Below, one piece after another: positions 1-64,000 of a stretch of DNA of 64,000 bases. This DNA is from Clostridium sp. MB40-C1 (lineage in GTDB: Bacteria; Bacillota; Clostridia; Clostridiales; Clostridiaceae): contig NZ_CP133189.1 in the NCBI RefSeq assembly GCF_030913655.1, positions 1,178,001-1,242,000 of the forward strand. The letters run 5' to 3'. A program made the position numbers and the translations under genes. How positions within the stretch are numbered: the stretch's first letter is position 1; every line of letters begins with the position of its first letter. A model generated the notes under the pieces. It was not told where the DNA came from. It did no database searches and worked only from the letters and a program-made list of their open reading frames with translations.

Positions 1-677
1 ATGGTAAGTTATTTAATGATGAGGTTAACTTTGACCGAGATTGGATTGATGAAGCAAGAAGATATTATACAAACATTGTAGGTAAGTATGGCCCTCATGT
101 TCAATCTCTTTTAAAGAAGGCAAGTAGTATAGATATTAAGACTATTTGTCCGCTACATGGACCAGTATGGCGTAATGATTTTGGGTACTTTTTAGATAAA
201 TATGACAAGTGGAGTCGTTATGAACCTGAAGAAAAAGGTGTAATGATTGTTTATGGAACAATGTATGGAAATACAGAAGCAGCTGCCAACGATTTAGCAA
301 CGAGATTAGTGAAAAAAGGAATGAGTAATGTAGTTATGTATGATGTTTCAAAAACTCATGTTTCTTATTTGATTTCTGAGACGTTTAAATATAGTCATGT
401 GGTTCTTGCTTCTGTAACTTACAATTTGAAGATTTATCCACCAATGCTAAACTATATAACAGATATGAAGGCATTGAATCTTCAAAAACGTACTTTTGCT
501 CTTATAGAAAATGGTTCATGGGCTCCTCAATCTGGTAAATTGATGCGTGAACTTTTGGATGATATGAAAGAAATGACTATTTTAGACAATGAGATGTCAG
601 TAAGTTCTAGCATGAAAGAAGAAGAGGGAGATTTAATGGACTCTCTTGCTGATAGCCTTATCGAGTCAATGAAGTAG
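1..677 (+). CDS. FprA-type flavodiiron protein, 3' part (5' end outside window)
   Basis: The reading frame that ends at 675-677 is open all the way to the left edge (codons from position 3), so this is the C-terminal part of a larger protein rather than a gene starting at the internal ATG at 243. The part before 243 contains CPLHGPVWR, the typical last histidine region of the beta-lactamase-like diiron domain. After it comes a flavodoxin domain beginning MIVYGTMYGNTEAAAN, the FMN phosphate-binding loop. This two-domain order is that of A-type flavoproteins, which reduce O2 or NO in the cytoplasm of anaerobes to protect them. Electron donor (rubredoxin) is not in view. A hairpin follows the stop. 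Confidence 0.85.
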   Translation, partial: GKLFNDEVNFDRDWIDEARRYYTNIVGKYGPHVQSLLKKASSIDIKTICPLHGPVWRNDFGYFLDKYDKWSRYEPEEKGVMIVYGTMYGNTEAAANDLATRLVKKGMSNVVMYDVSKTHVSYLISETFKYSHVVLASVTYNLKIYPPMLNYITDMKALNLQKRTFALIENGSWAPQSGKLMRELLDDMKEMTILDNEMSVSSSMKEEEGDLMDSLADSLIESMK

Positions 678-698
678 AGAAATTTAGCTTCCCACTTC

Positions 699-725
699 TA
701 GTTTTTAATTATGCAACTTCCTCAA
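699..725 (+). repeat. Right-end remnant of dispersed palindromic repeat
   Basis: The stretch reading TAATTATGCAACTTCCTCAA resembles the right end of the dispersed repeat seen in full at 4832-5020. It is short and degenerate, so it may be a relic or chance similarity in AT-rich DNA. Confidence 0.3.
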
Positions 726-745
726 GCAGTTAATAATACTAATTT

Positions 746-782
746 AGGATCAATTCATGGATAAAATCCGTGAGTTGATCCT
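746..782 (+). terminator. Hairpin after flavodiiron gene
   Basis: A 16-nt arm AGGATCAATTCATGGA (746-761) pairs with TCCGTGAGTTGATCCT (767-782) across a 5-nt loop. The T-run after it is weak (TTAATGTTT), so it may be a terminator or a simple RNA-stabilising hairpin. Confidence 0.55.
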
Positions 783-945
783 TTAATGTTTAGAAGTAAA
801 TAGTTATCATTATGGATTTTAAATAAAGAATATAGTTAACTAGAGTATTAATGAGTATGAAATATGAAGTAAGGATAGATTGACATAAGAACATGTGTTT
901 GATACTATAAGTTATAAATTATTTTAATAAATAAGGAGGATACTA

Positions 946-1620
946 ATGTATATGGATATAAAACATAGAAAAATAATAGAAATTGTTAAAGACAAATTAA
1001 CTTGTTCAGCTCATAATCTAGATCATGTATTTAGAGTTTATAATCTTTGCTTGTTACTTTCAAAATATGAGAAAGATGTTGATTTAGAGATTTTGATTCC
1101 AGCAGCATTATTACATGATATAGCAAGAGTAGAAGAGAGCGAGGATAAGACAGGAGAAATTGACCATGCTGTTTTAGGAAGTAAAATTGCTGAGGATATA
1201 TTAAGAAAATTAGAATATGAAGAAGAAAAAATCCAAAAGATAAAGCATTGCATTGTAGCACATAGGTTTAGAACTGGAAACGAGCCTAATACAATAGAAG
1301 CAAAAATACTTTTTGATTCAGATAAGCTTGATATTATTGGTGCAACTGGAATTGCTCGCTCTTTTATGTTAGCAGGGCAATTTGGACAAAGATTAACAGT
1401 AGATGAGTCACTTGATGACTATTTAAATAATAACACTGTAGAAAATGGTAGATTAAAAGATGTTTCTAAACATACACCTTTCATTGAATATGAAGTAAAA
1501 TTAAAAAAAATTCCTCATAAACTATATACACAAAAAGCAAGAGAAATGGGAGATGAAAGGCTAAAGTTTATGGAAGAATATTTTAATAGATTAAAATTAG
1601 AAATAGAAGGTATTGAATAG
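946..1620 (+). CDS. HD domain-containing protein (putative phosphohydrolase)
   Basis: A 224-residue cytoplasmic protein. The N-terminal half has the HD-superfamily metal-binding pattern: H at about residue 26 (NLDHVFRV), then LLHDIAR near residue 54, then H in IVAHRF and a D further on (ILFDSDKLD). This family hydrolyses phosphate esters or nucleotides with a bound divalent metal; the natural substrate cannot be told from sequence. The start at 946 has a strong AAGGAGGA five bases upstream; an ATG two codons later is an alternative. It stands alone, with a long inverted repeat after it. Confidence 0.8.
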   Translation: MYMDIKHRKIIEIVKDKLTCSAHNLDHVFRVYNLCLLLSKYEKDVDLEILIPAALLHDIARVEESEDKTGEIDHAVLGSKIAEDILRKLEYEEEKIQKIKHCIVAHRFRTGNEPNTIEAKILFDSDKLDIIGATGIARSFMLAGQFGQRLTVDESLDDYLNNNTVENGRLKDVSKHTPFIEYEVKLKKIPHKLYTQKAREMGDERLKFMEEYFNRLKLEIEGIE

Positions 1621-1651
1621 AATCAGTTTGTGAAGAGAGTTTTAATATTAA

Positions 1652-1749
1652 GGGGCTGTCGCATTAAGAAATTTACATACAATATATTGTTTTAAAAGTT
1701 TAAATTTAACACAATATATTGTAGGATTTATTATTAGTGCGACAGCCCC
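1652..1749. repeat. 98-bp near-perfect inverted repeat with GGGGCTGTCGCA ends
   Basis: Two 39-bp arms face each other across a 20-bp AT spacer. The outer 12 bases (GGGGCTGTCGCA) and the inner 12 bases (ACAATATATTGT, itself a palindrome) match perfectly; the 15 bases between them match in part. The GGGGCTGTCGCA tip resembles terminal inverted repeats of some insertion sequences, so it may be a MITE or an IS-end pair. The T-rich tail after it means it can also act as a terminator for the HD-domain gene. Confidence 0.75.
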
Positions 1750-1887
1750 GATTTTTGGTTTTTTGAACTGAGGGGGGATTTATACATTAATTACATATTA
1801 AGAACAAAAGCTATATTAATGGAATTATTCCTACAATAGAAAATTTATTAATAAAAACGTATTTCAATTTGAAAATTTTATATAACA

Positions 1888-2103
1888 TTGTTGGCTGATT
1901 TTCATGATTTACTAAATCCAAATTATCCACAAAAAGCTAGAGTATTTTACTTTTCTATAATTGCTATAAATTTAATTGTCAGTATACTTTTAATTAATGG
2001 GATGGAAATAATTAGTCCTGAAATGGTTTTAGAAAAAATAGTAAGGCTTTTTGTACCAGGGGAGAACGGTTCAATAAATTTAATCTATACATATATTTTA
2101 TAA
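1888..2103 (+). other. Short unrecognised reading frame, possible gene remnant
   Basis: An open frame of 71 codons from a TTG, with one hydrophobic stretch (ARVFYFSIIAINLIVSILLI) and no ribosome binding site. I do not recognise it. It sits between the 98-bp inverted repeat and the sigma factor, in DNA that otherwise holds nothing clear. It may be the tail of a decayed membrane protein. Confidence 0.2.
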
Positions 2104-2184
2104 AACTTACCATATTTATTTAAAACTATAAAAATTGAACTTTTTACAAAGCTATGTCGTATTAAGGATAAAGGAGGGATAAAT

Positions 2185-2757
2185 TTGGCACTAAGTGATG
2201 AAGAATTAATTAATGAAATTCTTAAGGGAAACCAATCGGCTATGGAAGTACTTATAAATAGAAATTACAAATTAGTGTATGCGTTTGTATATAGAAACGT
2301 AGGAACATACCATACTGCACTAGATTTGACTCAAGAAAGTTTTATAAAAGTTATGAAAAACCTAAAAAGTTTTAAAAGTTATAAGGGTGATTTTCAACCT
2401 TGGATTTTAAAGATAGCTTTAAATGTATGTAAAGATTATTGGAAAAGTGCTTATGTTAAACATAGTACTGTTGATGATAGCTATTTAGATCAGGTTTATG
2501 AAGAGGAAAATGTTATAAATTATTTAGAAAAGGTTGAAGAAAGACAAGAAATTAAAAAAGCTATGATGCTATTACCAGAAGAACAAAGAGAAGTAATTAT
2601 ATTAAGATATTATAATGATTTGAAAATAAAGGATATAGCTAGTATAACAAAAATAAATGAATCTACTGTAAAGTCAAGATTAAGGCTTGCTATAGGAAAG
2701 CTTAAAAAATTACTACAAAGGAGGGATAATAGTGAAAAAAACAAGAAAACTATTTGA
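2185..2757 (+). CDS. ECF-type RNA polymerase sigma factor
   Basis: A 190-residue sigma-70 family factor of the extracytoplasmic-function type. Region 2 lies at about residues 15-85 (LVYAFVYRNVG, ALDLTQESFIKVMKNL, FQPWILKIALNVCKDYW) and region 4 at about 125-178 (LPEEQREVIILRYYNDLKIKDI and an HTH ending STVKSRLRLAIGKL). It would direct RNA polymerase to its own promoter set. The TTG start is supported by AAGGAGG eight bases upstream. Its 3' end overlaps the next gene by 26 bp, the usual arrangement for a sigma factor and its membrane partner, and an ABC exporter follows, suggesting an envelope-stress module. Confidence 0.88.
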   Translation: MALSDEELINEILKGNQSAMEVLINRNYKLVYAFVYRNVGTYHTALDLTQESFIKVMKNLKSFKSYKGDFQPWILKIALNVCKDYWKSAYVKHSTVDDSYLDQVYEEENVINYLEKVEERQEIKKAMMLLPEEQREVIILRYYNDLKIKDIASITKINESTVKSRLRLAIGKLKKLLQRRDNSEKNKKTI

Positions 2758-3538
2758 GGATAAAGAGTTTTTAGAGATTTCACAGGAAGAAATTGAAGAA
2801 CTTTTAGATAATTTTAATAGCTATAGTATTGAGTATCCTACCCAAAATCAAATAGATGAATGTGTAGAAAATTTAAGGACTTATGTTCCTAAAAAGAAAA
2901 GTTTATTACAGTGGTTTGAAAAACTATTATTGAGAGGTCAAATTGAAATAACTTATATAAATAAGTTATATTGGCTTATAAGCACTTTAATATTTTTAAT
3001 AACTTTTAAATTAGCTATAAATATGAGTATTAATCCTTATAAAATCATTATGTTAATAAGTCCTATTCCTTTGTTATTGGGATTTATAGAAATTTTTAAG
3101 GGAAAAGAAAATAATATGTTAGAGCTAGAGCTAAGCTTTAAAATTTCAGGTAAACAAATAATACTTAGTAGAATTATAATAATAGGAATTTTCAATATTA
3201 TTTTAAATACTGCTATGAGTATATTGTTTTTTCAAAATGGAATGGATGTACAATTATTAAAAATTAATATATTTTGGATGGTTCCCTTTGTTTGGATAAA
3301 TCTTATAGCATTTATTATAGCAAAAAACTTTAGAGGACATTATGTATCCTTAGGGGGTATAAGTTTTTGGATTTTATTAGTATCCATTTTGTCTAAAAAT
3401 GAGGATTTTATAGAAAAAATTATGTATGTAAATATAGGAATTTATATTGCTATGGCACTTGTTGGAATATATTTATATTATAGGGTTCTGAAAAAATATA
3501 TGAAAACGGAAGTACAAGATTTTCAATATCAAGAATAG
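2732..3538 (+). CDS. Membrane protein overlapping sigma factor gene, candidate anti-sigma factor
   Basis: A 268-residue protein starting at a GTG with AAAGGAGGG just upstream, inside the sigma factor gene. The first 80 residues are hydrophilic and cytoplasmic-looking; residues 80-260 contain about six hydrophobic segments (WLISTLIFLITF, IIMLISPIPLLLGFIEIF and later ones). I see no zinc-finger HxxxCxxC motif, so it is not a standard ZAS anti-sigma. Overlap with the sigma gene argues for coupled translation and a sensing or sigma-sequestering role, but this is inferred from position. It could instead be an accessory component of the ABC transporter. Confidence 0.65.
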   Translation: MKKTRKLFEDKEFLEISQEEIEELLDNFNSYSIEYPTQNQIDECVENLRTYVPKKKSLLQWFEKLLLRGQIEITYINKLYWLISTLIFLITFKLAINMSINPYKIIMLISPIPLLLGFIEIFKGKENNMLELELSFKISGKQIILSRIIIIGIFNIILNTAMSILFFQNGMDVQLLKINIFWMVPFVWINLIAFIIAKNFRGHYVSLGGISFWILLVSILSKNEDFIEKIMYVNIGIYIAMALVGIYLYYRVLKKYMKTEVQDFQYQE

Positions 3539-3618
3539 AATAAGTTATTTTATAGTAGTAGAGGAGCTTTATAAGTAAATTCTCACTAATAGAGGAAACT
3601 AGATAATTAATAATTCTT

Positions 3619-3671
3619 AATAAAACTTGCATGGATCTATACTATTTTTGAATTGTGCAATTCCCTCAACT
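3619..3671 (+). repeat. Right-end copy of dispersed palindromic repeat
   Basis: This stretch matches the last ~52 bp of the repeat at 4832-5020 with few changes (AATAAAACTTGCATGG, then CTATACTATTTTTGAATT, then GCAATT and CCTCAA). Only the right end is present. It lies between the candidate anti-sigma gene and the ABC ATPase gene. Confidence 0.75.
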
Positions 3672-3788
3672 ATATAATTTTAAAATTATGAAATTTTCTC
3701 AAGTATAAGAACTAATTTAAAATTTGGATTTTTTAACGAATAGCATTTGTATATTAAAATATTTAACAACATAATAGGGGAGATTTAT

Positions 3789-4658
3789 ATGAAACTTAAA
3801 ATAGATAATTTAACTAAAAAATATTCAGATAAGATAGCTATAAAAGACTTTTCTATAGAGATGACTGAAGGAGTTTATGGATTATTAGGACCCAATGGAG
3901 CAGGAAAAACCACCTTAATGAGGATGATTTCTGATGTACTTAATCCTACTAGTGGGCAGATTTTAGTAAATAATGTGGATAAAAATGATTTAGGAGAAAA
4001 TTATAGAGAGTTATTAGGCTATTTGCCTCAAGATATGGGATACTATAAAAATTTTACAGCAGAAAGATTTTTAAAGTATGTGGCAGCTTTAAAAGATCTT
4101 AATAAAAAAATAGCTAAGGAGAGAATAGAAGAACTTTTAAGTGTTGTTGGACTTACTGATTATAGAAATAAAAAAGTAGGTAAATTTTCTGGTGGGATGA
4201 GACAAAGATTAGGTATAGCTCAAGCACTTTTAAACAATCCAAAGATTTTAATATTAGATGAGCCTACAGCAGGTTTAGACCCTAAAGAGAGAATACGTTT
4301 TAGAAATTTAATTTCAGATATATCTAAAGATAGAATTATTATTTTGTCTACTCATATTGTTGGAGATATAGAGTATATTGCAAAACAGGTTATCTTAATA
4401 AAAGAGGGACAACTTATTAAATCTTCAATGGGGGATATACTTTTAAAAGAAATGGAAGGAAAAGTTTGGAAAGTAGAACTAGAGGAAAAAGATATAGCTA
4501 AGTATGAGGATACATATCAAGTAGTAAATATTATGAGAAAAAAAGACAAAGTTCAGCTTAGGATATTAAGCACTTATAAGCCAGGGGAAAATGCTATAGA
4601 TGTTGAACCTAATTTTGAAGATATGTATATGTATTATTTTAATGAAAAGATAGAGTAG
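3789..4658 (+). CDS. ABC transporter ATP-binding protein
   Basis: A 289-residue ABC ATPase: Walker A GPNGAGKTT (about residue 36), Q-loop LPQDMGYY, signature FSGGMRQRLG, Walker B ILILDEPTAGLDP, and the H-loop histidine in ILSTHIV. It powers an exporter whose permease is encoded at 5041-6240. The start at 3789 (ATG-AAA-CTT) is chosen over an upstream ATG at 3747 because GGGGAG lies six bases before it. The C-terminal ~80 residues after the ATPase core are typical of exporters of the CcmA/BcrA type. Separated from its permease by 380 bp carrying a full repeat copy. Confidence 0.9.
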   Translation: MKLKIDNLTKKYSDKIAIKDFSIEMTEGVYGLLGPNGAGKTTLMRMISDVLNPTSGQILVNNVDKNDLGENYRELLGYLPQDMGYYKNFTAERFLKYVAALKDLNKKIAKERIEELLSVVGLTDYRNKKVGKFSGGMRQRLGIAQALLNNPKILILDEPTAGLDPKERIRFRNLISDISKDRIIILSTHIVGDIEYIAKQVILIKEGQLIKSSMGDILLKEMEGKVWKVELEEKDIAKYEDTYQVVNIMRKKDKVQLRILSTYKPGENAIDVEPNFEDMYMYYFNEKIE

Positions 4659-4831
4659 ATAGCCTTAGTAGTATTAAGTCAAATTTTAAAGCAATATAAA
4701 GTTATTATAAAAATTCTTGGGATTTTACTCCTTAGATATTTTTTTACTGCTATTTTAAAGAAAATGAGGTGTTAGAATAGACAAATATAGGATAAAACAA
4801 GTTATATCAATTATGAAAAATTAACTTTATA

Positions 4832-5020
4832 AATTGAGTAATTTGCATAATTACTAGTTATAAATGCGAAATGCAAGTTTTAGTGTGAACAGCGCCTTAA
4901 AATTTCTCTTTGACTACATTTTGAGCTTATTCTGAACCTAAAAAGAGAAATTTTCGAAGCAGAGAACAATAAAACTTGCATGGAGCTATACTATTTTTGA
5001 ATTATGCAATTTCCTCAATT
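4832..5020 (+). repeat. Dispersed imperfect-palindromic element, full copy A (189 bp)
   Basis: The ends are AATTGAG and CTCAATT. The two halves pair imperfectly over about 80 bp: left ATGCAAGTTTTA with right TAAAACTTGCAT, and AAAATTTCTCTTT with AAGAGAAATTTT, around an unpaired centre of about 28 bases that includes TTATTCTGAACCTA. A second full copy lies at 59626-59808, with partial copies at 3619-3671 and 31542-31645. No reading frame inside. It occupies most of the gap between the ABC ATPase and permease genes. Confidence 0.85.
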
Positions 5021-5040
5021 AGATAACAGGAGGATTAAAT

Positions 5041-6240
5041 ATGGAGTTATTGAAACAGGAGTTATATAAAATATTTTCTAGAAAGTATTTATTTTTAATA
5101 CTAGCTTTAATGCTTTTTCTAGCTCATGGGTATACTGTAGCTATGATATTTCACCAAGGTAATAAACCCAATATACTATATAATTATACAAAACCTTTTG
5201 AAGGAAAAATAACCAAGGAAAAAGAAGAAAAAATATCTGATCTTCTTAAAATTAATAAAGATAATGAAAATACAGAAATATATAAAACAATATGGAATAG
5301 TTATTCTGAACAAAAGAGGCCAAGATTTGTAGCCATATCTGATGTTTTAAGAAAGGCTGACCCACTTTTTTATAATGAAAAGCTGGATAATAGATTACAT
5401 GATTTTAAAGGATACAAATTAGATGAATTAGATAGTAATTTAAAAGAACTTAAAAAAGCAGGAAAAGAAAATACTTATGAATATAGAAATAAGAACGCTG
5501 CTAATAATATGTATAAAAAACTTTCAGAAGCTAAATTTTTTTATGTAGATAGTTGGGAGTATATAGTGACATTTACGAATAATTCAAATTTGAAGATGAT
5601 AGTTATAATGCTTCTATTAGGGGTTTCACCTATTTTTTCAGAGGAATACAAAACTGGGGTATCTACAATAATTTTATCCAGTAAAAAAGGTAGAAGCAAG
5701 TGTATTACAGCAAAGATATTGGCAGCTATTATATATGCTATATTTGTAGTTTTTATATGTAATTTTATAAGTACTATGTTAATAACTAAATTGTATGGAA
5801 TAGAAGGACTTAATGCACCTATGCAATGTTTATTTAATTTTAGTTGTTCCCCTTATAATTTTACTATAGCACAGTTTAACCTTGCTTTATTTTTTACAAC
5901 CATACTGGGAGCTATATTATTTGTAATATTGATACTACTAATATCTAACATTACTAAATCTTCTATGATGACTTTCTTTATTTCTGGTTTTATATTTGTA
6001 TTTCCAATGTTATTAGAAAAATTGGTTGGCATGGCTAATGTTTGGTGGGAAAAGCCTTTAATTAGTTTAAGTATTACACAAATTCTTAGTGCCACAAAAA
6101 TATATGAGGTATTTAGTACAATTAAGGTATTTGGACATCCTTTAATATATCCTTATTTTATTTTAATTTATTCTGTTGTATTAGGAATGTTATTAACTTA
6201 TGTTCTGCATAAGAAATTAAAACATGAAGAAGTAAAGTAA
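5041..6240 (+). CDS. ABC transporter permease (ABC-2 type)
   Basis: A 399-residue membrane protein: one hydrophobic segment at residues 14-36 (YLFLILALMLFLAHGYTVAMIF), a long extracellular stretch to about residue 180, then five or so membrane segments (MIVIMLLLGVSPIFSEEY; ILAAIIYAIFVVFICNFIS; LALFFTTILGAILFVILILL; MMTFFISGFIFVFPMLL; LIYPYFILIYSVVLGMLL). This topology is that of ABC-2 permeases that partner with a separate ATPase. The ATG has AGGAGG seven bases upstream. Probably one unit with the ATPase at 3789, though the repeat lies between them. Confidence 0.82.
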   Translation: MELLKQELYKIFSRKYLFLILALMLFLAHGYTVAMIFHQGNKPNILYNYTKPFEGKITKEKEEKISDLLKINKDNENTEIYKTIWNSYSEQKRPRFVAISDVLRKADPLFYNEKLDNRLHDFKGYKLDELDSNLKELKKAGKENTYEYRNKNAANNMYKKLSEAKFFYVDSWEYIVTFTNNSNLKMIVIMLLLGVSPIFSEEYKTGVSTIILSSKKGRSKCITAKILAAIIYAIFVVFICNFISTMLITKLYGIEGLNAPMQCLFNFSCSPYNFTIAQFNLALFFTTILGAILFVILILLISNITKSSMMTFFISGFIFVFPMLLEKLVGMANVWWEKPLISLSITQILSATKIYEVFSTIKVFGHPLIYPYFILIYSVVLGMLLTYVLHKKLKHEEVK

Positions 6241-6611
6241 TTTTATATAAGAAATTTTGTTTCTAATCTAGGTTTCAATATATCTATATTTATATAGTTT
6301 GTATAATTATAAATGTAATGGAAATAATTTTTTAATAGTAGTTTATTAATATCAATATATTATATTAAATAATGGCAAAAACTAAGTCCAACCATTATAG
6401 GAATAATTATTGTTTATATAAAATTTGATAAATTAATAAAAAAGATGTTATGTAAGAAAAACATGAGAACGGTCATGAAACGTATAATCATGGCTTTGTT
6501 CTTATACATGAATAGTTGTATATATCGTGAAATATTTGGAGAAAATAGATTAGATAATTTAATTTTATAATTGTTTAAATTAACATAGTAAGATAAATTT
6601 TTGTAGAAAGG
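6241..6611. other. Intergenic region, nothing recognised
   Basis: 371 bp of AT-rich DNA between the ABC permease and the molybdenum hydroxylase operon. No convincing gene, strong hairpin or repeat copy. It presumably contains the promoter for the downstream operon, but I cannot pick one out with confidence. Confidence 0.5.
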
Positions 6612-6623
6612 GTGCAAGTGTAC

Positions 6624-8969
6624 TTGAGTAATATAAATACAATTGGTATAAGTGTACCAAGAAAAGAAGCTTTTGATAAAGTTACAGGAGTAGCAAAATA
6701 TACTGATGATACAAACTTTCCTGGTATGTTACATGCAAAAATACTCACGAGTCGTTATGCACATGCTAAAATTAAATCAATTAATATATCTGAAGCTAAA
6801 AAATCATTAGGGGTTCAAGAAATAATAACAGGGGATTATTTTCCTGTACTCTGTGGAGCAACTCTAGAGGATAGACCACCAATAGCAAGAGAAAAGGTTC
6901 GTTATTATGGTGAACCTGTTGCCGTAGTTATCGCAAATAACGAACAGCAAGCAATGAAAGCTTTAAAGCTAATAAATGTAGAGTATGAATCCTTACCTGT
7001 TGTTAATTCAATAAGTGATGCATTAAAACCAAATGCAACTCTTATACATGAGGATCTAAACCAATATAACCATGCAGTGCATGATGTATATCCTGAACAA
7101 AATACTAATATTTCACACCGAATTCAAATAAGAAAAGGTGATGCGACAAAGGGATGGAGAGAAAGTGAAATTACAGTAGAGGGAAATTTTTCTCTTCCAC
7201 AGTCAGATCATATTGCAATGGAAACTCGAAATGTGAGAGCACAAATTATGCCTAGTGGTAGAGTAGTAATTTATACTTCTTCACAAGCACCTTATGTTGT
7301 TAAAAAGATTCTAAGTAAATATTATAATATACCAGAAGGAAATATAATTGTTAAAGTACCATTTGTAGGTGGAGGATTTGGTGGTAAAGTACCTGTTCAA
7401 TTAGAAATTATAGCATATCTTGCTTCAAAGGCTGTCAATGGTAAACTAGTTAAAATAGCTAACTCAAGAGAAGATGATATTAAAACTTCACCATGTAAAA
7501 TTGGGCTTGAGGCAAACTTAAAAATAGGTGCCTCAAGGGATGGAATTATTAAAGTTCTCGAAGCTAGTTATATGGTAGATGGAGGAGCATATACAGATAT
7601 TGGTCCACGTATGGCTAAAGCCATAGCAGTAGATTGTTCTGGACCATATAATATTGAAAATGTATGGTGTGATTCAATATGTGTTTATACTAATCATACT
7701 TATGTTACTTCCTATCGAGGATTTGGTCATGCAGAATATACTTTCTGCATGGAAAGAATGATGGATAAATTAGCAATAAAACTTGGTATTGATCCCTTAG
7801 AATTAAGGTCTAACAATGCCATAAAACCTGGACAGTATACACCGACACAAGTAAAAACAACATTAAGTAATGTAGGTAAACTGGAAGATTGCTTAACAAA
7901 GTTAAAGGAATTAGCAAAGTGGGATGAAGGTCAAGTAATAAAAACGGATAATGGCATGATAAGGGCAAAGGGAATAGGTTGTTTTTGGAAAATATCAAAT
8001 ACATCTACTAATATTGTTTCTGGAGCTTTCCTAACTTTTAATACAGATGGAAGTATAAATCTTAATTGTGGAGCAGTTGAAATTGGATCCAGTACAAAAA
8101 CTACTTTAGCCCAAATACTTGCTGAAAAATTAAAAATGGATGTAGATAGAATTCATGTAATGATGGGAGTAGATACTCAAGTTTCCCCAGAACATTGGAA
8201 AGTTGCTGCAAGTATGACAACCTTTATGGGAGGTAGGGCAGTTCTTAGAGCTGCTGACGATCTTATAAGGCAGTTAAAAAGCTTAGCAGCTACTATTATG
8301 AAATCCCCACAAGAAGACCTAGAAATTTCAGAAGAAAAAGTGTATTTAAAACAAGATCCAGAAATATATGTTTCATTCAAGGATTTAGCACGAGGCCATA
8401 AACAATCTAATGGTCTTGCAATCGAAGGACAAATACTTGGACGTGGAAGTTTTATAATGAATCATATTACTGATATAGATATTGAAACAGGAAAAGGTAA
8501 ACCAGGGCCAGCATGGACTGTAGGTGCTCAAGCTGTTGAGATTGAATATGATCCTACTAAATATACATATAGACTTTTAAAAGCAATTACTGTTATAGAT
8601 GCGGGTAAACTGCTTAATCCTAAAAACTCGAGAGGACTAGTAATGGGAGGTATAAATATGGGATTTGGCATAGCTACTAGGGAAGCTTTCACATATGATG
8701 AGTATGCTAGATTACAAACCACTACACTGCGAACTTATAAGGTAATGAGATTTGGTGAAAATCCTGAATACATAATTGATTTTATTGAAACACCTCAAAT
8801 TGACGCACCATTTGGGGCACGTGGATTTGCTGAGCATGGAATAATAGCAATTCCAGCTGCATTTGGAAATGCTATTTCACATGCAGCAGAGTATGAATTT
8901 GACAAACTGCCTATTACACCTGAACTAATTTGGAAAGCTAAGACAGGAGGAAAGTATGGTACCCTTTGA
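6624..8969 (+). CDS. xdhA: Xanthine dehydrogenase family protein, molybdopterin-binding subunit
   Basis: About 781 residues, the size expected of a separate Mo subunit. Visible: N-terminal KVTGVAKYTDD, the MPT-binding loop VGGGFGGKVP, SYRGFGHAEYTFCMERMMDKLA, and GARGFAEHG near the C-terminus, whose Glu is in the position of the catalytic base. It hydroxylates a purine or other N-heterocycle at the Mo centre in the cytoplasm, passing electrons to the FeS and FAD subunits that follow. Starts GTG 6612, GTG 6618 and TTG 6624 are in frame; TTG 6624 is best placed nine bases after AAGGGTG. The 3' end overlaps the next gene by 14 bp. Substrate not determined. Confidence 0.88.
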   Translation: MSNINTIGISVPRKEAFDKVTGVAKYTDDTNFPGMLHAKILTSRYAHAKIKSINISEAKKSLGVQEIITGDYFPVLCGATLEDRPPIAREKVRYYGEPVAVVIANNEQQAMKALKLINVEYESLPVVNSISDALKPNATLIHEDLNQYNHAVHDVYPEQNTNISHRIQIRKGDATKGWRESEITVEGNFSLPQSDHIAMETRNVRAQIMPSGRVVIYTSSQAPYVVKKILSKYYNIPEGNIIVKVPFVGGGFGGKVPVQLEIIAYLASKAVNGKLVKIANSREDDIKTSPCKIGLEANLKIGASRDGIIKVLEASYMVDGGAYTDIGPRMAKAIAVDCSGPYNIENVWCDSICVYTNHTYVTSYRGFGHAEYTFCMERMMDKLAIKLGIDPLELRSNNAIKPGQYTPTQVKTTLSNVGKLEDCLTKLKELAKWDEGQVIKTDNGMIRAKGIGCFWKISNTSTNIVSGAFLTFNTDGSINLNCGAVEIGSSTKTTLAQILAEKLKMDVDRIHVMMGVDTQVSPEHWKVAASMTTFMGGRAVLRAADDLIRQLKSLAATIMKSPQEDLEISEEKVYLKQDPEIYVSFKDLARGHKQSNGLAIEGQILGRGSFIMNHITDIDIETGKGKPGPAWTVGAQAVEIEYDPTKYTYRLLKAITVIDAGKLLNPKNSRGLVMGGINMGFGIATREAFTYDEYARLQTTTLRTYKVMRFGENPEYIIDFIETPQIDAPFGARGFAEHGIIAIPAAFGNAISHAAEYEFDKLPITPELIWKAKTGGKYGTL

Positions 8970-9798
8970 TTTTGAATATTATAAGCCTGAAACTGTTGAA
9001 GAGGCTGTTCAACTATATGCTGAATTAAATAATAAAGGGAAAAAGCCTTTATATTATGGTGGTGGAACTGAGATTATAAGTATGGCAAGAGCTTATAATG
9101 TATACACTGAAGCCATAATTGACATAAAAGAAATTCCTGAATGTAATCTTCATGAGTTGAAAAATAACAAACTAATTATTGGTTCTGCTGTTACGCTTAC
9201 ACAAATCGCTGAAATGAATTTATTCCCGTTACTAGGATTAACAGTACAAAGAATTGCAGACCATACTATACAAGATAAAATTACACTTGGAGGCAATATA
9301 TCAGGAACAATTATATATCGGGAGGCTGTGCTACCTCTTTTAGTAGCTAATAGCAAAGTGCTTATAGCAAATTCAAGTGGACTAAAGCAAATTTTATTGA
9401 ATGATATATTTGATAAAAGAATAAAGCTCAGTGCTGGAGAGTTTATAGTAAATATAACAATAGATAGTCATTTTCTTTCACTACCATATTTACATGTAAA
9501 AAGAACTAAAAATGATAAAATAGATTATCCACTAATTACTATTGCGGCACTTAAAGATAATAATACAATAAATATAGCTTTTAGTGGAGTTTGTAGCTAT
9601 CCATTTAGATCTTTTTTAGTTGAAGATTATTTAAATGATGACAGCTTACCAAATAACATAAAAATTAACAATATAATAGATAATGTATCAGATTCAATAC
9701 TAAATGATTTATCTGGGTCTGATGAATTTAGAAAATTTATGTTGCAAAAAATGCTTACAGAAGTTCTAGAAAAATTGGGAGGGATGAGCAAGTGCTAA
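8956..9798 (+). CDS. xdhB: Xanthine dehydrogenase family protein, FAD-binding subunit
   Basis: A 280-residue subunit of the molybdenum hydroxylase. It opens MVPFDFEYYKPETVEEAVQL, followed by YYGGGTEIISMAR, the N-terminal FAD pyrophosphate loop of this family, and later IQDKITLGGNISGTI, the second FAD-binding motif. It takes electrons from the Fe-S subunit and passes them to the final acceptor. Overlaps the Mo subunit gene by 14 bp and the Fe-S subunit gene by 7 bp, so the three are translated as one operon. GGAGG lies just before the ATG. The C-terminal domain is a little short and diverged. Confidence 0.87.
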   Translation: MVPFDFEYYKPETVEEAVQLYAELNNKGKKPLYYGGGTEIISMARAYNVYTEAIIDIKEIPECNLHELKNNKLIIGSAVTLTQIAEMNLFPLLGLTVQRIADHTIQDKITLGGNISGTIIYREAVLPLLVANSKVLIANSSGLKQILLNDIFDKRIKLSAGEFIVNITIDSHFLSLPYLHVKRTKNDKIDYPLITIAALKDNNTINIAFSGVCSYPFRSFLVEDYLNDDSLPNNIKINNIIDNVSDSILNDLSGSDEFRKFMLQKMLTEVLEKLGGMSKC

Positions 9799-10253
9799 AG
9801 ATATCCGGTAAAACAATAATAACGCTAAATATTAATGGAGAGGATAAAGAAGTTGTTGTAAATCCCTCAGACGTTCTATTATATACTCTTCGCAATGAAT
9901 TAGGGCTTACAGGGGCTAAACCAGGATGTGAAAATGGAGATTGTGGTACGTGTACTGTTCTTATAGATGGATGGCCTATAAAATCTTGTTTAATGCTGAC
10001 AGTTGAGGCAATAGGCAAAAAAATACTTACTGTTGAAGGACTAGAAAATGCACCGATACAGAAGGCTTTTGTAGAAAATTGGGGATTCCAATGTGGATAT
10101 TGTACATCAGGATTTTTGATGGTTTGTCATGCCTTAGCTAATATACATCCCGATGCAAATGACCACGTAATAGAGCAGTGGTTGCAATCCAATGTTTGTA
10201 GATGTACCGGTTATGAAGAGATAAGAAATGCCATAAAGTCAATTATGAAGTAG
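9792..10253 (+). CDS. xdhC: Xanthine dehydrogenase family protein, [2Fe-2S] subunit
   Basis: A 153-residue two-cluster ferredoxin subunit. The plant-type cluster ligands are in CENGDCGTC and the later C of IKSC; the second, helical cluster domain has QCGYCTSG and NVCRCTGY. It relays electrons from the Mo centre to FAD. It starts at a GTG overlapping the FAD subunit gene, with GGGAGGGATGAG upstream. The gene order Mo-FAD-FeS equals that of E. coli xdhABC. No chaperone (XdhC/PucB-like) or molybdenum cofactor gene is adjacent. Confidence 0.9.
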   Translation: MLKISGKTIITLNINGEDKEVVVNPSDVLLYTLRNELGLTGAKPGCENGDCGTCTVLIDGWPIKSCLMLTVEAIGKKILTVEGLENAPIQKAFVENWGFQCGYCTSGFLMVCHALANIHPDANDHVIEQWLQSNVCRCTGYEEIRNAIKSIMK

Positions 10254-10304
10254 TTACTATCATAGTTAAGGCTTATTTTATACGTATAAAAACTTATTAA
10301 GATT

Positions 10305-11140
10305 TCATGGCATATCATTTATAATTTTATTTAGATTTTTTATTTCATTAAAGAATATGTTTTTATGGACTCCAATAATAGTATTAATATTGTTTAAATG
10401 AGAATTAGTAATGTTATTAGTAGATTCATAATTATTAGCATTAATATAATTAATTATTTTTATTTGTTCAAATATAATAGTTATACTATAAACCATACTC
10501 TCTAGTTTATCTTTTACAAGAGAAAATTTTGGGTCAAATTTAAATTCTTCATTACATATTTTCAATTTATTTTTCATATCATATATATTCAATTCAATTT
10601 TGTCTAATTCATTTTTGTTCTCAGAGAAATTCTTGTTATTAGCTATATTTAACAAAGTTTTTTGTGTATTTTTTGCTTTTTCTTTAAGTAATTGTGTTAC
10701 ATCTGGATTAAATATATAGTTGTTTACAATTGTTGTGATAGCTATGCCTATAAATGTATCAATAAGTCTATGAAGACTATATTGAAAAGCTGATGTTTCT
10801 TTTGCACTGACTATGATGGAAACAAATACAAGGCATGCAATAGATGTACTGCTATCCCATTTAAGATAGTTACAAACATAAATAATTAATATAACTCCTA
10901 TAGCAACGAGTAGTATATTAGGTAATTGAATATTTACAAGTACAATACCAATAATAGCACCAATGGTACTGCCGATTATCCTATTTATCCCAAATTTAAT
11001 CGTTTCTCCAAAAAAGTTGATATCGGCATAACAGCAGGTAGTAAAACAAAAAAAGGAAACTTCAGTTTTAATAAGTTTGATACTATTAGACATAAAGAAG
11101 CTGCAAATCCTACTCTTAGTGCTTTTATTTTTAAATCCAT
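10305..11140 (-). pseudogene. FUSC/aromatic acid exporter-like protein, frameshifted at a T6 run
   Basis: The intact start appears to be ATG at 11140 (GGTGAG eight bases before), giving MDLKIKALRVGFAASLC and so on up to PAVMPISTF. The frame then runs into a stop, while the rest of the protein (FGETIKFGINRIIGS onward, residues to the C-terminus) continues in another frame. The break lies at a run of six T on the minus strand (11010-11015); seven T would restore one ~278-residue protein. The rest has several membrane segments and a C-terminal helical cytoplasmic domain, as in the paralogue at 45416-46372. Decay, slippage-based switching or a sequencing error are all possible. Confidence 0.75.
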
Positions 11141-11295
11141 TATCTCACCTTCTTAAAGATGTGTAACTGCCTTGGAGTTTCTTTTCTCATAAAACTCTCC
11201 TAATACTTGATATCTAATATGTAATTGCCAAGGATTAATATATAATAGTTCTTTGTAATATAGATAAAAATTATTCATTTTTTAGCTTATAGAAA

Positions 11296-11661
11296 ATGAT
11301 ACTAGTTTTTATATTTGGTTATCTACATATTGACAATCTCAATTATTTGCATGCAAATTATTTTAAAAAATGGTATGTAATCACATTTGGGATAGGTCTA
11401 GTTTTTGACACTACTGGTACATTAACTATGGAAAGAATTACAGAATTAGGTGGTATAGAAAAATCTGCTACTGAGCTTGCTATACATGGAATAACAGGAG
11501 CATTAGCTATAATCTTGATGTTATTTCATGCACTATGGGCAACATGGGTATTATATAAAAATGATGAAAGGAAGAAAGCTACATTCCACAAATTTAGTAT
11601 AACAGTATGGTTTATTTGGTTAATTCCTTATCTTGTTGGAATGGTTATAGGAATGTCTTAA
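11296..11661 (+). CDS. HsmA family membrane protein
   Basis: 121 residues with three or four membrane segments and the motif KKWYVITFGIGLVFDTTGTLTM, characteristic of the small HsmA-type family, followed by HGITGALAIILMLFHALWATWVLYK. Function in the membrane is unknown for most members. The first 25 residues do not look like the family's usual N-terminus and there is no good ribosome binding site before the ATG at 11296, so the start may be damaged or misplaced. It stands alone between convergent minus-strand genes. Confidence 0.6.
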   Translation: MILVFIFGYLHIDNLNYLHANYFKKWYVITFGIGLVFDTTGTLTMERITELGGIEKSATELAIHGITGALAIILMLFHALWATWVLYKNDERKKATFHKFSITVWFIWLIPYLVGMVIGMS

Positions 11662-11760
11662 TTTGTATAAAAAATCTTAAATGGAATAACAGGAAACTTA
11701 AAGGATATATTGATTTATTGATTAAATTTCTAGTAAAGGGAATAGGAATAAATAAAAATA

Positions 11761-11801
11761 GAAGTACAAAAACCCGTCTATTCTATGAGTTTTTATACTT
11801 C
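11761..11801 (-). terminator. Terminator of the VanY/two-component operon
   Basis: On the minus strand, just after the response regulator stop, GAAGTATAAAAACTC (11801-11787) pairs with GGGTTTTTGTACTTC (11775-11761), followed by TATTTTTATTTA. It closes the six-gene operon. Confidence 0.75.
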
Positions 11802-11805
11802 CATT

Positions 11806-12459
11806 TTAGACTTCAAGCCTGTAACCAACTTTAAAAACTGTCTTTATGTCATCTTTTAGGTTAAGCTTATCTCTAAGTCTTTGAACGTGAATATCTACAG
11901 TTCTAGTTTCTCCTGCATAGTCAAAACCCCAAACTTTATTAAGGATTTGATCTCTAGAAAGAGCAATATTTTTATTTTGCAAAAATAGTATTAAAAGATC
12001 AAATTCTTTATAGGTTAATTCAACTAGCTCTCCATCTAGTGTTACTACTCGTTGATCAGCAAATACTTCTATATTTTTAAACTTAAAGGTTTGTGGTGAT
12101 GTATCATATCTTCTTAGGACAGCTTCTATTCTGGCTATAAGTTCTATTATTTCAAAAGGTTTTACTATATAATCATCAGCACCTAGACGTAATCCCGTAA
12201 CCCTATCTAGTACGGATTCTTTAGCAGTAACAAATATGGTTGGTATGTTTTTATTTTTAATTTGTGATATTAAAGTAAAGCCATCAATTTTTGGAAGCAT
12301 TACATCAAGGAGAATAAGGTCAGGATTTTTTTCTTCTATAATATTTTTAGCAAGGGAACCATCATTAGCGTTAAATACTTTATATCCTACCATCTCAAGA
12401 TTTATAGATATTAAATCACATATTGCTTTATCATCTTCTACTACTAGAATTTTTTTCAT
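11806..12459 (-). CDS. Response regulator, OmpR/PhoB family
   Basis: 217 residues. Receiver domain with the acidic pair ED at residues 8-10, phospho-accepting Asp52 in LLDVMLPKIDGF, Thr in FVTAKES and Lys in IVKPF; then a C-terminal winged helix (ELTYKEFDLLILFLQNKN, TRTVDIHVQRLRDKL). It is the last gene of the operon, three bases after the lipoprotein gene, with AGGAGAA before its start. Expected to be phosphorylated by the kinase at 13145-14587 and to bind DNA, probably at its own operon promoter upstream of 17614. Confidence 0.93.
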   Translation of the reverse strand: MKKILVVEDDKAICDLISINLEMVGYKVFNANDGSLAKNIIEEKNPDLILLDVMLPKIDGFTLISQIKNKNIPTIFVTAKESVLDRVTGLRLGADDYIVKPFEIIELIARIEAVLRRYDTSPQTFKFKNIEVFADQRVVTLDGELVELTYKEFDLLILFLQNKNIALSRDQILNKVWGFDYAGETRTVDIHVQRLRDKLNLKDDIKTVFKVGYRLEV

Positions 12460-12461
12460 AA

Positions 12462-13148
12462 TTACTTTTCTCCTATTTGAATTTGTTGTGATCCATTAGT
12501 TGCTTTTTCAGAGTTAATAGCTTGATTATTAAGGCTGAAAAAGTTAACAATTAATTTATTGGAAAGGTCAATAGTTACAATGTATTCTTTTGTTTGATTT
12601 TTCTTATTGCATAATATAACATTCATATAATTATCAGAATAATAACTTGATGTTGGAACAATTGTATAGTTATTAACATCAAGTTGTAATTGCTTAAGCA
12701 AAGGTTTCAGTAAATTTGTAATTTCTAAAATTGATAGTCTAGATGCTGGATTGTTGTTTAAGTTTGATTTAGTATTCAATTGGAGTTGCATAATGTTTCC
12801 AGTGGATGAATCTAAAACACAGCTATAAAATATTTTACCATAATCTTCATACCATGTTATATGCCATTGTAAAGAGTCAATACTGTAATCCTTAAAGAGC
12901 TTTATATTTTCTGTGAAATTTGTTCGATCTATTTTAATATTCAAACCTTTATCGAATATATCTAGTACTTTTTTTATAGCATTTTCTCTTGTAAGCACAT
13001 TTGTTGCCTTAGTATTTAAATTTTTATCACCAAGTACAGTTTTTTCAGAATATAGCTTGTCTTCATAGTGATCAAAGGGTTTAGTACAGCCAGTTAAGAG
13101 AATAGCCATAAATAATAATGGTACAAGAATTTTAAATGACTTTTTCAT
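12462..13148 (-). CDS. Lipoprotein encoded between kinase and regulator
   Basis: 228 residues starting with a lipoprotein signal peptide (KILVPLLFMAILLTGC; the lipid-modified Cys is residue 21). The mature part has a YEDYGKIFYSCVLDSSTGNIMQLQL segment resembling the strand-turn of PepSY/YcdB-type domains. I recognise no enzyme motif. Its start overlaps the kinase stop by 4 bp and the regulator starts three bases after it, so kinase, lipoprotein and regulator are co-translated. That position suggests a sensory or inhibitory partner of the kinase on the outer face of the membrane; this is inference. Confidence 0.75.
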   Translation of the reverse strand: MKKSFKILVPLLFMAILLTGCTKPFDHYEDKLYSEKTVLGDKNLNTKATNVLTRENAIKKVLDIFDKGLNIKIDRTNFTENIKLFKDYSIDSLQWHITWYEDYGKIFYSCVLDSSTGNIMQLQLNTKSNLNNNPASRLSILEITNLLKPLLKQLQLDVNNYTIVPTSSYYSDNYMNVILCNKKNQTKEYIVTIDLSNKLIVNFFSLNNQAINSEKATNGSQQIQIGEK

Positions 13149-14587
13149 GATACAATACTCTCCTTAAAAAAATTAATAAATACCTCTGTACCTTTCTCAG
13201 GTTCACTATCAATATGTAGCTTTAAGTTATGCATTGTGCATATTTTTTCGCATATAGCTAGTCCTAAACCCATTCCGCTTTTAGCTCTATCCCTAGCTTT
13301 ATCTACCATATAAAAAGGCTCTCTAATTTTATTTAAGTCTTCTTTAGGAATACCAACACCATAATCTTTAAAGGATAATTGATAAGTGGATGAATTTTCT
13401 AGGAATACACCTTTGATTTCAATAACTCCATTGTTATTAGAAGCTTTTATAGCATTCTCTAGTATATTTATAAAAAGAACTATAATAAGCTGCTTATCAC
13501 CAGTTATTTTAATATCATTTATATCAAATTTAACCTTTAAATTTTTATCTCCTATTTTGTAGCTTAGACTGGTATAAGAATTTATAATACAATCCTTTAA
13601 AGAGAAGTTTTCAACACTTAAGTTCTCTTGATTAATTAGTATAAGCTTTAATAGAGTAGTACTGAGTTTTTCTAGTCTTTTAGATTCGGAGTTAATATAA
13701 TTTACTGCTGTGAATCTAATATTGTCATTTATATTACCCTTTATCAGTAAGTCTGAATATCCAATTATAGAAGTAAGGGGAGTTTTAAGTTCATGAGTTA
13801 AGCTATCAATAAACCTTTGTTTGGCATTATTCAAATCTTTAAGTTCTTCTATTTTATCTTCTGTAGCTTGAGCCATTATATTAAAATTTTTAGCTAAAAC
13901 ACTTACCTCATCATTTTTATTTTTAGTTACTACTCTTTTTGAATAGTTTCCATAAGCTATCTCTTTAGAGGCTTCACTAAGTTTGACTATAGGAGTAGTA
14001 GCGTTTTTTACAATTAAATACATTCCAAATGCAAGCAAAATAAATATAACACCATCAAGCATAAAGAATAGATTGTAATTTTGTGATCTTTCCTGATAAA
14101 TAGAATCAATATTTTTGGTTAGCACAAGTTTAATTGTATTATTTTCCAAAATAAATTTAGAACTAATAAATAAATAGTAGTTTTTATTTGTTTTTTTTAT
14201 AATAAAAAAGCGTTCATTTAATTTTGCATTATTTATTTCATCTCTAGTTAGTGGTACAGTTTGATTTAATCTAGAAAAAAGCAAGTTGTTGTGAGCGTCA
14301 TATAGTTCTAAACCATCTTGGGCTACAGAATCGTTACTTATGTATCCTGTTATAACTAGAGTGAGCCAATCCTTAAGTTGTCCTTGTGAAGTAGGGAGCT
14401 TATTATATGTGGAATCTGTATTAAGATAAATAGTACCCTCTATTACTTTATGTTCATCAATGGCAGCCTTTATAGTTCTATTAAGACTTCTTTCATGAAT
14501 ATTTTCTATGATAAATATTCCGGCACCATTAAATATTATTAAAAACAATGTCATTGAATAGATAAATATTTTCTTCCAAAACTTCAT
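13145..14587 (-). CDS. Sensor histidine kinase with HAMP domain
   Basis: 480 residues. Membrane segment at residues 8-28, an extracellular sensor domain to about residue 175, a second membrane segment (FFMLDGVIFILLAFGMYLIV), HAMP (TTPIVKLSEASKEIAYGNYSK region), HisKA with His in SLTHELKTPLTSIIGYSDLL, and an ATPase domain with N-box NILENAIKAS, G1 DYGVGIP and G2 GMGLGLAICEKI. It autophosphorylates in response to an envelope signal and passes the phosphate to the regulator two genes on. AAAGGTG precedes the ATG. Co-occurrence with a VanY-type gene suggests it senses cell-wall state. Confidence 0.92.
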   Translation of the reverse strand: MKFWKKIFIYSMTLFLIIFNGAGIFIIENIHERSLNRTIKAAIDEHKVIEGTIYLNTDSTYNKLPTSQGQLKDWLTLVITGYISNDSVAQDGLELYDAHNNLLFSRLNQTVPLTRDEINNAKLNERFFIIKKTNKNYYLFISSKFILENNTIKLVLTKNIDSIYQERSQNYNLFFMLDGVIFILLAFGMYLIVKNATTPIVKLSEASKEIAYGNYSKRVVTKNKNDEVSVLAKNFNIMAQATEDKIEELKDLNNAKQRFIDSLTHELKTPLTSIIGYSDLLIKGNINDNIRFTAVNYINSESKRLEKLSTTLLKLILINQENLSVENFSLKDCIINSYTSLSYKIGDKNLKVKFDINDIKITGDKQLIIVLFINILENAIKASNNNGVIEIKGVFLENSSTYQLSFKDYGVGIPKEDLNKIREPFYMVDKARDRAKSGMGLGLAICEKICTMHNLKLHIDSEPEKGTEVFINFFKESIVS

Positions 14588-14627
14588 TTTTTCACCTTTA
14601 TCCTAATTATTTTATAGTTTATTTATA

Positions 14628-15689
14628 CTACTGATTTAATGAAGTTACAATAAGTTTTTCATTATAAGATGAAAGTATTCTGCTATCATTCATAGCTATA
14701 AAATTACCTTTGAAAGTTACTTTAGTTTTATCTTGAATATTTTCGGCAGAACCTTTAAGGTTATCAATCACATATACTTTACCAGAATTCAATATATGTA
14801 AATTATCTTCTGAAATAGGTTTTTCAAGGGGTAAACTATCCCAAGTATTTTTCTCAGAAGTTTCATCTAGAGCTTTTTTGAAGATTTTTGTAATCATATT
14901 ATTTTGAAATTCTCCAATAAATGCAGTATCATTTTTGTCAACATAAAGAAGCTTGAGATTTTTATAACTAGGAATTTTTATTTCTTTATTTTTAGATTTA
15001 TCTGTTATATATAGCTTGTCATTAGCAAGATTTTCATATATTAGCTCATCCTTTTGTTTTAAAACAAAAAATTTTCCTACTTTAGTTGTATTAATGTTAA
15101 GTTTGTTCATGCCGGTAGATATATCAAGTCTTTCAAGGTAATGTGTGCCTTTAGATATTGATGTTTTAAGATACATAATAGTATTCATCGGATTTAGTTC
15201 AATCCCATCTACAATTGAATTGGATGATGGTAATTTGTAAATTTCACTTTTGTTGTTATAGTTTAAAGCTTCTTGTTTAATGTTATTTTTAGGATTGTAT
15301 GTATATATTTTTATACCTTTTTTATTATTTTTAATTGTTTTTTCGGAGATAATCAGTTTATCTTCAGTATTATGCCACTTGAAATAATAACTTTTTAGAT
15401 TTTTGTCTAAATTCAATGAGTTTTTTTTCCCATTAACTAAACTAACTATATTTAATTTTTCTTGTGAGTAATATGAGCAATATTTCCCACTAGGTGACAA
15501 ATTAATATTTTCAGCATCAGGTTCAAGTTTAACTTCTAAGTTAGCGGATACAGCAGATTCTAAGTTTACTTCTTTAAAGTTGATTTGTGTATTGTTTGTA
15601 AAATAGAAGTTATTCAGATAGTATAATATGATAGTTTGTACTAAAAATGATAATACTGCACCAAAAAATAATATACTAAATTTTTTCAT
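14628..15689 (-). CDS. Membrane-anchored protein, beta-propeller-like, function unknown
   Basis: 353 residues: an N-terminal membrane segment (FSILFFGAVLSFLVQTIILYYL) and then a long hydrophilic part made of short beta-like repeats, for example NLSPSGKYCSYYSQEKLNIVS, YFKWHNTEDKLIISE and later blades. This looks like a TolB- or WD-like propeller, but no signature is strong. AAGGAGG precedes the ATG. It lies 40 bp before the kinase gene and 11 bp after the phosphodiester glycosidase gene in the same operon, so it probably faces the outside and works with the wall enzymes or the sensor. Confidence 0.6.
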   Translation of the reverse strand: MKKFSILFFGAVLSFLVQTIILYYLNNFYFTNNTQINFKEVNLESAVSANLEVKLEPDAENINLSPSGKYCSYYSQEKLNIVSLVNGKKNSLNLDKNLKSYYFKWHNTEDKLIISEKTIKNNKKGIKIYTYNPKNNIKQEALNYNNKSEIYKLPSSNSIVDGIELNPMNTIMYLKTSISKGTHYLERLDISTGMNKLNINTTKVGKFFVLKQKDELIYENLANDKLYITDKSKNKEIKIPSYKNLKLLYVDKNDTAFIGEFQNNMITKIFKKALDETSEKNTWDSLPLEKPISEDNLHILNSGKVYVIDNLKGSAENIQDKTKVTFKGNFIAMNDSRILSSYNEKLIVTSLNQ

Positions 15690-15700
15690 AAGTTTCCTCC

Positions 15701-16726
15701 TTAAGGCTCAACATACACTATGTTAGGTATAGCTCTTTCTCCAGTAACACTAGAAGGATTGTTTATTATTTCATTGTTATAATACATAGCTGTAGAGCCA
15801 CCTCCATCAAGACACATTGCATTTACAGCATCAAGCTTAAGCATAATATTTTGTACATCCCTTAATGAAGCACCTAGTTTTAGACCTTGTCTTCCATCAA
15901 TTGTAAGTAGTATTATACTTCCATCCTTTCTTTGACCTATGGCTGTTCTAGGATTCATACCACCTAGAGAGTTTTTTGAAATAAAAGGATTACCATTAAC
16001 AATAAGAGTTGGTGAAAAGGATATAGCCTCCTGTATATTTTTATTTATAAGATCCTTTGTTGTAGCTGGACCAACGTACATATGACCGTTTGCGTCTATG
16101 GCAAAAACACAGTCTTCTTTAATAGTATAGTTCTTTTTTTCTTTTGGATATATTACATTACCCCTAGAAATCATAATGCCACTAGGTATTCCACCTGTAC
16201 CGCCTGTTTTGCCATTAGGAGATACATCTAAAAACCCACCTCCGTTTATTGCCACAAGAGCATTATAATGTTTAGCCATTTCCGATACAGTTTCACCAGC
16301 ATGTCCAAGTTTTGAAGAATATCCAACTTTAATCTTTAAAGGATCCTTTATTATTAAGGCAATGCCATCAAACTTATTTGTACTTATATCTAATCTTTTT
16401 ATAGGAGTATTAGTATTTTTTAAATCAATTTTGTCATACTTTGAAATATCATGGTCTAGTTGAGGTGAATTTAATTCATCATTATTTTCTTGGAGTATTT
16501 TTTTTATATCATCATCATTAAAAAATGTCTTTGCAATATATAAGTGGTTTCCTGTAGACATAGATAACCCTACTATTGTATTTCTTACTTTTTTAAAGGG
16601 ACCGTAAAAAGCATAAAAAGGGAATACAATAGCAGTAAATATAAACTCTAATATTAAGAATAAAGCAAGCTTTTTGCATAAGCTTGCTTCATTCTTTTTG
16701 CTATTTTTCATTAGTTTAGTTCTCAT
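15701..16726 (-). CDS. Phosphodiester glycosidase family protein (NAGPA domain)
   Basis: 341 residues: an N-terminal membrane anchor (LALFLILEFIFTAIVFPFYAFYG) and an extracellular domain of the NAGPA/DUF2233 family, with VAINGGGFLDVSP, TAIGQRKDGSIILLTIDGRQ and LDGGGSTAMYYNN near the C-terminus. Family members cleave phosphodiester-linked sugars; in bacteria the target is thought to be exopolysaccharide or wall-linked sugars. The ATG at 16726 is chosen because GGGAGGGG lies 8 bases before it; the ATG at 16744 would contain that site. Second gene of the envelope operon. Confidence 0.85.
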   Translation of the reverse strand: MRTKLMKNSKKNEASLCKKLALFLILEFIFTAIVFPFYAFYGPFKKVRNTIVGLSMSTGNHLYIAKTFFNDDDIKKILQENNDELNSPQLDHDISKYDKIDLKNTNTPIKRLDISTNKFDGIALIIKDPLKIKVGYSSKLGHAGETVSEMAKHYNALVAINGGGFLDVSPNGKTGGTGGIPSGIMISRGNVIYPKEKKNYTIKEDCVFAIDANGHMYVGPATTKDLINKNIQEAISFSPTLIVNGNPFISKNSLGGMNPRTAIGQRKDGSIILLTIDGRQGLKLGASLRDVQNIMLKLDAVNAMCLDGGGSTAMYYNNEIINNPSSVTGERAIPNIVYVEP

Positions 16727-16828
16727 TTTATAATCCCCTCCCATTAATAAAACAATACTAACCTTTGGAGATATCCAAGTTATGTATTACTTGTTTCAAA
16801 GTTGTAAAATCATCATAACAAATATGTT

Positions 16829-17614
16829 TTATTTCACTTTATTTAGATATTCTTCTAATGTAATATGTCTTTGTGATATTTCCGTAGCTTCTGAAATTCC
16901 TACATATCTTATATGCCAAGGTTCATAATTGTAGCCAGTGATATTTTCCTTACCTTTTGGATACCTAAGGATAAAACCGTATTTATAGCAATTACTTTCG
17001 AGCCAATTATAAGCTTCAGTTTTTTCAAACCCTTCATCTAAAAATCTATATTCATCTGATAGTATATCTATCGCTAGCCCTGTCCTATGTTCACTTGCAT
17101 TAGGCTGAGCAACATATTTATCTGCTTCTTCTTTGCTTGAAGAAAGTACCCTTTTATCGTAATTTCTTTTCTGATAAGAATAATCTCTATAGCCAGATAC
17201 ACCAAGAAGAGTTATACCATTTTCTTTTGCAGCATTAAATAAATTTTCCAATGCATCAGCTGCAGTAGTATGCATTTTTTTTACCCTTGAATTAGCATAA
17301 GAAATAAATTTTATATTTGGTATTCTTAATGATTGAGGGGTATAGCTATTTTTTAATCTATGGCTTCGATTTACTAAGAGAGTACCTAATGTTGAGAGAG
17401 TTTTAGAAGAATTAACTTCTGAAGAATCTTCAGAAGTATTATAAGTATTCTCTTCAGTAGTTAACTGTGGACATTCTTTGGAATCCTTTATGTTTGATTC
17501 ATTAGTTTGTGTAGCATTTAGTTTAATGTTATGAGCAGCCGTAAATTCTCTACTACAACTTATTGTAGAAACTAAGGCTACGCTTATTAACAAAATACTT
17601 AATGTTTTTCTCAT
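16829..17614 (-). CDS. VanY-type D-alanyl-D-alanine carboxypeptidase, lipoprotein
   Basis: 261 residues. A signal peptide ends in a lipobox (LVSTISC), followed by a low-complexity linker rich in Ser, Thr, Asn and Glu to about residue 90 and then an M15B peptidase domain: SGYRDYSYQK, SEHRTGLAIDIL (zinc ligands H and D) and EPWHIRYVG (catalytic E and zinc H). It removes the terminal D-Ala of wall peptides outside the membrane. ATG 17614 is eight bases after AAAGGAG; the GTG at 17623 overlaps that site and is rejected. First gene of the six-gene operon; no vanH/A/X-type ligase genes accompany it. Confidence 0.9.
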   Translation of the reverse strand: MRKTLSILLISVALVSTISCSREFTAAHNIKLNATQTNESNIKDSKECPQLTTEENTYNTSEDSSEVNSSKTLSTLGTLLVNRSHRLKNSYTPQSLRIPNIKFISYANSRVKKMHTTAADALENLFNAAKENGITLLGVSGYRDYSYQKRNYDKRVLSSSKEEADKYVAQPNASEHRTGLAIDILSDEYRFLDEGFEKTEAYNWLESNCYKYGFILRYPKGKENITGYNYEPWHIRYVGISEATEISQRHITLEEYLNKVK

Positions 17615-17798
17615 GTTGTTCACTCCTTTTTCTACACATAAGTGTAAAGGAGGAGTGTCTCATAGTTCCCTATTAGTTGTTACAAAGTTGTAAAGTATTA
17701 GTAAACTTAATTTTAAATTGTAGAAAATTAATAACTATACGGTGGAGTTATTAAAAATAATAAATTAGAAAAAATAGAAGAATATTAGTTGGATATAA

Positions 17799-17984
17799 AT
17801 GTTTTTATTTTATTTACAGTTTCAGTTAACGGACAATATTAAGGTAAAAGTAGAGGAAGTAAATAAAAAAAGCCAAAGTTCATTAGTTTCAAGTCAAGAA
17901 CAAGCGGCTGCTTCGGAGAAAATTACAGCAAGTATAGAGGAAATAACATCTATGTCTGAGGAATTCTATAATTTTAATCCATAA
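17799..17984 (+). pseudogene. Chemoreceptor (MCP) C-terminal fragment
   Basis: An isolated 61-codon frame whose middle reads SSQEQAAASEKITASIEEITSMSEE, typical of the signalling-domain tail of methyl-accepting chemotaxis proteins. The rest of the receptor is missing on both sides and there is no ribosome binding site. It is most likely the relic of a deleted receptor gene between the vanY promoter region and amj. Confidence 0.6.
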
Positions 17985-18091
17985 AATTTTTGAATAGTGT
18001 AGGAAATATGATACAATTAGTTATAATGAAATTGCAAAATATTGTCATGTGATTTTCATACAGAGCAAATAAATATAGTGGGGTAAAGTAA

Positions 18092-18895
18092 ATGTCTACG
18101 CAAGTGTTAATCGTTTTAATTCTTACATTTATCATATATATAATTTCAACGCTAGCTTATTCTGTAAGAATTGTTGCAGTAAGAACAGGAAGAATAGCAA
18201 TATCTTTTGCGGTATTCAATATATTTGCATTAATTTCTAGAACTGCGAACAGTATTCAAGCACCACTAATGGCTAAGACTATTGAAAGTACTATAAAAAC
18301 AGGGAATCCTCAAAGTTTACTATTTGTTTTTAGATGGATATTATTTTCTACAACAGTAGCAACAATTATTGGTTCACTATTAATGCCAACATTTATAAAA
18401 GTTTTTGGAAAGGCTGTAGAAACATTTAGTATTTATCGTTCTATACCTAAATTATTAATACATGGATTCTCTAAGGCAGGAATAGAGCAGTTCAAAAGTA
18501 GTATTACAAAACCCAAAAAAGAAAATTTGGCACAATTAAAAAGTTTGAAGATGATACCTAAGAAAATTATTTTACTTAATACAGTAGCATTTGCAATATC
18601 AACTGTTGGTATTTTGTCATCATTATACGCAGGGTGTTTAAATCCAGAATTAAGAACAACATGTAGCACTTTATCATCTGTCATAAATGGCTTTTCAACA
18701 ATACTTATGTTCATATTTATAGATCCATTTATATCAATGCTAACAGATGATGTAATAAAAGGGGAATGCACTCAATTACAATTTGATAGATGTATAATTT
18801 TTATTGTTGGAGGACTAATAATAGGCACTATGTTAGCCCAGCTTTTATTAGTTCCAGCAGCTGAAGCAATATCCTATATAGCTAAACTGATTTAG
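18092..18895 (+). CDS. amj: Lipid II flippase, Amj family
   Basis: 267 residues with about six membrane segments. It opens VLIVLILTFIIYIISTLAYSVRIVAVRTGRIAISFAVFN with the conserved ALISRTANSIQAPLMAKTIE that follows, and ends in FIDPFISMLTDDVIKG and LLVPAAEAISYIAK, matching the DUF2837/Amj family. Amj moves the lipid-linked peptidoglycan precursor across the membrane as an alternative to MurJ. The start has a modest GTGGGGTAAAG upstream. The last ~70 codons occur again, diverged, at 20366-20578 after cfa. Family membership is recognised from sequence; whether it is the main flippase here is unknown. Confidence 0.85.
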   Translation: MSTQVLIVLILTFIIYIISTLAYSVRIVAVRTGRIAISFAVFNIFALISRTANSIQAPLMAKTIESTIKTGNPQSLLFVFRWILFSTTVATIIGSLLMPTFIKVFGKAVETFSIYRSIPKLLIHGFSKAGIEQFKSSITKPKKENLAQLKSLKMIPKKIILLNTVAFAISTVGILSSLYAGCLNPELRTTCSTLSSVINGFSTILMFIFIDPFISMLTDDVIKGECTQLQFDRCIIFIVGGLIIGTMLAQLLLVPAAEAISYIAKLI

Positions 18896-19105
18896 GTTAT
18901 ACTTTACTCAACTTTTTCTTAATAACCTATTTTTATCACTATGTTGGTATGACCAATGTTTCCCTCGATGTTTTCTACTATTTACTTTAGAACTCTCTTT
19001 TATCATACCTAAGATGTAAATTGACCATTTTTATCTAAATACTTACTATAAATATATATTGAAATATTAGATAATAATTATATAAAGTACTTAAGGAGGA
19101 TAATT

Positions 19106-20284
19106 ATGGAAAAATTATTTTTGAAAAAATTTTTAAAGAGTATATTCTCAGATACCTTTGAAGTACAATTCTGGGATGAAACTACTGAAAAATTTGGTGA
19201 AGGAGACATAAAATTTAAGATACTAATAAATGAACGTTTATCCAAAAGCGATATTTTAAAAGATCCATTTTTAACTTTTGGTGAAGCATATATGAATAAT
19301 GCTATAGACTTTGAAGGTAACATTCAACAAATTATAGAGTCTATATATAGAAATAAGGATAGCTTTCTACACAAAGCTTCTATATTTGCAAAATTATATA
19401 AAATTACTCCCCACTCTATAAAAGACAGTAAAGAAGATATACAATATCACTATGATTTAGGTAATGATTTCTATAAATTATGGCTAGATGAAACTATGAG
19501 CTATTCTTGCTCTTACTTTAAATCACCTGAGGACTCATTATATCAAGCTCAACTGAATAAAGTTGCTTATATTTTAAAAAAGTTAAATTTACATCCAGGA
19601 CAAAGGTTATTAGATATAGGTTGTGGATGGGGAGAACTTATAATAGATGCTGCGAAAAAATATGGAGTTAAAGCACTTGGAATAACTTTAAGTAATGAAC
19701 AATTTAATAAAGTAAATGAACGAATAAAAGAAAACAATCTTGAAAATCAAGTAGAAGTTAGATTGATGGATTATAGAGAATTATTAAAAACAGGAGAAAA
19801 ATTTCATAGAATTGTCAGTGTAGGTATGATAGAACATGTTGGTCGAAAAAATATACCTATTTATATGAACAATGTAAGTGAGTTATTAGAACAAAATGGA
19901 ATTTCTTTGCTCCATTGTATAACAGCTCAAGTAGAAGGAGAAGCTAATGAATGGATTAAAAGATACATATTTCCTGGTGGATATATACCATCTATAAGGG
20001 AGTTAGTTTATAATATGGCAGAAAATGATTTACATTTAGTAGATTTAGAAAGCTTACGTCTACATTATTGTAAAACCCTAGAATGTTGGGCTAAAAACTT
20101 TGAAAATTGCTTAGATGAAGTTAGAAAAATGGGATTTGATGATAAATTCATTAGGATGTGGAGATTATATCTAAATTCTTGCGCTGCTTCATTCCACTAT
20201 GGAGTAGTAGATTTACATCAATTCTTATTTACAAAAGGACTAAATAATGAAATACCTATAACAAGAGACTACTTGTATAAATAA
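19106..20284 (+). CDS. cfa: Cyclopropane-fatty-acyl-phospholipid synthase
   Basis: 392 residues, the usual size. An N-terminal domain (to about residue 90) precedes a SAM-dependent methyltransferase domain with LLDIGCGWGELIIDAAKKYG as the SAM-binding loop, YHYDLGNDFYKLWLDETMSYSCSYF before it, and SVGMIEHVGRKN after it; YIFPGGYIPS and the C-terminal FHYGVVDLHQFLF are also family-typical. It adds a methylene bridge to unsaturated acyl chains of membrane lipids. AAGGAGGA sits six bases before the ATG. It is set between amj and a partial second copy of amj. Confidence 0.93.
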   Translation: MEKLFLKKFLKSIFSDTFEVQFWDETTEKFGEGDIKFKILINERLSKSDILKDPFLTFGEAYMNNAIDFEGNIQQIIESIYRNKDSFLHKASIFAKLYKITPHSIKDSKEDIQYHYDLGNDFYKLWLDETMSYSCSYFKSPEDSLYQAQLNKVAYILKKLNLHPGQRLLDIGCGWGELIIDAAKKYGVKALGITLSNEQFNKVNERIKENNLENQVEVRLMDYRELLKTGEKFHRIVSVGMIEHVGRKNIPIYMNNVSELLEQNGISLLHCITAQVEGEANEWIKRYIFPGGYIPSIRELVYNMAENDLHLVDLESLRLHYCKTLECWAKNFENCLDEVRKMGFDDKFIRMWRLYLNSCAASFHYGVVDLHQFLFTKGLNNEIPITRDYLYK

Positions 20285-20365
20285 AATTATAAAAACAAAT
20301 ATATTTTTAGTACAAGCTTCATTGTATTTGTTTAAGTGTTAAACATTATTGATAATAGAAGGTGT

Positions 20366-20578
20366 ATAAATGGTTTTTCAACAATACTTATGTTTATATT
20401 CATAGATCCATTCATATCAATGCTGACAGATGATGTAATAAAAGGGGAATGCAATCAACTGCAGTTTGATAGATGTATAATTTTTATTGTTGGAGGTTTA
20501 ATAATAGTAACATTGTTGGCACAACTTTTATTAGTTCCAGCAGCTGAAGCAATATCTTTTATAGCCAAATTAATTTAA
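20366..20578 (+). pseudogene. Duplicated 3' end of amj
   Basis: From ATAAATGG onward the sequence follows the last ~210 bp of amj (18683-18895), coding NGFSTILMFIFIDPFISML, then DDVIKGEC and QLQFDRCIIFIVGG, to LVPAAEAISFIAKLI with mostly silent changes. The match begins abruptly in mid-gene, and nothing upstream resembles the rest of amj. It is a non-functional tail left by a duplication or recombination. The mainly synonymous changes suggest the copy was under selection for some time or came from a related full-length gene. Confidence 0.85.
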
Positions 20579-20676
20579 AATAATAAAACATTTTAGTAAA
20601 TTGCTGATTTCGTATAATTTTAAAATAATGAATTTAACGATTTAAATATAGCAGCATTAGGATTACTAAAAGGTAT

Positions 20677-20730
20677 TTCCAAATAAAAGAGTTAAATTAT
20701 AAAAATATAGTTTAACTCTTTTATTTGGAA
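20677..20730. terminator. 20-bp perfect-stem hairpin
   Basis: TTCCAAATAAAAGAGTTAAA (20677-20696) pairs perfectly with 20711-20730 across a 14-nt loop. A run of A follows on the plus strand and no clear T-run, so it may act on either strand or bracket the amj remnant. Confidence 0.55.
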
Positions 20731-20818
20731 AAAATTAATATGAAAATTTTATATTTAGAAATAAAATAAAAAAATCATCATATTATTGTACTGTACAAAT
20801 AAAATAGGAGGGTACAGT

Positions 20819-22669
20819 ATGATAAAAAATCAATTAATGAAATTAGTAGCAGGTTTTATGGCAGCTACATTCTCATTATCTCTTTTTACAACAAAGGTAC
20901 AAGCAAAGAATATTGCAGATAAAAATACTAGAAATGAAGTTAAAGAAATCGTTAGCAAGGATTTAAAAAGAAAATTAATTGGATATTTTCCAGAATGGGC
21001 ATATAAGAGCGAGGCTCAAGGGTATTTTAATGTAACCGATTTACAATGGGACTCTTTAACTCATATTCAATATTCATTTGCAATGGTGGATCCATCTACA
21101 AATAAAATCAAATTAGGGGACAACCATGCAGCATTAGAAGAAGATTTTAAAAATTATGATTTGTCATATAAAGGGAAAAAGATAGAGTTAGATTCTAATC
21201 TTCCATACAAAGGACATTTTAATTTACTACAAACTATGAAAAAACAATATCCTAATGTTAATTTACTTATATCGGTAGGTGGATGGGCTGGAAGTAGAGG
21301 GTTTTATACAATGATAGACACAGATGAAGGAATTAATACATTTGCAGATTCTTGTGTTGATTTTATAAGAAAGTATAATTTTGATGGTGTTGATATTGAT
21401 TTTGAATATCCATCTTCAACAAGTCAGTCAGGAAATCCAGCAGACTTTGATTTGTCCGAGCCTAGAAGAGCTAAATTGAATGAAAGATATAATATATTCA
21501 TGAAAACATTGAGAGAAAAAATAGATATAGCTTCTAAGAAGGATAATAAAGACTATCTATTATCAGCTGCGGTTACAGCATCACCTTGGGTACTTGGTGG
21601 GGTTAAAGACAACACATATGCTAAATATTTAGATTTTTTAAGTGTTATGTCCTATGACTATCATGGTGGATGGAATGAATATGTGGAAAATTTAGCAGGG
21701 ATCTATCCAGATCCAGCAGACAGGGAAACTGCTACTCAAATTATGCCAACACTTTGTATGGATTGGGCTTATAGATATTACAGAGGTGTTTTACCACCTG
21801 AAAAAATATTAATGGGCATACCATACTATACTAGAGGATGGGAGAATGTACAGGGAGGTAAAAATGGACTTCATGGATCAAGCAAAACTCCTGCAACTGG
21901 TAAATATAATATTTGGGGAGATGATTTAGACAATGATGGGAATTTGGATCCAGCAGGGGCTAATCCATTATGGCATGTATTAAACCTTATGGAAAAAGAC
22001 CCTAATTTAAAAGTATATTGGGATGATGTAGAGAAGGTTCCATATGTCTGGCAAAATCAAGAAAAGGTTTTCCTATCTTTTGAAAATGAAAAGTCTATTG
22101 ATGAAAGATTAGCATATATCAAAAATAAAAATCTTGGTGGAGCTTTGATTTGGGTTATGAATGGTGATTATGGATTAAATCCTAACTACGTTGAAGGTTC
22201 AAGTGATATAAATAAGGGGAAATATACATTTGGAGATACTTTAACTAAGAGATTAAGTAATGGTTTAACTAATATGGGGTCATGTAATAAAACACCGGAT
22301 GATTCTAATAATTCTTTAGAGCCTCTAAATGTTTCGGTAAATTTTGAGGGTAGTTATGATCACCCAAATTATACTTATAGTATAAAGGTTACAAATTATA
22401 CAGATAAAGAAATCAAAGGCGGTTGGGAAATATCCTTTGACTTACCAAAATCAGCATTATATAAATCTTCTTGGGGAGGACAGTATACTTTAAAAGATAA
22501 TGGAGATTTTACAACAGTTACAATAAAATCTGGTAACTGGCAGAATATTAGTCCTGGTGCTACTGTTACAATTCAAGGAATGATAGGACTATGTTTTTCA
22601 GATGTTAGGAATATCACATTTAACGGAATGAATCCTGTAGGAGACAAAAAAATCACACAACAAAAATAA
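20819..22669 (+). CDS. Secreted chitinase, GH18, with C-terminal carbohydrate-binding domain
   Basis: 616 residues. Signal peptide residues 1-30 (AGFMAATFSLSLFTTKVQA), GH18 barrel from about residue 50 (LIGYFPEWAY) to 480 with LISVGGWAGS and the catalytic signature DGVDIDFEYP (proton donor Glu196), SVMSYDYHGGW, and GGALIWVMNGDYG. After a short linker, residues ~505-610 form a beta-sandwich with aromatic residues (GGWEISFDLP, SSWGGQYTL, SGNWQNISPG) resembling a CBM2-type module. It hydrolyses chitin outside the cell. ATG 20819 follows TAGGAGGG; the longer frame from 20786 lacks a site. A perfect terminator lies at 22881. Confidence 0.93.
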   Translation: MIKNQLMKLVAGFMAATFSLSLFTTKVQAKNIADKNTRNEVKEIVSKDLKRKLIGYFPEWAYKSEAQGYFNVTDLQWDSLTHIQYSFAMVDPSTNKIKLGDNHAALEEDFKNYDLSYKGKKIELDSNLPYKGHFNLLQTMKKQYPNVNLLISVGGWAGSRGFYTMIDTDEGINTFADSCVDFIRKYNFDGVDIDFEYPSSTSQSGNPADFDLSEPRRAKLNERYNIFMKTLREKIDIASKKDNKDYLLSAAVTASPWVLGGVKDNTYAKYLDFLSVMSYDYHGGWNEYVENLAGIYPDPADRETATQIMPTLCMDWAYRYYRGVLPPEKILMGIPYYTRGWENVQGGKNGLHGSSKTPATGKYNIWGDDLDNDGNLDPAGANPLWHVLNLMEKDPNLKVYWDDVEKVPYVWQNQEKVFLSFENEKSIDERLAYIKNKNLGGALIWVMNGDYGLNPNYVEGSSDINKGKYTFGDTLTKRLSNGLTNMGSCNKTPDDSNNSLEPLNVSVNFEGSYDHPNYTYSIKVTNYTDKEIKGGWEISFDLPKSALYKSSWGGQYTLKDNGDFTTVTIKSGNWQNISPGATVTIQGMIGLCFSDVRNITFNGMNPVGDKKITQQK

Positions 22670-22738
22670 GAAATAGTCTATACTAAAATGAATTTTATAC
22701 ACAATATACGAAAGTGATATATACTAAACAACGTAGTA

Positions 22739-22772
22739 TCTTCATAAAGCCTTCAAAATATTTTGATATGAT
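22739..22772 (+). promoter_or_regulatory. Duplicated promoter/operator, copy 1
   Basis: TCTTCA (22739-22744) and CCTTCA (22750-22755) form 11-bp-spaced direct repeats, followed by a candidate -10 TATGAT (22767-22772) and then GGGTGTAAAT. The same arrangement occurs at 31201-31234 before a Cys-rich peptide gene. Direct repeats one helical turn apart upstream of a -10 are typical of OmpR-family operators. Confidence 0.5.
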
Positions 22773-22808
22773 TGGGGTGTAAATTAATAACATGACGAGG
22801 AAATACAA

Positions 22809-22847
22809 ATGAAAAATAAATTTTTAGCATTAATCATAAAATTATAG
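22809..22847 (+). pseudogene. Truncated copy of small signal-peptide ORF
   Basis: ATG with GACGAGGAAATACAA before it encodes only MKNKFLALIIKL before a stop. The first nine codons equal the start of the Cys-rich peptide gene at 31273 apart from one conservative change; the frame is then lost in a small inverted repeat (TTATAGTTG-ATAA-CAACTATAA). It is a broken duplicate. Confidence 0.6.
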
Positions 22848-22880
22848 TTGATAACAACTATAATTTATAAAATAGAGAAC

Positions 22881-22931
22881 AATCAAAGGCACATTTTTTC
22901 CTATTATAGAGGAAAAAATGTGCCTTTGATT
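22881..22931 (+). terminator. 22-bp perfect hairpin terminator
   Basis: The arm 22881-22902 (AATCAAAGGCACATTTTTTC plus CT) pairs perfectly with 22910-22931. It contains T and A runs on opposite arms, so it could terminate transcription in either direction, from chitinase 1 or the truncated ORF. Confidence 0.75.
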
Positions 22932-23010
22932 ATGTCTACATTAAGGATATCATAAACTCAACATTAGGTTAAAACATAATTAAGAAATTAATATTTATGG
23001 GGGGAAAGAC

Positions 23011-23946
23011 TTGTATCCAATTAGATTTGAAAATTTATATTATGAGAAGATTTGGGGGGGAAGAGATTTTCAAGAATTTAGAAATAACTTACCAAAGGGA
23101 AATATAGGAGAAAGTTGGGACATAGCATGTCATAAAAATGGAATTAGTATTGTAGCTAATGGAAATCTAAAAGGAAAACGTTTTGATGAAATTATTAAAG
23201 AGTTTGGACACTCTTTAGTTGGCACAGAAGTAAGCATAGAAAAATTTCCTTTATTAGTTAAATTAATAAATGCAAAACAAGATCTATCTGTTCAGGTTCA
23301 TCCAGGAGATAAATATGCTAAAAAATATGAAAATGAATATGGAAAAACAGAGGCATGGTACGTAATAGAAGCAAAACCAGGTGCAAAATTGGTTCTTGGA
23401 ACTAAAAACTGTTCTAAAGAGCAATTTGAAGAGGCTATTAAGGAAGAAAAGAGTGAGGAATATTTAAATACTATCGAAGTTAAAAAGGGAGATTGTTTTC
23501 TTATAAACAGTGGATTAGTACATGCTATAGGAGAAGGTTTAATAATTGCAGAAATACAACAAAATTCAGATGTTACTTATAGAGTGTATGACTATGGACG
23601 AGGAAGAGAAGTTCATGTTCAAAAATCACTAGATGTAATAAATTTTCATCTTAAATCAATAAATTGCTCTAAAAATAAGGTAGAAAAATTCAACGGATTT
23701 TCTAGAGTGGTATTATGTGAGAATGAGTATTTTCGAATGGAAAAGTATAGTATAAGAAAAAAATTAAATGATAATAGCAATGTAAAAAAATTTTTTATTA
23801 TAACTTGTGTTGAAGGTAATGGCAAAATTTTAGTAAATAATTTAGAAGAGAAGATACAAAAAGGTGATAGTTATTTGATTCCAGCTACTTTAGGTGAATA
23901 TTTTATAGAAGGTGAACTTGAAATTATTAAAAGTTATTCAAATTAG
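23011..23946 (+). CDS. manA: Mannose-6-phosphate isomerase, class I
   Basis: 311 residues, the short class I form of Firmicutes. Zinc-binding residues lie in LSVQVHPGDKYA (Q and H), YGKTEAWYVIEAKPGA (E) and SGLVHAIGEGL (H), and the active-site Arg is in DVTYRVYDYGR. It interconverts mannose-6-phosphate and fructose-6-phosphate in the cytoplasm. Starts at TTG with GGGGGGAAAG before it. It is followed by a PRD regulator and fructose-type PTS genes, an arrangement like manR-manP-manA of Bacillus, which suggests mannose as the PTS substrate. Confidence 0.92.
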   Translation: MYPIRFENLYYEKIWGGRDFQEFRNNLPKGNIGESWDIACHKNGISIVANGNLKGKRFDEIIKEFGHSLVGTEVSIEKFPLLVKLINAKQDLSVQVHPGDKYAKKYENEYGKTEAWYVIEAKPGAKLVLGTKNCSKEQFEEAIKEEKSEEYLNTIEVKKGDCFLINSGLVHAIGEGLIIAEIQQNSDVTYRVYDYGRGREVHVQKSLDVINFHLKSINCSKNKVEKFNGFSRVVLCENEYFRMEKYSIRKKLNDNSNVKKFFIITCVEGNGKILVNNLEEKIQKGDSYLIPATLGEYFIEGELEIIKSYSN

Positions 23947-24107
23947 TTTAGAGTTATATTTATTTTATGTAGAAATATATGCATTTTTATTTAGATGTTA
24001 TTAAGAATATTATAAGTTTTATAGTATCTAATATACTATTTGATTCATAGAACAGTTCAAGAAGTTTTATAATAGATTAAATAGAATAATACAAAGGTGA
24101 TTTTAAT

Positions 24108-26042
24108 ATGATAGGTAATTTCAGGTTACAAAAAATTCTAGAAGTATTTTTAGAAACTAATAAGGTAGTTACAGGTAAACAATTATGTACTATGTTGGGA
24201 GTTTCATCTAGAACTATTAGAAGTGATATAAAAGAGTTAAATGATATATTAGAAAATAAAGGGGCCATAATATCTTCGAAAAAGTCAATAGGATATAAAA
24301 TAGAAATTTTTGATGAAGAAAGATTTAACAAATTTTTAAAAACTATTGATAGAAATGAAAATGATAGTGATACAGAAGTTCGAGCGGAGTATGTAATAAT
24401 AAGACTATTAATAAATGAGTTAAAAGGTATAGAGGGAATTACCCAAATAGAATTAGCAGATGAATTATATGTAAGTATATCATCAATAAAAAATGATATA
24501 AAGTTAGCTAAAAATATATTGCTGAAATTTGAATTAGATATTGAAAAAATAGGTAATAAAGGATTGAAAATTAGTGGAGATGAAGAATGTATAAGGTGTT
24601 GTATAAATAGGTATATGTTTTCTAATAATGATTTGTTAAAGGATACTTTGAATTCATTATTTAAAGAGATTGTATGTGATAAAAATGAGTTATTTGTTGA
24701 TGAAATAGTAAAACAGAACATATCTAAGTTTAAACTTAGATTTTCTGATATAGCTTATAGAGATATTATATCTTATATAAAGATAATATTGATAAGAAAT
24801 TATGAGAATAAAACAATTAATTATGATAAAGACACAATAGAAAAATTAAAAAATGAACCTAAATTTAAAATGGCACAAAGTATTTCTGATGATATAGAAA
24901 AAATAGTTGGAACTAAAATATTAGAAAATGAGGTTTTATATCTTACTAAGCATATTGTAGCAAGTAGTTCTATTGGGATTAATAAAGATATTGAAATAAG
25001 TACTTTAGAAAAACAAAATAAAATTTTAATAGAAATACTATCTTCTATTAATAATATATTCAATATAGATTTTACTAAAGATAATATACTCATAAATTTT
25101 TTAGGATCACATCTTAAAGCTTCCATTAATAGAGCTAAATATGGAATTAAAATAGAAAATTCAATGTTAAGTTTAATAAAAAACAACTATCCATTTGCTT
25201 TAGAGTTTGCTGTATTAGCAAATAGTATTATTAAACGTGAAGAAGGTTTTAATTTAACAGAAGACGATATTGGCTTTATAGCATTACATTTTGCAGCAGC
25301 TCTTGAGAGAATAAAGTATAAAAATAAGACTGCTATTAAAAATGCAATAATAGTTTGTACCACAGGAGTTGGAACTTCGTTGCTACTTAAAGTTAGGTTA
25401 AAGTCATATTTTAAAGATAGATTAAACATAGTGGATACTATTCCATGGTATGAATTTAATGATAATGTACTAAGCAAGGTAGATTTAATAATATCTACTA
25501 TTCCTTTGGAAAGTAAATGTGATAAAGTAATTCATATTAAAAGATTATTAGATAATGAGGAAATAAAATTGCTAGAAGATAAATTATATAATAACCATCC
25601 AAATAAAAATGGACTTGTTACAAAATTTAATGAAAAATTATTTTTTGTTGATGTTGAGGTTAGTGACCGTGACAGCTTATTGAATTTTATGACAAATAAG
25701 TTAATTAAGAATAATTATATTAATGAAAACGTAAAGAGAGATATATTTAAACGTGAGAAATTAGCTGCTACAGAAATAGGCAATTTAGTAGCTATACCAC
25801 ATGCTATGCATAAAGATATTGAAGAATTTTTTGTATCAGTAGCAATATTAAAAAAGCCCATAGATTGGGATAAAGAGAAAGTGCAATTAGTTTTGCTTAT
25901 AGGTATGGCTAATAGTTATAATCAGAATTGGAAGTTATATTTAGAGCAGTTATATAAAAATATTATAGATTTAGAAGTGGTACAAAAAATGATAAAAGTC
26001 CATACTTTTGAAGATTTAAAGAAGATAATTAGCAAGTTTTAA
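24108..26042 (+). CDS. PRD-containing transcriptional regulator (ManR/MtlR type) with EIIB- and EIIA-like domains
   Basis: 644 residues. Two N-terminal HTH segments (ASRT-type motif LGVSSRTIRSDIKELND, then LADELYVSISSIKNDI), two PTS regulation domains (about 180-400), an EIIB-like domain with IIVCTTGVGTSLLLKVRLK (phosphorylatable Cys) and an EIIA-like domain with VAIPHAMHKD (phosphorylatable His). PTS components phosphorylate such proteins to couple sugar supply to transcription. It is a DNA-binding activator type rather than an RNA-binding antiterminator, since HTH domains replace the CAT domain. AAAGGTGA precedes the ATG. Probable target is the promoter region 26043-26176 of the PTS genes. 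Confidence 0.9.
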   Translation: MIGNFRLQKILEVFLETNKVVTGKQLCTMLGVSSRTIRSDIKELNDILENKGAIISSKKSIGYKIEIFDEERFNKFLKTIDRNENDSDTEVRAEYVIIRLLINELKGIEGITQIELADELYVSISSIKNDIKLAKNILLKFELDIEKIGNKGLKISGDEECIRCCINRYMFSNNDLLKDTLNSLFKEIVCDKNELFVDEIVKQNISKFKLRFSDIAYRDIISYIKIILIRNYENKTINYDKDTIEKLKNEPKFKMAQSISDDIEKIVGTKILENEVLYLTKHIVASSSIGINKDIEISTLEKQNKILIEILSSINNIFNIDFTKDNILINFLGSHLKASINRAKYGIKIENSMLSLIKNNYPFALEFAVLANSIIKREEGFNLTEDDIGFIALHFAAALERIKYKNKTAIKNAIIVCTTGVGTSLLLKVRLKSYFKDRLNIVDTIPWYEFNDNVLSKVDLIISTIPLESKCDKVIHIKRLLDNEEIKLLEDKLYNNHPNKNGLVTKFNEKLFFVDVEVSDRDSLLNFMTNKLIKNNYINENVKRDIFKREKLAATEIGNLVAIPHAMHKDIEEFFVSVAILKKPIDWDKEKVQLVLLIGMANSYNQNWKLYLEQLYKNIIDLEVVQKMIKVHTFEDLKKIISKF

Positions 26043-26176
26043 AAAAATAAGATAGTGTATTGCCACTATAATAGGAAAAAGTCTGTCTATGAATACGCTT
26101 ACAGTAAACGTATAATAAAGGCATCAAGTAAAGTATATGGATTAGATTAATTTTTATACATGGGGGAGATGAAAAT

Positions 26177-27592
26177 ATGAAATTATTAGCAGTAACATCA
26201 TGTCCAGTTGGGATTGCTCATACTTATATAGCAGCAGAAAAGTTAAATAAAATGGCACAAAAAATGGGAGTAGAAATCAAGGTTGAAACTCAAGGATCAA
26301 CTGGAGCAGAAAATGTAATAACAGAGAAAGATATTAGAGAAGCAGATGGTATAATTATTGCAGCAGATAAGGCGGTTAGTTTAGAAAGATTTGAAGGAAT
26401 GGCAATGATAGAGTGTCCAATAGCTAAAGCCATAAAAGAACCAGATGCTTTAATTCAAATGTTCTTAGATGGAAAAGTAGAAAAGAAAAAAGTAAAAACT
26501 ATGAAGAGTGTTGATGAAGCTAAAAAAGAATTAAAAGCTAAACAACCTGGTTTCTATAAACACCTAATGGGTGGAGTTTCATATATGATTCCAGTTGTAG
26601 TTGTTGCAGGGTTACTGATAGCAATAGCATTAGCATTTGGAGGACAGCCAACTAAATCAGGACTTGTAATACCAGATGATTCATTCTGGAAGAAGGTAGA
26701 AATGATTGGTGGAGCAGGATTTACATTTATGGTGCCAATACTTTCAGGCTTTATTGCTTATTCAATAGCTGATAGACCAGGTTTAGCGCCAGGATTAATT
26801 GGTGGATATATAGCGTCAAATGGTTCTTTCTATGGATCAGAAGCAAATGCTGGATTTTTAGGTGGTATAGTAACAGGTTTCCTAGCAGGATATGTAACTA
26901 AAGCATTAAAATCAGTTAAAGTTCCAAATATGATCAAACCAATAATGCCAATAATTATAATACCTATAATCTCAACATTAATAACAGGATTAGCATTTAT
27001 ATTAATTTTAGGAGGACCAATAACTGGAATATTTGAAGGATTAACTAAATTTTTAGCTGGGTTATCAGGAGCGAGTTCAATAGTATTAGCTACTATATTA
27101 GGCGCTATGATTGCATTTGATATGGGTGGTCCAGTAAACAAAACAGCATTTTTATTTGGAGTTTCAATGATAACTGCAGGTAATCCAGAAATAATGGGAC
27201 CAATAGCAGCAGCAGTAGCAATTCCACCAATAGGAATGGGTATTGCAACATTCATAGGGAAAAAATATTATAGTGAAGATGAAGCTGATGCAGGTAAAGC
27301 AGCATTTGCAATGGGGCTTTGTGGAATAACAGAAGGAGCAATTCCTTTTGCATCGATAGATCCTATAAGAGTTATACCTTCATTAATAGTAGGTTCAGTA
27401 GTTGGGGCTAATATCGCTGTATTAGGTAAAGTAGCAGATAGAGTTCCTCATGGAGGACCAATAGTTGCTTTGATGGGTGGTATTGATGGTATAGTAATGT
27501 TCTTAATTGCAGTAATAGTAGGATCAATAATAACAGCTTTAATGGTTAATGCTTTAAAAGGAATAAAAATGAAGAAAAATAAAACAGCTTAA
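26177..27592 (+). CDS. PTS fructose/mannose-type transporter subunit EIIBC
   Basis: 471 residues. Residues 1-100 are an EIIB domain (LLAVTSCPVGIAHTYIAAEKL, phospho-Cys9) and residues 125-470 an EIIC membrane domain with about ten segments and the family motif AFDMGGPVNKTA, then TEGAIPFA. It carries a sugar into the cell and phosphorylates it. GGGGGAG precedes the ATG. The EIIA partner is a separate gene 28 bp downstream, and mannose-6-phosphate isomerase is two genes upstream. I cannot tell mannose from fructose by sequence, but the lack of a 1-phosphofructokinase gene nearby favours mannose. Confidence 0.92.
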   Translation: MKLLAVTSCPVGIAHTYIAAEKLNKMAQKMGVEIKVETQGSTGAENVITEKDIREADGIIIAADKAVSLERFEGMAMIECPIAKAIKEPDALIQMFLDGKVEKKKVKTMKSVDEAKKELKAKQPGFYKHLMGGVSYMIPVVVVAGLLIAIALAFGGQPTKSGLVIPDDSFWKKVEMIGGAGFTFMVPILSGFIAYSIADRPGLAPGLIGGYIASNGSFYGSEANAGFLGGIVTGFLAGYVTKALKSVKVPNMIKPIMPIIIIPIISTLITGLAFILILGGPITGIFEGLTKFLAGLSGASSIVLATILGAMIAFDMGGPVNKTAFLFGVSMITAGNPEIMGPIAAAVAIPPIGMGIATFIGKKYYSEDEADAGKAAFAMGLCGITEGAIPFASIDPIRVIPSLIVGSVVGANIAVLGKVADRVPHGGPIVALMGGIDGIVMFLIAVIVGSIITALMVNALKGIKMKKNKTA

Positions 27593-27620
27593 TTAGTGCA
27601 AATTTAAAGGAGACACAAAG

Positions 27621-28067
27621 ATGAGTAAATTATTTGATGTAAAATATATGGATTTAAATTTAGAAACAACTGAGAAGTTTAGTGTGATAAAACATCTAGC
27701 TAATTTAATGAATGAAAGGCTAGTAGATGTAGATAGATATGTAGAAGATGTTAAAGCAAGAGAAGGAATATCAACAACAGGAATAGGAGATGGAGTAGCA
27801 ATACCACATGCAAAATCAACTTGGGTCAAAGAACCGACAGTTGTTATAGGAAAAAGTTCTAAGGGAATAGAGTGGAAAAGTTTAGATGATGAGCCTGTAA
27901 GGATAGTATTTTTAATAGCTGTACCAGAAGGAGAAGGAAATGAACATCTTAAGATTCTTCAAGTGTTAGCTGTGAGTTTAATGGATGATGAATTTAAAGA
28001 AAAGATACAAAATGCAACAGACAAGAAGTTAATAGAAGAATTATTAATTGAAAGAACAAATAGTTAA
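27621..28067 (+). CDS. PTS fructose-type EIIA component
   Basis: 148 residues, a complete single-domain EIIA of the fructose/mannitol class with the active-site motif GIGDGVAIPHAKST (phospho-His). It passes phosphate from HPr to the EIIB domain of the transporter encoded just upstream. AAAGGAGACACAAAG precedes the ATG, 28 bp after the EIIBC stop, so the two are one operon. A terminator hairpin follows at 28076. Confidence 0.94.
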   Translation: MSKLFDVKYMDLNLETTEKFSVIKHLANLMNERLVDVDRYVEDVKAREGISTTGIGDGVAIPHAKSTWVKEPTVVIGKSSKGIEWKSLDDEPVRIVFLIAVPEGEGNEHLKILQVLAVSLMDDEFKEKIQNATDKKLIEELLIERTNS

Positions 28068-28075
28068 TTAGTTTG

Positions 28076-28107
28076 AAAAGTCTCTAACAATAAGTTGGAG
28101 ATCTTTT
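28076..28107 (+). terminator. Terminator of PTS operon
   Basis: AAAAGTCTCTAAC pairs with GTTGGAGATCTTTT (one wobble, one bulge) over a 5-nt loop just after the EIIA stop, with T-rich end. Confidence 0.65.
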
Positions 28108-28185
28108 GTATCTAATTGATAAATTTGAAGTTTAGATTATATCCTTTATAAATCAGAATTTATTGAAGGTATAGAAAAAAACTCC

Positions 28186-28214
28186 TTGACTTTTATAAAT
28201 TGAAGTGATAAACT
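28186..28214 (+). promoter_or_regulatory. Promoter of attenuator-like leader
   Basis: TTGACT (28186-28191), 17-bp spacer, TAAACT (28209-28214). Transcription would begin near 28221, about ten bases before the strong Shine-Dalgarno of the leader ORF. Confidence 0.5.
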
Positions 28215-28245
28215 AAAAAACAATAAAGTTTAGGAGGAATTAATT

Positions 28246-28302
28246 ATGAAAAACTTATCAAATATAGCAATGCAAGTTGTCTTTAATAGCCAATTTATAT
28301 AG
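28246..28302 (+). CDS. Leader peptide (18 codons) of ABC transporter operon
   Basis: ATG with AGGAGGAATTAATT before it encodes MKNLSNIAMQVVFNSQFI and stops at TAG 28300-28302. The stop codon lies exactly at the start of the first arm of the leader hairpin set, and codons 14-16 (AATAGCCAA) can pair with TTGGCTAT at 28373-28380. A real ribosome binding site on an 18-codon frame ahead of competing hairpins and terminators is what a transcription attenuator looks like. No run of one amino acid codon is present, so the signal is not obvious. Confidence 0.55.
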   Translation: MKNLSNIAMQVVFNSQFI

Positions 28303-28412
28303 GGTTTGTTCCTAGCGATTTGACATAGGTACAAACCCAGCAATTCTTTGAATTCAAAGGTTTGTATCTATGTTGGCTATAAAGTATAAGTTTTTTATTA
28401 ATTATTTTATAG

Positions 28413-28453
28413 AAAGCCACATAGATAATCTATGTGGCTTTTACGTTTTTTCT
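28413..28453 (+). terminator. Leader terminator 1
   Basis: AAAGCCACATAGAT (28413-28426) pairs with ATCTATGTGGCTTT (28428-28441), followed by TTACGTTTTTTCTT. Its left arm overlaps the proposed antiterminator pairing with 28366-28378. Confidence 0.75.
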
Positions 28454-28467
28454 TTATGTATGTATTT

Positions 28468-28499
28468 AAAAGCCACATGGAGTACCATGTGGCTTTTTT
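28468..28499 (+). terminator. Leader terminator 2
   Basis: AAAAGCCACATGG pairs perfectly with CCATGTGGCTTTT around AGTA, ending in six T. Sequence is nearly a copy of terminator 1 (both carry AAAGCCACAT and ATGTGGCTTT), so the second may have arisen by duplication and gives a double stop before the ABC genes. Confidence 0.85.
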
Positions 28500-28531
28500 G
28501 CATACCCAAAAATATGGAGAGGAGAATTTTC

Positions 28532-29425
28532 ATGGAAGTAGCAACAGGTGTATTAGTACAAAGCTTAATCTTATCAATTATGGTGTTAGGGGTGTATATA
28601 AGTTATAAAATTTTAGATTTCCCAGATTTATCTGCAGATGGAAGTTTTACTTTAGGAGCAGCAATAATAGTTATGATGTTAAAGAATGGGGTATCTCCTA
28701 TTGTAGCCAGTTTATTTGCTTTGTTAGGTGGAGCAATAGCAGGTTTATTAACAGGAATACTTCATGTAAAGCTTAAAATATCAAATTTACTTTCTGGAAT
28801 TTTAGTAATGGGAATTTTATATTCATTAAATTTAAAAATTATGGGAAAGGCTAACATTCCTATTTTTAGTGAAAAAAATATATTTTATAATCTTAACCCT
28901 TTAATAATAACTTTCATATTTGTTTTTTTAGTTAAAGTTCTAATTGATATATTTTTAAAAACAGGATTGGGATATACGCTAAAAGGTGTTGGAGATAATA
29001 TTCAGATGATTAAATCTTTAGGAATAGAAGTGGGGAGAATCAAAATATTAGGACTTATGATATCTAATGGACTTATAGCACTTTCAGGAAGTATGATGGC
29101 ACAATATCAGGGCTTTTCGGATATTTCTATGGGTATTGGTACACTAGTTTTAGGAATAGCATCAATAATTGTGGGAACATCAATAATTAAAAAGAAAACA
29201 CTGATTAAGGAAACAACCCTTGTAATAATAGGTACATTGATTTATCAAATTACCATATACTTCGCTATGAATATAGGATTCACTCCGAGTGACTTGAAGA
29301 TGATAACATCTTTAGTAATCATTATATTCCTAGCTGTTAGTGAAGTTAAAAATCATGAAGAAAAAAAATATGGGAGGTGGATTATAAATGCTAAAAATTC
29401 AAAACTTATCAAAAAGCTTTCATAA
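28532..29425 (+). CDS. ABC transporter permease (TrpY/COG4120 type)
   Basis: 297 residues with about eight membrane segments, including VGVYISYKILDFPDLSADGS-type opening (residues 19-38) that marks this permease family, and IVASLFALLGGAIAGLLTGIL. It belongs to three-gene transporters found with an ABC_sub_bind lipoprotein, whose substrates (tryptophan or tyrosine in some streptococci) are known only in few cases. The ATG at 28532 has GGAGAGGAG; the longer frame starting at 28370 would begin inside the terminator region and is rejected. Its 3' end overlaps the ATPase gene by 38 bp. Confidence 0.88.
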   Translation: MEVATGVLVQSLILSIMVLGVYISYKILDFPDLSADGSFTLGAAIIVMMLKNGVSPIVASLFALLGGAIAGLLTGILHVKLKISNLLSGILVMGILYSLNLKIMGKANIPIFSEKNIFYNLNPLIITFIFVFLVKVLIDIFLKTGLGYTLKGVGDNIQMIKSLGIEVGRIKILGLMISNGLIALSGSMMAQYQGFSDISMGIGTLVLGIASIIVGTSIIKKKTLIKETTLVIIGTLIYQITIYFAMNIGFTPSDLKMITSLVIIIFLAVSEVKNHEEKKYGRWIINAKNSKLIKKLS

Positions 29426-30143
29426 TTCATATATAGGTGAAAATAAATTATTTTCAAATCTGAATCTAAATATTAATAAAGGTGAGTTTGTAAGCATAAT
29501 TGGTAGCAATGGTACAGGTAAGTCAACATTACTAAATATAATTTCAGGAATAATTCAAGAAACTTCAGGAAATATTTTACTTCAAGGTAAGGATATAACC
29601 AAAATGCCTGAACATAAAAGAACTAAATTTATAAGTAGAGTTTTTCAAAATCCAGCTTTAGGTACTTGTCCTTCTATGACTGTAAGAGAAAATCTGTCTT
29701 TAGCATTAAATAAAGGTAAATTAATTAATCTTAGATACTGTCTAAGATACAAGACGGACTACCTAGAAAAATTATTAGAAGATATATCTTTAGATTTAAA
29801 AAAGCTATTAGATGTAGAGGTTAAATACCTTTCAGGTGGACAAAGACAAGCTTTATCATTAATAATGGCAAGCGTATGTGAACCAAAGGTATTGTTATTA
29901 GATGAGCATACGGCTGCATTAGATCCTAAGACTTCTAGTGAAGTAATGAAACTTACTGAAAAAATTGTAAAAGAAAAAAATATTATTACATTAATGGTAA
30001 CTCATAATTTGAAGGACGCAATACAGTATGGTAATAGACTTATTATGTTACATAAAGGTGAAGTTATCTTAGATTTAAATGAAGATGAAAAGAAAAAAAT
30101 AACTGTGGAAGACATATTAAAAAAATTTGAATATGCAGTATAA
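29388..30143 (+). CDS. ABC transporter ATP-binding protein (COG1101 type)
   Basis: 251 residues: Walker A GSNGTGKST, signature LSGGQRQALS, Walker B VLLLDEHTAALDP (note His after DE, usual in this family) and H-loop MVTHNLKDA. It drives the permease encoded just before. Overlaps that gene by 38 bp; GGGAGGTGG lies 8-16 bases before the ATG. The next gene, the substrate-binding lipoprotein, starts 17 bp after its stop. Confidence 0.92.
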   Translation: MLKIQNLSKSFHNSYIGENKLFSNLNLNINKGEFVSIIGSNGTGKSTLLNIISGIIQETSGNILLQGKDITKMPEHKRTKFISRVFQNPALGTCPSMTVRENLSLALNKGKLINLRYCLRYKTDYLEKLLEDISLDLKKLLDVEVKYLSGGQRQALSLIMASVCEPKVLLLDEHTAALDPKTSSEVMKLTEKIVKEKNIITLMVTHNLKDAIQYGNRLIMLHKGEVILDLNEDEKKKITVEDILKKFEYAV

Positions 30144-30159
30144 AAGAGGGGGAAGTATT

Positions 30160-31119
30160 ATGAAAAAAATAGTTATTGGAATATTAATATTAGCTAGTGT
30201 ATTAACAGGATGTGCAAAAACAGGTGATAAAAAGAAAATGGTAAATATAGGTATAAGCCAAATTGCAGAATATGTTGCTTTAGATGAAAATAGGGAAGGA
30301 TTTATAAAAGCACTTGAGGAAAATGGATATAAAGATGGAGAAAATATAAAAATAGATTATCAAAATGCTCAAGGAGAAATAGCTGTATCTCAAACTATAG
30401 CAAAGAAATTTTCTTCAGAAAAGAAAGATCTAATTTTTGCTATAGGTACTCCAGCAGCTCAAGGTGTATTTAATACAACAAAGAAAATACCAATAATGAT
30501 TAGTTCTGTTACTGATCCAGTAAAAGCTGAATTAGTTAAATCTATAGAAAAGCCTGAAACTAATGTATCAGGAACTTCAGATTATTTACCTGTGGAAAAA
30601 CAGTTAGATTTAATAAAGAAGCTTGTACCAAAGGCAAAGAAAATAGGATTTATGTATAATACAAGTGAAGTAAATTCAGAAGTTCAATTAAATGAGCTAA
30701 AGAAAGTTGCTAAGGGCTATGAAATTATCCCTTCAGGAGTAACAAGTACAAATGAGGTAAACAGTAATATAATTAGCTTACTAAAAAAGATAGATGTATT
30801 ATATGTACCAACAGATCAACTAATTGTGTCATCAATGCCTATAATAGCTAAGCATACATTACAAGCAAAGATACCTATAATTGCAGCAGAAAAAGGAAGT
30901 GTAAAAGCAGGGGCGCTAGCTACTGCAGGAATTAACTATTATAAATTAGGCTATAAAACAGGTGAAATGGCGGTTTCAATATTAAAGGGAGAAGATATTT
31001 CTAAAATGCCAATTAAAATGGCAGAGGAAGCTGACGTATATATAAATGAAGATAGTTTAAAAATATTGAATATTCAAAAACCATCAATGGAGAATGTTAA
31101 ATATATAAAAGGTAAATAA
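30160..31119 (+). CDS. ABC transporter substrate-binding lipoprotein (ABC_sub_bind family)
   Basis: 319 residues with a lipoprotein signal (IVIGILILASVLTGC) and a two-lobed periplasmic-binding-like domain: VNIGISQIAEYVALDENREGF, DLIFAIGTPAAQGV, PIMISSVTDPVKAELV, KIGFMYNTSEVNSEVQ, and GINYYKLGYKTGEMAV. It captures the ligand outside the membrane for the permease. ATG 30160 follows GAGGGGG; the frame from 30127 includes that site and is rejected. Ligand unknown; family members bind aromatic amino acids or nucleoside-like molecules in some species. Confidence 0.9.
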   Translation: MKKIVIGILILASVLTGCAKTGDKKKMVNIGISQIAEYVALDENREGFIKALEENGYKDGENIKIDYQNAQGEIAVSQTIAKKFSSEKKDLIFAIGTPAAQGVFNTTKKIPIMISSVTDPVKAELVKSIEKPETNVSGTSDYLPVEKQLDLIKKLVPKAKKIGFMYNTSEVNSEVQLNELKKVAKGYEIIPSGVTSTNEVNSNIISLLKKIDVLYVPTDQLIVSSMPIIAKHTLQAKIPIIAAEKGSVKAGALATAGINYYKLGYKTGEMAVSILKGEDISKMPIKMAEEADVYINEDSLKILNIQKPSMENVKYIKGK

Positions 31120-31200
31120 TACCATAATAGCAACAAAAGTTGTTTCGACTAAATGAAAAAATTAAAATAGTAAATTAATAAAAGTTAGGTAATGTATTAA

Positions 31201-31234
31201 TCTTCATAAAGTCTTCAAAAGATTTTGATATGAT
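31201..31234 (+). promoter_or_regulatory. Promoter/operator copy 2, before Cys-rich peptide gene
   Basis: TCTTCA direct repeats at 31201-31206 and 31212-31217 (11-bp period), then candidate -10 TATGAT (31229-31234). Shared with 22739-22772. A likely binding site for an OmpR-family regulator; the one encoded at 31689 is the nearest candidate. Confidence 0.5.
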
Positions 31235-31272
31235 TGAGGTGTAAATTTAATAGATATGAGGAGGAAATACAA

Positions 31273-31449
31273 ATGAAAAATAAACTTTTAGCATTAATTA
31301 TTGGGGTTGGAGTATTAGGGGCATCATCTCTTTCAGCATTTGCTTTAGGTGAAACAAATACTAACAGTACATCTAATAGTAATAAAGCTAAATCATGTTG
31401 CATACAAAATGCACAATGTTGTGTACAAAAAGCTGCATGTTGTAAATAA
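31273..31449 (+). CDS. Small secreted peptide with three Cys-Cys pairs (CCx5CCx5CC)
   Basis: 58 residues: a signal peptide (LLALIIGVGVLGASSLSAFA), a Ser/Thr/Asn linker and the tail SCCIQNAQCCVQKAACCK. The Cys pairs are exactly seven residues apart. I do not recognise the family. The tail suggests metal binding, disulfide cross-links or a modified peptide, all speculative. ATG 31273 has GAGGAGGAA before it; the frame from 31234 includes the promoter and is rejected. It has its own promoter and a perfect terminator at 31459, with a two-component system following. A truncated duplicate of its leader lies at 22739-22847. Confidence 0.75.
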   Translation: MKNKLLALIIGVGVLGASSLSAFALGETNTNSTSNSNKAKSCCIQNAQCCVQKAACCK

Positions 31450-31458
31450 TAATAAAGA

Positions 31459-31497
31459 ACATATTCTCTCTGCAGAAGTGGAGAGAATATGTTTTTT
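31459..31497 (+). terminator. Terminator of Cys-rich peptide gene
   Basis: ACATATTCTCTC pairs perfectly with GAGAGAATATGT over a 10-nt loop, followed by TTTTTTATA. Confidence 0.85.
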
Positions 31498-31541
31498 ATA
31501 TATCCATGATAAAATTATAAAACATGAGATAAAATATAATG

Positions 31542-31645
31542 ATTGAGTAAATTACATAATTAAAATTTGCATGTATATACGTAATTTTGAAATTGAGGAA
31601 ATTACATAATTGAAAAATATATAACTCCATGCAATTTCCTCAATT
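31542..31645. repeat. Rearranged copy of dispersed palindromic repeat
   Basis: Ends ATTGAGTAAATTACATAATT and GCAATTTCCTCAATT. The segment 31591-31634 is the inverted right end of the copy at 59626-59808 (ATTGAGGAAATT, then CATAATTGAAAAATATATAA, then CTCCATGCAA; about 40 bp nearly identical). The centre of the element is missing. Lies between the Cys-rich peptide gene and the response regulator gene. Confidence 0.7.
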
Positions 31646-31688
31646 ATAAAAGTTACTAAAGTATAAGTATGTTTTAAGGAGAAGTAGA

Positions 31689-32378
31689 ATGAAGAATAAT
31701 ATTTTAGTTATTGAAGATGAAAAGAGTGTATCAGATGTAATAAAAGCATATTTGGAAAAAGAAGGATATGAAGTTTATTGTACTTATAAAGGAATAGAGG
31801 CAATAGAAATATTTAAATCTAAAGAATTTAAGTTAGTGATTTTAGATTTAATGCTTCCAGATATAAGTGGAGAAGAAGTATGTAAGAATATAAGAAAGAT
31901 TTCAGATGTTAACATATTTATGCTTACAGCAAAGGGGACTTTGACAGATAAAATTGAAGGATTAAATATGGGAGCAGATGAATATTTAGTAAAACCTTTT
32001 AGTCCAAGAGAACTTACGGCTAGAGTAAATGCTTTGTTTAGAAGATTAAATTCAGATGATAAAGAGGATAAATTAAAGTTTAATAATGGGAATTTAATAA
32101 TTGACAAGATTGGTAGAGAGGTTAAAGTGGGAGGAAAACAAGTAAATTTAACACCTAATGAATTTGATATTTTATATACTCTTGCTATAAACAAAGGGAA
32201 AGTTTTAACAAGAGAGAAGCTTATAGAAAAAGTATTTACATCGGATTTTGATGGATTTGATAGAACCATTGATGCACATATAAAAAATATAAGAAAAAAA
32301 ATAGAAGAAGATTCTAAAAATCCTAAATATATTATTACTATTATTAAAGCAGGATATAAATTTATTGGAGAAAATTAA
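31689..32378 (+). CDS. Response regulator, OmpR/PhoB family
   Basis: 229 residues. Receiver with acidic residues ED at 9-10, phospho-Asp53 in LVILDLMLPDISGEE, Thr/Ala in FMLTAKG and Lys in LVKPFSP; C-terminal winged helix (NLTPNEFDILYTLAINKG, DRTIDAHIKNIRKKIE). AAGGAGAAG precedes the ATG. The kinase gene begins at the base after its stop, so they form a pair. Possible target: the TCTTCA-repeat promoters at 31201 and 22739. Confidence 0.93.
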   Translation: MKNNILVIEDEKSVSDVIKAYLEKEGYEVYCTYKGIEAIEIFKSKEFKLVILDLMLPDISGEEVCKNIRKISDVNIFMLTAKGTLTDKIEGLNMGADEYLVKPFSPRELTARVNALFRRLNSDDKEDKLKFNNGNLIIDKIGREVKVGGKQVNLTPNEFDILYTLAINKGKVLTREKLIEKVFTSDFDGFDRTIDAHIKNIRKKIEEDSKNPKYIITIIKAGYKFIGEN

Positions 32379-33749
32379 ATGATAACAATTAGAAAAAGAG
32401 TTACTACATTACTAATTGCATGTTCTATCATAGGAATTTTTTTAACTTCAGTTATTGTTAATTTAACAGTAAATAATAAATTTAATAAATATATATCAGA
32501 TATACAGGACAAAAGGAATTTGAGAATTGTTGAACATTTTGAAGAAGTATATAGGAAAGAGGGAAAATGGACAAAAAATTCGGGGATTGAAGTCATGCAT
32601 GAAGCTTATATGGGGAATTATTGTATAATTTTGTATGACAGCAATAAAAACGTAATATGGGGAATGAATCCTAGTGATATTAAATTCAAAGAGAATTTAC
32701 AACATATGAATATCAAGGATAAAGGTGTGTATGAAACTAAAAATTTTGAAATAAAAATTAATGGTAAGATTGTTGGATATATAAGTGTTGGACAATATTC
32801 ATCAGTGCTATTTTCAGAAGAAGATTTAACATTCAAATATGATATTAATAAAGGCATTATTACAAGTAGCTTATTTACTATAGTAATAATATTTTTTATA
32901 AGTGTATATTTTTCAAAACAATTTTCAAAACCTGTTAAAGAAGTTGCTACTATGTCTATGAAATTGTCAAAGGGGGATTTTAAATTTCGTTCAACTACTA
33001 AAAGTAATATTCAAGAACTAGAAGATTTAAGAATAAGCATTAATATATTAGGAGAAAAGCTTAAATACCAGGATATATTAAGAAGACGATTATTATCCGA
33101 TGTATCTCATGAAATTAGAACTCCATTAAATGTACTACAAAATAATTTAGAAGCTATGGTAGATGGTATTTTTCCAATAACTAATGAACGATTAAAATAT
33201 CTTAATGATGAGGTTAATAGATTTAGTAATCTACTTGGAAATTTAGACATTCTAAAAGAGTTTGAACATAAAAGTGTAAATCTTAATTTTCAAAAAGTAG
33301 ATCTTAATGAAGTTATATCATTAGTTTGTAATGAGTTCTATATGATAGCTAAAAGTAAAAATATTAATATAATTTACGATGTTAAAAAAGATAAAACTTA
33401 TGAAATTATAGGCGATAGAGATAAATTAAAGCAAGTGTTTATAAATGTAATGTCTAATGCTATTAAATTTAATAAAAGCAATGGTTTTGTAATAGTTAGA
33501 TTATATAAAGATAAAAAAAGAATAATTGTAGAAATTGAGGACAATGGAGTAGGAATTAGTGAAGAAGATAAACCCTTTATATTTGAAAGATTATATAGAG
33601 GAGATAAAAGTAGAAATAATATAGAAGGTAATGGTATAGGACTAACCATTGTAAAAAATATATTAGAATTACATTCTGGTTATATATATGTAGAAAGTAA
33701 AGAAAGCGAAGGAACAAAATTTACAATAATATTGAAGTGTTTACACTAA
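32379..33749 (+). CDS. Sensor histidine kinase
   Basis: 456 residues. Membrane segments at about 10-30 and 160-182 (IITSSLFTIVIIFFISVYFS) enclose an extracellular sensor of ~130 residues; then HAMP (FSKPVKEVATMSMKLSKGDF), HisKA with the phospho-His in LLSDVSHEIRTPLNVLQNNL, and ATPase motifs NVMSNAIKFN, DNGVGISEED, FERLYRGDKS and GNGIGLTIVKNI. It begins directly after the regulator stop, likely translated by coupling. Signal unknown. Confidence 0.92.
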   Translation: MITIRKRVTTLLIACSIIGIFLTSVIVNLTVNNKFNKYISDIQDKRNLRIVEHFEEVYRKEGKWTKNSGIEVMHEAYMGNYCIILYDSNKNVIWGMNPSDIKFKENLQHMNIKDKGVYETKNFEIKINGKIVGYISVGQYSSVLFSEEDLTFKYDINKGIITSSLFTIVIIFFISVYFSKQFSKPVKEVATMSMKLSKGDFKFRSTTKSNIQELEDLRISINILGEKLKYQDILRRRLLSDVSHEIRTPLNVLQNNLEAMVDGIFPITNERLKYLNDEVNRFSNLLGNLDILKEFEHKSVNLNFQKVDLNEVISLVCNEFYMIAKSKNINIIYDVKKDKTYEIIGDRDKLKQVFINVMSNAIKFNKSNGFVIVRLYKDKKRIIVEIEDNGVGISEEDKPFIFERLYRGDKSRNNIEGNGIGLTIVKNILELHSGYIYVESKESEGTKFTIILKCLH

Positions 33750-33917
33750 TCAATAATTGTTTAAGCTTATTTTTAGAGTTTAGAAGAGGCATTTATATAA
33801 TATGAAACGATGAATTAATTGAAAAATATACCTAAATGTTATATCATAGTAAATACAATTATTAATTTGTAAAAAATATATTTTGTAGCAAAGAATATAA
33901 TATTGTGGAGGATAATT

Positions 33918-34298
33918 ATGTACGAATCAGGGGAAAATTATTTAGAAACAATTTTAATATTACAGAATAAAAATGGTAGTGTAAGATCTATTGATATTGC
34001 AAGGGAACTTAATTTTAGCAAACCAAGTGTTAGTCATGCAGTAGGGTTGTTAAAAGAATCTAAATATATTGAAATGGATAGTAAAGGGTATATAATTTTA
34101 ACTGATATGGGACGTAAAAAAGCAGAAGGTATATATGAACGACATCAGGTATTGACTAAATTTTTTGCCGAAATAGCAAAGGTATGTGAAGAGGTAGCTG
34201 AAAAAGATGCTTGTAGAGTTGAACATATTATTAGCGAAGAAACCTTTCAAGGAATTAAGAAATTTTTAAAAAAGTCTAATAGTCAAAATTTTGAATGA
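33918..34298 (+). CDS. MntR/DtxR-family metal-dependent transcriptional regulator
   Basis: 126 residues: an N-terminal winged helix (MYESGENYLETILILQNKNG, SIDIARELNFSKPSVSHAVGLL) and a short dimerisation/metal domain (LTDMGRKKAEGIYERHQVLTKFF, DACRVEHIISEET with metal-ligand-like C, E, H). Such proteins repress metal uptake genes when Mn or Fe is bound. No SH3 domain, as in MntR. ATG 33918 follows TGGAGGA; the earlier TTG at 33903 overlaps that site. No transporter gene adjoins it. Confidence 0.88.
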   Translation: MYESGENYLETILILQNKNGSVRSIDIARELNFSKPSVSHAVGLLKESKYIEMDSKGYIILTDMGRKKAEGIYERHQVLTKFFAEIAKVCEEVAEKDACRVEHIISEETFQGIKKFLKKSNSQNFE

Positions 34299-34320
34299 AT
34301 GGGTTGCTTTAAATAATATA

Positions 34321-34360
34321 TAAATAGACTTGATTAAGTTTGGCTAATCAAGTCTATTTA
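34321..34360. terminator. Bidirectional terminator
   Basis: TAAATAGACTTGATTA pairs perfectly with TAATCAAGTCTATTTA over 8 nt, placed between the convergent MntR-like and chemoreceptor genes. Confidence 0.85.
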
Positions 34361-34376
34361 TCAGTGTTTTTAATTT

Positions 34377-36437
34377 TTAATATTTAAACTTTGATACATC
34401 TATTTGCATGTCTTCTGCTAGTTTGGCTAAAGAATTACTAGCATTAGCTAAATCCGAAATAGAAGCATTTTGTTCTTCTACTGCAGCTGCAGTTTCTTCT
34501 GTCCCAGCGGCAGTTTCCTCTGAAATAGCAGATAGATTTTCAATCATTGTAATAATTTCATTCTTTTTGTCTGTCATATTATTACCTGATTTATTTAGCT
34601 TTTCTACTACTTTTTTCATTTCATCAATGGCTATTGCAATACCTTCAAATTTCTCATTTGTATTTTCAACACTTTTAGTTTGTTCTTTTGTATTAGTACT
34701 TACTTTTTCCATACTTTGAACTGCTTTTTCCATCTGAATTGCTAGTTCTTTAATTACTAAAGCAATTTCGTCTGTGAAGGCATTAGACTGTTCTGCTAAT
34801 TTTCTAATTTCATCTGCGACTACCGCAAAACCTTTGCCTGATTCACCTGCCCTAGCTGCCTCAATAGCTGCATTTAAAGCAAGTAAGTTAGTTTGAGATG
34901 CAATATTTTTTATCATTTCACTGGCTGATTCAATTTTCTCTGCACTATTATTGCTATCAATAATAATTTTATAAACTTCCTTTGATATATTTTCACTATC
35001 CCTAGTTTTTGTTACTAAATTTTTTAATGTAGTTATTCCTTCATTTTTTAAAGAGTCTACTTTTTCTATTGAATTGTTTAAAATAACCATAATCTGTTGA
35101 TCGTTTGAAATAAGTTCTCCAAGCTCATTTATATTCATAGCACCATTTTCAGTTTGTTTCGCCTGAGTTTCTGCAGTGTTAGCCATTTCCTCCATAGTTT
35201 TAGAAATTTCATTTGCTGCTTCTGCAGTTTGTTGGCTAGTAGAGGTAAGTTCTTCTGATGAAGCTGCTACATGTTCTGCGTTTTCTAAAGTTTTCTTAGC
35301 AAACTCCCTTAAATTTACAGTGATATTATTAAAAGCTCTTGCTAATAATCCAATTTCGTCTTCCTTTTCAACTAACTCTTTTGATATATCTTTGGTAAAA
35401 TCTAAATCTGCCATTTTTTGTCCATATTTTTCAAGAGCCTTAATAGGTTTTACTATAGCTTTTCCTATTAGGAAGATTAATGTTGCAATAATAATTGCGC
35501 CTATTACATAACAAATAATAAGTAAGTTTCTTATCATAGAAATTTTTTTATTAAACTCACTTTGATCTATTACGGCAGCAACAGACCAACCGTTAGATGA
35601 TACAGGATAATAACCTACATATTTATTTTGATCTTTATAAGAATATATTCCTGTACCTTGCTTTTGAGCAACCATATTTTTCCCGATTTCACCCATTGAT
35701 CCATTTTCTTTTGTTATATTATTTTTTAAAACCATTTCTTTTGAAGGATGATATACTAATTCACCTTTTTTGCTTACTAGAAACACGAATCCAGTTTCAC
35801 CGATTTTATATTTACCCATTATATTAGGTAATTCATCAAGGAGTATATCAACACCAACTACCCCTAAACTAGTTCCTTTTTTGTCATATATCACTTTTAC
35901 AATACTAATTACCATCTTTCCGGTTACAGAATCTACATAAGGTTCCGTATAGAGTACCTCTTCAGGTTTTAATTTTAAAGCTTCCTTATACCAATCTTTT
36001 TCATTGATAATCCAATTTGCTGGAGAGTCCCACTGATCTTGAGTAACTAAATAACTGGCATCATGTAACCCAATCCATACTAAAGAAAGATTTTTGTCCG
36101 TCTCTTTTATTTGTTTTAAAGAGAGTATTACATCATTGTAATTTGGATGATTTGGAATTTTGTCTTTAGTCTTTGCATCATTCATAAGTTTTATAATATC
36201 TTGATTTGTAGCCATTTGTTTTACTAAAACTTCATTTTTTTTAAAGAGCTCGTTGTTCTGATTAGCGGCAGATTTAGCTTCTGTCAAAAGGTTTTCATAA
36301 TTCATTTTGGTTACAATATCTTTAGTTTTTAATTCTAAAAAAATACCAGAAACTACAAAGACAACGAATACTGTTGTAAGTATATACAACATCATTTTGA
36401 CAAAAATACTTTTTTTGATAACGTTTTTAACATGCAT
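34377..36437 (-). CDS. Methyl-accepting chemotaxis protein (Cache sensor)
   Basis: 686 residues. Membrane segment near residues 12-35, a large extracellular double-Cache-like sensor to about residue 285 ([61 protein letters not shown]), a second membrane segment ([21 protein letters not shown]), HAMP, and a long coiled-coil signalling domain with the hairpin [20 protein letters not shown]. It senses small ligands and controls the CheA kinase. ATG 36437 follows AAGGAGGGAAAAGG; the upstream ATG at 36455 overlaps it. No CheW-binding C-terminal pentapeptide is seen. Confidence 0.92.
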
Positions 36438-36455
36438 ACCTTTTCCCTCCTTCAT

Positions 36456-36875
36456 ATTGGTAAATCTTAAGTTGTTTTACCTTTTAAATAAGGTTTTTGT
36501 CAAACTATTTTATGTTATTTATATTATATATTAGAAAAAATAGAAAATAAATAATTTTATTTAAAAATATGTCTATTTTTCGGTAATAATTTAAAATAAA
36601 TAGTATTTTATGTTTTATTTCAAGATAAATTACATAAATAAAATAAAATATGTAATAAAATCTTGATTCAATAAATCTTTTTTATAAATTATTATATATA
36701 ATTCTATATTATAGAAAAAAATATAAATATAAGATATAATGGTATCAATAATATTGTTGAAAAAAGCATTCTTACAAAATACGCAAAATATAAATAATTT
36801 TAATATCTTTGGAATAAAAAATTTTCAAAATGGTTGAATGATTAAAAAATATAAGATTAAAAGGGGAGATGTTAT
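36456..36875. other. Intergenic region between divergent chemoreceptors
   Basis: About 420 bp of extremely AT-rich DNA holding the divergent promoters of the two receptor genes. No gene, strong hairpin or repeat copy recognised. Confidence 0.5.
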
Positions 36876-38888
36876 GTGAAATCATTAAAAACCAAATTAA
36901 TAGTTATATTTACATTAGTTATATTTGCTTTAACAGTAGGATTAGGAGTTATATGTATGAATATTGTTAGCAATAATTTAACTAAGGATTGTTACAAGGA
37001 CTTAAAAAATTTATCTGTGGAAAAAGCCAATTATATAAAATCTAAGGTTGATGGTCAAATATTTTATGTAGAAGCTATAGCACAAGATGACAGAATTATT
37101 AACGAAAATATTTCTTGGGAGGAAAAGGTAGCTTATTTTGAAAAAGAAGCTAAAAGAGCTGGATATATGCGCTTTGCTTTTGCTGATAAAAATGGAAATG
37201 CTACTGTATTTAATAAACAAAGGGATACTGTAAATGTTAAAGATAGGGATTATTATCAAAAAGCTATCTCAGGTAAATCAGCTATATCAGATGTTATTAT
37301 AAGTGGTGTAACAAAAGAACCAATAGCTGTTGTTGCATCGCCTGTTGTAAAAGATGGTAAAATTTATGGGGTTTTTTATGGGGTAAGAGAAGGAACTTTT
37401 TTAAATGATGTTATTAGTAAAATTAAATATGGACAAACAGGATTCGGGATTATTATAAATGATAAAGGAACAACAGTTGGACATGCTAACAAAGAACTTG
37501 TTTTAAAGCAAAGTAATACTATAGAAATTGCAAAAAAAGATACATCTTTTAAAAGTTTAGCAGATTTGATACAAAATATAATTTCAAAGAAAGATGTTGG
37601 TAATGGAGATTATAGCTATAAAGGAATAAAAAACTCAGTGGGGTTTTCTCCTATAGAAGGAACTTCGTGGACAGTAGTATTTGGAATAGAAACATCTGAG
37701 GCATTAAGTGAAGTACAAAATATTAAAAATATTATTCTTATATTATCTATAATAATAATAACAATAGGAGGTATAATTACTTATTTTGTTAGTAAGACTA
37801 TATCAAAACCAATTGTTGCTACAACAACTGCAATGAATAAATTAGCTAAACTTGATTTTATATATGATGAAAACCATCCGTGTTTAAAATATATAAATAA
37901 CAAGGATGAAATAGGAAATATGGTAAATGCTATAGTAGAAATGGAGAAAAATGTTAGAGAGTTTATTAAAAATACTTCTTCAACAATACAACAAGTATCT
38001 GCTTCTTCACAAGAACTAACAGCCACATCACAACAATCAGCTACAGCTGCTCAAGAAGTAGCAAAGACTATAGAAGATATAGCAAATGGTGCGGGAAATC
38101 AAGCAAAGGATACAGAAACAGCAGCTTTAAGTGTAGAAGATATGGAAAAATTGCTAGAAGAAAATAAAGAATACGTAAAAGAATTAAATTATGCAGCAAA
38201 AAATATAGAAAAAGAAAAGGAAGAAGGCTTTAGTATATTAAAAGACCTTGTTGCAAAAACAAAAGAAAGTAATGAGGCATCAAAAGATATATATGAAACT
38301 ATACTTAGTAATAATAAAAGTGCAGAAAAGATAGAAGAAGCTAGTATTATGATTCAATCAATAGCAGAACAAACAAATCTATTAGCTTTAAATGCAGCGA
38401 TTGAAGCGGCAAGAGCAGGTGAACATGGAAAAGGATTTGCAGTAGTAGCAGAAGAAATAAGAAAACTAGCAGAAGAATCTAATAATTTTACAGAGGAAAT
38501 AAAAAAGGTAATAGAAGAATTAAAAGAAAAATCTCAAAATGCAGTAGATATAATAGAAGAAGTAAAAGGAATATCAGAGGCACAATCAGAAAGTGTAGGA
38601 AAAACAAAAGAAAAATTTGATAGAATAGCATCTTCTATAGAAGTAACTAATAATGTTATAGAGAAGTTAAATGAATCAGCAGGAGTTATGAATCAAAACA
38701 AAGATAAACTTGTAGAAATAATGCAAAATTTATCAGCAATAGCAGAGGAAAATGCAGCAGGAACAGAGCAATCTTTAGCATCTATAGAAGAGCAATCATT
38801 AAGTATAGAGAAAATAGCAAATGCTAGTGAAGGGTTAGCTCATATTGCACAGGAATTGCAGAATATAATTAATGAGTTTAAAGTGTGA
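36876..38888 (+). CDS. Methyl-accepting chemotaxis protein (Cache sensor)
   Basis: 670 residues. Membrane segment at about 8-28 ([21 protein letters not shown]), Cache-type sensor ([41 protein letters not shown]), second membrane segment near 285-303, HAMP-like region, and a signalling domain with [32 protein letters not shown]. Starts at GTG with AAGGGGAG before it. It is transcribed away from the receptor at 34377-36437 and is similar in domain order, so the two may be old duplicates with different sensors. Strong terminator at 38895. Confidence 0.92.
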
Positions 38889-38894
38889 ACTTAA

Positions 38895-38938
38895 AAAGAG
38901 GATGTAGGTTAAAATAGTTATAAACCTACATTCTCTTT
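38895..38938 (+). terminator. Terminator of chemoreceptor gene
   Basis: AAAGAGGATGTAGGTT pairs with AACCTACATTCTCTTT (one mismatch) over a 12-nt loop, directly after the stop. Confidence 0.75.
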
Positions 38939-38994
38939 ACTTATTATAATTTACACAAATCTATGGACGTTCTCTGGACATTTTGAAATTTAAT

Positions 38995-40125
38995 TTATTT
39001 AATTTCAAATGGAACTCTTGTTGCTTGGCTAAGTACTGATCCCTTATCTGATTTTACATCTTTACTTATAAATAGAGTGTATTTTTTTCCTTTTATATAA
39101 TTCTCTACTGGTGTAATTTTAATTGCTCCTGTTTCTTTATCAAAAGCTATTTTAGTTTCAACAAGAGTATTATCAGAATCAACTACAAATATATTTTTCC
39201 CGTTAAATGATTCTAATTTAAGATTTTTATTAAATCTTATTGTCCAAGTTTTATTAGTTTCAACTAATTTATTTTTAGGAGTATACTCTTTTTGTTCAGC
39301 TATTTTATTTTTCAATTTTTCCAAAACAGGACTTTGGAAATTTTTTAATTTTTCCATGTTATCAGAAATATCTTTTTTTAGTTTAACTATTCTATCAACT
39401 ATTTTAGCATATTCTTCACTAGTTTTATCAAGTTTACCTGATGGAGAATTTAATTGCTTCTTTATTGATTCAATTCTATTATTTAATGCATTTAGTTTTC
39501 CAATAAAGCTGTGACCACTAATATTTTCTTCTTCCTCAGTATCTTCTGATTCAGTATTTTCTTCTGTAACATCTGATACTTCTTCATTTATAGCATCTTG
39601 ATCTTCTTCTGTAACGGTTTCTGTATCTGTGTTTTCTAATATTGAATTTTCTTCGCTAGTTGTAGCAACTATATCATCTGTAGTTTGATTTTCTACTTCA
39701 TTATTAAATTCTTCTTGATCTACTAAATCTTGATTTTCTATATCTTGATTAGTTTCTTCTTGACTTACTGGATCTTGACTTTCTACTTCTTGATTAGTTT
39801 CTTCTTCATTTACTACATCTTGGTTTTCTGTATCCTGATTAGTTTCTTCTTGATCCACCTCGCCTTGATTTTGTGTTTCTGTACTAAAATATTTATTAAT
39901 TCTTTCTGACGTGTATTTGATATCCTTTTCAATTTTATCTAATTTGATATTTATTTTTTGTAATTCCATTGCCATTTTGTCATTCTTTTTCTGTTTAAGC
40001 ATTTCCTCAGTTTTACTATTTTTCTGTTCAATTTTGAGCATTGGTTTTGCTGAAGCTATTGTAGAAAATGAGAATGTAAGTATTAATGCTCCGACAAATC
40101 CTCTTATTTTGATAATTTTTTTCAT
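38995..40125 (-). CDS. Secreted acidic-repeat protein with C-terminal Ig-like (SbsA/Big_5) domain
   Basis: 376 residues. Signal peptide (FVGALILTFSFSTIASA), a coiled-coil-prone stretch (residues 33-80), a highly acidic Gln/Glu/Asn repeat region (85-147, period 15 residues), a second Glu/Asp-rich region to 200, another helical stretch (LNALNNRIESIKKQLNSPSG and on), and a C-terminal Ig-like domain (VETNKTWTIRFNKNLKLES, IKITPVENYIKGKKYTLFIS). That last domain is common in Firmicute surface proteins. Function unknown; probably extracellular. GGAGG precedes its ATG. It stands alone, facing chitinase 2 divergently. Confidence 0.8.
   Translation of the reverse strand: MKKIIKIRGFVGALILTFSFSTIASAKPMLKIEQKNSKTEEMLKQKKNDKMAMELQKINIKLDKIEKDIKYTSERINKYFSTETQNQGEVDQEETNQDTENQDVVNEEETNQEVESQDPVSQEETNQDIENQDLVDQEEFNNEVENQTTDDIVATTSEENSILENTDTETVTEEDQDAINEEVSDVTEENTESEDTEEEENISGHSFIGKLNALNNRIESIKKQLNSPSGKLDKTSEEYAKIVDRIVKLKKDISDNMEKLKNFQSPVLEKLKNKIAEQKEYTPKNKLVETNKTWTIRFNKNLKLESFNGKNIFVVDSDNTLVETKIAFDKETGAIKITPVENYIKGKKYTLFISKDVKSDKGSVLSQATRVPFEIK
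39685..39873 (-). repeat. 45-bp tandem repeat in coding sequence
   Basis: On the minus strand, three full 15-residue units (TNQDTENQDVVNEEE, TNQEVESQDPVSQEE, TNQDIENQDLVDQEE) plus partial units on both sides. The DNA units are similar but not identical. Such repeats can change in number by slippage. Confidence 0.8.
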
Positions 40126-40605
40126 TTTATAACCTCCCTTAGTAATTATTAGTTGAAAAACAATTTACATTATTAATTATCGTTAAAAATATTTTTGAAT
40201 TTAATTATTTTTTAAAATTAAATACATTTTTTAGTTTAATTAACTTTTATAAAGTAATAATTTTGATTATTGTTACAATACCTAAAGGTAAAGAATATAA
40301 AAATCAAAAACAAAATATAAAATTAGAATATCTCAATATTTTGTCAAGATCTATTTTAGTAAAACAAAGTAAAATGAAGATATAACCATAAAAGTATAAA
40401 AATAGATAGATTTAAATGATTACATGAATTAAATTGAATTAAATCCAATTTTTATCATTTAATATACAATGTTATAATAAAAATTGTAATTAGAAAAACG
40501 ATAAATTATAAATATTAATTAGTGTTTTAAAAGTTATGAAATGTTTCCCTAATATTATAAATATGTCAAGTGGAGTAATAAATAATTATAAAGGAGGAAA
40601 CTTTT
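40126..40605. other. Intergenic region between divergent surface protein and chitinase 2
   Basis: 480 bp of very AT-rich DNA with poly-A and poly-T tracts. It must hold two divergent promoters, but I see no convincing conserved boxes, hairpins or genes. Confidence 0.5.
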
Positions 40606-42819
40606 ATGACAAATTGTAAAAAAAATAAGCTAAAAGGATATATGGGGTGGATTCTATCTTTATTTATCTTGTTTAGCATTATTTCTGTGAGAGGGGGGGA
40701 TGTTAAAGCCAGTGAGCATAATCAATCTAAAAAAAGAGTTGTAGCCTATTTTACAGAATGGAGTGTTTATGGAGGACATAATAATTACAAGATATCTGAC
40801 GTGCCTTGGGATAAAGTTACTCATATAAATTATGCATTTGCAACCATAAAAAACAATAAGATTGCTTTGTTTGATAAATGGGCTGCTACCGAAATGAATT
40901 TTGGTGATGGTTGGGATTCACCTTATAATGGCAATCTTGGACAGATAAAAAAATACAAGAAGCTATATCCAAATGTAAAAGTGCTTATATCTATAGGTGG
41001 GTGGAGTCAATCAGCCGGATTTAATGGTGTAGCAAAAACTCCAGAAAACAGAAAAATTTTTTCTGATAGTGTTGTAGAATTTATTCGTCAGTGGAATTTA
41101 GATGGAGCTGACATAGACTGGGAATATCCTACTTTTAAAAGAGAAGGAGATACTATAGATAATCCTAATGACCAAGGAACACCTTGGGCAGATGAAGGAG
41201 AAAAACAAACCTTTACACTTCTTTTAAAGGATTTAAGAGAAGCATTAAATAATGCTGGCAGAGAAGATAATAAATATTATGAACTTACTGCTGCAGTTGG
41301 ATGTGGAAAAGATAAAATAGAGAAGACTGAGCCTGAAAAATATTCAGAATATTTAGACTTTATAAACATTATGACATATGATATGAATGGTGCTTGGGAA
41401 AATGTAACAGGGCATCAATCACCTTTATACAAAAATCCTTATGATAATCATGAAAATCAGTTAGTAAGAGAGTATTACAATGTAGATACAGCAATGAAGT
41501 TATTTGAATCTTATGGTATACCAAGAGACAAACTTGTAGTTGGATCTCCATATTATTCTCGTGGATGGAAAGGCGTAAAAAATGACGGACCTATAAAGGA
41601 ACTTCCAGGACTATTTGCTACAGCAACTGGTGGAGCAAAAGGAACATGGGATGGTGGACGTGCAGCAGGCTGCAATCCGTATCATTATATAAAAGGCACT
41701 TTAGAAAAAGATTCATCTTTTAAAAAATACAGAGATCCTTATTCAAAAGTTCCTTATTTATATAGTGAAGCCAAAGGAGAAATGTACACTTATGAAGATG
41801 AGATTTCTTTAGGTGAAAAAGTTAAATATGTAAAAGATAACAATTATGGTGGAATAATTTTCTGGGAACTAGCAGGAGATGCGCCTCTAAAAGGAAGCAG
41901 TTTAACAGATGTCATTTATAAAGGATTTTTTGGAGATGGAGATATACCTTCAGACGACAAATTACCTGAAGCGCCAGTATTATCTTTGAAAAATAATGAT
42001 ACCTATGGAAATTATGATATTAATATAGCTATACCATCAGCTAGCAGAGGCGATAAAGTTAAGTTATATGAAAATAATGAATTAATTTTAGAAGAAAAAT
42101 TAAGTGATTCATCTTCTAAAGATATAATAAAAAATTTCAAGGAAAAGAAAAAAGGCACATATACTTATACTGCAGAGATTATCAATAAGTATGGTAGTTC
42201 TAAAGGCAATAGTATAGTAGTGGAAGTATTAGATCCTAATGCTTTAATTGCTCCTGTTATTTCTGCAGATAAGGAAATTAACACAGGAAATTACAAAATA
42301 TCTATAGAAGTTTTAAAAAATAATAAAGGTAACTTAATTAAACTATATGAAAATGGAGTAGAGGTTTTAAGTGAGAGTATTGATGGGTTAAATAAAAAAG
42401 TGTTTACTAAAGAATTCAAAGGTAAAAAAATAGGAGAATACACTTATAAAGCAGAGATAGTAGGAAAAGACAATAAGATAGAAAGTAATACTTTAAAAGT
42501 AATTGTAAAAGAAGATAATCCATCATCTAAAGAAAAACCAGCAAAACCATTATTAACTCATGATAACTGGGAAAATAAAGAGAGTTATAATATTACTATG
42601 AATATGTGGTGGGGAGTTAATGGAGACAAAATAAGATTATATGAGAATGGAGTTTTAATTAGTGAAGCTAATTTAGTTTCTAATACTCCTCAAGCTCAGA
42701 CGTATAGCTTCAAAGTAACTGAAAGAAAAACTGGTAAATATACCTACTATGTAGAGCTTATTAATGAAGCTGGTGCAACTAGAAGTGATGATTTAGTTGT
42801 AAATGTAACTGGAAAGTAA
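40606..42819 (+). CDS. Secreted chitinase, GH18, with three C-terminal Ig/FnIII-like modules
   Basis: 737 residues. Signal peptide (GWILSLFILFSIISVRGGDVKA), GH18 barrel from about residue 44 to 445 with VAYFTEWSVYG, VLISIGGWSQS, the catalytic DGADIDWEYP (Glu173), NIMTYDMNGAW and GGIIFWELAGD. Then three modules of ~95 residues: 455-545, 546-638, 640-737, each with a [IK]xLYEN turn and a YTYxAEI strand; the last (DNWENKESYNITMNMWWGVNG) is the chitin-binding-like type also found in the protein at 42962-44971. It degrades chitin outside the cell. GGAGGAAAC precedes the ATG; terminator at 42846. Confidence 0.94.
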   Translation: MTNCKKNKLKGYMGWILSLFILFSIISVRGGDVKASEHNQSKKRVVAYFTEWSVYGGHNNYKISDVPWDKVTHINYAFATIKNNKIALFDKWAATEMNFGDGWDSPYNGNLGQIKKYKKLYPNVKVLISIGGWSQSAGFNGVAKTPENRKIFSDSVVEFIRQWNLDGADIDWEYPTFKREGDTIDNPNDQGTPWADEGEKQTFTLLLKDLREALNNAGREDNKYYELTAAVGCGKDKIEKTEPEKYSEYLDFINIMTYDMNGAWENVTGHQSPLYKNPYDNHENQLVREYYNVDTAMKLFESYGIPRDKLVVGSPYYSRGWKGVKNDGPIKELPGLFATATGGAKGTWDGGRAAGCNPYHYIKGTLEKDSSFKKYRDPYSKVPYLYSEAKGEMYTYEDEISLGEKVKYVKDNNYGGIIFWELAGDAPLKGSSLTDVIYKGFFGDGDIPSDDKLPEAPVLSLKNNDTYGNYDINIAIPSASRGDKVKLYENNELILEEKLSDSSSKDIIKNFKEKKKGTYTYTAEIINKYGSSKGNSIVVEVLDPNALIAPVISADKEINTGNYKISIEVLKNNKGNLIKLYENGVEVLSESIDGLNKKVFTKEFKGKKIGEYTYKAEIVGKDNKIESNTLKVIVKEDNPSSKEKPAKPLLTHDNWENKESYNITMNMWWGVNGDKIRLYENGVLISEANLVSNTPQAQTYSFKVTERKTGKYTYYVELINEAGATRSDDLVVNVTGK

Positions 42820-42845
42820 TAAATAAAGTAGATAGATTTAATATA

Positions 42846-42883
42846 AAAAGCTCTTAAGTATAAAAATGCACTTAAGAGCTTTT
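42846..42883 (+). terminator. Terminator of chitinase 2
   Basis: AAAAGCTCTTAAGT pairs perfectly with ACTTAAGAGCTTTT over 10 nt, followed by ATATTTT; it may also serve the convergent minus-strand gene. Confidence 0.85.
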
Positions 42884-42961
42884 ATATTTTAACACACAAT
42901 AATTGTTGTACTATCTAACAGCATAGTAGCTAGATTTTACACAATAATATTAGTAAATTAA

Positions 42962-44971
42962 CTAGCCAATATTATTAGCTGAGTTTATTTGTTCTATCCA
43001 TGAAGGTCCAGATGGAGCAGGTTGTTTGTTTTCAGGAAGATGCTTTTCACAAACTCTTAGAAGCGTTAAGAAATCATATCTTAAAGATACATGATCTCCA
43101 CCCCAATGCTTAGAAAGTACATCATAAGCTTTTTTAACATCCTCTTTCATAGCATTCCATTCATCATCACTTGGTATGTTTCTTCCATAATATAATCTTA
43201 ATTCTTTGAAGTAGTTTTCCATATCACTCCAAGTTATTTCAGCATCATAGAAGTTTTCTGTTTCTGAATCCATGGCTTTAATAACATTTTCGATGTTTTC
43301 AATATGATTAGCAAATCCAGAAAGATTAAACTCTTTATTTATGTCAGATGAGTTAATAAGCTGGTCTCTATGTTCTGTGAATAATTTTCTTTGAAGTAAG
43401 CCATAAACACCTCTATTGTAAGCATTATCTACTAAAACGAATTCTGCCCAAGGATCTTTACATTGATTTAAGCAACCTTTAAAATCATTATTTGGGATAG
43501 CATATAAAAGTTCTCTTGTCATTGTAAGACTCATGTAAGAAGACATAGCAGCATGTACATAAGATGGATCATCAGGTTCACCAGTTTTTAAAGTTACATA
43601 ATTTCCGTGTTCTGCTGAATCAGGAAAATAATCAGGGTATTGTTTTTTTATTTCGTTAAAGTTACCTTTTTCTTGTTGGAAAGGACCATCTGGATGTTTC
43701 TTTTGAATCGGCCATGACCAATCTTCACCATCAACTGTAACAATATTCTCTGTGTAACCAGATTTTAAAGGGGCTAGTCCACAAGTGAAATTTTCTTTTA
43801 TTGACAAACCAATCATAAAGTTTGGATTTAATCCAAAATACTCAGTGCCTGTACCAATTCCCATAGCTAAGTATTTAGAAGGCATCCAAATTCTTAAACC
43901 ATCTACACCATTTACAGGAACAGGCATTTTCTTTGGAAGTGGTATTATAAGTTGAGTACTTGATGCTGGATTATCATACATAAGTTTATTTCCAGTATTA
44001 ACTTTAATTTTAGGATTATAGTAATCATCTTTGTTAGCTATTAAATCATTTTCATTTAAGTTAGGCTTGTTTTTGACAAAGCTTGAAGGAAGAGAAGCAA
44101 AAGTTGGATAACTGATTTCTCCTCTAATTAAGTTTGATTTAAAGTTTGCAGGTGCTTTTGAAGAATTTTTTTTGCCTTTAACCACAAATATTCTAGTAGT
44201 ATTATAAGGGAAGAATCTTTCTTCTTGTTTTGTATTAATAACTACATTTTTACCGTTTTGTTTATAAGAGGCTGCATTAGAAACTGAAGTTATTTCATTA
44301 TCAGTTTCAAAAGACATTCCCCATAAAGAGAAACTACTACCTTCCCATACATATTTTTTATTAGGATTTGAAATAAATACTGCCCATTCAAAACTAGTAT
44401 CATCCTCATTTAAAACAGTATAACCTACAGCAGGTTCTCCGCTAACTGATTCAGGCAGTGGAACTTCGATAGGCTTGTCATTTTTAGTTACCTCATGAAC
44501 TATGGTGTTTTGAGATTTTGTAACACCAGTTGTATTTATAAGCTCAGCAGTGTATTTATAGGTTCCATTCCTTTTATCAGTAAATTTAACTTCAGCATGT
44601 TGTGCATTTGGTGAATTGTTTACAAGCTTAACTTCTTTGACTAATTTACCATTTTCGTAAAGCTTCCAAAGGTCACCATTAGTACCATGCCAGAGATCCA
44701 TTGAAATTGTGTAATTTGGAGAACCATCCCAGTTATCTTTAGAAATTTGGAAAGTAGCTGGAGCACTAGTTACAGCGTCCAAAACTTTTGAATTTGTTTT
44801 TAAAGTGCTCAATATATAAGCATTGTCATTAGATGTAAATTGCATTTTGGTAGGACATTTTTTTCCTTGATTTTTTTCTAAAGCACAAACAGGTGTAGAT
44901 ACACCTAATAATATAGCTGCTGAAAGAGCTATGGCATTTGCTTTCTTAATGGACTTAAATTTTTTATTCAA
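42962..44971 (-). CDS. Secreted protein with chitin-binding-like module and unknown catalytic-like domain
   Basis: 669 residues. Signal peptide (IALSAAILLGVSTPVCA), then a module (SKDNWDGSPNYTISMDLWHG, KLYENGKLVKEV, YKYTAELINTTGVTKS) very like the last module of chitinase 2, a beta-rich domain (ESVSGEPAVGYTVLNEDD, WAVFISNPNKKYVWEG) and a large C-terminal domain (~330-669) with YLAMGIGTGTEYFGLNPNFM, GLSIKENFTCG and many Trp and Tyr, helical, reminiscent of lysozyme-like enzymes but with no motif I can name. TTG start follows AAGGAGGTG; a strong promoter (TTGACA-17-TACTAT, 45027-44999) ends only ~7 bases upstream of it, ruling out longer starts. Confidence 0.75.
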   Translation of the reverse strand: MNKKFKSIKKANAIALSAAILLGVSTPVCALEKNQGKKCPTKMQFTSNDNAYILSTLKTNSKVLDAVTSAPATFQISKDNWDGSPNYTISMDLWHGTNGDLWKLYENGKLVKEVKLVNNSPNAQHAEVKFTDKRNGTYKYTAELINTTGVTKSQNTIVHEVTKNDKPIEVPLPESVSGEPAVGYTVLNEDDTSFEWAVFISNPNKKYVWEGSSFSLWGMSFETDNEITSVSNAASYKQNGKNVVINTKQEERFFPYNTTRIFVVKGKKNSSKAPANFKSNLIRGEISYPTFASLPSSFVKNKPNLNENDLIANKDDYYNPKIKVNTGNKLMYDNPASSTQLIIPLPKKMPVPVNGVDGLRIWMPSKYLAMGIGTGTEYFGLNPNFMIGLSIKENFTCGLAPLKSGYTENIVTVDGEDWSWPIQKKHPDGPFQQEKGNFNEIKKQYPDYFPDSAEHGNYVTLKTGEPDDPSYVHAAMSSYMSLTMTRELLYAIPNNDFKGCLNQCKDPWAEFVLVDNAYNRGVYGLLQRKLFTEHRDQLINSSDINKEFNLSGFANHIENIENVIKAMDSETENFYDAEITWSDMENYFKELRLYYGRNIPSDDEWNAMKEDVKKAYDVLSKHWGGDHVSLRYDFLTLLRVCEKHLPENKQPAPSGPSWIEQINSANNIG

Positions 44972-44998
44972 AAAAATACACCTCCTTATGTTATCTAC

Positions 44999-45027
44999 AT
45001 AGTAAACGGTTATTGTGAAATTGTCAA
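44999..45027 (-). promoter_or_regulatory. Strong sigma-A-type promoter
   Basis: On the minus strand TTGACA (45027-45022), 17-bp spacer, TACTAT (45004-44999). It is the best promoter match seen in the window and fixes the start of the secreted-protein gene near 44971. Confidence 0.75.
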
Positions 45028-45069
45028 TATATAACATAAATACAAAATAATTGTTTGAGATCAATTAAC

Positions 45070-45168
45070 AGAGGTTTATAAATGAAGGTACTAGTGTTGA
45101 TCAGGACTCCTCGCAAAAACGATGGGATAATGTATGTAAGTTAATAGAAAATAAAATTGATGAATAAA
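45070..45168 (+). pseudogene. Unidentified gene tail
   Basis: A 32-codon frame after a stop, ending INEGTSVDQDSSQKRWDNVC-KLIENKIDE. It has protein-like composition without start or ribosome site, and looks like the 3' end of a deleted gene. Family not recognised. Confidence 0.35.
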
Positions 45169-45415
45169 GTGAAACAAAGTTTGAATAAAGGATCTTTTTT
45201 TCTTTAAGGTTTTTATAATTAATGTTATTATATTTATATCATATTTGTTATTTGGAAAAGGTGTATAATTCAACAAGTACATAACTTGTATTATATATTT
45301 AAAATTATTAATTGTGCAATTTATTTATTAAAAAATAGTAACAAATCAAAGTCAATATAATGTGATCTAGACTTCATAAATATAATTAAAGTTAAAAGGA
45401 ATGTGGTTAATTAAT

Positions 45416-46372
45416 ATGAAATTTATGGGATATAGGACATTAAAAACAGGTGTAGGTAGTGTTATTGCTATGATTATTGCACAAAAACTTGGGATTGAAT
45501 ACTCAGCCTCTGCTGGCATTATTACTATTTTGAGTATTCAAAGTACAAGAAAACAATCTATTGAAATGGCCTTAAAAAGAATATATGCTTGCGTTTTAGC
45601 TTTATTGATTTCGTTTATTTTTTTCAAATCAATAGGCTATGATTATGTGGTTTTTGGTGTGTTTTTGTTGATTTTTATTCCATTGACAGTTAAATTTAAC
45701 TTACAAGAGGGTATAGTTGTAAGTTCTGTTCTAGTAACTCATTTGCTTGTTGAAAAATCAGTTTCTTTATTTTGGATTGGAAATGAGCTATCACTTATGG
45801 TTGTAGGAATAGGAGTTGCCCTTATATTAAATCTTTATATGCCAAATACAGAGAACAAGATTAAGCAGGATCAGATTTACATTGAAGAAAAAATGAAGGA
45901 AATTCTTTTTCATATGGCAGAGGCTTTAAAAGAGCATTATACATCAATAAAAGATGATGAACTATTTGATGTTCTCGAAAAAAAATTAAAATCAACTAGG
46001 AAAAGGGCATATAAAAACTTAAATAACTATTTTTTATTGGATGTAAGTTATTATGTACAGTACATAGAAATGAGAATAAAACAGTTTAAGACTATGAAAA
46101 GGATGAAAGCACATTTTCAGCATTTTTTTATGACTTATGAACAAACTATTATGATTTCTGATTTTACAATAAAGGTAGCTAATTCAATATATGAAGAGAA
46201 TACAGCATTAAATTTATTAAATGATGTAGAGGTGTTAAGAAAAAGTTTTAAAGAAATGGCTCTACCTTCAACCAGAGATGAGTTTGAAAATAGGGCTATG
46301 CTTATTCAATTCTTAAATGATATGGAAGAATTTATAAGAATAAAAAATGAATTTAGAGAGAATTTATTATAG
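45416..46372 (+). CDS. FUSC-family aromatic acid exporter-like protein
   Basis: 318 residues. An N-terminal membrane part of six short segments (TGVGSVIAMIIAQKLG, IEYSASAGIITILSIQSTRK, YACVLALLISFIFFKSIG, FGVFLLIFIPLTV, GIVVSSVLVTHLLV, LSLMVVGIGVALILNLY) and a C-terminal helical cytoplasmic half. It matches the aromatic acid exporter/FUSC type and is a paralogue of the frameshifted gene at 10305-11140. The start is uncertain: ATG 45401 abuts the AAAGGA site, ATG 45416 is 15 bases from it and matches the family N-terminus better. Transported compound unknown. Confidence 0.8.
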   Translation: MKFMGYRTLKTGVGSVIAMIIAQKLGIEYSASAGIITILSIQSTRKQSIEMALKRIYACVLALLISFIFFKSIGYDYVVFGVFLLIFIPLTVKFNLQEGIVVSSVLVTHLLVEKSVSLFWIGNELSLMVVGIGVALILNLYMPNTENKIKQDQIYIEEKMKEILFHMAEALKEHYTSIKDDELFDVLEKKLKSTRKRAYKNLNNYFLLDVSYYVQYIEMRIKQFKTMKRMKAHFQHFFMTYEQTIMISDFTIKVANSIYEENTALNLLNDVEVLRKSFKEMALPSTRDEFENRAMLIQFLNDMEEFIRIKNEFRENLL

Positions 46373-46409
46373 ATTTTATCCCTTTGAGTTTAATACCTAA
46401 AAAATCTAG

Positions 46410-46502
46410 TTTTACAAAATAGAAAAAACACTTAATGAAAATGAATTAAAAACTTTTTCGAAGTTATGCAAAAAAATTACAGATTCTTATAAGGAAAAGT
46501 GA
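46410..46502 (+). pseudogene. MarR-like C-terminal remnant
   Basis: A 30-codon frame reading FYKIEKTLNENELKTFSKLC and KKITDSYKEK, which resembles the last helices of MarR-type regulators (dimerisation region). It has no start and follows a stop. Perhaps the remains of a regulator for the FUSC gene just upstream. Confidence 0.35.
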
Positions 46503-46513
46503 TTACGTAATAT

Positions 46514-46557
46514 ACACACCTATAAGCTACTTTTAAAGTAGTTTATAGGTGTGTTTT
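46514..46557 (+). terminator. Hairpin terminator
   Basis: ACACACCTATAAGCTAC pairs with GTAGTTTATAGGTGTGT (one wobble) over 7 nt, ending TTTTATG. It closes the FUSC region before the ribonucleotide reductase operon. Confidence 0.8.
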
Positions 46558-46576
46558 ATGCATATAACAAAAACAT

Positions 46577-46618
46577 ACAATATATAGTGAAAAAATAAGG
46601 TGTTTATACAATATATAC
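46577..46618 (+). promoter_or_regulatory. Pair of NrdR-box-like sites
   Basis: ACAATATATAGT (46577-46588) and ACAATATATAC (46608-46618) are spaced exactly 31 bp, three helical turns, and match the core of the known NrdR box (acaCwAtATaTwGTgt). NrdR represses ribonucleotide reductase genes when dATP is high. The box pair lies 124 bp upstream of the alpha subunit start. nrdR itself is not in the window. Confidence 0.65.
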
Positions 46619-46741
46619 AGATTATTTTATGAAATAATGGTTTTATAATGTTGATTTTAAAGATAAATACTTATATAATTTATTTAAAAATAATTATTTT
46701 ATAATAAAGTTTATTAATAAAGAAAAGGTAAGGTTTGGACA

Positions 46742-49033
46742 ATGAATATTAAAATAAGAAAAAGAAATGGACAATATGAACCACTACAAGTAGAGAAAAC
46801 GAAAAAAATGGTTAGGTTAGCTTGTGAGGGTATAAAAGACTGTGATCCTCTAGAACTAGAACTAGATTCTAGAATTCAATTTAGAGATGGTATGAATACT
46901 AAGGAAATTCAAAAAATTTTAATACAAACAGCTATTGAAAAGGTTATTCAAAACAGCAAAGACCAGAATGGAAACAATATTAAAAAGACCAATCCCAATT
47001 GGCAATATGTTGCTGCAAGACTTTTATGCTGTGACTTATACAAGGAAGCTAAGATTAGTAGAGAATATAATAACTTTGGTTATGGAGATTATTATAAGTT
47101 AGTAAAAAAATTAGTTAGTATGAAACTTTATGGAGATTATTTAGTGCAAAATTATTCTGATGAAGAAATAAAAGAGTTAGCAAGTTATATAGTTCCCAAA
47201 AGAGATGAACTGTTTAATTATGAGGGCTTAAAATTACTAAAAGACAGATATCTAATTAAAGGGCATAATGGAGAGATATTAGAGCTTCCTCAAGAACGTT
47301 TTATGACTATAGCTATGCATTTAGCAATCCCTGAGGGGAGTAAGAAAGTTTTTTATGCAAAGAAATTTTATGATATTTTAAGTGAACTAAAAGTTACAGT
47401 AGCTACTCCTACATTGGGAAATGCAGGTACATCGTTTTATCAATTAAGTAGTTGTTTTATATCTGTTGTGGGAGATAATTTATGGTCAATTTATGATGTT
47501 AATCAAAAGTTTGCGCAAGTTTCAAAACATGGTGGAGCATTAGGCATTTACATTGGGAAGATAAGAGCTTTAAATAGTGAAATAAGAGGTCATAAAAATG
47601 CATCTGGCGGAGTTATACCTTGGATAAGACTCTATAATGACACAGCAGTAGCCGTTGATCAGCTTGGCAGGAGAAAAGGTGGTGCGTCTATAACCTTAGA
47701 CATATGGCATAAAGATATATTTGATTTTCTTGATGTTAAAACTAATAATGGGGATGATAGAAGAAAGGCTCATGATATTTTTCCCGCTGTAAGTATCCCG
47801 GATTTATTCATGGAAAGATTAGAAAAAAGAGAAAATTGGTCTTTATTTGATCCATATATGATAGAGAAGATAATGGGATATAAGCTAGAAGATTATTTTG
47901 ATGATGTTGATAATAAAGAGTTTACAAAGAGATACTTAGAATGTGAGAAAAATACTTATATTAAAAGAAATACAGTACCAGCACTTGATATTATGAAAAA
48001 ATTAATGAAAAGTGCAGTAGAGACAGGAACTCCTTTTATTTTCTTTAGAGATACTGTAAATAAAGCAAATCCTAATAAGCATGAAGGTATGATATATTCA
48101 TCAAATTTATGTCATGAGATAGCTCAAAATATGAGTGAAAGTGAATTGGGTAAAGAAGAGATAATTAATGAAAATGGTTTTCCGGAGGTTATTCAAAAAA
48201 TTAAGGCTGGAGATATGGTAACTTGTAACCTTAATTCAATAAATCTTAGCAAAGTTAAAAAAGAGGATTTTGATAAGTGCATTCCTCTTCAGATAAGAAT
48301 GCTTGACAATGTTATATCTCTTAATAAACTACCTGTTAAAGAGGCTAGAGTTACTAGTGATAAGTATAGAGCGATTGGATTGGGGACAAGTGGATATCAT
48401 CATTTTCTTGCAAATAACAAAATAATGTGGGAAAGTGATGAACATATTAAAGTAGCAGATGAAATTTTTGAGGAGATAGCTTATGTGGCAATAAAAGCTT
48501 CTATGGAATTAGCTAAGGAAAAGGGAAGTTATCCTGTTTTTAAAGGTTCAGAATGGGATACAGGAAAATACTTTGAGAGAAGGGGCTATAATTCTGAAAG
48601 ATGGGAAAAATTGCAAATCGATATTAAAAAGCATGGTATAAGAAATGGTTATATTACGGCCATTGCGCCTACAGCTAGTACTTCTAATATAGCTAATACT
48701 ACTGCAGGAATAGATCCTGTGTTTAAGAAGTTTTTTATAGAAGAAAAGAAGGGAAGTTTTACACCAAAAACAGCACCAGGTTTAAATGAAGAAAATTTCT
48801 GGTATTACAAAGAAGCACATACTATAGATCAACAATGGAGTATTAAAGCTTGTGCTACTAGACAAAAACACATAGATCAAGCTCAATCTTTTAATTTATA
48901 TATAACTCCAGAGATAAAAGCTAGAGAAATTCTAAATATGTATATGGAAGCTTGGAGACAAGGACTTAAAACAATTTATTATGTAAGAAATAAATCTTTA
49001 GAAATGGACGAATGTACAAGTTGTTCAAGTTAA
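46742..49033 (+). CDS. nrdA: Ribonucleoside-diphosphate reductase, class I, alpha subunit
   Basis: 763 residues. An N-terminal ATP-cone (MNIKIRKRNGQYEPLQVEKT), the first redox Cys in LSSCFISVVGD, the active-site NLCHE, the second redox Cys in DMVTCNLNSINLS, TAPTASTSNIANTTAGIDP, and a Cys pair in the C-terminal tail (DECTSCSS). It reduces NDPs to dNDPs in the cytoplasm using a radical from the beta subunit. The ATG is preceded only by a weak GTAAGG. It forms an operon with the beta subunit, 62 bp downstream, under the NrdR-like boxes. Confidence 0.93.
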   Translation: MNIKIRKRNGQYEPLQVEKTKKMVRLACEGIKDCDPLELELDSRIQFRDGMNTKEIQKILIQTAIEKVIQNSKDQNGNNIKKTNPNWQYVAARLLCCDLYKEAKISREYNNFGYGDYYKLVKKLVSMKLYGDYLVQNYSDEEIKELASYIVPKRDELFNYEGLKLLKDRYLIKGHNGEILELPQERFMTIAMHLAIPEGSKKVFYAKKFYDILSELKVTVATPTLGNAGTSFYQLSSCFISVVGDNLWSIYDVNQKFAQVSKHGGALGIYIGKIRALNSEIRGHKNASGGVIPWIRLYNDTAVAVDQLGRRKGGASITLDIWHKDIFDFLDVKTNNGDDRRKAHDIFPAVSIPDLFMERLEKRENWSLFDPYMIEKIMGYKLEDYFDDVDNKEFTKRYLECEKNTYIKRNTVPALDIMKKLMKSAVETGTPFIFFRDTVNKANPNKHEGMIYSSNLCHEIAQNMSESELGKEEIINENGFPEVIQKIKAGDMVTCNLNSINLSKVKKEDFDKCIPLQIRMLDNVISLNKLPVKEARVTSDKYRAIGLGTSGYHHFLANNKIMWESDEHIKVADEIFEEIAYVAIKASMELAKEKGSYPVFKGSEWDTGKYFERRGYNSERWEKLQIDIKKHGIRNGYITAIAPTASTSNIANTTAGIDPVFKKFFIEEKKGSFTPKTAPGLNEENFWYYKEAHTIDQQWSIKACATRQKHIDQAQSFNLYITPEIKAREILNMYMEAWRQGLKTIYYVRNKSLEMDECTSCSS

Positions 49034-49095
49034 GCATATCTTTAAAATAATTATATTTAAAGAGGATATATGTGAAGACGAGGGGAGTATAGTTT

Positions 49096-50124
49096 ATGCT
49101 TAAAAAAATGATATTTAACGAAAATGGTCAACGTGGAACAGAGTCAATGATAAATGGTAATACTACTAATTTAAGAGAGTGGAATAGAATAAAATACAGT
49201 TGGGCAAGGGATTTTTATAGAACAATGCTTAACAATTTTTGGATACCAGAAGAAATATCTCTTAATGAAGATGTAAAGCAATTTCCATATTTAACAGATG
49301 GAGAAAGAAATGCTTTTGACAAAATTATTTCTTTTTTAAATTTTTTAGATTCAATACAAAGTGAAAATCTTCCTAATATATCAAGGTATATAACTGCTGC
49401 TGAAGTTTCTTCGCTTTTAAATATACAAACATTTCAAGAGGAGATACATGCGCAGAGTTATTCATATATACTTGATACAGTTACAAATCCAATTACTAGG
49501 GATAAAATATACGATGAATGGAGAGAAGATAAAACTCTTCTTAAAAGAAATAAATTTATAGCAGGTATTTATGAGAAGTTTAATAAAGAACCGGAAATAA
49601 ATAATTTTTTAAGAGTAATCATGGCAAATTATATACTGGAGGGAATATATTTTTATTCAGGATTTAGTTTCTTTTATACCTTAGCAAGGCAGGGTAAAAT
49701 GACTGCAACTAGCACAGTTTTCAAATATATAAATAGAGATGAAGTTACTCACCTTGTGCTATTTCAGAATATCATTAAGGAACTCAAAAAAGAAAATCCA
49801 AATATATTTACAGAAGAATTGGAAGAAGAATTTAGACAGATGATGAGAATGGGGGTAGAGCATGAGATACAGTGGGGGCAATATGTAACTAATAATGAAA
49901 TTTTAGGACTTAATGATGAATTAATAGATAAATATATTAAGTATCTTTCAAACCTAAGACTAACAGCCATAGGGCTAGAACCTTTATATCCAGAAATAGA
50001 TAAACATCCTATGGAGTGGATTGAAAATTTCTCAAAATTAAATAATACAAAGACTGATTTTTTTGAAGCAAAGGTTACAAATTATACAAAAGCAGCAGCG
50101 TTTGATTTTGATGATCTTGATTAA
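49096..50124 (+). CDS. nrdB: Ribonucleoside-diphosphate reductase, class I, beta subunit
   Basis: 342 residues of the ferritin-like radical subunit. Carboxylate and His ligands sit in ITAAEVSSLLNIQTFQEEIHAQSY and in NRDEVTHLVLFQNII, with YFYSGFSFFYTLARQGKM between. It makes and stores the radical needed by the alpha subunit. GAGGGGAG lies about ten bases before the ATG. It follows the alpha subunit gene and ends before a long hairpin at 50139-50203. The metal (Fe or Mn) and radical type cannot be settled by reading. Confidence 0.92.
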   Translation: MLKKMIFNENGQRGTESMINGNTTNLREWNRIKYSWARDFYRTMLNNFWIPEEISLNEDVKQFPYLTDGERNAFDKIISFLNFLDSIQSENLPNISRYITAAEVSSLLNIQTFQEEIHAQSYSYILDTVTNPITRDKIYDEWREDKTLLKRNKFIAGIYEKFNKEPEINNFLRVIMANYILEGIYFYSGFSFFYTLARQGKMTATSTVFKYINRDEVTHLVLFQNIIKELKKENPNIFTEELEEEFRQMMRMGVEHEIQWGQYVTNNEILGLNDELIDKYIKYLSNLRLTAIGLEPLYPEIDKHPMEWIENFSKLNNTKTDFFEAKVTNYTKAAAFDFDDLD

Positions 50125-50138
50125 TGAGATTTAATGAA

Positions 50139-50203
50139 TAGGCTATATTTCGAGAAATTGGGAAATTATACATAATGAACTCAACAATTTAAAATATAGC
50201 CTA
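50139..50203 (+). terminator. Long nested hairpin after nrdB
   Basis: TAGGCTATATTT (50139-50150) pairs with AAATATAGCCTA (50192-50203); within it AAATTG (50155-50160) pairs with CAATTT (50185-50190). The loop sequence (GAAATTATACATAATGAACT) resembles a decayed end of the dispersed repeat. No strong T-run. Confidence 0.5.
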
Positions 50204-50318
50204 ATGAATACTAAAATGAAGTTTTAAAAATAGCTAGCTAAGTGTTGAGATATATTTTAGCTGGTTATTTTCAATATAGATATTATCTTTAAGTAGTAAA
50301 TTAAACAGTAATTTTATA

Positions 50319-51437
50319 TTATATATCAGATTTTAATCCAGATCCACATAAAGGAACTACTACTTTACCTTTTAATTTATTTTGTTTATAGTAATCTAAA
50401 AATCCTGCAAAAGTTGCTGCAGTAGTTGGTTCTACATAAAAACCTTTTTGTGATAAGTAAACTTTTGTTTCAATAATTTTATTTTCGCAAGCTGTGATAA
50501 TTTCTCCATTTGAATCTTTTATAGCCTCTAATATTTGTTTTCCACGTTTTGGATCTGCAATTGCTATACCTTCAGCTAGAGTACCTGTGTTAGTAACTTC
50601 TTTTACATTAATGTTTCCTTCCTTAAAGGCTTTATATATTGGGGCACAACCTTTAGATTGAACTGCAATAATTTTAGGTATTTTATCTATAAGTTTAAGA
50701 TCTAATAATTCTTTGAAGCCATAATAAGATCCTAAAAGTAAAGTGCCATTTCCTACTGGAATTACTAATGCTTCTGGTACTTCACCATTTAATTGCTCAT
50801 AGATTTCATAAGCGTAAGTTTTTGTGCCTTGGTAGAAAAAAGGGTTATAAACATGACTTGCATAGAATCCCTCTCCTCTTTCTACAGCTTTTAAAGCTTC
50901 TTTGGCAGCATCTTCTCTAGTTCCTTTAACTATATTAACAGTTGCACCATGAGAAGTAATTTGTTTAATTTTCTTTGAAGATGTATTTTCAGGAACATAT
51001 ATAGTGCACTCAATTCCTGCTCTATTAGCATAAGCGGCTATAGAAGTACCAGCATTTCCACTGCTGTCTTGAATAACTTTTTTTATTCCAAGTTCCTTAG
51101 CTTTAGCAATCAATACTACAGCACCTCTATCTTTAAAGGATAGAGTAGGCATTAAGTAATCAACTTTTACTAGAAAATTAGGATTGCCTTTTTCAAGTGG
51201 TACAATGGGAGTTAAACCTTCACCCATAGTGATATCTTTCCATAAATCAAAATTATCATCAAAGGGAAGAGCTTTTAAATATCTAAATAAACTCCACTCA
51301 GTATTTAAAATATCTTCTTTTGAAAATGTAAAATTAAATTTTTCAAGATTTAATAATCCTCCACAGTCGCATCTAAAAACAAGGGATTTAGGATCATATT
51401 TTTTACCACATTCAGAACATACATATTTAATTGACAT
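50319..51437 (-). CDS. thrC: Threonine synthase
   Basis: 372 residues. A zinc-ribbon-like start (YVCSECGKKYDPKSLVFRCDCGG), the PLP lysine in TLSFKDRGAVVLIAKAKEL, DSSGNAGTSIAAYANRAG, the phosphate-binding glycine loop PVGNGTLLLGSYYGF, and PLCGSGLKSD at the C-terminus. It converts O-phosphohomoserine to threonine. ATG 51437 follows AAAGGAGAG; the longer frame to 51470 would start before the ribosome site. No other threonine-pathway gene is adjacent, so it is a lone gene. Confidence 0.9.
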   Translation of the reverse strand: MSIKYVCSECGKKYDPKSLVFRCDCGGLLNLEKFNFTFSKEDILNTEWSLFRYLKALPFDDNFDLWKDITMGEGLTPIVPLEKGNPNFLVKVDYLMPTLSFKDRGAVVLIAKAKELGIKKVIQDSSGNAGTSIAAYANRAGIECTIYVPENTSSKKIKQITSHGATVNIVKGTREDAAKEALKAVERGEGFYASHVYNPFFYQGTKTYAYEIYEQLNGEVPEALVIPVGNGTLLLGSYYGFKELLDLKLIDKIPKIIAVQSKGCAPIYKAFKEGNINVKEVTNTGTLAEGIAIADPKRGKQILEAIKDSNGEIITACENKIIETKVYLSQKGFYVEPTTAATFAGFLDYYKQNKLKGKVVVPLCGSGLKSDI

Positions 51438-51869
51438 AATATTCTCTCCTTTTAATATATCATGTAACATAAGTTAAATATTTTATATTAAATTTCTTTG
51501 ATTTTATTTATAGTAGTAACTATGATTTAGATTTCAAAGTCAGATTTTCTAATTTCATCTAAGTAATTATAAACATTAATTCCATCTATTCAATATGTAT
51601 AGCACATTATTAATTATAACATTTTATTATATTCTTTAGTGAAATTTAATGTCATTTCATATTCCTAGAGGAAAGTTAGTAAAAGGTATACAAATTTTGA
51701 TTATATTTAATTACCGTATACAGGTTAAGTTGGATTCTTATCTAGCTTAGGATATAATAACATAGTAATGATTTAGCTTGGCATATTAAGGTATGCCAAA
51801 GGTTATATCTATAGAGAGAAGCAAAAAGCTATGATCAATAGTTTAAAAAATGTTTAAAGGAGAAATAAA
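51438..51869. other. Intergenic region with one small hairpin
   Basis: About 430 bp between divergent thrC and the AlkD-like gene. It contains a short perfect inverted repeat TTGGCATA-TTAAGG-TATGCCAA (51778-51799), possibly an operator or attenuator for the AlkD-like gene. Nothing else recognised. Confidence 0.5.
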
Positions 51870-52553
51870 TTGGAGAAGACAGTAAGAGAACAAATTTTTA
51901 AATTAGCTGATGAAGAATATAAAAATTTTCAAAGTAAATTATGTCCTGGTAATGACAATATTGTTGGAGTAAGGTTGCCAATATTAAGAAAACTTGCAAA
52001 GCAAATTGCTAAAGAGAATTGGCGAGAATACATGAGTACAGCAGAAGATAAGTATTACGAAGAAGTTATGTTGCAAGGAATGGTACTTGGTCATGTAAAA
52101 GCTGATATAGAGGAAATTCTAAATTATATTAAGAATTTTATACCTAAAATTAACAATTGGGCTGTTTGTGATAGTTTCTGTGCAGGCTTAAAATTTACAA
52201 AAAGAAACATGGATAAGGTTTGGAATTTTATACAACCATATCTATCATCTACTGAAGAATTTGAAATACGTTTTGCTGTTGTAATGCTACTTGACTTTTA
52301 TATAGAAGAAAACTACATTGATAGAGTATTAAAATTATTAGATGAAACAAAGCATGAAGGTTATTATGTGAAAATGGCTGTTGCTTGGGCAATATCAATT
52401 TGTTATGTTAAGTTTCCTGAAAAAACTATGGAATACTTAAAAAGTAATACATTAGATGATTTTACATATAACAAAGCATTGCAAAAGATTATAGAATCTT
52501 TAAGAGTAGACAAACAAACTAAAATACTCCTTCGTAGTATGAAACGTAAATAA
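51870..52553 (+). CDS. DNA alkylation repair protein, AlkD family
   Basis: 227 residues of repeated helices, as in the HEAT-like AlkD glycosylases: GVRLPILRKLAKQIAKENW, YYEEVMLQGMVLGHVK, NNWAVCDSFCAGLKF, and AWAISICYVKFPEKTM with the NWAVCDSF catalytic-region motif (W and D). It excises alkylated bases from DNA. A TTG start follows AAAGGAG; an AraC-family regulator lies 26 bp downstream, probably in the same transcript. Confidence 0.88.
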   Translation: MEKTVREQIFKLADEEYKNFQSKLCPGNDNIVGVRLPILRKLAKQIAKENWREYMSTAEDKYYEEVMLQGMVLGHVKADIEEILNYIKNFIPKINNWAVCDSFCAGLKFTKRNMDKVWNFIQPYLSSTEEFEIRFAVVMLLDFYIEENYIDRVLKLLDETKHEGYYVKMAVAWAISICYVKFPEKTMEYLKSNTLDDFTYNKALQKIIESLRVDKQTKILLRSMKRK

Positions 52554-52579
52554 TTAACAAATAAAAGTGGTGAAAAAAA

Positions 52580-53350
52580 ATGACGGATATTTTTTGTGGT
52601 ATAGATCATGTACTTTTAGTAGATGACTATAGTGACCCAGAAAAGCACAAACATTGGGCAAAACATTTATTAATTAGTTTAAGTGGAAAAATTAATTGTT
52701 TTATTGAAAATGAAAAGGTGATTTGTGAAGGAATTATGATTTCTTCTAATGTACTCCATACTGTTGAAACTAATAAAAATGATGTTTTAGTATATCTATT
52801 TGATGAAACTACAGATATATCTAAAGAGATGGAAGAAAAATATTTAAAGGATAAACTATACCATGTTCTTAAACTAGATACTGTACAGGAAATTAAAACA
52901 ATTTGGAATGAGAATATGAAAAATTTAAAAGATGCTCACCGAGTAGAAAAGTCTTATTCTAATACATATGAAAGAATACTAGGAGCTTGTAATTTAAATA
53001 CAAAGAAACCATATATAAAAGATAGTAGAATAAAAGAAGTATTGTCATTACTTAAAAATACAGAAGAAATTACAGAGGGCCTCATAGGGGAGTTAGCTCA
53101 AAGAGTATACTTATCTCAAAGTAGGCTTTCTCATTTATTTAAGGAAGAGACGAAGATATCCTTAAATAGTTTTTTAGTTATAATGAAAATAGCAAAAACA
53201 TATGACTATATATCCCTAGGAGAAAATATAACAGAAGCATCTATAAAGGCTGGATTTAATAGCCCATCTCATTTTGCTACAACTAACAAAAATATGTTTG
53301 GAATATCAGCAAATGAACTTCGAAAAGATGTAAGATTTATTCAGATATAG
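52580..53350 (+). CDS. AraC family transcriptional regulator
   Basis: 256 residues. The N-terminal half looks like a small cupin-type ligand domain (HWAKHLLISLSGKINCFIE, GIMISSNVLHTVET) and the C-terminal 100 residues carry two HTH motifs: LAQRVYLSQSRLSHLFKEETKISLN, and ITEASIKAGFNSPSHFATTNKNMFG. GTGG lies before the ATG. It could regulate the neighbouring AlkD-like gene (an Ada-type arrangement) or the hydrolase gene after it; both are guesses. A terminator at 53444 separates it from the hydrolase. Confidence 0.88.
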   Translation: MTDIFCGIDHVLLVDDYSDPEKHKHWAKHLLISLSGKINCFIENEKVICEGIMISSNVLHTVETNKNDVLVYLFDETTDISKEMEEKYLKDKLYHVLKLDTVQEIKTIWNENMKNLKDAHRVEKSYSNTYERILGACNLNTKKPYIKDSRIKEVLSLLKNTEEITEGLIGELAQRVYLSQSRLSHLFKEETKISLNSFLVIMKIAKTYDYISLGENITEASIKAGFNSPSHFATTNKNMFGISANELRKDVRFIQI

Positions 53351-53443
53351 AAATAAGGCGTTTTTGCAAATATGATAAAAAATTGTAGAGTTTAAAACTT
53401 TAGCTATTATTTAGAAGTTTTATTTTCAATTCATAATTATAAT

Positions 53444-53480
53444 AAAGGCATGGTCAGATTAATAAAAGACTATGCCTTTT
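53444..53480 (+). terminator. Terminator of AraC gene
   Basis: AAAGGCATGGTC pairs with GACTATGCCTTT (one mismatch) over 12 nt, then TTAAG. The ATG at 53472 lies inside it, arguing for the later start of the hydrolase. Confidence 0.7.
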
Positions 53481-53510
53481 AAGTATAGTTATGATAGGAG
53501 AGAAAGCAAG

Positions 53511-54692
53511 ATGAAAAAAGATAAGATTACTTTTCAAAAAGGATTGTACAATTTAAATAAAGAAGATAATTTCAATTTTCAATTAAATCGTATAGTAATG
53601 TGGAATGAGGGAGATTTAGAAGATATTAAGAAAATTGCTAGCAAAATTAAAGATAGTACTACGTGGAAAGAAGAGTTAATTAAAATAGGGAATCAAGCTG
53701 TAAGTCAAGAGAGAATAAAAGAAGCTATTGCATATTATCGCATGAGTGAATTTTTTATGTATGATGGAGATCCAGATAAAATAAAGTATTATAAATTAGC
53801 TACAGATATGTTTTATGATTATTATAAAGAATATTTTGAAGATGGGACTGTAATACAGTATGAAGTTCCTTATGAGGGAGTAAAACTTCCAGTATTATAT
53901 ACAAAAGCGGTAGGGGAAAAGAAGGATACGATTTTGCTACATGGTGGAAATGACTCTTATATGGAGGAATTATTTTTCCCGATGCTTTATTTTGCAGAGA
54001 AGGGTTTTGATGTATATCTTTTTGAAGGACCAGGGCAAGGCGGTGTTATGCGTACTCAAGGAAAACATTTTACTTATAGATGGGAAAAGCCTGTAACAAC
54101 GGTGCTTGATTATCTTGGAATTGATGATATTACTATTATAGGTGCATCATTAGGAGGGATGTTAGCACCAAGAGCAGCTGCTTATGAAAAAAGAATTAAG
54201 AGAGTTATAGCATGGTCTATTTTTCCTAATTTCTTTTTAGTTGCATTAGGTACGGTTCCTTATTTGTTAAAAAAATTAGTGAAAATGTTAATGAATTTTG
54301 GTGTTGCGCCAATATTTAACTGGATTTTTAATATGGAAGCTAAAAAAGATCCTACAGTAGATTGGGCAATTAAACATGGTATGTACGCTTATAATGCAAA
54401 ATCTCCTTATGAGTATTTAGTAAAGCTTAACCAATTTCAAATTATGGATGTGGGACACTTAATTGATCAGGATGTGTTAGTATTAGGAGCAAATCAAGAT
54501 CATTTTATTGATTATAAACTTTTTAAAGAGGAGCTAGATTCTTTAAGTAACGTACGTTCTTTAACTTTTCGTCTTTTTACAGAGAAAGAAAGTGCTTCTA
54601 ATCATTGCAATATGGGGAATACAAAACTTACACTTGATACTATGATAAATTGGATAAAGATGACTAAAGAGTCTGCAAAAGAGTTTGTGTAA
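53511..54692 (+). CDS. Alpha/beta hydrolase
   Basis: 393 residues. A helical N-terminal third (residues 1-125) precedes an alpha/beta-hydrolase core: LPVLYTKAVGEKKDTILLHGG (oxyanion His-Gly), nucleophile GASLGGM (Ser), an Asp in LGANQDHFID, and a His in KESASNHCNMG. The layout resembles acyl-/dipeptidyl-type hydrolases with an N-terminal helical cap; substrate unknown. ATG 53511 follows TAGGAGAG; the ATG at 53472 lies in the upstream terminator. Confidence 0.82.
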   Translation: MKKDKITFQKGLYNLNKEDNFNFQLNRIVMWNEGDLEDIKKIASKIKDSTTWKEELIKIGNQAVSQERIKEAIAYYRMSEFFMYDGDPDKIKYYKLATDMFYDYYKEYFEDGTVIQYEVPYEGVKLPVLYTKAVGEKKDTILLHGGNDSYMEELFFPMLYFAEKGFDVYLFEGPGQGGVMRTQGKHFTYRWEKPVTTVLDYLGIDDITIIGASLGGMLAPRAAAYEKRIKRVIAWSIFPNFFLVALGTVPYLLKKLVKMLMNFGVAPIFNWIFNMEAKKDPTVDWAIKHGMYAYNAKSPYEYLVKLNQFQIMDVGHLIDQDVLVLGANQDHFIDYKLFKEELDSLSNVRSLTFRLFTEKESASNHCNMGNTKLTLDTMINWIKMTKESAKEFV

Positions 54693-54720
54693 AGTCACAG
54701 ACTCCTTTGTAGATTTTTTA
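54676..54720 (+). terminator. Terminator overlapping hydrolase stop
   Basis: CAAAAGAGTTTGTG pairs with CACAGACTCCTTTG (one mismatch, one wobble) with the hydrolase stop codon in the loop, followed by TAGATTTTTTATT. Confidence 0.7.
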
Positions 54721-55154
54721 TTGTTGTTAAAATTTTGTCATTATAGTTGTTTTAGGGATATATATAGTGTTATAATGAGGTTGATATAAATGTTAAAAAA
54801 ATCTATTATAGTTTTATAATGTATATTTATACTTTGTTTAATCAAATTTTTAAAATCTCAAAAATTATTGATTGGATAAACATTTTGTGATTTATTAGAA
54901 ATTTATAGATATAGTAAATCAAAGAATTTCAGAGTATTGTGAGGAAAATTTACTTTTCACTGAAGATTGTGTAAGTAATATATGCACAAAAATGAAATAT
55001 AAATATACTAATTGAGTTAAGATTAAATGTATTTTTATTAATTTGTAACTCTTTGTTTTATATTTGTCAAGGCTTATTTTGATATTATTTTAACTAATGT
55101 AATGAGAGTAATAAAATATTTTAATATTTTTTATAATATAAGGAGGAATTAGAA
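54721..55154. other. Intergenic region before alcohol dehydrogenase
   Basis: About 430 bp of AT-rich DNA. The last 100 bp must carry the promoter of the next, strongly expressed-looking gene (a full AAGGAGGA precedes its start). I see no conserved operator. Confidence 0.5.
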
Positions 55155-56321
55155 ATGGAAAGATTTACATTACCAAGAGACCTTTACTTTGGAGAAGGTT
55201 CTTTAGAAGTATTAAAAACATTAAAGGGTAAAAAAGCCGTAGTAGTTGTAGGCGGAGGCTCAATGAAGAGATTTGGCTTTTTAGATAAAGTAGAAAATTA
55301 TTTAAAAGAAGCAGAAATAGAAGTTAAATTAATTGAGGGAGTAGAACCAGATCCTTCTGTAGAAACTGTTATGAATGGTGCAGCTGTTATGAGAGAATTT
55401 GAACCAGATTTAATAGTTTCAATAGGTGGTGGATCACCAATAGATGCAGCAAAAGCTATGTGGATATTCTATGAATACCCAGATTTTACATTTGAACAAG
55501 CTGTTATACCTTTTGGTATACCAGAACTAAGACAAAAAGCTAGATTTGTAGCTATACCATCAACTAGTGGAACTGCTACAGAAGTTACAGCTTTTTCAGT
55601 TATAACTGATTACAAGAAAAAAATAAAATATCCTTTAGCTGATTTTAATTTAACTCCAGATATAGCTATAGTAGATCCACAATTAGCCCAAACAATGCCA
55701 TCAAAATTAACAGCTCACACTGGAATGGATGCTTTAACGCATGCTATAGAAGCTTATGTAGCAGGATTAAGATCTGTATTTTCTGATCCTCTTGCAATGC
55801 AAGCTATAGTTATGGTAAAAGAATATTTAGTTAAATCTTATAATGGAGATAAAGAAGCAAGAGGTCAAATGCATTTAGCACAGTGTTTAGCAGGAATGGC
55901 TTTCTCGAATGCATTGCTTGGAATTACACATTCAATGGCTCATAAAACAGGAGCAGTATTCCATATTCCTCATGGATGTGCTAATGCAATTTTCCTACCT
56001 TATGTAATTCAATATAATGCTAAATCATGTGGAGAAAGATATGCAACTATTGCAAGAAGTCTTGGACTTTCAGGTGAAAATCAGGATGAATTAATAAAGT
56101 CATTAATAGAAATGATTAGAGAAATGAATAAAACTATGAACATACCATTAAACTTAAAAGATTATGGTATAATAGAGGAAGAATTTAAAGAAAATGTTAA
56201 ATATATTTCTCATAATGCAGTATTAGATGCTTGCACTGGATCAAATCCAAGAGAAATTGATGATGAAACTATGGAAAAATTATTTACTTGTACATACTAT
56301 GGACAGGATGTAGACTTTTAA
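55155..56321 (+). CDS. Iron-containing alcohol dehydrogenase (butanol/aldehyde type)
   Basis: 388 residues, usual for type III dehydrogenases of solvent-forming clostridia. NAD(P)-binding motif VVVGGGSMKRFG and VSIGGGSPIDAAKAMW; metal ligands in HTGMDALTHAIEAYV (D, H) and THSMAHKTGAVFHIPHG (H, H). It reduces aldehydes such as butyraldehyde or acetaldehyde with NAD(P)H at the end of fermentation. AAGGAGGA before its ATG and its codon use suggest high expression. Single-gene unit with a terminator at 56431. Confidence 0.9.
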   Translation: MERFTLPRDLYFGEGSLEVLKTLKGKKAVVVVGGGSMKRFGFLDKVENYLKEAEIEVKLIEGVEPDPSVETVMNGAAVMREFEPDLIVSIGGGSPIDAAKAMWIFYEYPDFTFEQAVIPFGIPELRQKARFVAIPSTSGTATEVTAFSVITDYKKKIKYPLADFNLTPDIAIVDPQLAQTMPSKLTAHTGMDALTHAIEAYVAGLRSVFSDPLAMQAIVMVKEYLVKSYNGDKEARGQMHLAQCLAGMAFSNALLGITHSMAHKTGAVFHIPHGCANAIFLPYVIQYNAKSCGERYATIARSLGLSGENQDELIKSLIEMIREMNKTMNIPLNLKDYGIIEEEFKENVKYISHNAVLDACTGSNPREIDDETMEKLFTCTYYGQDVDF

Positions 56322-56430
56322 AAAAGCGTGATTAGGATACAATGAAGAAGGTTTGTTAAAATATCTAGTAGATAATTAAATTTAAAACTAATTATTTTAT
56401 AAAATAAGATATAGTATTTTGTAGGCATTT

Positions 56431-56474
56431 TAATCATCATAAGTATTTTGTTAAAAAGTATTTATGATGATTTA
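56431..56474 (+). terminator. Terminator of alcohol dehydrogenase gene
   Basis: TAATCATCATAA (56431-56442) pairs with TTATGATGATTTA (56462-56474) after a loop that itself can pair (AAGTATTTT with AAAAAGTATTT). TCTACTTTTTA follows. Confidence 0.7.
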
Positions 56475-56540
56475 TATGTCTACTTTTTATTTTTAAGTAT
56501 TGAAAAATTTTTTATATAGTTATATATTTATAGTCTATAA

Positions 56541-56559
56541 TATGACATGCTGTTGTCAG
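56541..56559. promoter_or_regulatory. Shared palindromic operator, site 1
   Basis: TATGACATGCTGTTGTCAG: inverted half-sites TGACA and TGTCA with a 6-bp centre. TTGTCA within it can serve as a -35 (TAATTT 17 bp on). Same site before the WYL regulator gene at 57717. Confidence 0.65.
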
Positions 56560-56606
56560 TTTACAGATGGTACACTAATTTTATAAAATGAAATGAGGTG
56601 TGTATA

Positions 56607-57065
56607 ATGAATTATGAAATAGTAGAATTAAATGAGAAAACAGTAGCAGGCATAACTACACGAACAAGTAATAATGATGAAAACATGACAAAATTAATTG
56701 GTGGATTGTGGAACAAGTTTTTTAATGATGGTATATATGAATCTATATCAAACAAGAAAAATAACTGCAGTATTGGACTTTATTCTAATTATGAAAATAA
56801 TGAAAATGGATTATATGATGTAACTGTTTGTTGCGAAGTTAATACATGTGAAAAATTACCTCTAGATGTTGAAATGAAAAAAATTCCCGCAGGAAAATAT
56901 GCAAAATTCGTAGTAAACGGGCATGTTCAAACTGCAGTTTCTGAATTTTGGACAAAATTATGGTCAATGGATTTAAATAGAAAATACAGTTGTGATTTTG
57001 AAGAATATCAAAGTGGTGGTGATATAGAAAATTGTGAAATACATATGTATATTTCTATTAACTAG
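56607..57065 (+). CDS. GyrI-like/AraC effector-binding domain protein
   Basis: 152 residues. A single small-molecule-binding domain of the SOUL/GyrI-like type: MNYEIVELNEKTVAGITTRTSN, VTVCCEVNTCEKLPLDVEMKK, IPAGKYAKFVVNGHV, and the acidic C-terminal CEIHMYISI. Family members bind hydrophobic or cationic compounds, or gyrase in E. coli; here the role is unknown. ATG 56607 is ten bases after GAGGTGT; the ATG at 56598 overlaps it. A palindromic operator shared with the WYL regulator gene lies 48 bp upstream. Confidence 0.82.
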   Translation: MNYEIVELNEKTVAGITTRTSNNDENMTKLIGGLWNKFFNDGIYESISNKKNNCSIGLYSNYENNENGLYDVTVCCEVNTCEKLPLDVEMKKIPAGKYAKFVVNGHVQTAVSEFWTKLWSMDLNRKYSCDFEEYQSGGDIENCEIHMYISIN

Positions 57066-57143
57066 GTGTATTATATTGTATAAATCTATTACAAAAAGAA
57101 ATCAGTATTAGATTATCTACAGAACTTTAATTAAAGTAATTTT

Positions 57144-57180
57144 ATTTTCCCTTAAACTATGAGTTTGAGGGATTTTATTT
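57144..57180. terminator. Hairpin between convergent genes
   Basis: TCCCTTAAAC pairs with GTTTGAGGGA (one wobble) over 5 nt, with TTTTATTTTT after it. Confidence 0.6.
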
Positions 57181-57225
57181 TTAAAAACGGCTATGTCTTA
57201 GTAAAATGTAAATCGTTAAATAAAA

Positions 57226-57594
57226 CTATTTTAATTTTCTTAAATAACTTTTAGTAGCATAAACAGGATCTTCTTTAGATTTATTTTCATTTTGTTGCAT
57301 TTCAACAATCATAAGCATATCTGAGGGAGTCAAATTTTCTACTTGAGCTAAAATTGCTGGGCTTGCATCTTTTAAAGGAATTGTTTTAATACAATCTTTT
57401 TTTATTCCGTTTTCTACAATATATAACTTTATTACACCACCTTCTAAAAAATATTTATAAGTTCTAACTTTGGGTCTATTTGAAGAAGATCCTTTAATAT
57501 CAAAAACTTTCTTTTTTTTAGTGTAGTCATGGTTGTTTTTAAGCTGATTTACAATTTGTTTATGAAAGACTTTATCAGATTGAATTTTTACCAT
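57226..57594 (-). CDS. Hypothetical protein, small basic cytoplasmic protein
   Basis: 122 residues, rich in Lys, with VKIQSDKVFHKQIVNQLKNN, a beta-like stretch YKYFLEGGVIKLYIVENGIK, and PSDMLMIVEMQQNENK. I do not recognise the family and see no membrane segment or signal peptide. AAAGGAG precedes the ATG. It lies divergent from the WYL regulator gene, with 176 bp between starts that hold operator site 2. Confidence 0.65.
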   Translation of the reverse strand: MVKIQSDKVFHKQIVNQLKNNHDYTKKKKVFDIKGSSSNRPKVRTYKYFLEGGVIKLYIVENGIKKDCIKTIPLKDASPAILAQVENLTPSDMLMIVEMQQNENKSKEDPVYATKSYLRKLK

Positions 57595-57716
57595 TACATG
57601 AACTCCTTTCTATATTAAAATATATTTTCCATGCTTGTTATCGGATTATAAAATGTAATCTTTAATTGTAAGTGATAAAATTAATAGATATATTACTATA
57701 AATAAAATATTTATAA

Positions 57717-57736
57717 TATGACATTATGTTGTCATA
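57717..57736. promoter_or_regulatory. Shared palindromic operator, site 2
   Basis: TATGACATTATGTTGTCATA, a near-perfect inverted repeat (half-sites TATGACA and TGTCATA) immediately upstream of the WYL regulator promoter, expected for autoregulation; TTGTCA in it can be a -35 (TATATT 18 bp on). Confidence 0.7.
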
Positions 57737-57770
57737 TAATTAGAGTATAATATATATTAGGTGATGAAAT

Positions 57771-58673
57771 ATGCAAATAAACAGGTTATTCGAGATAATA
57801 TATATTTTACTTGATAAAAAAACAATAACTGCAAAGGAACTAGCGGAGCATTTTGAAGTATCTATTCGAACAATATATCGTGACATTGAAGTGCTTTCAG
57901 GGGCAGGAATACCTATTTATACTAGCAAAGGAAAAGGTGGTGGCATCAGTATAATTGAAAATTTTGTTCTTAATAAATCTATGCTTTCTGAAGAGGAACA
58001 AAATGATATATTGATGAGTTTGCAGGGATTAAATGCTATAAAGTATCCCGATACAGAGCCTGTACTCAATAAACTAAGTCTCCTTTTTAATAAGCAAGGT
58101 GTGAACTGGATTGATGTTGATTTTTCATATTGGGGAAGTAAAGATAATGAAAGGGAAAAATTTAATATACTTAAAAGGGCAATACTTAATAGACATCTTA
58201 TAACTTTTGATTATTTTAGTTCATATAAAGAAAAAACTAAAAGAACTGTTGAACCATTAAAGCTTGTTTTTAAAGGGCAAAGTTGGTATTTATATGGTTA
58301 TTGCAGAGTTAAGGATGATTTTAGGATATTTAAAATTACACGTATTAAGAATTTAAATAAATTAGATATCACGTTTATGAGGGATGTCCCAAAGAATATT
58401 TGGACTAAATCTGAGACGTGTAAGAATAAACTAGTAACACTTGTACTAAGGATTGATAAAAAAATGTCTTATAGAATATATGATGAGTTTGATGAAGATT
58501 GTATTAAAAAAAATAAAGATGGAAATTTTAATGTAACGGTGACTTTACCAGAAAATGAATGGGTTTATGGATATATCATGTCTTATGGCAATTATGTAGA
58601 AATTTTAGAGCCGGATTATATTAGAGAGATAGTAAAAGTGAAACTGAAAGAAGCATTAAAAAAATATTTATAA
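57771..58673 (+). CDS. HTH-WYL domain transcriptional regulator (YafY type)
   Basis: 300 residues. N-terminal HTH of the HTH_11 type (LDKKTITAKELAEHFEVSIRTIYRDIEVLSGAG), then a WYL domain (residues ~135-220) with ITFDYFSSYKEKTKRTVEPLKLVFKGQSWYLYGYC and a WCX-like C-terminal domain. WYL domains often bind nucleic acid or nucleotide ligands, and such regulators control stress and phage-defence genes. TAGGTGATG precedes the ATG. The palindrome 57717-57736 suggests autoregulation, and matching sites lie before the genes at 56607 and 58717. Confidence 0.9.
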   Translation: MQINRLFEIIYILLDKKTITAKELAEHFEVSIRTIYRDIEVLSGAGIPIYTSKGKGGGISIIENFVLNKSMLSEEEQNDILMSLQGLNAIKYPDTEPVLNKLSLLFNKQGVNWIDVDFSYWGSKDNEREKFNILKRAILNRHLITFDYFSSYKEKTKRTVEPLKLVFKGQSWYLYGYCRVKDDFRIFKITRIKNLNKLDITFMRDVPKNIWTKSETCKNKLVTLVLRIDKKMSYRIYDEFDEDCIKKNKDGNFNVTVTLPENEWVYGYIMSYGNYVEILEPDYIREIVKVKLKEALKKYL

Positions 58674-58691
58674 TATGATACATAGTTGTAA
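58674..58691. promoter_or_regulatory. Shared operator, degenerate site 3
   Basis: TATGATACATAGTTGTAA, one base after the WYL gene stop, keeps the spacing and the half-sites TATGA..A and GTTGT.A of sites 1 and 2. It may give the radical SAM gene its own promoter control, or be a weak decoy. Confidence 0.45.
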
Positions 58692-58716
58692 AGCTATATA
58701 GTAAAAGGAGTGTAAT

Positions 58717-59601
58717 ATGAAGTATGTTCCAGCAAAAACAATTATTTCAGGGTATACTGATAAAAATAGTTGGTTTGACATTAATTATAATATGAATATT
58801 TATAAAGGCTGCTGTCATGGTTGTATTTATTGTGATAGTCGTAGTGAATGTTATAGAATTGATAATTTTGATGAAGTAAGAGCAAAGGATAATGCACTAT
58901 TATTAATTGAACGTGAACTAAAATCGAAACGAAGAAAAGGAGTAATTGGAACAGGTTCAATGAGTGATCCATATAACCCTTTTGAACAAGAATGGTGTTT
59001 AACTAGGGAGGCATTAAAATTAATTAATAGATATGGTTTTGGTATATCCATCGCTACTAAAAGTGATTTAATCATTAGGGATTTGGATATACTAAAGCAG
59101 ATAAAAACTCATTCTCCCGTACTAGTTAAAATTACAATAACAACTTATGATGATGATATGTGTAGAAAAATTGAGCCAAATGTTGCAGTATCATCAAAAA
59201 GGTTTGAAATTATTAAAGAACTTTCTAAGTATGGTATATTTGTAGGTGTATTACTTATGCCAGTATTACCGTTTTTAGAGGATAATGAAGAAAATATAAA
59301 AAACATAATACAATTAGCTTATGAAAATGGTGCAAAATTTATATATCCTGCTTTTGGAGTAACCTTAAGACAAAATCAAAGAGATTGGTATTATAAAAAA
59401 CTTGATGAAAAATTCTTTGGTATTAAGCAAAAGTATATAAAATATTTTGGAAATAAATATGAATGTTCTTCGCCAAAAGCAAAAGTGTTATGGGAATTAT
59501 TTAAAAAAGAATGTGAAAAGTTTAATATTCTTTTTAAAATGGAAGATATTATTAAGGAATATAAGAAGGAATATATTAATAGTCAGCTCTCATTTTTTTA
59601 G
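58717..59601 (+). CDS. SPL-family radical SAM protein
   Basis: 294 residues. The iron-sulfur Cys motif is YKGCCHGCIYCDSRSECY (CxxCxxC within CHGCIYC), followed by GTGSMSDPYNPFEQEW (SAM-binding GGE-like region), KTHSPVLVKITITTYDD, and GVLLMPVLPFLED; this matches the spore photoproduct lyase-like (Rv2578c/SplB-type) radical SAM family. The reaction is unknown; relatives act on nucleic acids. AAAGGAG precedes the ATG. It lies 43 bp after the WYL regulator, probably as part of the same small regulon. Confidence 0.88.
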   Translation: MKYVPAKTIISGYTDKNSWFDINYNMNIYKGCCHGCIYCDSRSECYRIDNFDEVRAKDNALLLIERELKSKRRKGVIGTGSMSDPYNPFEQEWCLTREALKLINRYGFGISIATKSDLIIRDLDILKQIKTHSPVLVKITITTYDDDMCRKIEPNVAVSSKRFEIIKELSKYGIFVGVLLMPVLPFLEDNEENIKNIIQLAYENGAKFIYPAFGVTLRQNQRDWYYKKLDEKFFGIKQKYIKYFGNKYECSSPKAKVLWELFKKECEKFNILFKMEDIIKEYKKEYINSQLSFF

Positions 59602-59608
59602 AGAGTTT

Positions 59609-59825
59609 TATTTAAGTAATATATATTTGAGCAAATTGAATAATTACAAATTCAAAATATGGAATGCAAGTTTTGTTGTGAGCAGCGCCTTAAAATTTCT
59701 CTTTTACTATATTTTAAGTTTATTCTGAACCTAGATAAGAGAAATTTTCGAAGCAGTGAACAATGAAACTTGCATGGAGTTATATATTTTTCAATTATGC
59801 AATTTCCTTATTTAAGTAATATATA
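59609..59825 (+). repeat. Dispersed palindromic element, full copy B, flanked by 17-bp direct repeats
   Basis: TATTTAAGTAATATATA occurs at 59609-59625 and again at 59809-59825, exactly 200 bp apart, framing a 183-bp element nearly identical in its core to copy A at 4832-5020 (shared GCAAGTTTT, CAGCGCCTTAAAATTTCTC, TTATTCTGAACCTA, GAGAAATTTTCGAAGCAG, AACTTGCATGGAG, AATTATGCAATTTCCT). The flanking direct repeats look like target duplications of an inserted element. Confidence 0.85.
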
Positions 59826-59840
59826 AATTTTAAGATAATG

Positions 59841-59859
59841 ATAATACGTGTAGTATTAT
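59841..59859. promoter_or_regulatory. Palindrome upstream of sigma-54 activator gene
   Basis: ATAATAC-GTGTA-GTATTAT, perfect 7-bp half-sites around five bases, 37 bp before the ATG. A candidate operator or -10 region for the activator gene. Confidence 0.45.
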
Positions 59860-59895
59860 AAGAATACAAGAAACTAAAGAGGGGGAAGTATTAGA

Positions 59896-61998
59896 ATGCA
59901 AAAGAATATTGCGGTTGTTACATTTGATGCAATGGCAGGATCATTCTATGCACAACAATTAAGAAATTTATTTGGCAATTGTATTATAACCAATGAATAT
60001 AGTGTAAGAGGAAATACAATTTCAAGTATCCAAAAGGCAGATCTTTATCTAGTATCTACAGATGCTTTTGATAGTAACGAAGAATATAAACGATACATTC
60101 CTAAAGATGCGCCAATGGTAAAAATAAATATGACTTTTACAAAGGAAATCATTGAGGAACTTTCTATGATTCCTAAAGGAACTAAGGCAATGCTCGTAAA
60201 TTTAAGTTATAAAATGACAAGGGAAGTTATTGCTTCTTTAAGTAGCCTAGGAATTAATCAGATTGAATTTTATCCTTATCATCCTGGAATGAAAGATATA
60301 CCAGACATTGATTTTGCTATTACTCCTAGTGAAAATAGGTATGTTCCCAAAAATGTAAAGAGAATTATGGATATTGGACAGAGGGTCATGGATTCTTCTA
60401 CAATTGTAGAAGTAGCACTAAAATTAAAGTTCGATGATTTATTGGAAAAAAAGGTTTTTCAAGAGTATTTTGCTTCTATAGCAGTTAATAACTATAGTAT
60501 TCATCGTTTATATAATCGTTCAATTAGTATGGAAAGTCAATTTGAGATACTATTAAGTATTTTAGATGAAGGAATTATAGGGATTGATAGTGAAGGATAT
60601 ATTTTTTCATGTAACCATAAAGCAGAAAATATTGTTGAAGTTAAAAGTGAAAATCTAATTGGAAAGTCAGTACTAGAGTCATTACCCAAAATTCCTTTTG
60701 AAGAATGTAAAAAAAATATGAACACAATAGATCCAAAATTAATAAGAATAAATAAAGTTTATATTAATATGAGTATTTCTCCAGTTATTAGAAACAAAAA
60801 ATTTATAGGAGCTTTTGTTATTCTTACTCGTTTTTCAGAAGAAGAACATAAGCAAAATAATTTGAGAATTCAGTTGTGTAATAAAGGACATGAGGCTAAA
60901 TATACATTTGAAGATATTATAGGAAAAAGTCAGGTTATTGAAAAAGTACGTAATATTGCAAAGAAGATGGCAAAAACTAAAGCTACTATTTTAATTACTG
61001 GAGAAAGCGGAACCGGAAAAGAGTTATTTTCTCAAGCTATTCATAATGCTTCAACTAGAAAAGATTACCCATTTATTGCTATAAATTGTGCAGCCATGGC
61101 TGATAATCTTTTGGAAAGTGAATTATTTGGTTACGAAGAAGGTGCTTTTACAGGAGCTAAAAAAGGTGGCAAAACAGGTCTATTTGAGTTTGCTCATAGA
61201 GGTACTATTTTTTTAGATGAGATCGAAGGGATGAGTCCTGCTTTGCAGATGAAACTTTTAAGGGTAATTCAAGAAAGAGAAGTTACACGAATAGGAGGCC
61301 ATTCTATTATACAAGTTGATGTTAGAATTATTGCTGCCACAAATGAAAGTTTGGAGAAGCTAGTTGAAAATGGAACTTTTAGAAAGGACTTGTATTACCG
61401 TTTAAATACCTTGCCTATTGAGTTACCACCTTTAAGAGATAGAAAAGAAGATATTATGTTGCTTTTGGAGGATATAAAAAGTAAAGTAGGCGGAAACTTT
61501 GAGCTAAGTGAAGAAGCGAAAGATATTCTCTTGTCACACAAATGGGATGGGAATGTAAGAGAACTGCACAATTATGTTGAATATTTTACATACATGGGGG
61601 AGCCTTTAATTACTATTGAGGAACTACCTGCAGGATTAAAAAAAGAAAAAAAGCAGGAGTTTCATGAGAATGATAGTGATACTTATGATGACGATTACAA
61701 TCAAGTATTGAAAAAATATAAAGATTTAGCAGTTGGATATGAAAATGAGTTTGAGTTTATTTTAGGTAAATTAGCTGTGGCTTATGAGCAAAGAAAATCA
61801 ATAGGAAGAAAAAGATTAGCAGAGTATGCTAATAAAGAAGGATTGTTTTTGACAGAACAGGAGATACGTAATATGCTGTCAAAGTTGGCTGAAGTGGGAC
61901 TAATAAATTCCTCAAGAGGTAGAGGAGGTAGCCGTATTACAAAGCTTGGTATGATGATTTATAAAACAGAAGTACTTTCTAATAACAGAAAGTATTAA
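59896..61998 (+). CDS. Sigma-54-dependent transcriptional activator with PAS domain
   Basis: 700 residues. An N-terminal receptor-like domain (~1-200) with no family I can name, a PAS domain (~205-320), an AAA+ domain with Walker [13 protein letters not shown], the sigma-54 contact loop GAFTGA ([12 protein letters not shown]), Walker [11 protein letters not shown] and [18 protein letters not shown], and a C-terminal winged-helix-like region instead of a Fis HTH ([23 protein letters not shown]). It would activate a -24/-12 promoter in response to a metabolite. AGAGGGGGAAG precedes the ATG. Its own target operon is not seen; the DNA after it is a decayed mobile fragment. Confidence 0.9.
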
Positions 61999-62059
61999 AG
62001 TAGTAAAATAATTAAATTAACCATATTTCAAATTTCCAATTATCTTTTTCAATTTTCTT

Positions 62060-62105
62060 AAATGCTCGTAAGGCTTGATTTTAGTAGCTTTCGAGCATTT
62101 TCCCT
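62060..62105 (+). terminator. Hairpin after sigma-54 activator gene
   Basis: AAATGCTCG pairs with CGAGCATTT over a 23-nt loop, followed by TCCCTG. A weak terminator, and possibly part of the edge of the mobile fragment. Confidence 0.4.
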
Positions 62106-62192
62106 GTAGGAAGATACTTCACATTTCCTTGCATATTACCTCATGTCTTAGCTGTCAGAAGTGGTAAATAAGTAGTAAATTCATTTGTACTA

Positions 62193-62340
62193 CTAAGCAG
62201 CAAGACACTCCTGTTGTTTCTCTTTTTCCAAGCGTTTCATCTCTGCCATTGCAGAATCGAATGTAGCGTGTGTGTAATAGTTCAGCGTCATGTTCATATT
62301 TGCATGACCCGTAATGTACTGTAATGCTTTCGCAAAGGAT
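62193..62340 (-). pseudogene. Tyrosine integrase C-terminal remnant
   Basis: On the minus strand, a frame ending at 62193 reads SFAKALQYITGHANMNMTLN, then YYTHATFDSAMAEMK, ending QQECLAA. GHANMNMT with the Y of NYYTHA is the last-helix His and nucleophile pattern of Tn916-type tyrosine recombinases. Everything before it is lost, replaced by unrelated DNA at about 62341. G+C is higher than in the surrounding genes. Confidence 0.7.
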
Positions 62341-62415
62341 AATAAATTTTCTTCCTGTGAATTTCTACACCAGATTAGTTACTTTGTATAACTTCCATAT
62401 AAACTTCCTCCTTCA

Positions 62416-63574
62416 TCATTTGTTCTTTTTATTTTTTATCCAGATAAAGCAGATAATCACTCCGATTAAGGCTATCGCTCCCATGGTTATATATGGTAAT
62501 TCAATATTGCTTTCATACAGATACCCAGCTAACAAAGGAGCAACAACTTTGCTAAGATTTCCGGCGGTATGGCAAATCTCATCAGTGTTCCTTTGTGCTG
62601 ATTGTCAGTTTTTGAAAGGCTTACGTTTAATGTGGGTACTGTAATAGCAGAAGATACCGCGAATAAGCCGAAAACCACCAGCACACTGACAAAACCTGTC
62701 GTCAATACCATAGCAAACGCTACCAATGCTTTGCAAAACATGCCTATCAGTATTAGTGGCTTCTCACCGAGTTTTTTTACTAAAGGACCGGTCAAAAAGC
62801 CCTGTACTACAATCAAAACACCTGCTAGAGCCATCCAAATAACACCAACTTGCTCAGTGGAAAATCCAAACTTATCTACGACATACAGCCCCGCAATTCC
62901 TTGCAAGCCTGTTTGACAGAAATGCACGACGAAAATAAGTATCAAAACCATTCCTGCTGAGCCAAAAACCATACTTTTCAGGTCTGAAAAATCAAAGGGT
63001 TTTCTTTTTTTCGTCTGTCCTGAACGCTCAATTGACTCTGGCAAAAGCGTTAGAATTAGCAGAAAGGCAATAAATGAAATGCCAGCTCCTATAAAGAATG
63101 GGAGTGCAAGCGAATAGCCTGCAAGAATGCCACCCAATAGTGGTCCCATCATTACGCCAACGCTCATTGCAGCTCCAAGTTGACTCATATTCTTGCTTCT
63201 TTCTTCCTCCGAGCTGGAATCTCCGACATATGCCAAAGACGCAACGGACGTAGCAGATGACAAAATACCTGATAAACTGCGAGTGATAAACAGCGTCCAA
63301 AAGGATGAAGCCAAACGAACAGGAACAAGCTGATGGAATATCCTATAATACCAATGCTGATAATCGGTTTTCTACCGATTCGATCGGACAGTGCCCCCCA
63401 AAAAGGCGCACATACTGTTTGTGCCAGCGCATATACGGCAGTGAGCCATCCAAACTCGCGACCGCCTGCACCTAGATTTTCCATGTAAAACGGCATGACC
63501 GGAAGAATTAGGCTATATACTAACGCAATCACAAAAGTCGCAAGCTTTAAAGCGAAAATAGGCTTTTTATCCAT
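62416..63574 (-). pseudogene. MFS transporter with two frameshifts
   Basis: The protein opens MDKKPIFALKLATFVIALVY with later APFWGALSDRIGRKP, the MFS A-motif. At about 63312-63316 the frame changes by one base; the second piece (WTLFITRSLSGILSSATSVA onward) covers most of the transporter. At about 62568-62571 another one-base loss cuts off the last ~48 residues (GNLSKVVAPLLAGYLYESN and on to KNKKNK), which are intact in the third frame. It was a 12-segment drug-efflux type carrier. It overlaps the PEP-enzyme gene by 8 bp. G+C is clearly higher than in the rest of the window. Confidence 0.82.
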
Positions 63575-64000
63575 TAATCGTCACCGTTCCCTCCGAACCG
63601 TTCACCGTTATCATTTGTCCACTTTCAATGCTTCTCGTGGCGGTGTGTGTCGCCATAACAGCAGGGATACCATATTCCCGTGCAACAATGCTTGAATGAC
63701 TGAGAGGACCACCAATATCCGTTACAATTGCAATTGCAGAGGCAAACAAGGGTGTCCAAGCGGGAGTTGTAGTAACAGAAACCAATACACTTCCCGGCTG
63801 GAAATTTTCAAAATCTGCCGGACTATTCAGTACACAGGCGCGAGCTGTAACAACACCAGAACTAGTTCCTATACCCCTCAACACGGTTTTTCCATCTTTC
63901 TGTTTCTGTGGTGCATGTGATGTGCCTTTTGCATTCTTCTCAGGTAATTGAGCTGGCGGCACATAACCCTGGTATTTTTTTAGTTCCGTTTTTCGCGCAA
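63567..64000 (-). CDS. PEP-utilising enzyme C-terminal domain (5' end outside window)
   Basis: The frame is open past the right edge, so only the C-terminal ~145 residues are seen. They form a swivelling phosphohistidine domain: GKTVLRGIGTSSGVVTARAC, LVSVTTTPAWTPLFASAIAI, GGPLSHSSIVAREYGIPAVM with catalytic His. This matches PEP synthase/PPDK-like proteins and rifampicin phosphotransferases; without the N-terminal domains I cannot choose. Its stop overlaps the start of the MFS gene, so the pair was one operon, fitting an antibiotic-modifying enzyme plus efflux pump. This last point is inference. Confidence 0.8.
   Translation of the reverse strand, partial: ARKTELKKYQGYVPPAQLPEKNAKGTSHAPQKQKDGKTVLRGIGTSSGVVTARACVLNSPADFENFQPGSVLVSVTTTPAWTPLFASAIAIVTDIGGPLSHSSIVAREYGIPAVMATHTATRSIESGQMITVNGSEGTVTING

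Follow-up and report, generated by a model that had tools for sequence, protein, structure and literature searches.

The region between positions 28186 and 28531 of the window (the whole stretch of 64,000 nucleotides of Clostridium sp. MB40-C1 that was analysed) is very probably a leader-peptide transcription attenuator, in which the translating ribosome would act as the sensor and whose predicted target is an ABC importer of the aromatic-amino-acid type. The prediction was reached by comparing the leader with its homologues and by modelling the folding of the transcript.

Architecture of the leader

All the elements of the leader are located on the forward strand. A promoter-like site (28186-28214), read from the sequence and with a consensus scan, consists of the -35 element TTGACT (28186-28191), a spacer of 17 nt and the -10 element TAAACT (28209-28214) preceded by TG, and it matches the consensus in 9 of 12 positions; by itself the scan is no evidence of a promoter, since the number of such sites between 27000 and 32500 is not above the shuffled expectation (30 observed versus 35.3 expected). 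A Shine-Dalgarno sequence, AGGAGG (about 28233-28238), precedes the leader ORF MKNLSNIAMQVVFNSQFI, of 18 codons (28246-28302), which starts with the ATG at 28246, ends with the TAG at 28300-28302 and has homologous ORFs in other leaders. Counted from the stop codon, this ORF has V V F at positions -8, -7 and -6.

Several segments that covary in the homologues, and that can pair with more than one partner, overlap or follow the ORF. Arm B, GGGTTTGTTCCTA (28302-28314; arm 1 of a first-pass annotation of this DNA), whose first base is the last base of the leader stop codon (28302), pairs with arm C (28323-28338; arm 2), which may pair instead with arm D (28359-28384; arm 3), and D in turn has A, C or E as possible partners. 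Arm A (28281-28293) lies within the ORF, and covariation in 89 sequences assigns it to the 3' half of D (28373-28384); this A:D pairing, which involves the last codons of the ORF, is an addition to the arms previously listed. Terminator 1 (28412-28442, with arms E, 28415-28427, and F, 28429-28442), detected by a terminator scan and by covariation, has 14 pairs, and its near-copy, terminator 2 (28468-28497), detected by a hairpin rule, has 13. In the window, 12 of the 13 positions of B:C are paired, C:D has 15 pairs including one G-U, and D forms 13 pairs around a single bulged base with the left arm of terminator 1. The competition of arm 2 for arms 1 and 3, and of arm 3 for the left arm of terminator 1, was therefore found as the first-pass annotation had described it, and reading the sequence also confirmed its promoter-like site, its strong ribosome site, the 18-codon ORF ending at arm 1 and the second near-copy terminator. 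The left arm of terminator 2 is also similar to E, and a single antiterminator might serve both tandem terminators.

Folding of positions 28220-28500, as had been proposed earlier, gave -91.9 kcal/mol versus -51.5 (sd 4.8) in 200 shuffles, a z-score of -8.4, and the segment that forms the A:D / B:C junction (28282-28386) gave a z-score of -5.9. These z-scores and the recurrence of the leader in relatives show that the arrangement is more than chance. Two plain terminators lying between operons, with complementarity arisen by chance, would agree with a promoter scan that is not above chance; nevertheless, this explanation is contradicted for the family by the fold of 28220-28500, by the covariation in homologues and by the match between codons and genes described below, and its probability is negligible. 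A scan of the window against Rfam at gathering cut-offs matched no family, the T-box RF00230 and the leader families included, and at these cut-offs the earlier statement that there is no known aptamer motif holds; yet the window is a sub-threshold relative of RF04312.

Homologous leaders and compensatory changes

A search at the DNA level in 8 genomes of the genus revealed homologous leaders in five others, where they precede a Na+-symporter gene and not ABC genes; the idea that the leader travels with the ABC genes was rejected because of this location. None of the relatives of the ABC permease in the genus (about 50% identity) has an adjoining match to the model. A covariance model built on six leaders (R1) gave matches, at E 0.01, in 53 of the 206 genomes of the family, a few of them false or echoes of palindromes, and a DNA pattern led to 26 named contigs, including those of Clostridium, Clostridioides, Metaclostridioides, Romboutsia, Tepidibacter, Oceanirhabdus and Enterococcus. 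From 115 matches, 92 in the forward direction were kept after dropping matches on the reverse strand that echoed a terminator palindrome, and contigs that were present twice. The resulting alignment, A4, has 89 rows, some of them close kin; L124 and L125, judged false by eye (coding sequence with no such leader ORF), and L127, which is below the score line and was counted later, were left out. Model R2, based on A4, matched 82 of the 225 genomes of the order (21 of 56 genera) and 5 of 398 genomes across the phylum, two of the latter in the window's own genus; among 48 new places from the scan of the order, 40 were taken in.

By our own rule, at least one terminator-like hairpin is present in 88 of the 89 A4 members and at least two in 48 of the 89; by eye, the multiple terminators are mostly look-alike copies, except in L027, L103 and a few more. 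The genome of the window has three copies of the attenuator, whose leaders contain V V F, F F N N H F and L L L L, respectively. The second, with Phe-type codons (L028, C1:3423008-3423175), is located ahead of one Na+ symporter, and the third, with Leu-type codons (L100, C1:265295-265449), ahead of another.

The mutually exclusive arms are backed by compensatory changes. In A4, the paired cells amount to 95.2% for A:D, 93.7% for B:C, 92.0% for C:D, 92.4% for D:E and 95.7% for E:F, and the cells changed on both sides are 110, 123, 74, 22 and 68, respectively; none of 500 shuffles reached the paired percentage, the two-sided cells or the covariation score of any of the five helices, and sliding the partner, which was the second control, strongly reduced these three measures for all five, in statistics where related rows are not independent and where A:D, B:C and E:F are favoured because A4 was fitted to those three, C:D and D:E being outside the model. 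For two coarser measures, the pairs with a two-sided change and the further pair types, the observed values were equalled or exceeded by 18 and 1 of the 500 shuffles for A:D, 0 and 0 for B:C, 361 and 132 for C:D, 3 and 4 for D:E, and 8 and 0 for E:F, so that C:D fails to beat the shuffles on two of the five measures. Only 10 of 29 Trp members have a clear A:D, defined as a helix whose length is matched by no more than 1 of 100 shuffles. The covariance model of homologous leaders that had been suggested for this DNA, with compensatory changes to be looked for, thus shows covariation in all five helices, and the 1:2 / 2:3 / 3:4 exclusivity typical of attenuators is backed across the 89 homologues.

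Control codons and downstream genes

Using a rule of 8-45 codons, an end near the arms and a preference for ATG and a Shine-Dalgarno sequence, a leader ORF was detected in 88 of the 89 A4 members, the exception being L069, which is cut by the end of its locus. An ATG and a Shine-Dalgarno-like motif are present in 88/88 of these ORFs, a figure that is partly a matter of choice since the ORF finder preferred ATG with such a motif. Phe, Tyr or Trp occupy position -7 in 66% and position -6 in 74% of the 88 ORFs versus 1-12% at positions -9 to -19, and homologues have codon runs such as FFF, YYYY, HHH, LLLL or WQxW at a matching distance from the arms. The run occupies positions -8 to -5 in the Leu leaders; in most His leaders it occupies -4 to -2, the stop codon coming about two codons earlier, but its distance from the arms is similar. 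Synonymous codons are used near the stop (TTT 130 and TTC 22, TAT 126 and TAC 29, CAT 33 and CAC 5, and six Leu codons). The earlier remark that the ORF has no run of a single codon is correct for the window, with its V V F, yet homologues do have runs.

Codon class was compared with the next gene at 164 loci, namely the 89 of A4, 30 of RF04312 and 45 others (40 R2 matches in the order, four across the phylum, L153-L156, and L127). The codon class was the commonest of F/Y, H, L and W among the last nine residues, with W favoured, and the gene class was whichever member of a closed list of gene families lay closest, up to 1.7 kb away; representative genes were named by NCBIfam, several under cut-offs. 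Since these families were chosen from the same loci, the following counts show consistency within the set only, and 44 of the 164 loci came from R2 once the codon-gene rule had already been seen (35 of the 40 R2 order matches are His). The His class has 46 members, followed by hisS (44), hisZ (1) or an amino-acid binding protein (1); in the Leu class one symporter group is next in 10/10; and the Trp class of 30 precedes a TrpX-type binding protein (24), TrpB (3) or none of the families (3). In the Phe/Tyr class, importers are next in 73 of 76, that is, another symporter group (41), an ABC permease (17), a TrpX-like binding protein (8) and a BrnQ-type carrier (7), the rest being aroE (1), hisS (1, at L155, whose leader has both F/Y and H) and none (1). 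Two loci, L069 and L181, have no leader ORF, and the exceptions to the match are L155, L048, L199, L202 and L225. The control codons therefore fit the genes downstream across the family, in a comparison that does not decide the case of the window's own V V F. The first-pass annotation had proposed that the signal may be new; judged by these codons, the signals look like ordinary amino acids.

Another role for the ORF would be that of a TnaC-like arrest peptide, whose conserved nascent end (...F R stop) would hold the ribosome at the stop codon with free amino acid. The C-terminus of the leader peptide has indeed R at -1 in 51 of 88 members and an aromatic residue at -2 in 78%, and the Trp branch has endings such as WQ(S/N)WRR. 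Nevertheless, the consensus fold also pairs this end at the nucleotide level (TAGATA with TATCTA of D), and its conservation could be due to this; the residues that vary with the gene are mainly upstream of it, at a place from which a stalled ribosome would cover A while leaving B open; and a ribosome held at the stop would, in the model presented below, switch the genes off like normal termination. An arrest peptide is thus quite improbable as compared with an attenuator that responds to stalling at control codons.

Some Phe/Tyr-type leaders are placed ahead of less expected genes. One of them (L153) precedes aroE, encoding shikimate dehydrogenase, which is the only biosynthetic gene in the class besides that of L155. 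Seven others (L053, L077, L046, L081, L052, L087 and L122) precede genes similar to branched-chain-amino-acid carriers, named with TIGR00796 for L053 and L077 and by similarity for the remaining five; their leaders suggest that these carriers may move aromatic amino acids or be regulated by them. In Clostridioides difficile strain 173070, two contigs have importer leaders of different type, one of Phe (RFFSSQFS) and one of Tyr (YYYYYSHYF) (L068 and L076).

A model for the switch

In the proposed mechanism, scarcity of the charged tRNA would cause the ribosome to stall at V V F, the control codons at positions -8 to -6, where it would mask A and leave B free; B:C would then form, D would take E to make the D:E antiterminator, and the polymerase would read through. 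With plentiful amino acid, a ribosome at the stop codon would mask both A and B, C would take D, E:F would form and transcription would end. When the leader is not translated, A:D and B:C together would lock D, which would also lead to termination. Terminator 2, with its E-like left arm, may be a second exit controlled by the same antiterminator.

This switch is reproduced by folding in silico with a masked ribosome, for which a footprint from 18 bases before to 11 bases after the first A-site base was assumed and the transcript was folded to the end of E. In equilibrium folding of 88 members, the D:E value was 0.17 with no ribosome, 0.40 with the ribosome at the best position (four codons before the stop) and 0.08 with the ribosome at the stop. 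In sequential folding, in which B:C was allowed first, as it is made first, the values for the 82 members with the stop in the usual place were 0.35, 0.74 and 0.08, respectively, with high values spanning -7 to -3. The no-translation state is not uniform among members, since D:E is still favoured without a ribosome in 38% of these 82. For the window, sequential folding gave 0.11 with no ribosome, 0.87 with the ribosome at V V F and at N, about 0.7 at the next two codons, no more than 0.09 from the last Phe onward and 0.00 at the stop. Stalls further upstream in the window ORF (-14 to -9) also gave values of 0.55-0.85; for this reason folding alone does not single out V V F, and it is the codon runs of the homologues that point to the control codons.

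The amino acid that the window copy is most likely to sense is phenylalanine, as judged from position -6, and we hold this assignment with moderate confidence. A variant of the same explanation is that this copy responds to several amino acids, or to any slowing of translation, its codons having drifted to V V F. The presence of VVF not only in the window but in three relatives (L029, L030 and L032), and of FVF in two more (L034 and L044), would agree with such drift, as would the modelled response to stalls higher in the ORF; in contrast, Phe or Tyr is kept at -6 in 16 of the 17 listed ABC-permease leaders, the window included (the 17th, L120, has a displaced stop), which indicates that the key codon is kept and makes the variant unlikely.

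Relation to the trpB motif and sRNA_2410

The available text of PMC11109978 describes the trpB motif (RF04312), whose members number more than 900, as a strong candidate for a riboswitch, and its authors did not exclude a classic attenuator. The window scores 40.8 bits against it (E 1.8e-4), below the gathering score of 59, and the two other copies in the same genome score 48.1 and 47.8 bits. Both share arms C, D, E and F and importer genes of the same family; however, the Rfam matches start at arm C and omit the ORF and arms A and B, and RF04312 members have Trp codons where the window's branch has Phe/Tyr. In the order around genome G449, 87 of 246 genomes have RF04312 at E 1e-5, 47 of them over the cut-off, and 50 matches (30 over the cut-off and 20 under) were inspected. 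At least one Trp codon was present in the best-scored ORF just upstream in 50/50 of them; among the first 30, at least two were present in 27, mostly at -6 and -3, with 58 Trp in 587 residues. Start codon, Shine-Dalgarno sequence and length, but not content, entered the score of the upstream ORFs, and these ORFs lie before the point at which the Rfam match begins, so that this count does not depend on the way in which the loci were detected. With R2, whose training set has no Trp members, the G449 member was recovered at E 3.9e-10, and in the window's genus the matches to RF04312 under the cut-off belong to F/Y and Leu leaders. Two other matches under the cut-off, outside the order of G449 (L131 and L132), have other genes and no Trp leader and were taken as chance. 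By these comparisons we place the trpB motif as the putative tryptophan branch of this attenuator family.

The first-pass annotation had left two sensors open, translation of the ORF or a ligand-bound three-way junction. In the second case, a small molecule bound at the A:D / B:C junction would set the choice of terminator and the ORF would be incidental. The junction folds stably in the window, and the filing of the related trpB motif, with attenuation left open by its authors (PMC11109978, available text), is in line with a riboswitch; but the B:C loop, the C-D linker and the third stem vary by eye in 6 folds and in the printed alignment rows, and a riboswitch leaves unexplained both the control codons that match the genes and the Trp codons of the 50 inspected RF04312 members of one order. 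A riboswitch is therefore highly improbable, and translation of the ORF is strongly favoured as the sensor because the control codons match the downstream genes.

The family RF02863, connected to sRNA_2410 through its family name, is filed as a small RNA, in contrast with two loci, L056 (an Enterococcus member, 104.8 bits) and L041 (68 bits), that have F/Y leader ORFs, precede importer genes and were the only 2 of the 18 loci scanned that passed its gathering score of 61; the window is below this score, with 30.1 bits. In the available text of PMC5593968, sRNA_2410 of E. faecium is a 195-nt RNA by RNA-seq, with two transcripts on a Northern blot, and by analogy these two forms would be as expected of a terminated leader with two terminators. 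The main text of PMC3166299 and that of PMC7724050 have no mention of 2410.

From these relationships it seems likely, with less confidence than the attenuator in the window, that one ancestral scaffold, conserved by the need of every arm to fit several partners, spread through the Clostridia and the lactic-acid bacteria and was re-targeted among Phe, Tyr, Trp, His and Leu by swaps of a few codons in arm A and compensating changes in arm D. The scaffold would unite RF04312 and RF02863, neither of which would then be as filed, and the window, with V V F, may be passing to a new specificity. If this is true, the trpB motif, with its more than 900 listed members, gains a concrete and testable mechanism and an expected signal, charged tRNA-Trp, and the small RNA listed as RF02863 becomes a terminated leader; it would also show a regulatory RNA that changes its signal in evolution without losing its fold.

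Comparison with known attenuators

The leader-peptide attenuators of the his and trp operons of enterobacteria consist of a short ORF with control codons, mutually exclusive arms, a terminator and an antiterminator. The window has all of these, its terminators being of the intrinsic type; however, in the family of the window the arm that bears the codons, A, pairs with D instead of with B, the partner it has in the his leader, and two near-copy terminators are often present, unlike in the enterobacterial leaders. The bacteria concerned are better known for T-boxes, which control the same kinds of genes as the window family; the window has no T-box at gathering.

In the available text of PMC9413887 and PMC2965389, His-rich leader peptides are described before hisZ/hisS-type genes or his operons in the Bacillus cereus group, Peptostreptococcaceae and Erysipelotrichales, with a terminator and an antiterminator as in the family presented here; these attenuators are treated group by group, and neither the trpB motif nor leaders of the Phe/Tyr/Leu/Trp types were found to be linked with them in that text. 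The available text of other papers describes the Phe-type uORFC-13-1 before aroF in Acholeplasma (PMC8632094), the ilvB uORF in Corynebacterium (PMC11109978) and a leucine-rich attenuator peptide of Staphylococcus aureus (PMC5794164), for which the same general mechanism has been proposed; their hosts and genes differ. A trpX gene under T-box control has also been described (PMC9382623, available text). Thus, as far as the available text of these sources goes, His leader peptides in Firmicutes, and single Leu, Phe and ilv cases elsewhere, are already in print, while a common scaffold across five amino acids, the A:D pairing, a sensor for the trpB motif and any report joining this motif to a leader peptide were not found in the open-licence PMC literature.

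The importer and its binding protein

Three genes that match profiles of an ABC importer follow the leader on the forward strand: the permease (BPD_transp_2, 28532-29425), which is the first gene past the leader, the ATPase (29388-30143) and a substrate-binding protein similar to TrpX and CD0873 (30160-31119), whose NCBIfam TrpX score is under the cut-off and whose assignment includes an alignment of the pocket. This protein has E and Y where the tyrosine-binding CD0873 has Glu-263 and Tyr-279; according to the available text of PMC6816091, the structures show that Tyr-279 is replaced by Gln in the Trp-binding SP1069 and that Glu-263 favours Tyr. Among the binding proteins compared, residue 279 is Gln in 26/26 with W leaders and Tyr in 25/25 with F/Y leaders, or 25 and 23 by a stricter count that removes duplicates and misplaced proteins (L128 and one row of L144 are the same protein, and the proteins of L060 and L076 are upstream of their leader), in a test mixed with lineage: the Trp proteins come from one order and those of the F/Y leaders mostly from clostridia, the contrast being provided by five enterococcal loci and L154. 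For importers of obscure cargo, the control codons would therefore be a readable label of the amino acid; for Trp versus Phe/Tyr this label agrees with the structurally defined residue of the pocket in all the sequences compared, although the lineages of the Trp importers and of most Phe/Tyr importers also differ.

Within the F/Y class, residue 263 (E in clostridia, A/S in enterococci) does not track F versus Y codons, and the expectation that these codons follow a Tyr or Phe pocket residue was rejected, since no correspondence was found. Tryptophan, which had been guessed as the signal of the window from the name TrpX, was also rejected, given a Tyr-type pocket and an ORF that lacks Trp codons. 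The window thus shows a mismatch, its pocket being Tyr-type (E/Y) while its leader codons are those of Phe and Val; the importer itself may carry Tyr, judging by these residues, and sensing one aromatic amino acid while importing another is possible. Between the ABC operon and a two-component system lies a 71-codon ORF (31234-31446, forward strand) that matched nothing in Pfam or NCBIfam, and that has a stretch resembling a signal peptide and C-terminal paired cysteines (CC..CC..CC).
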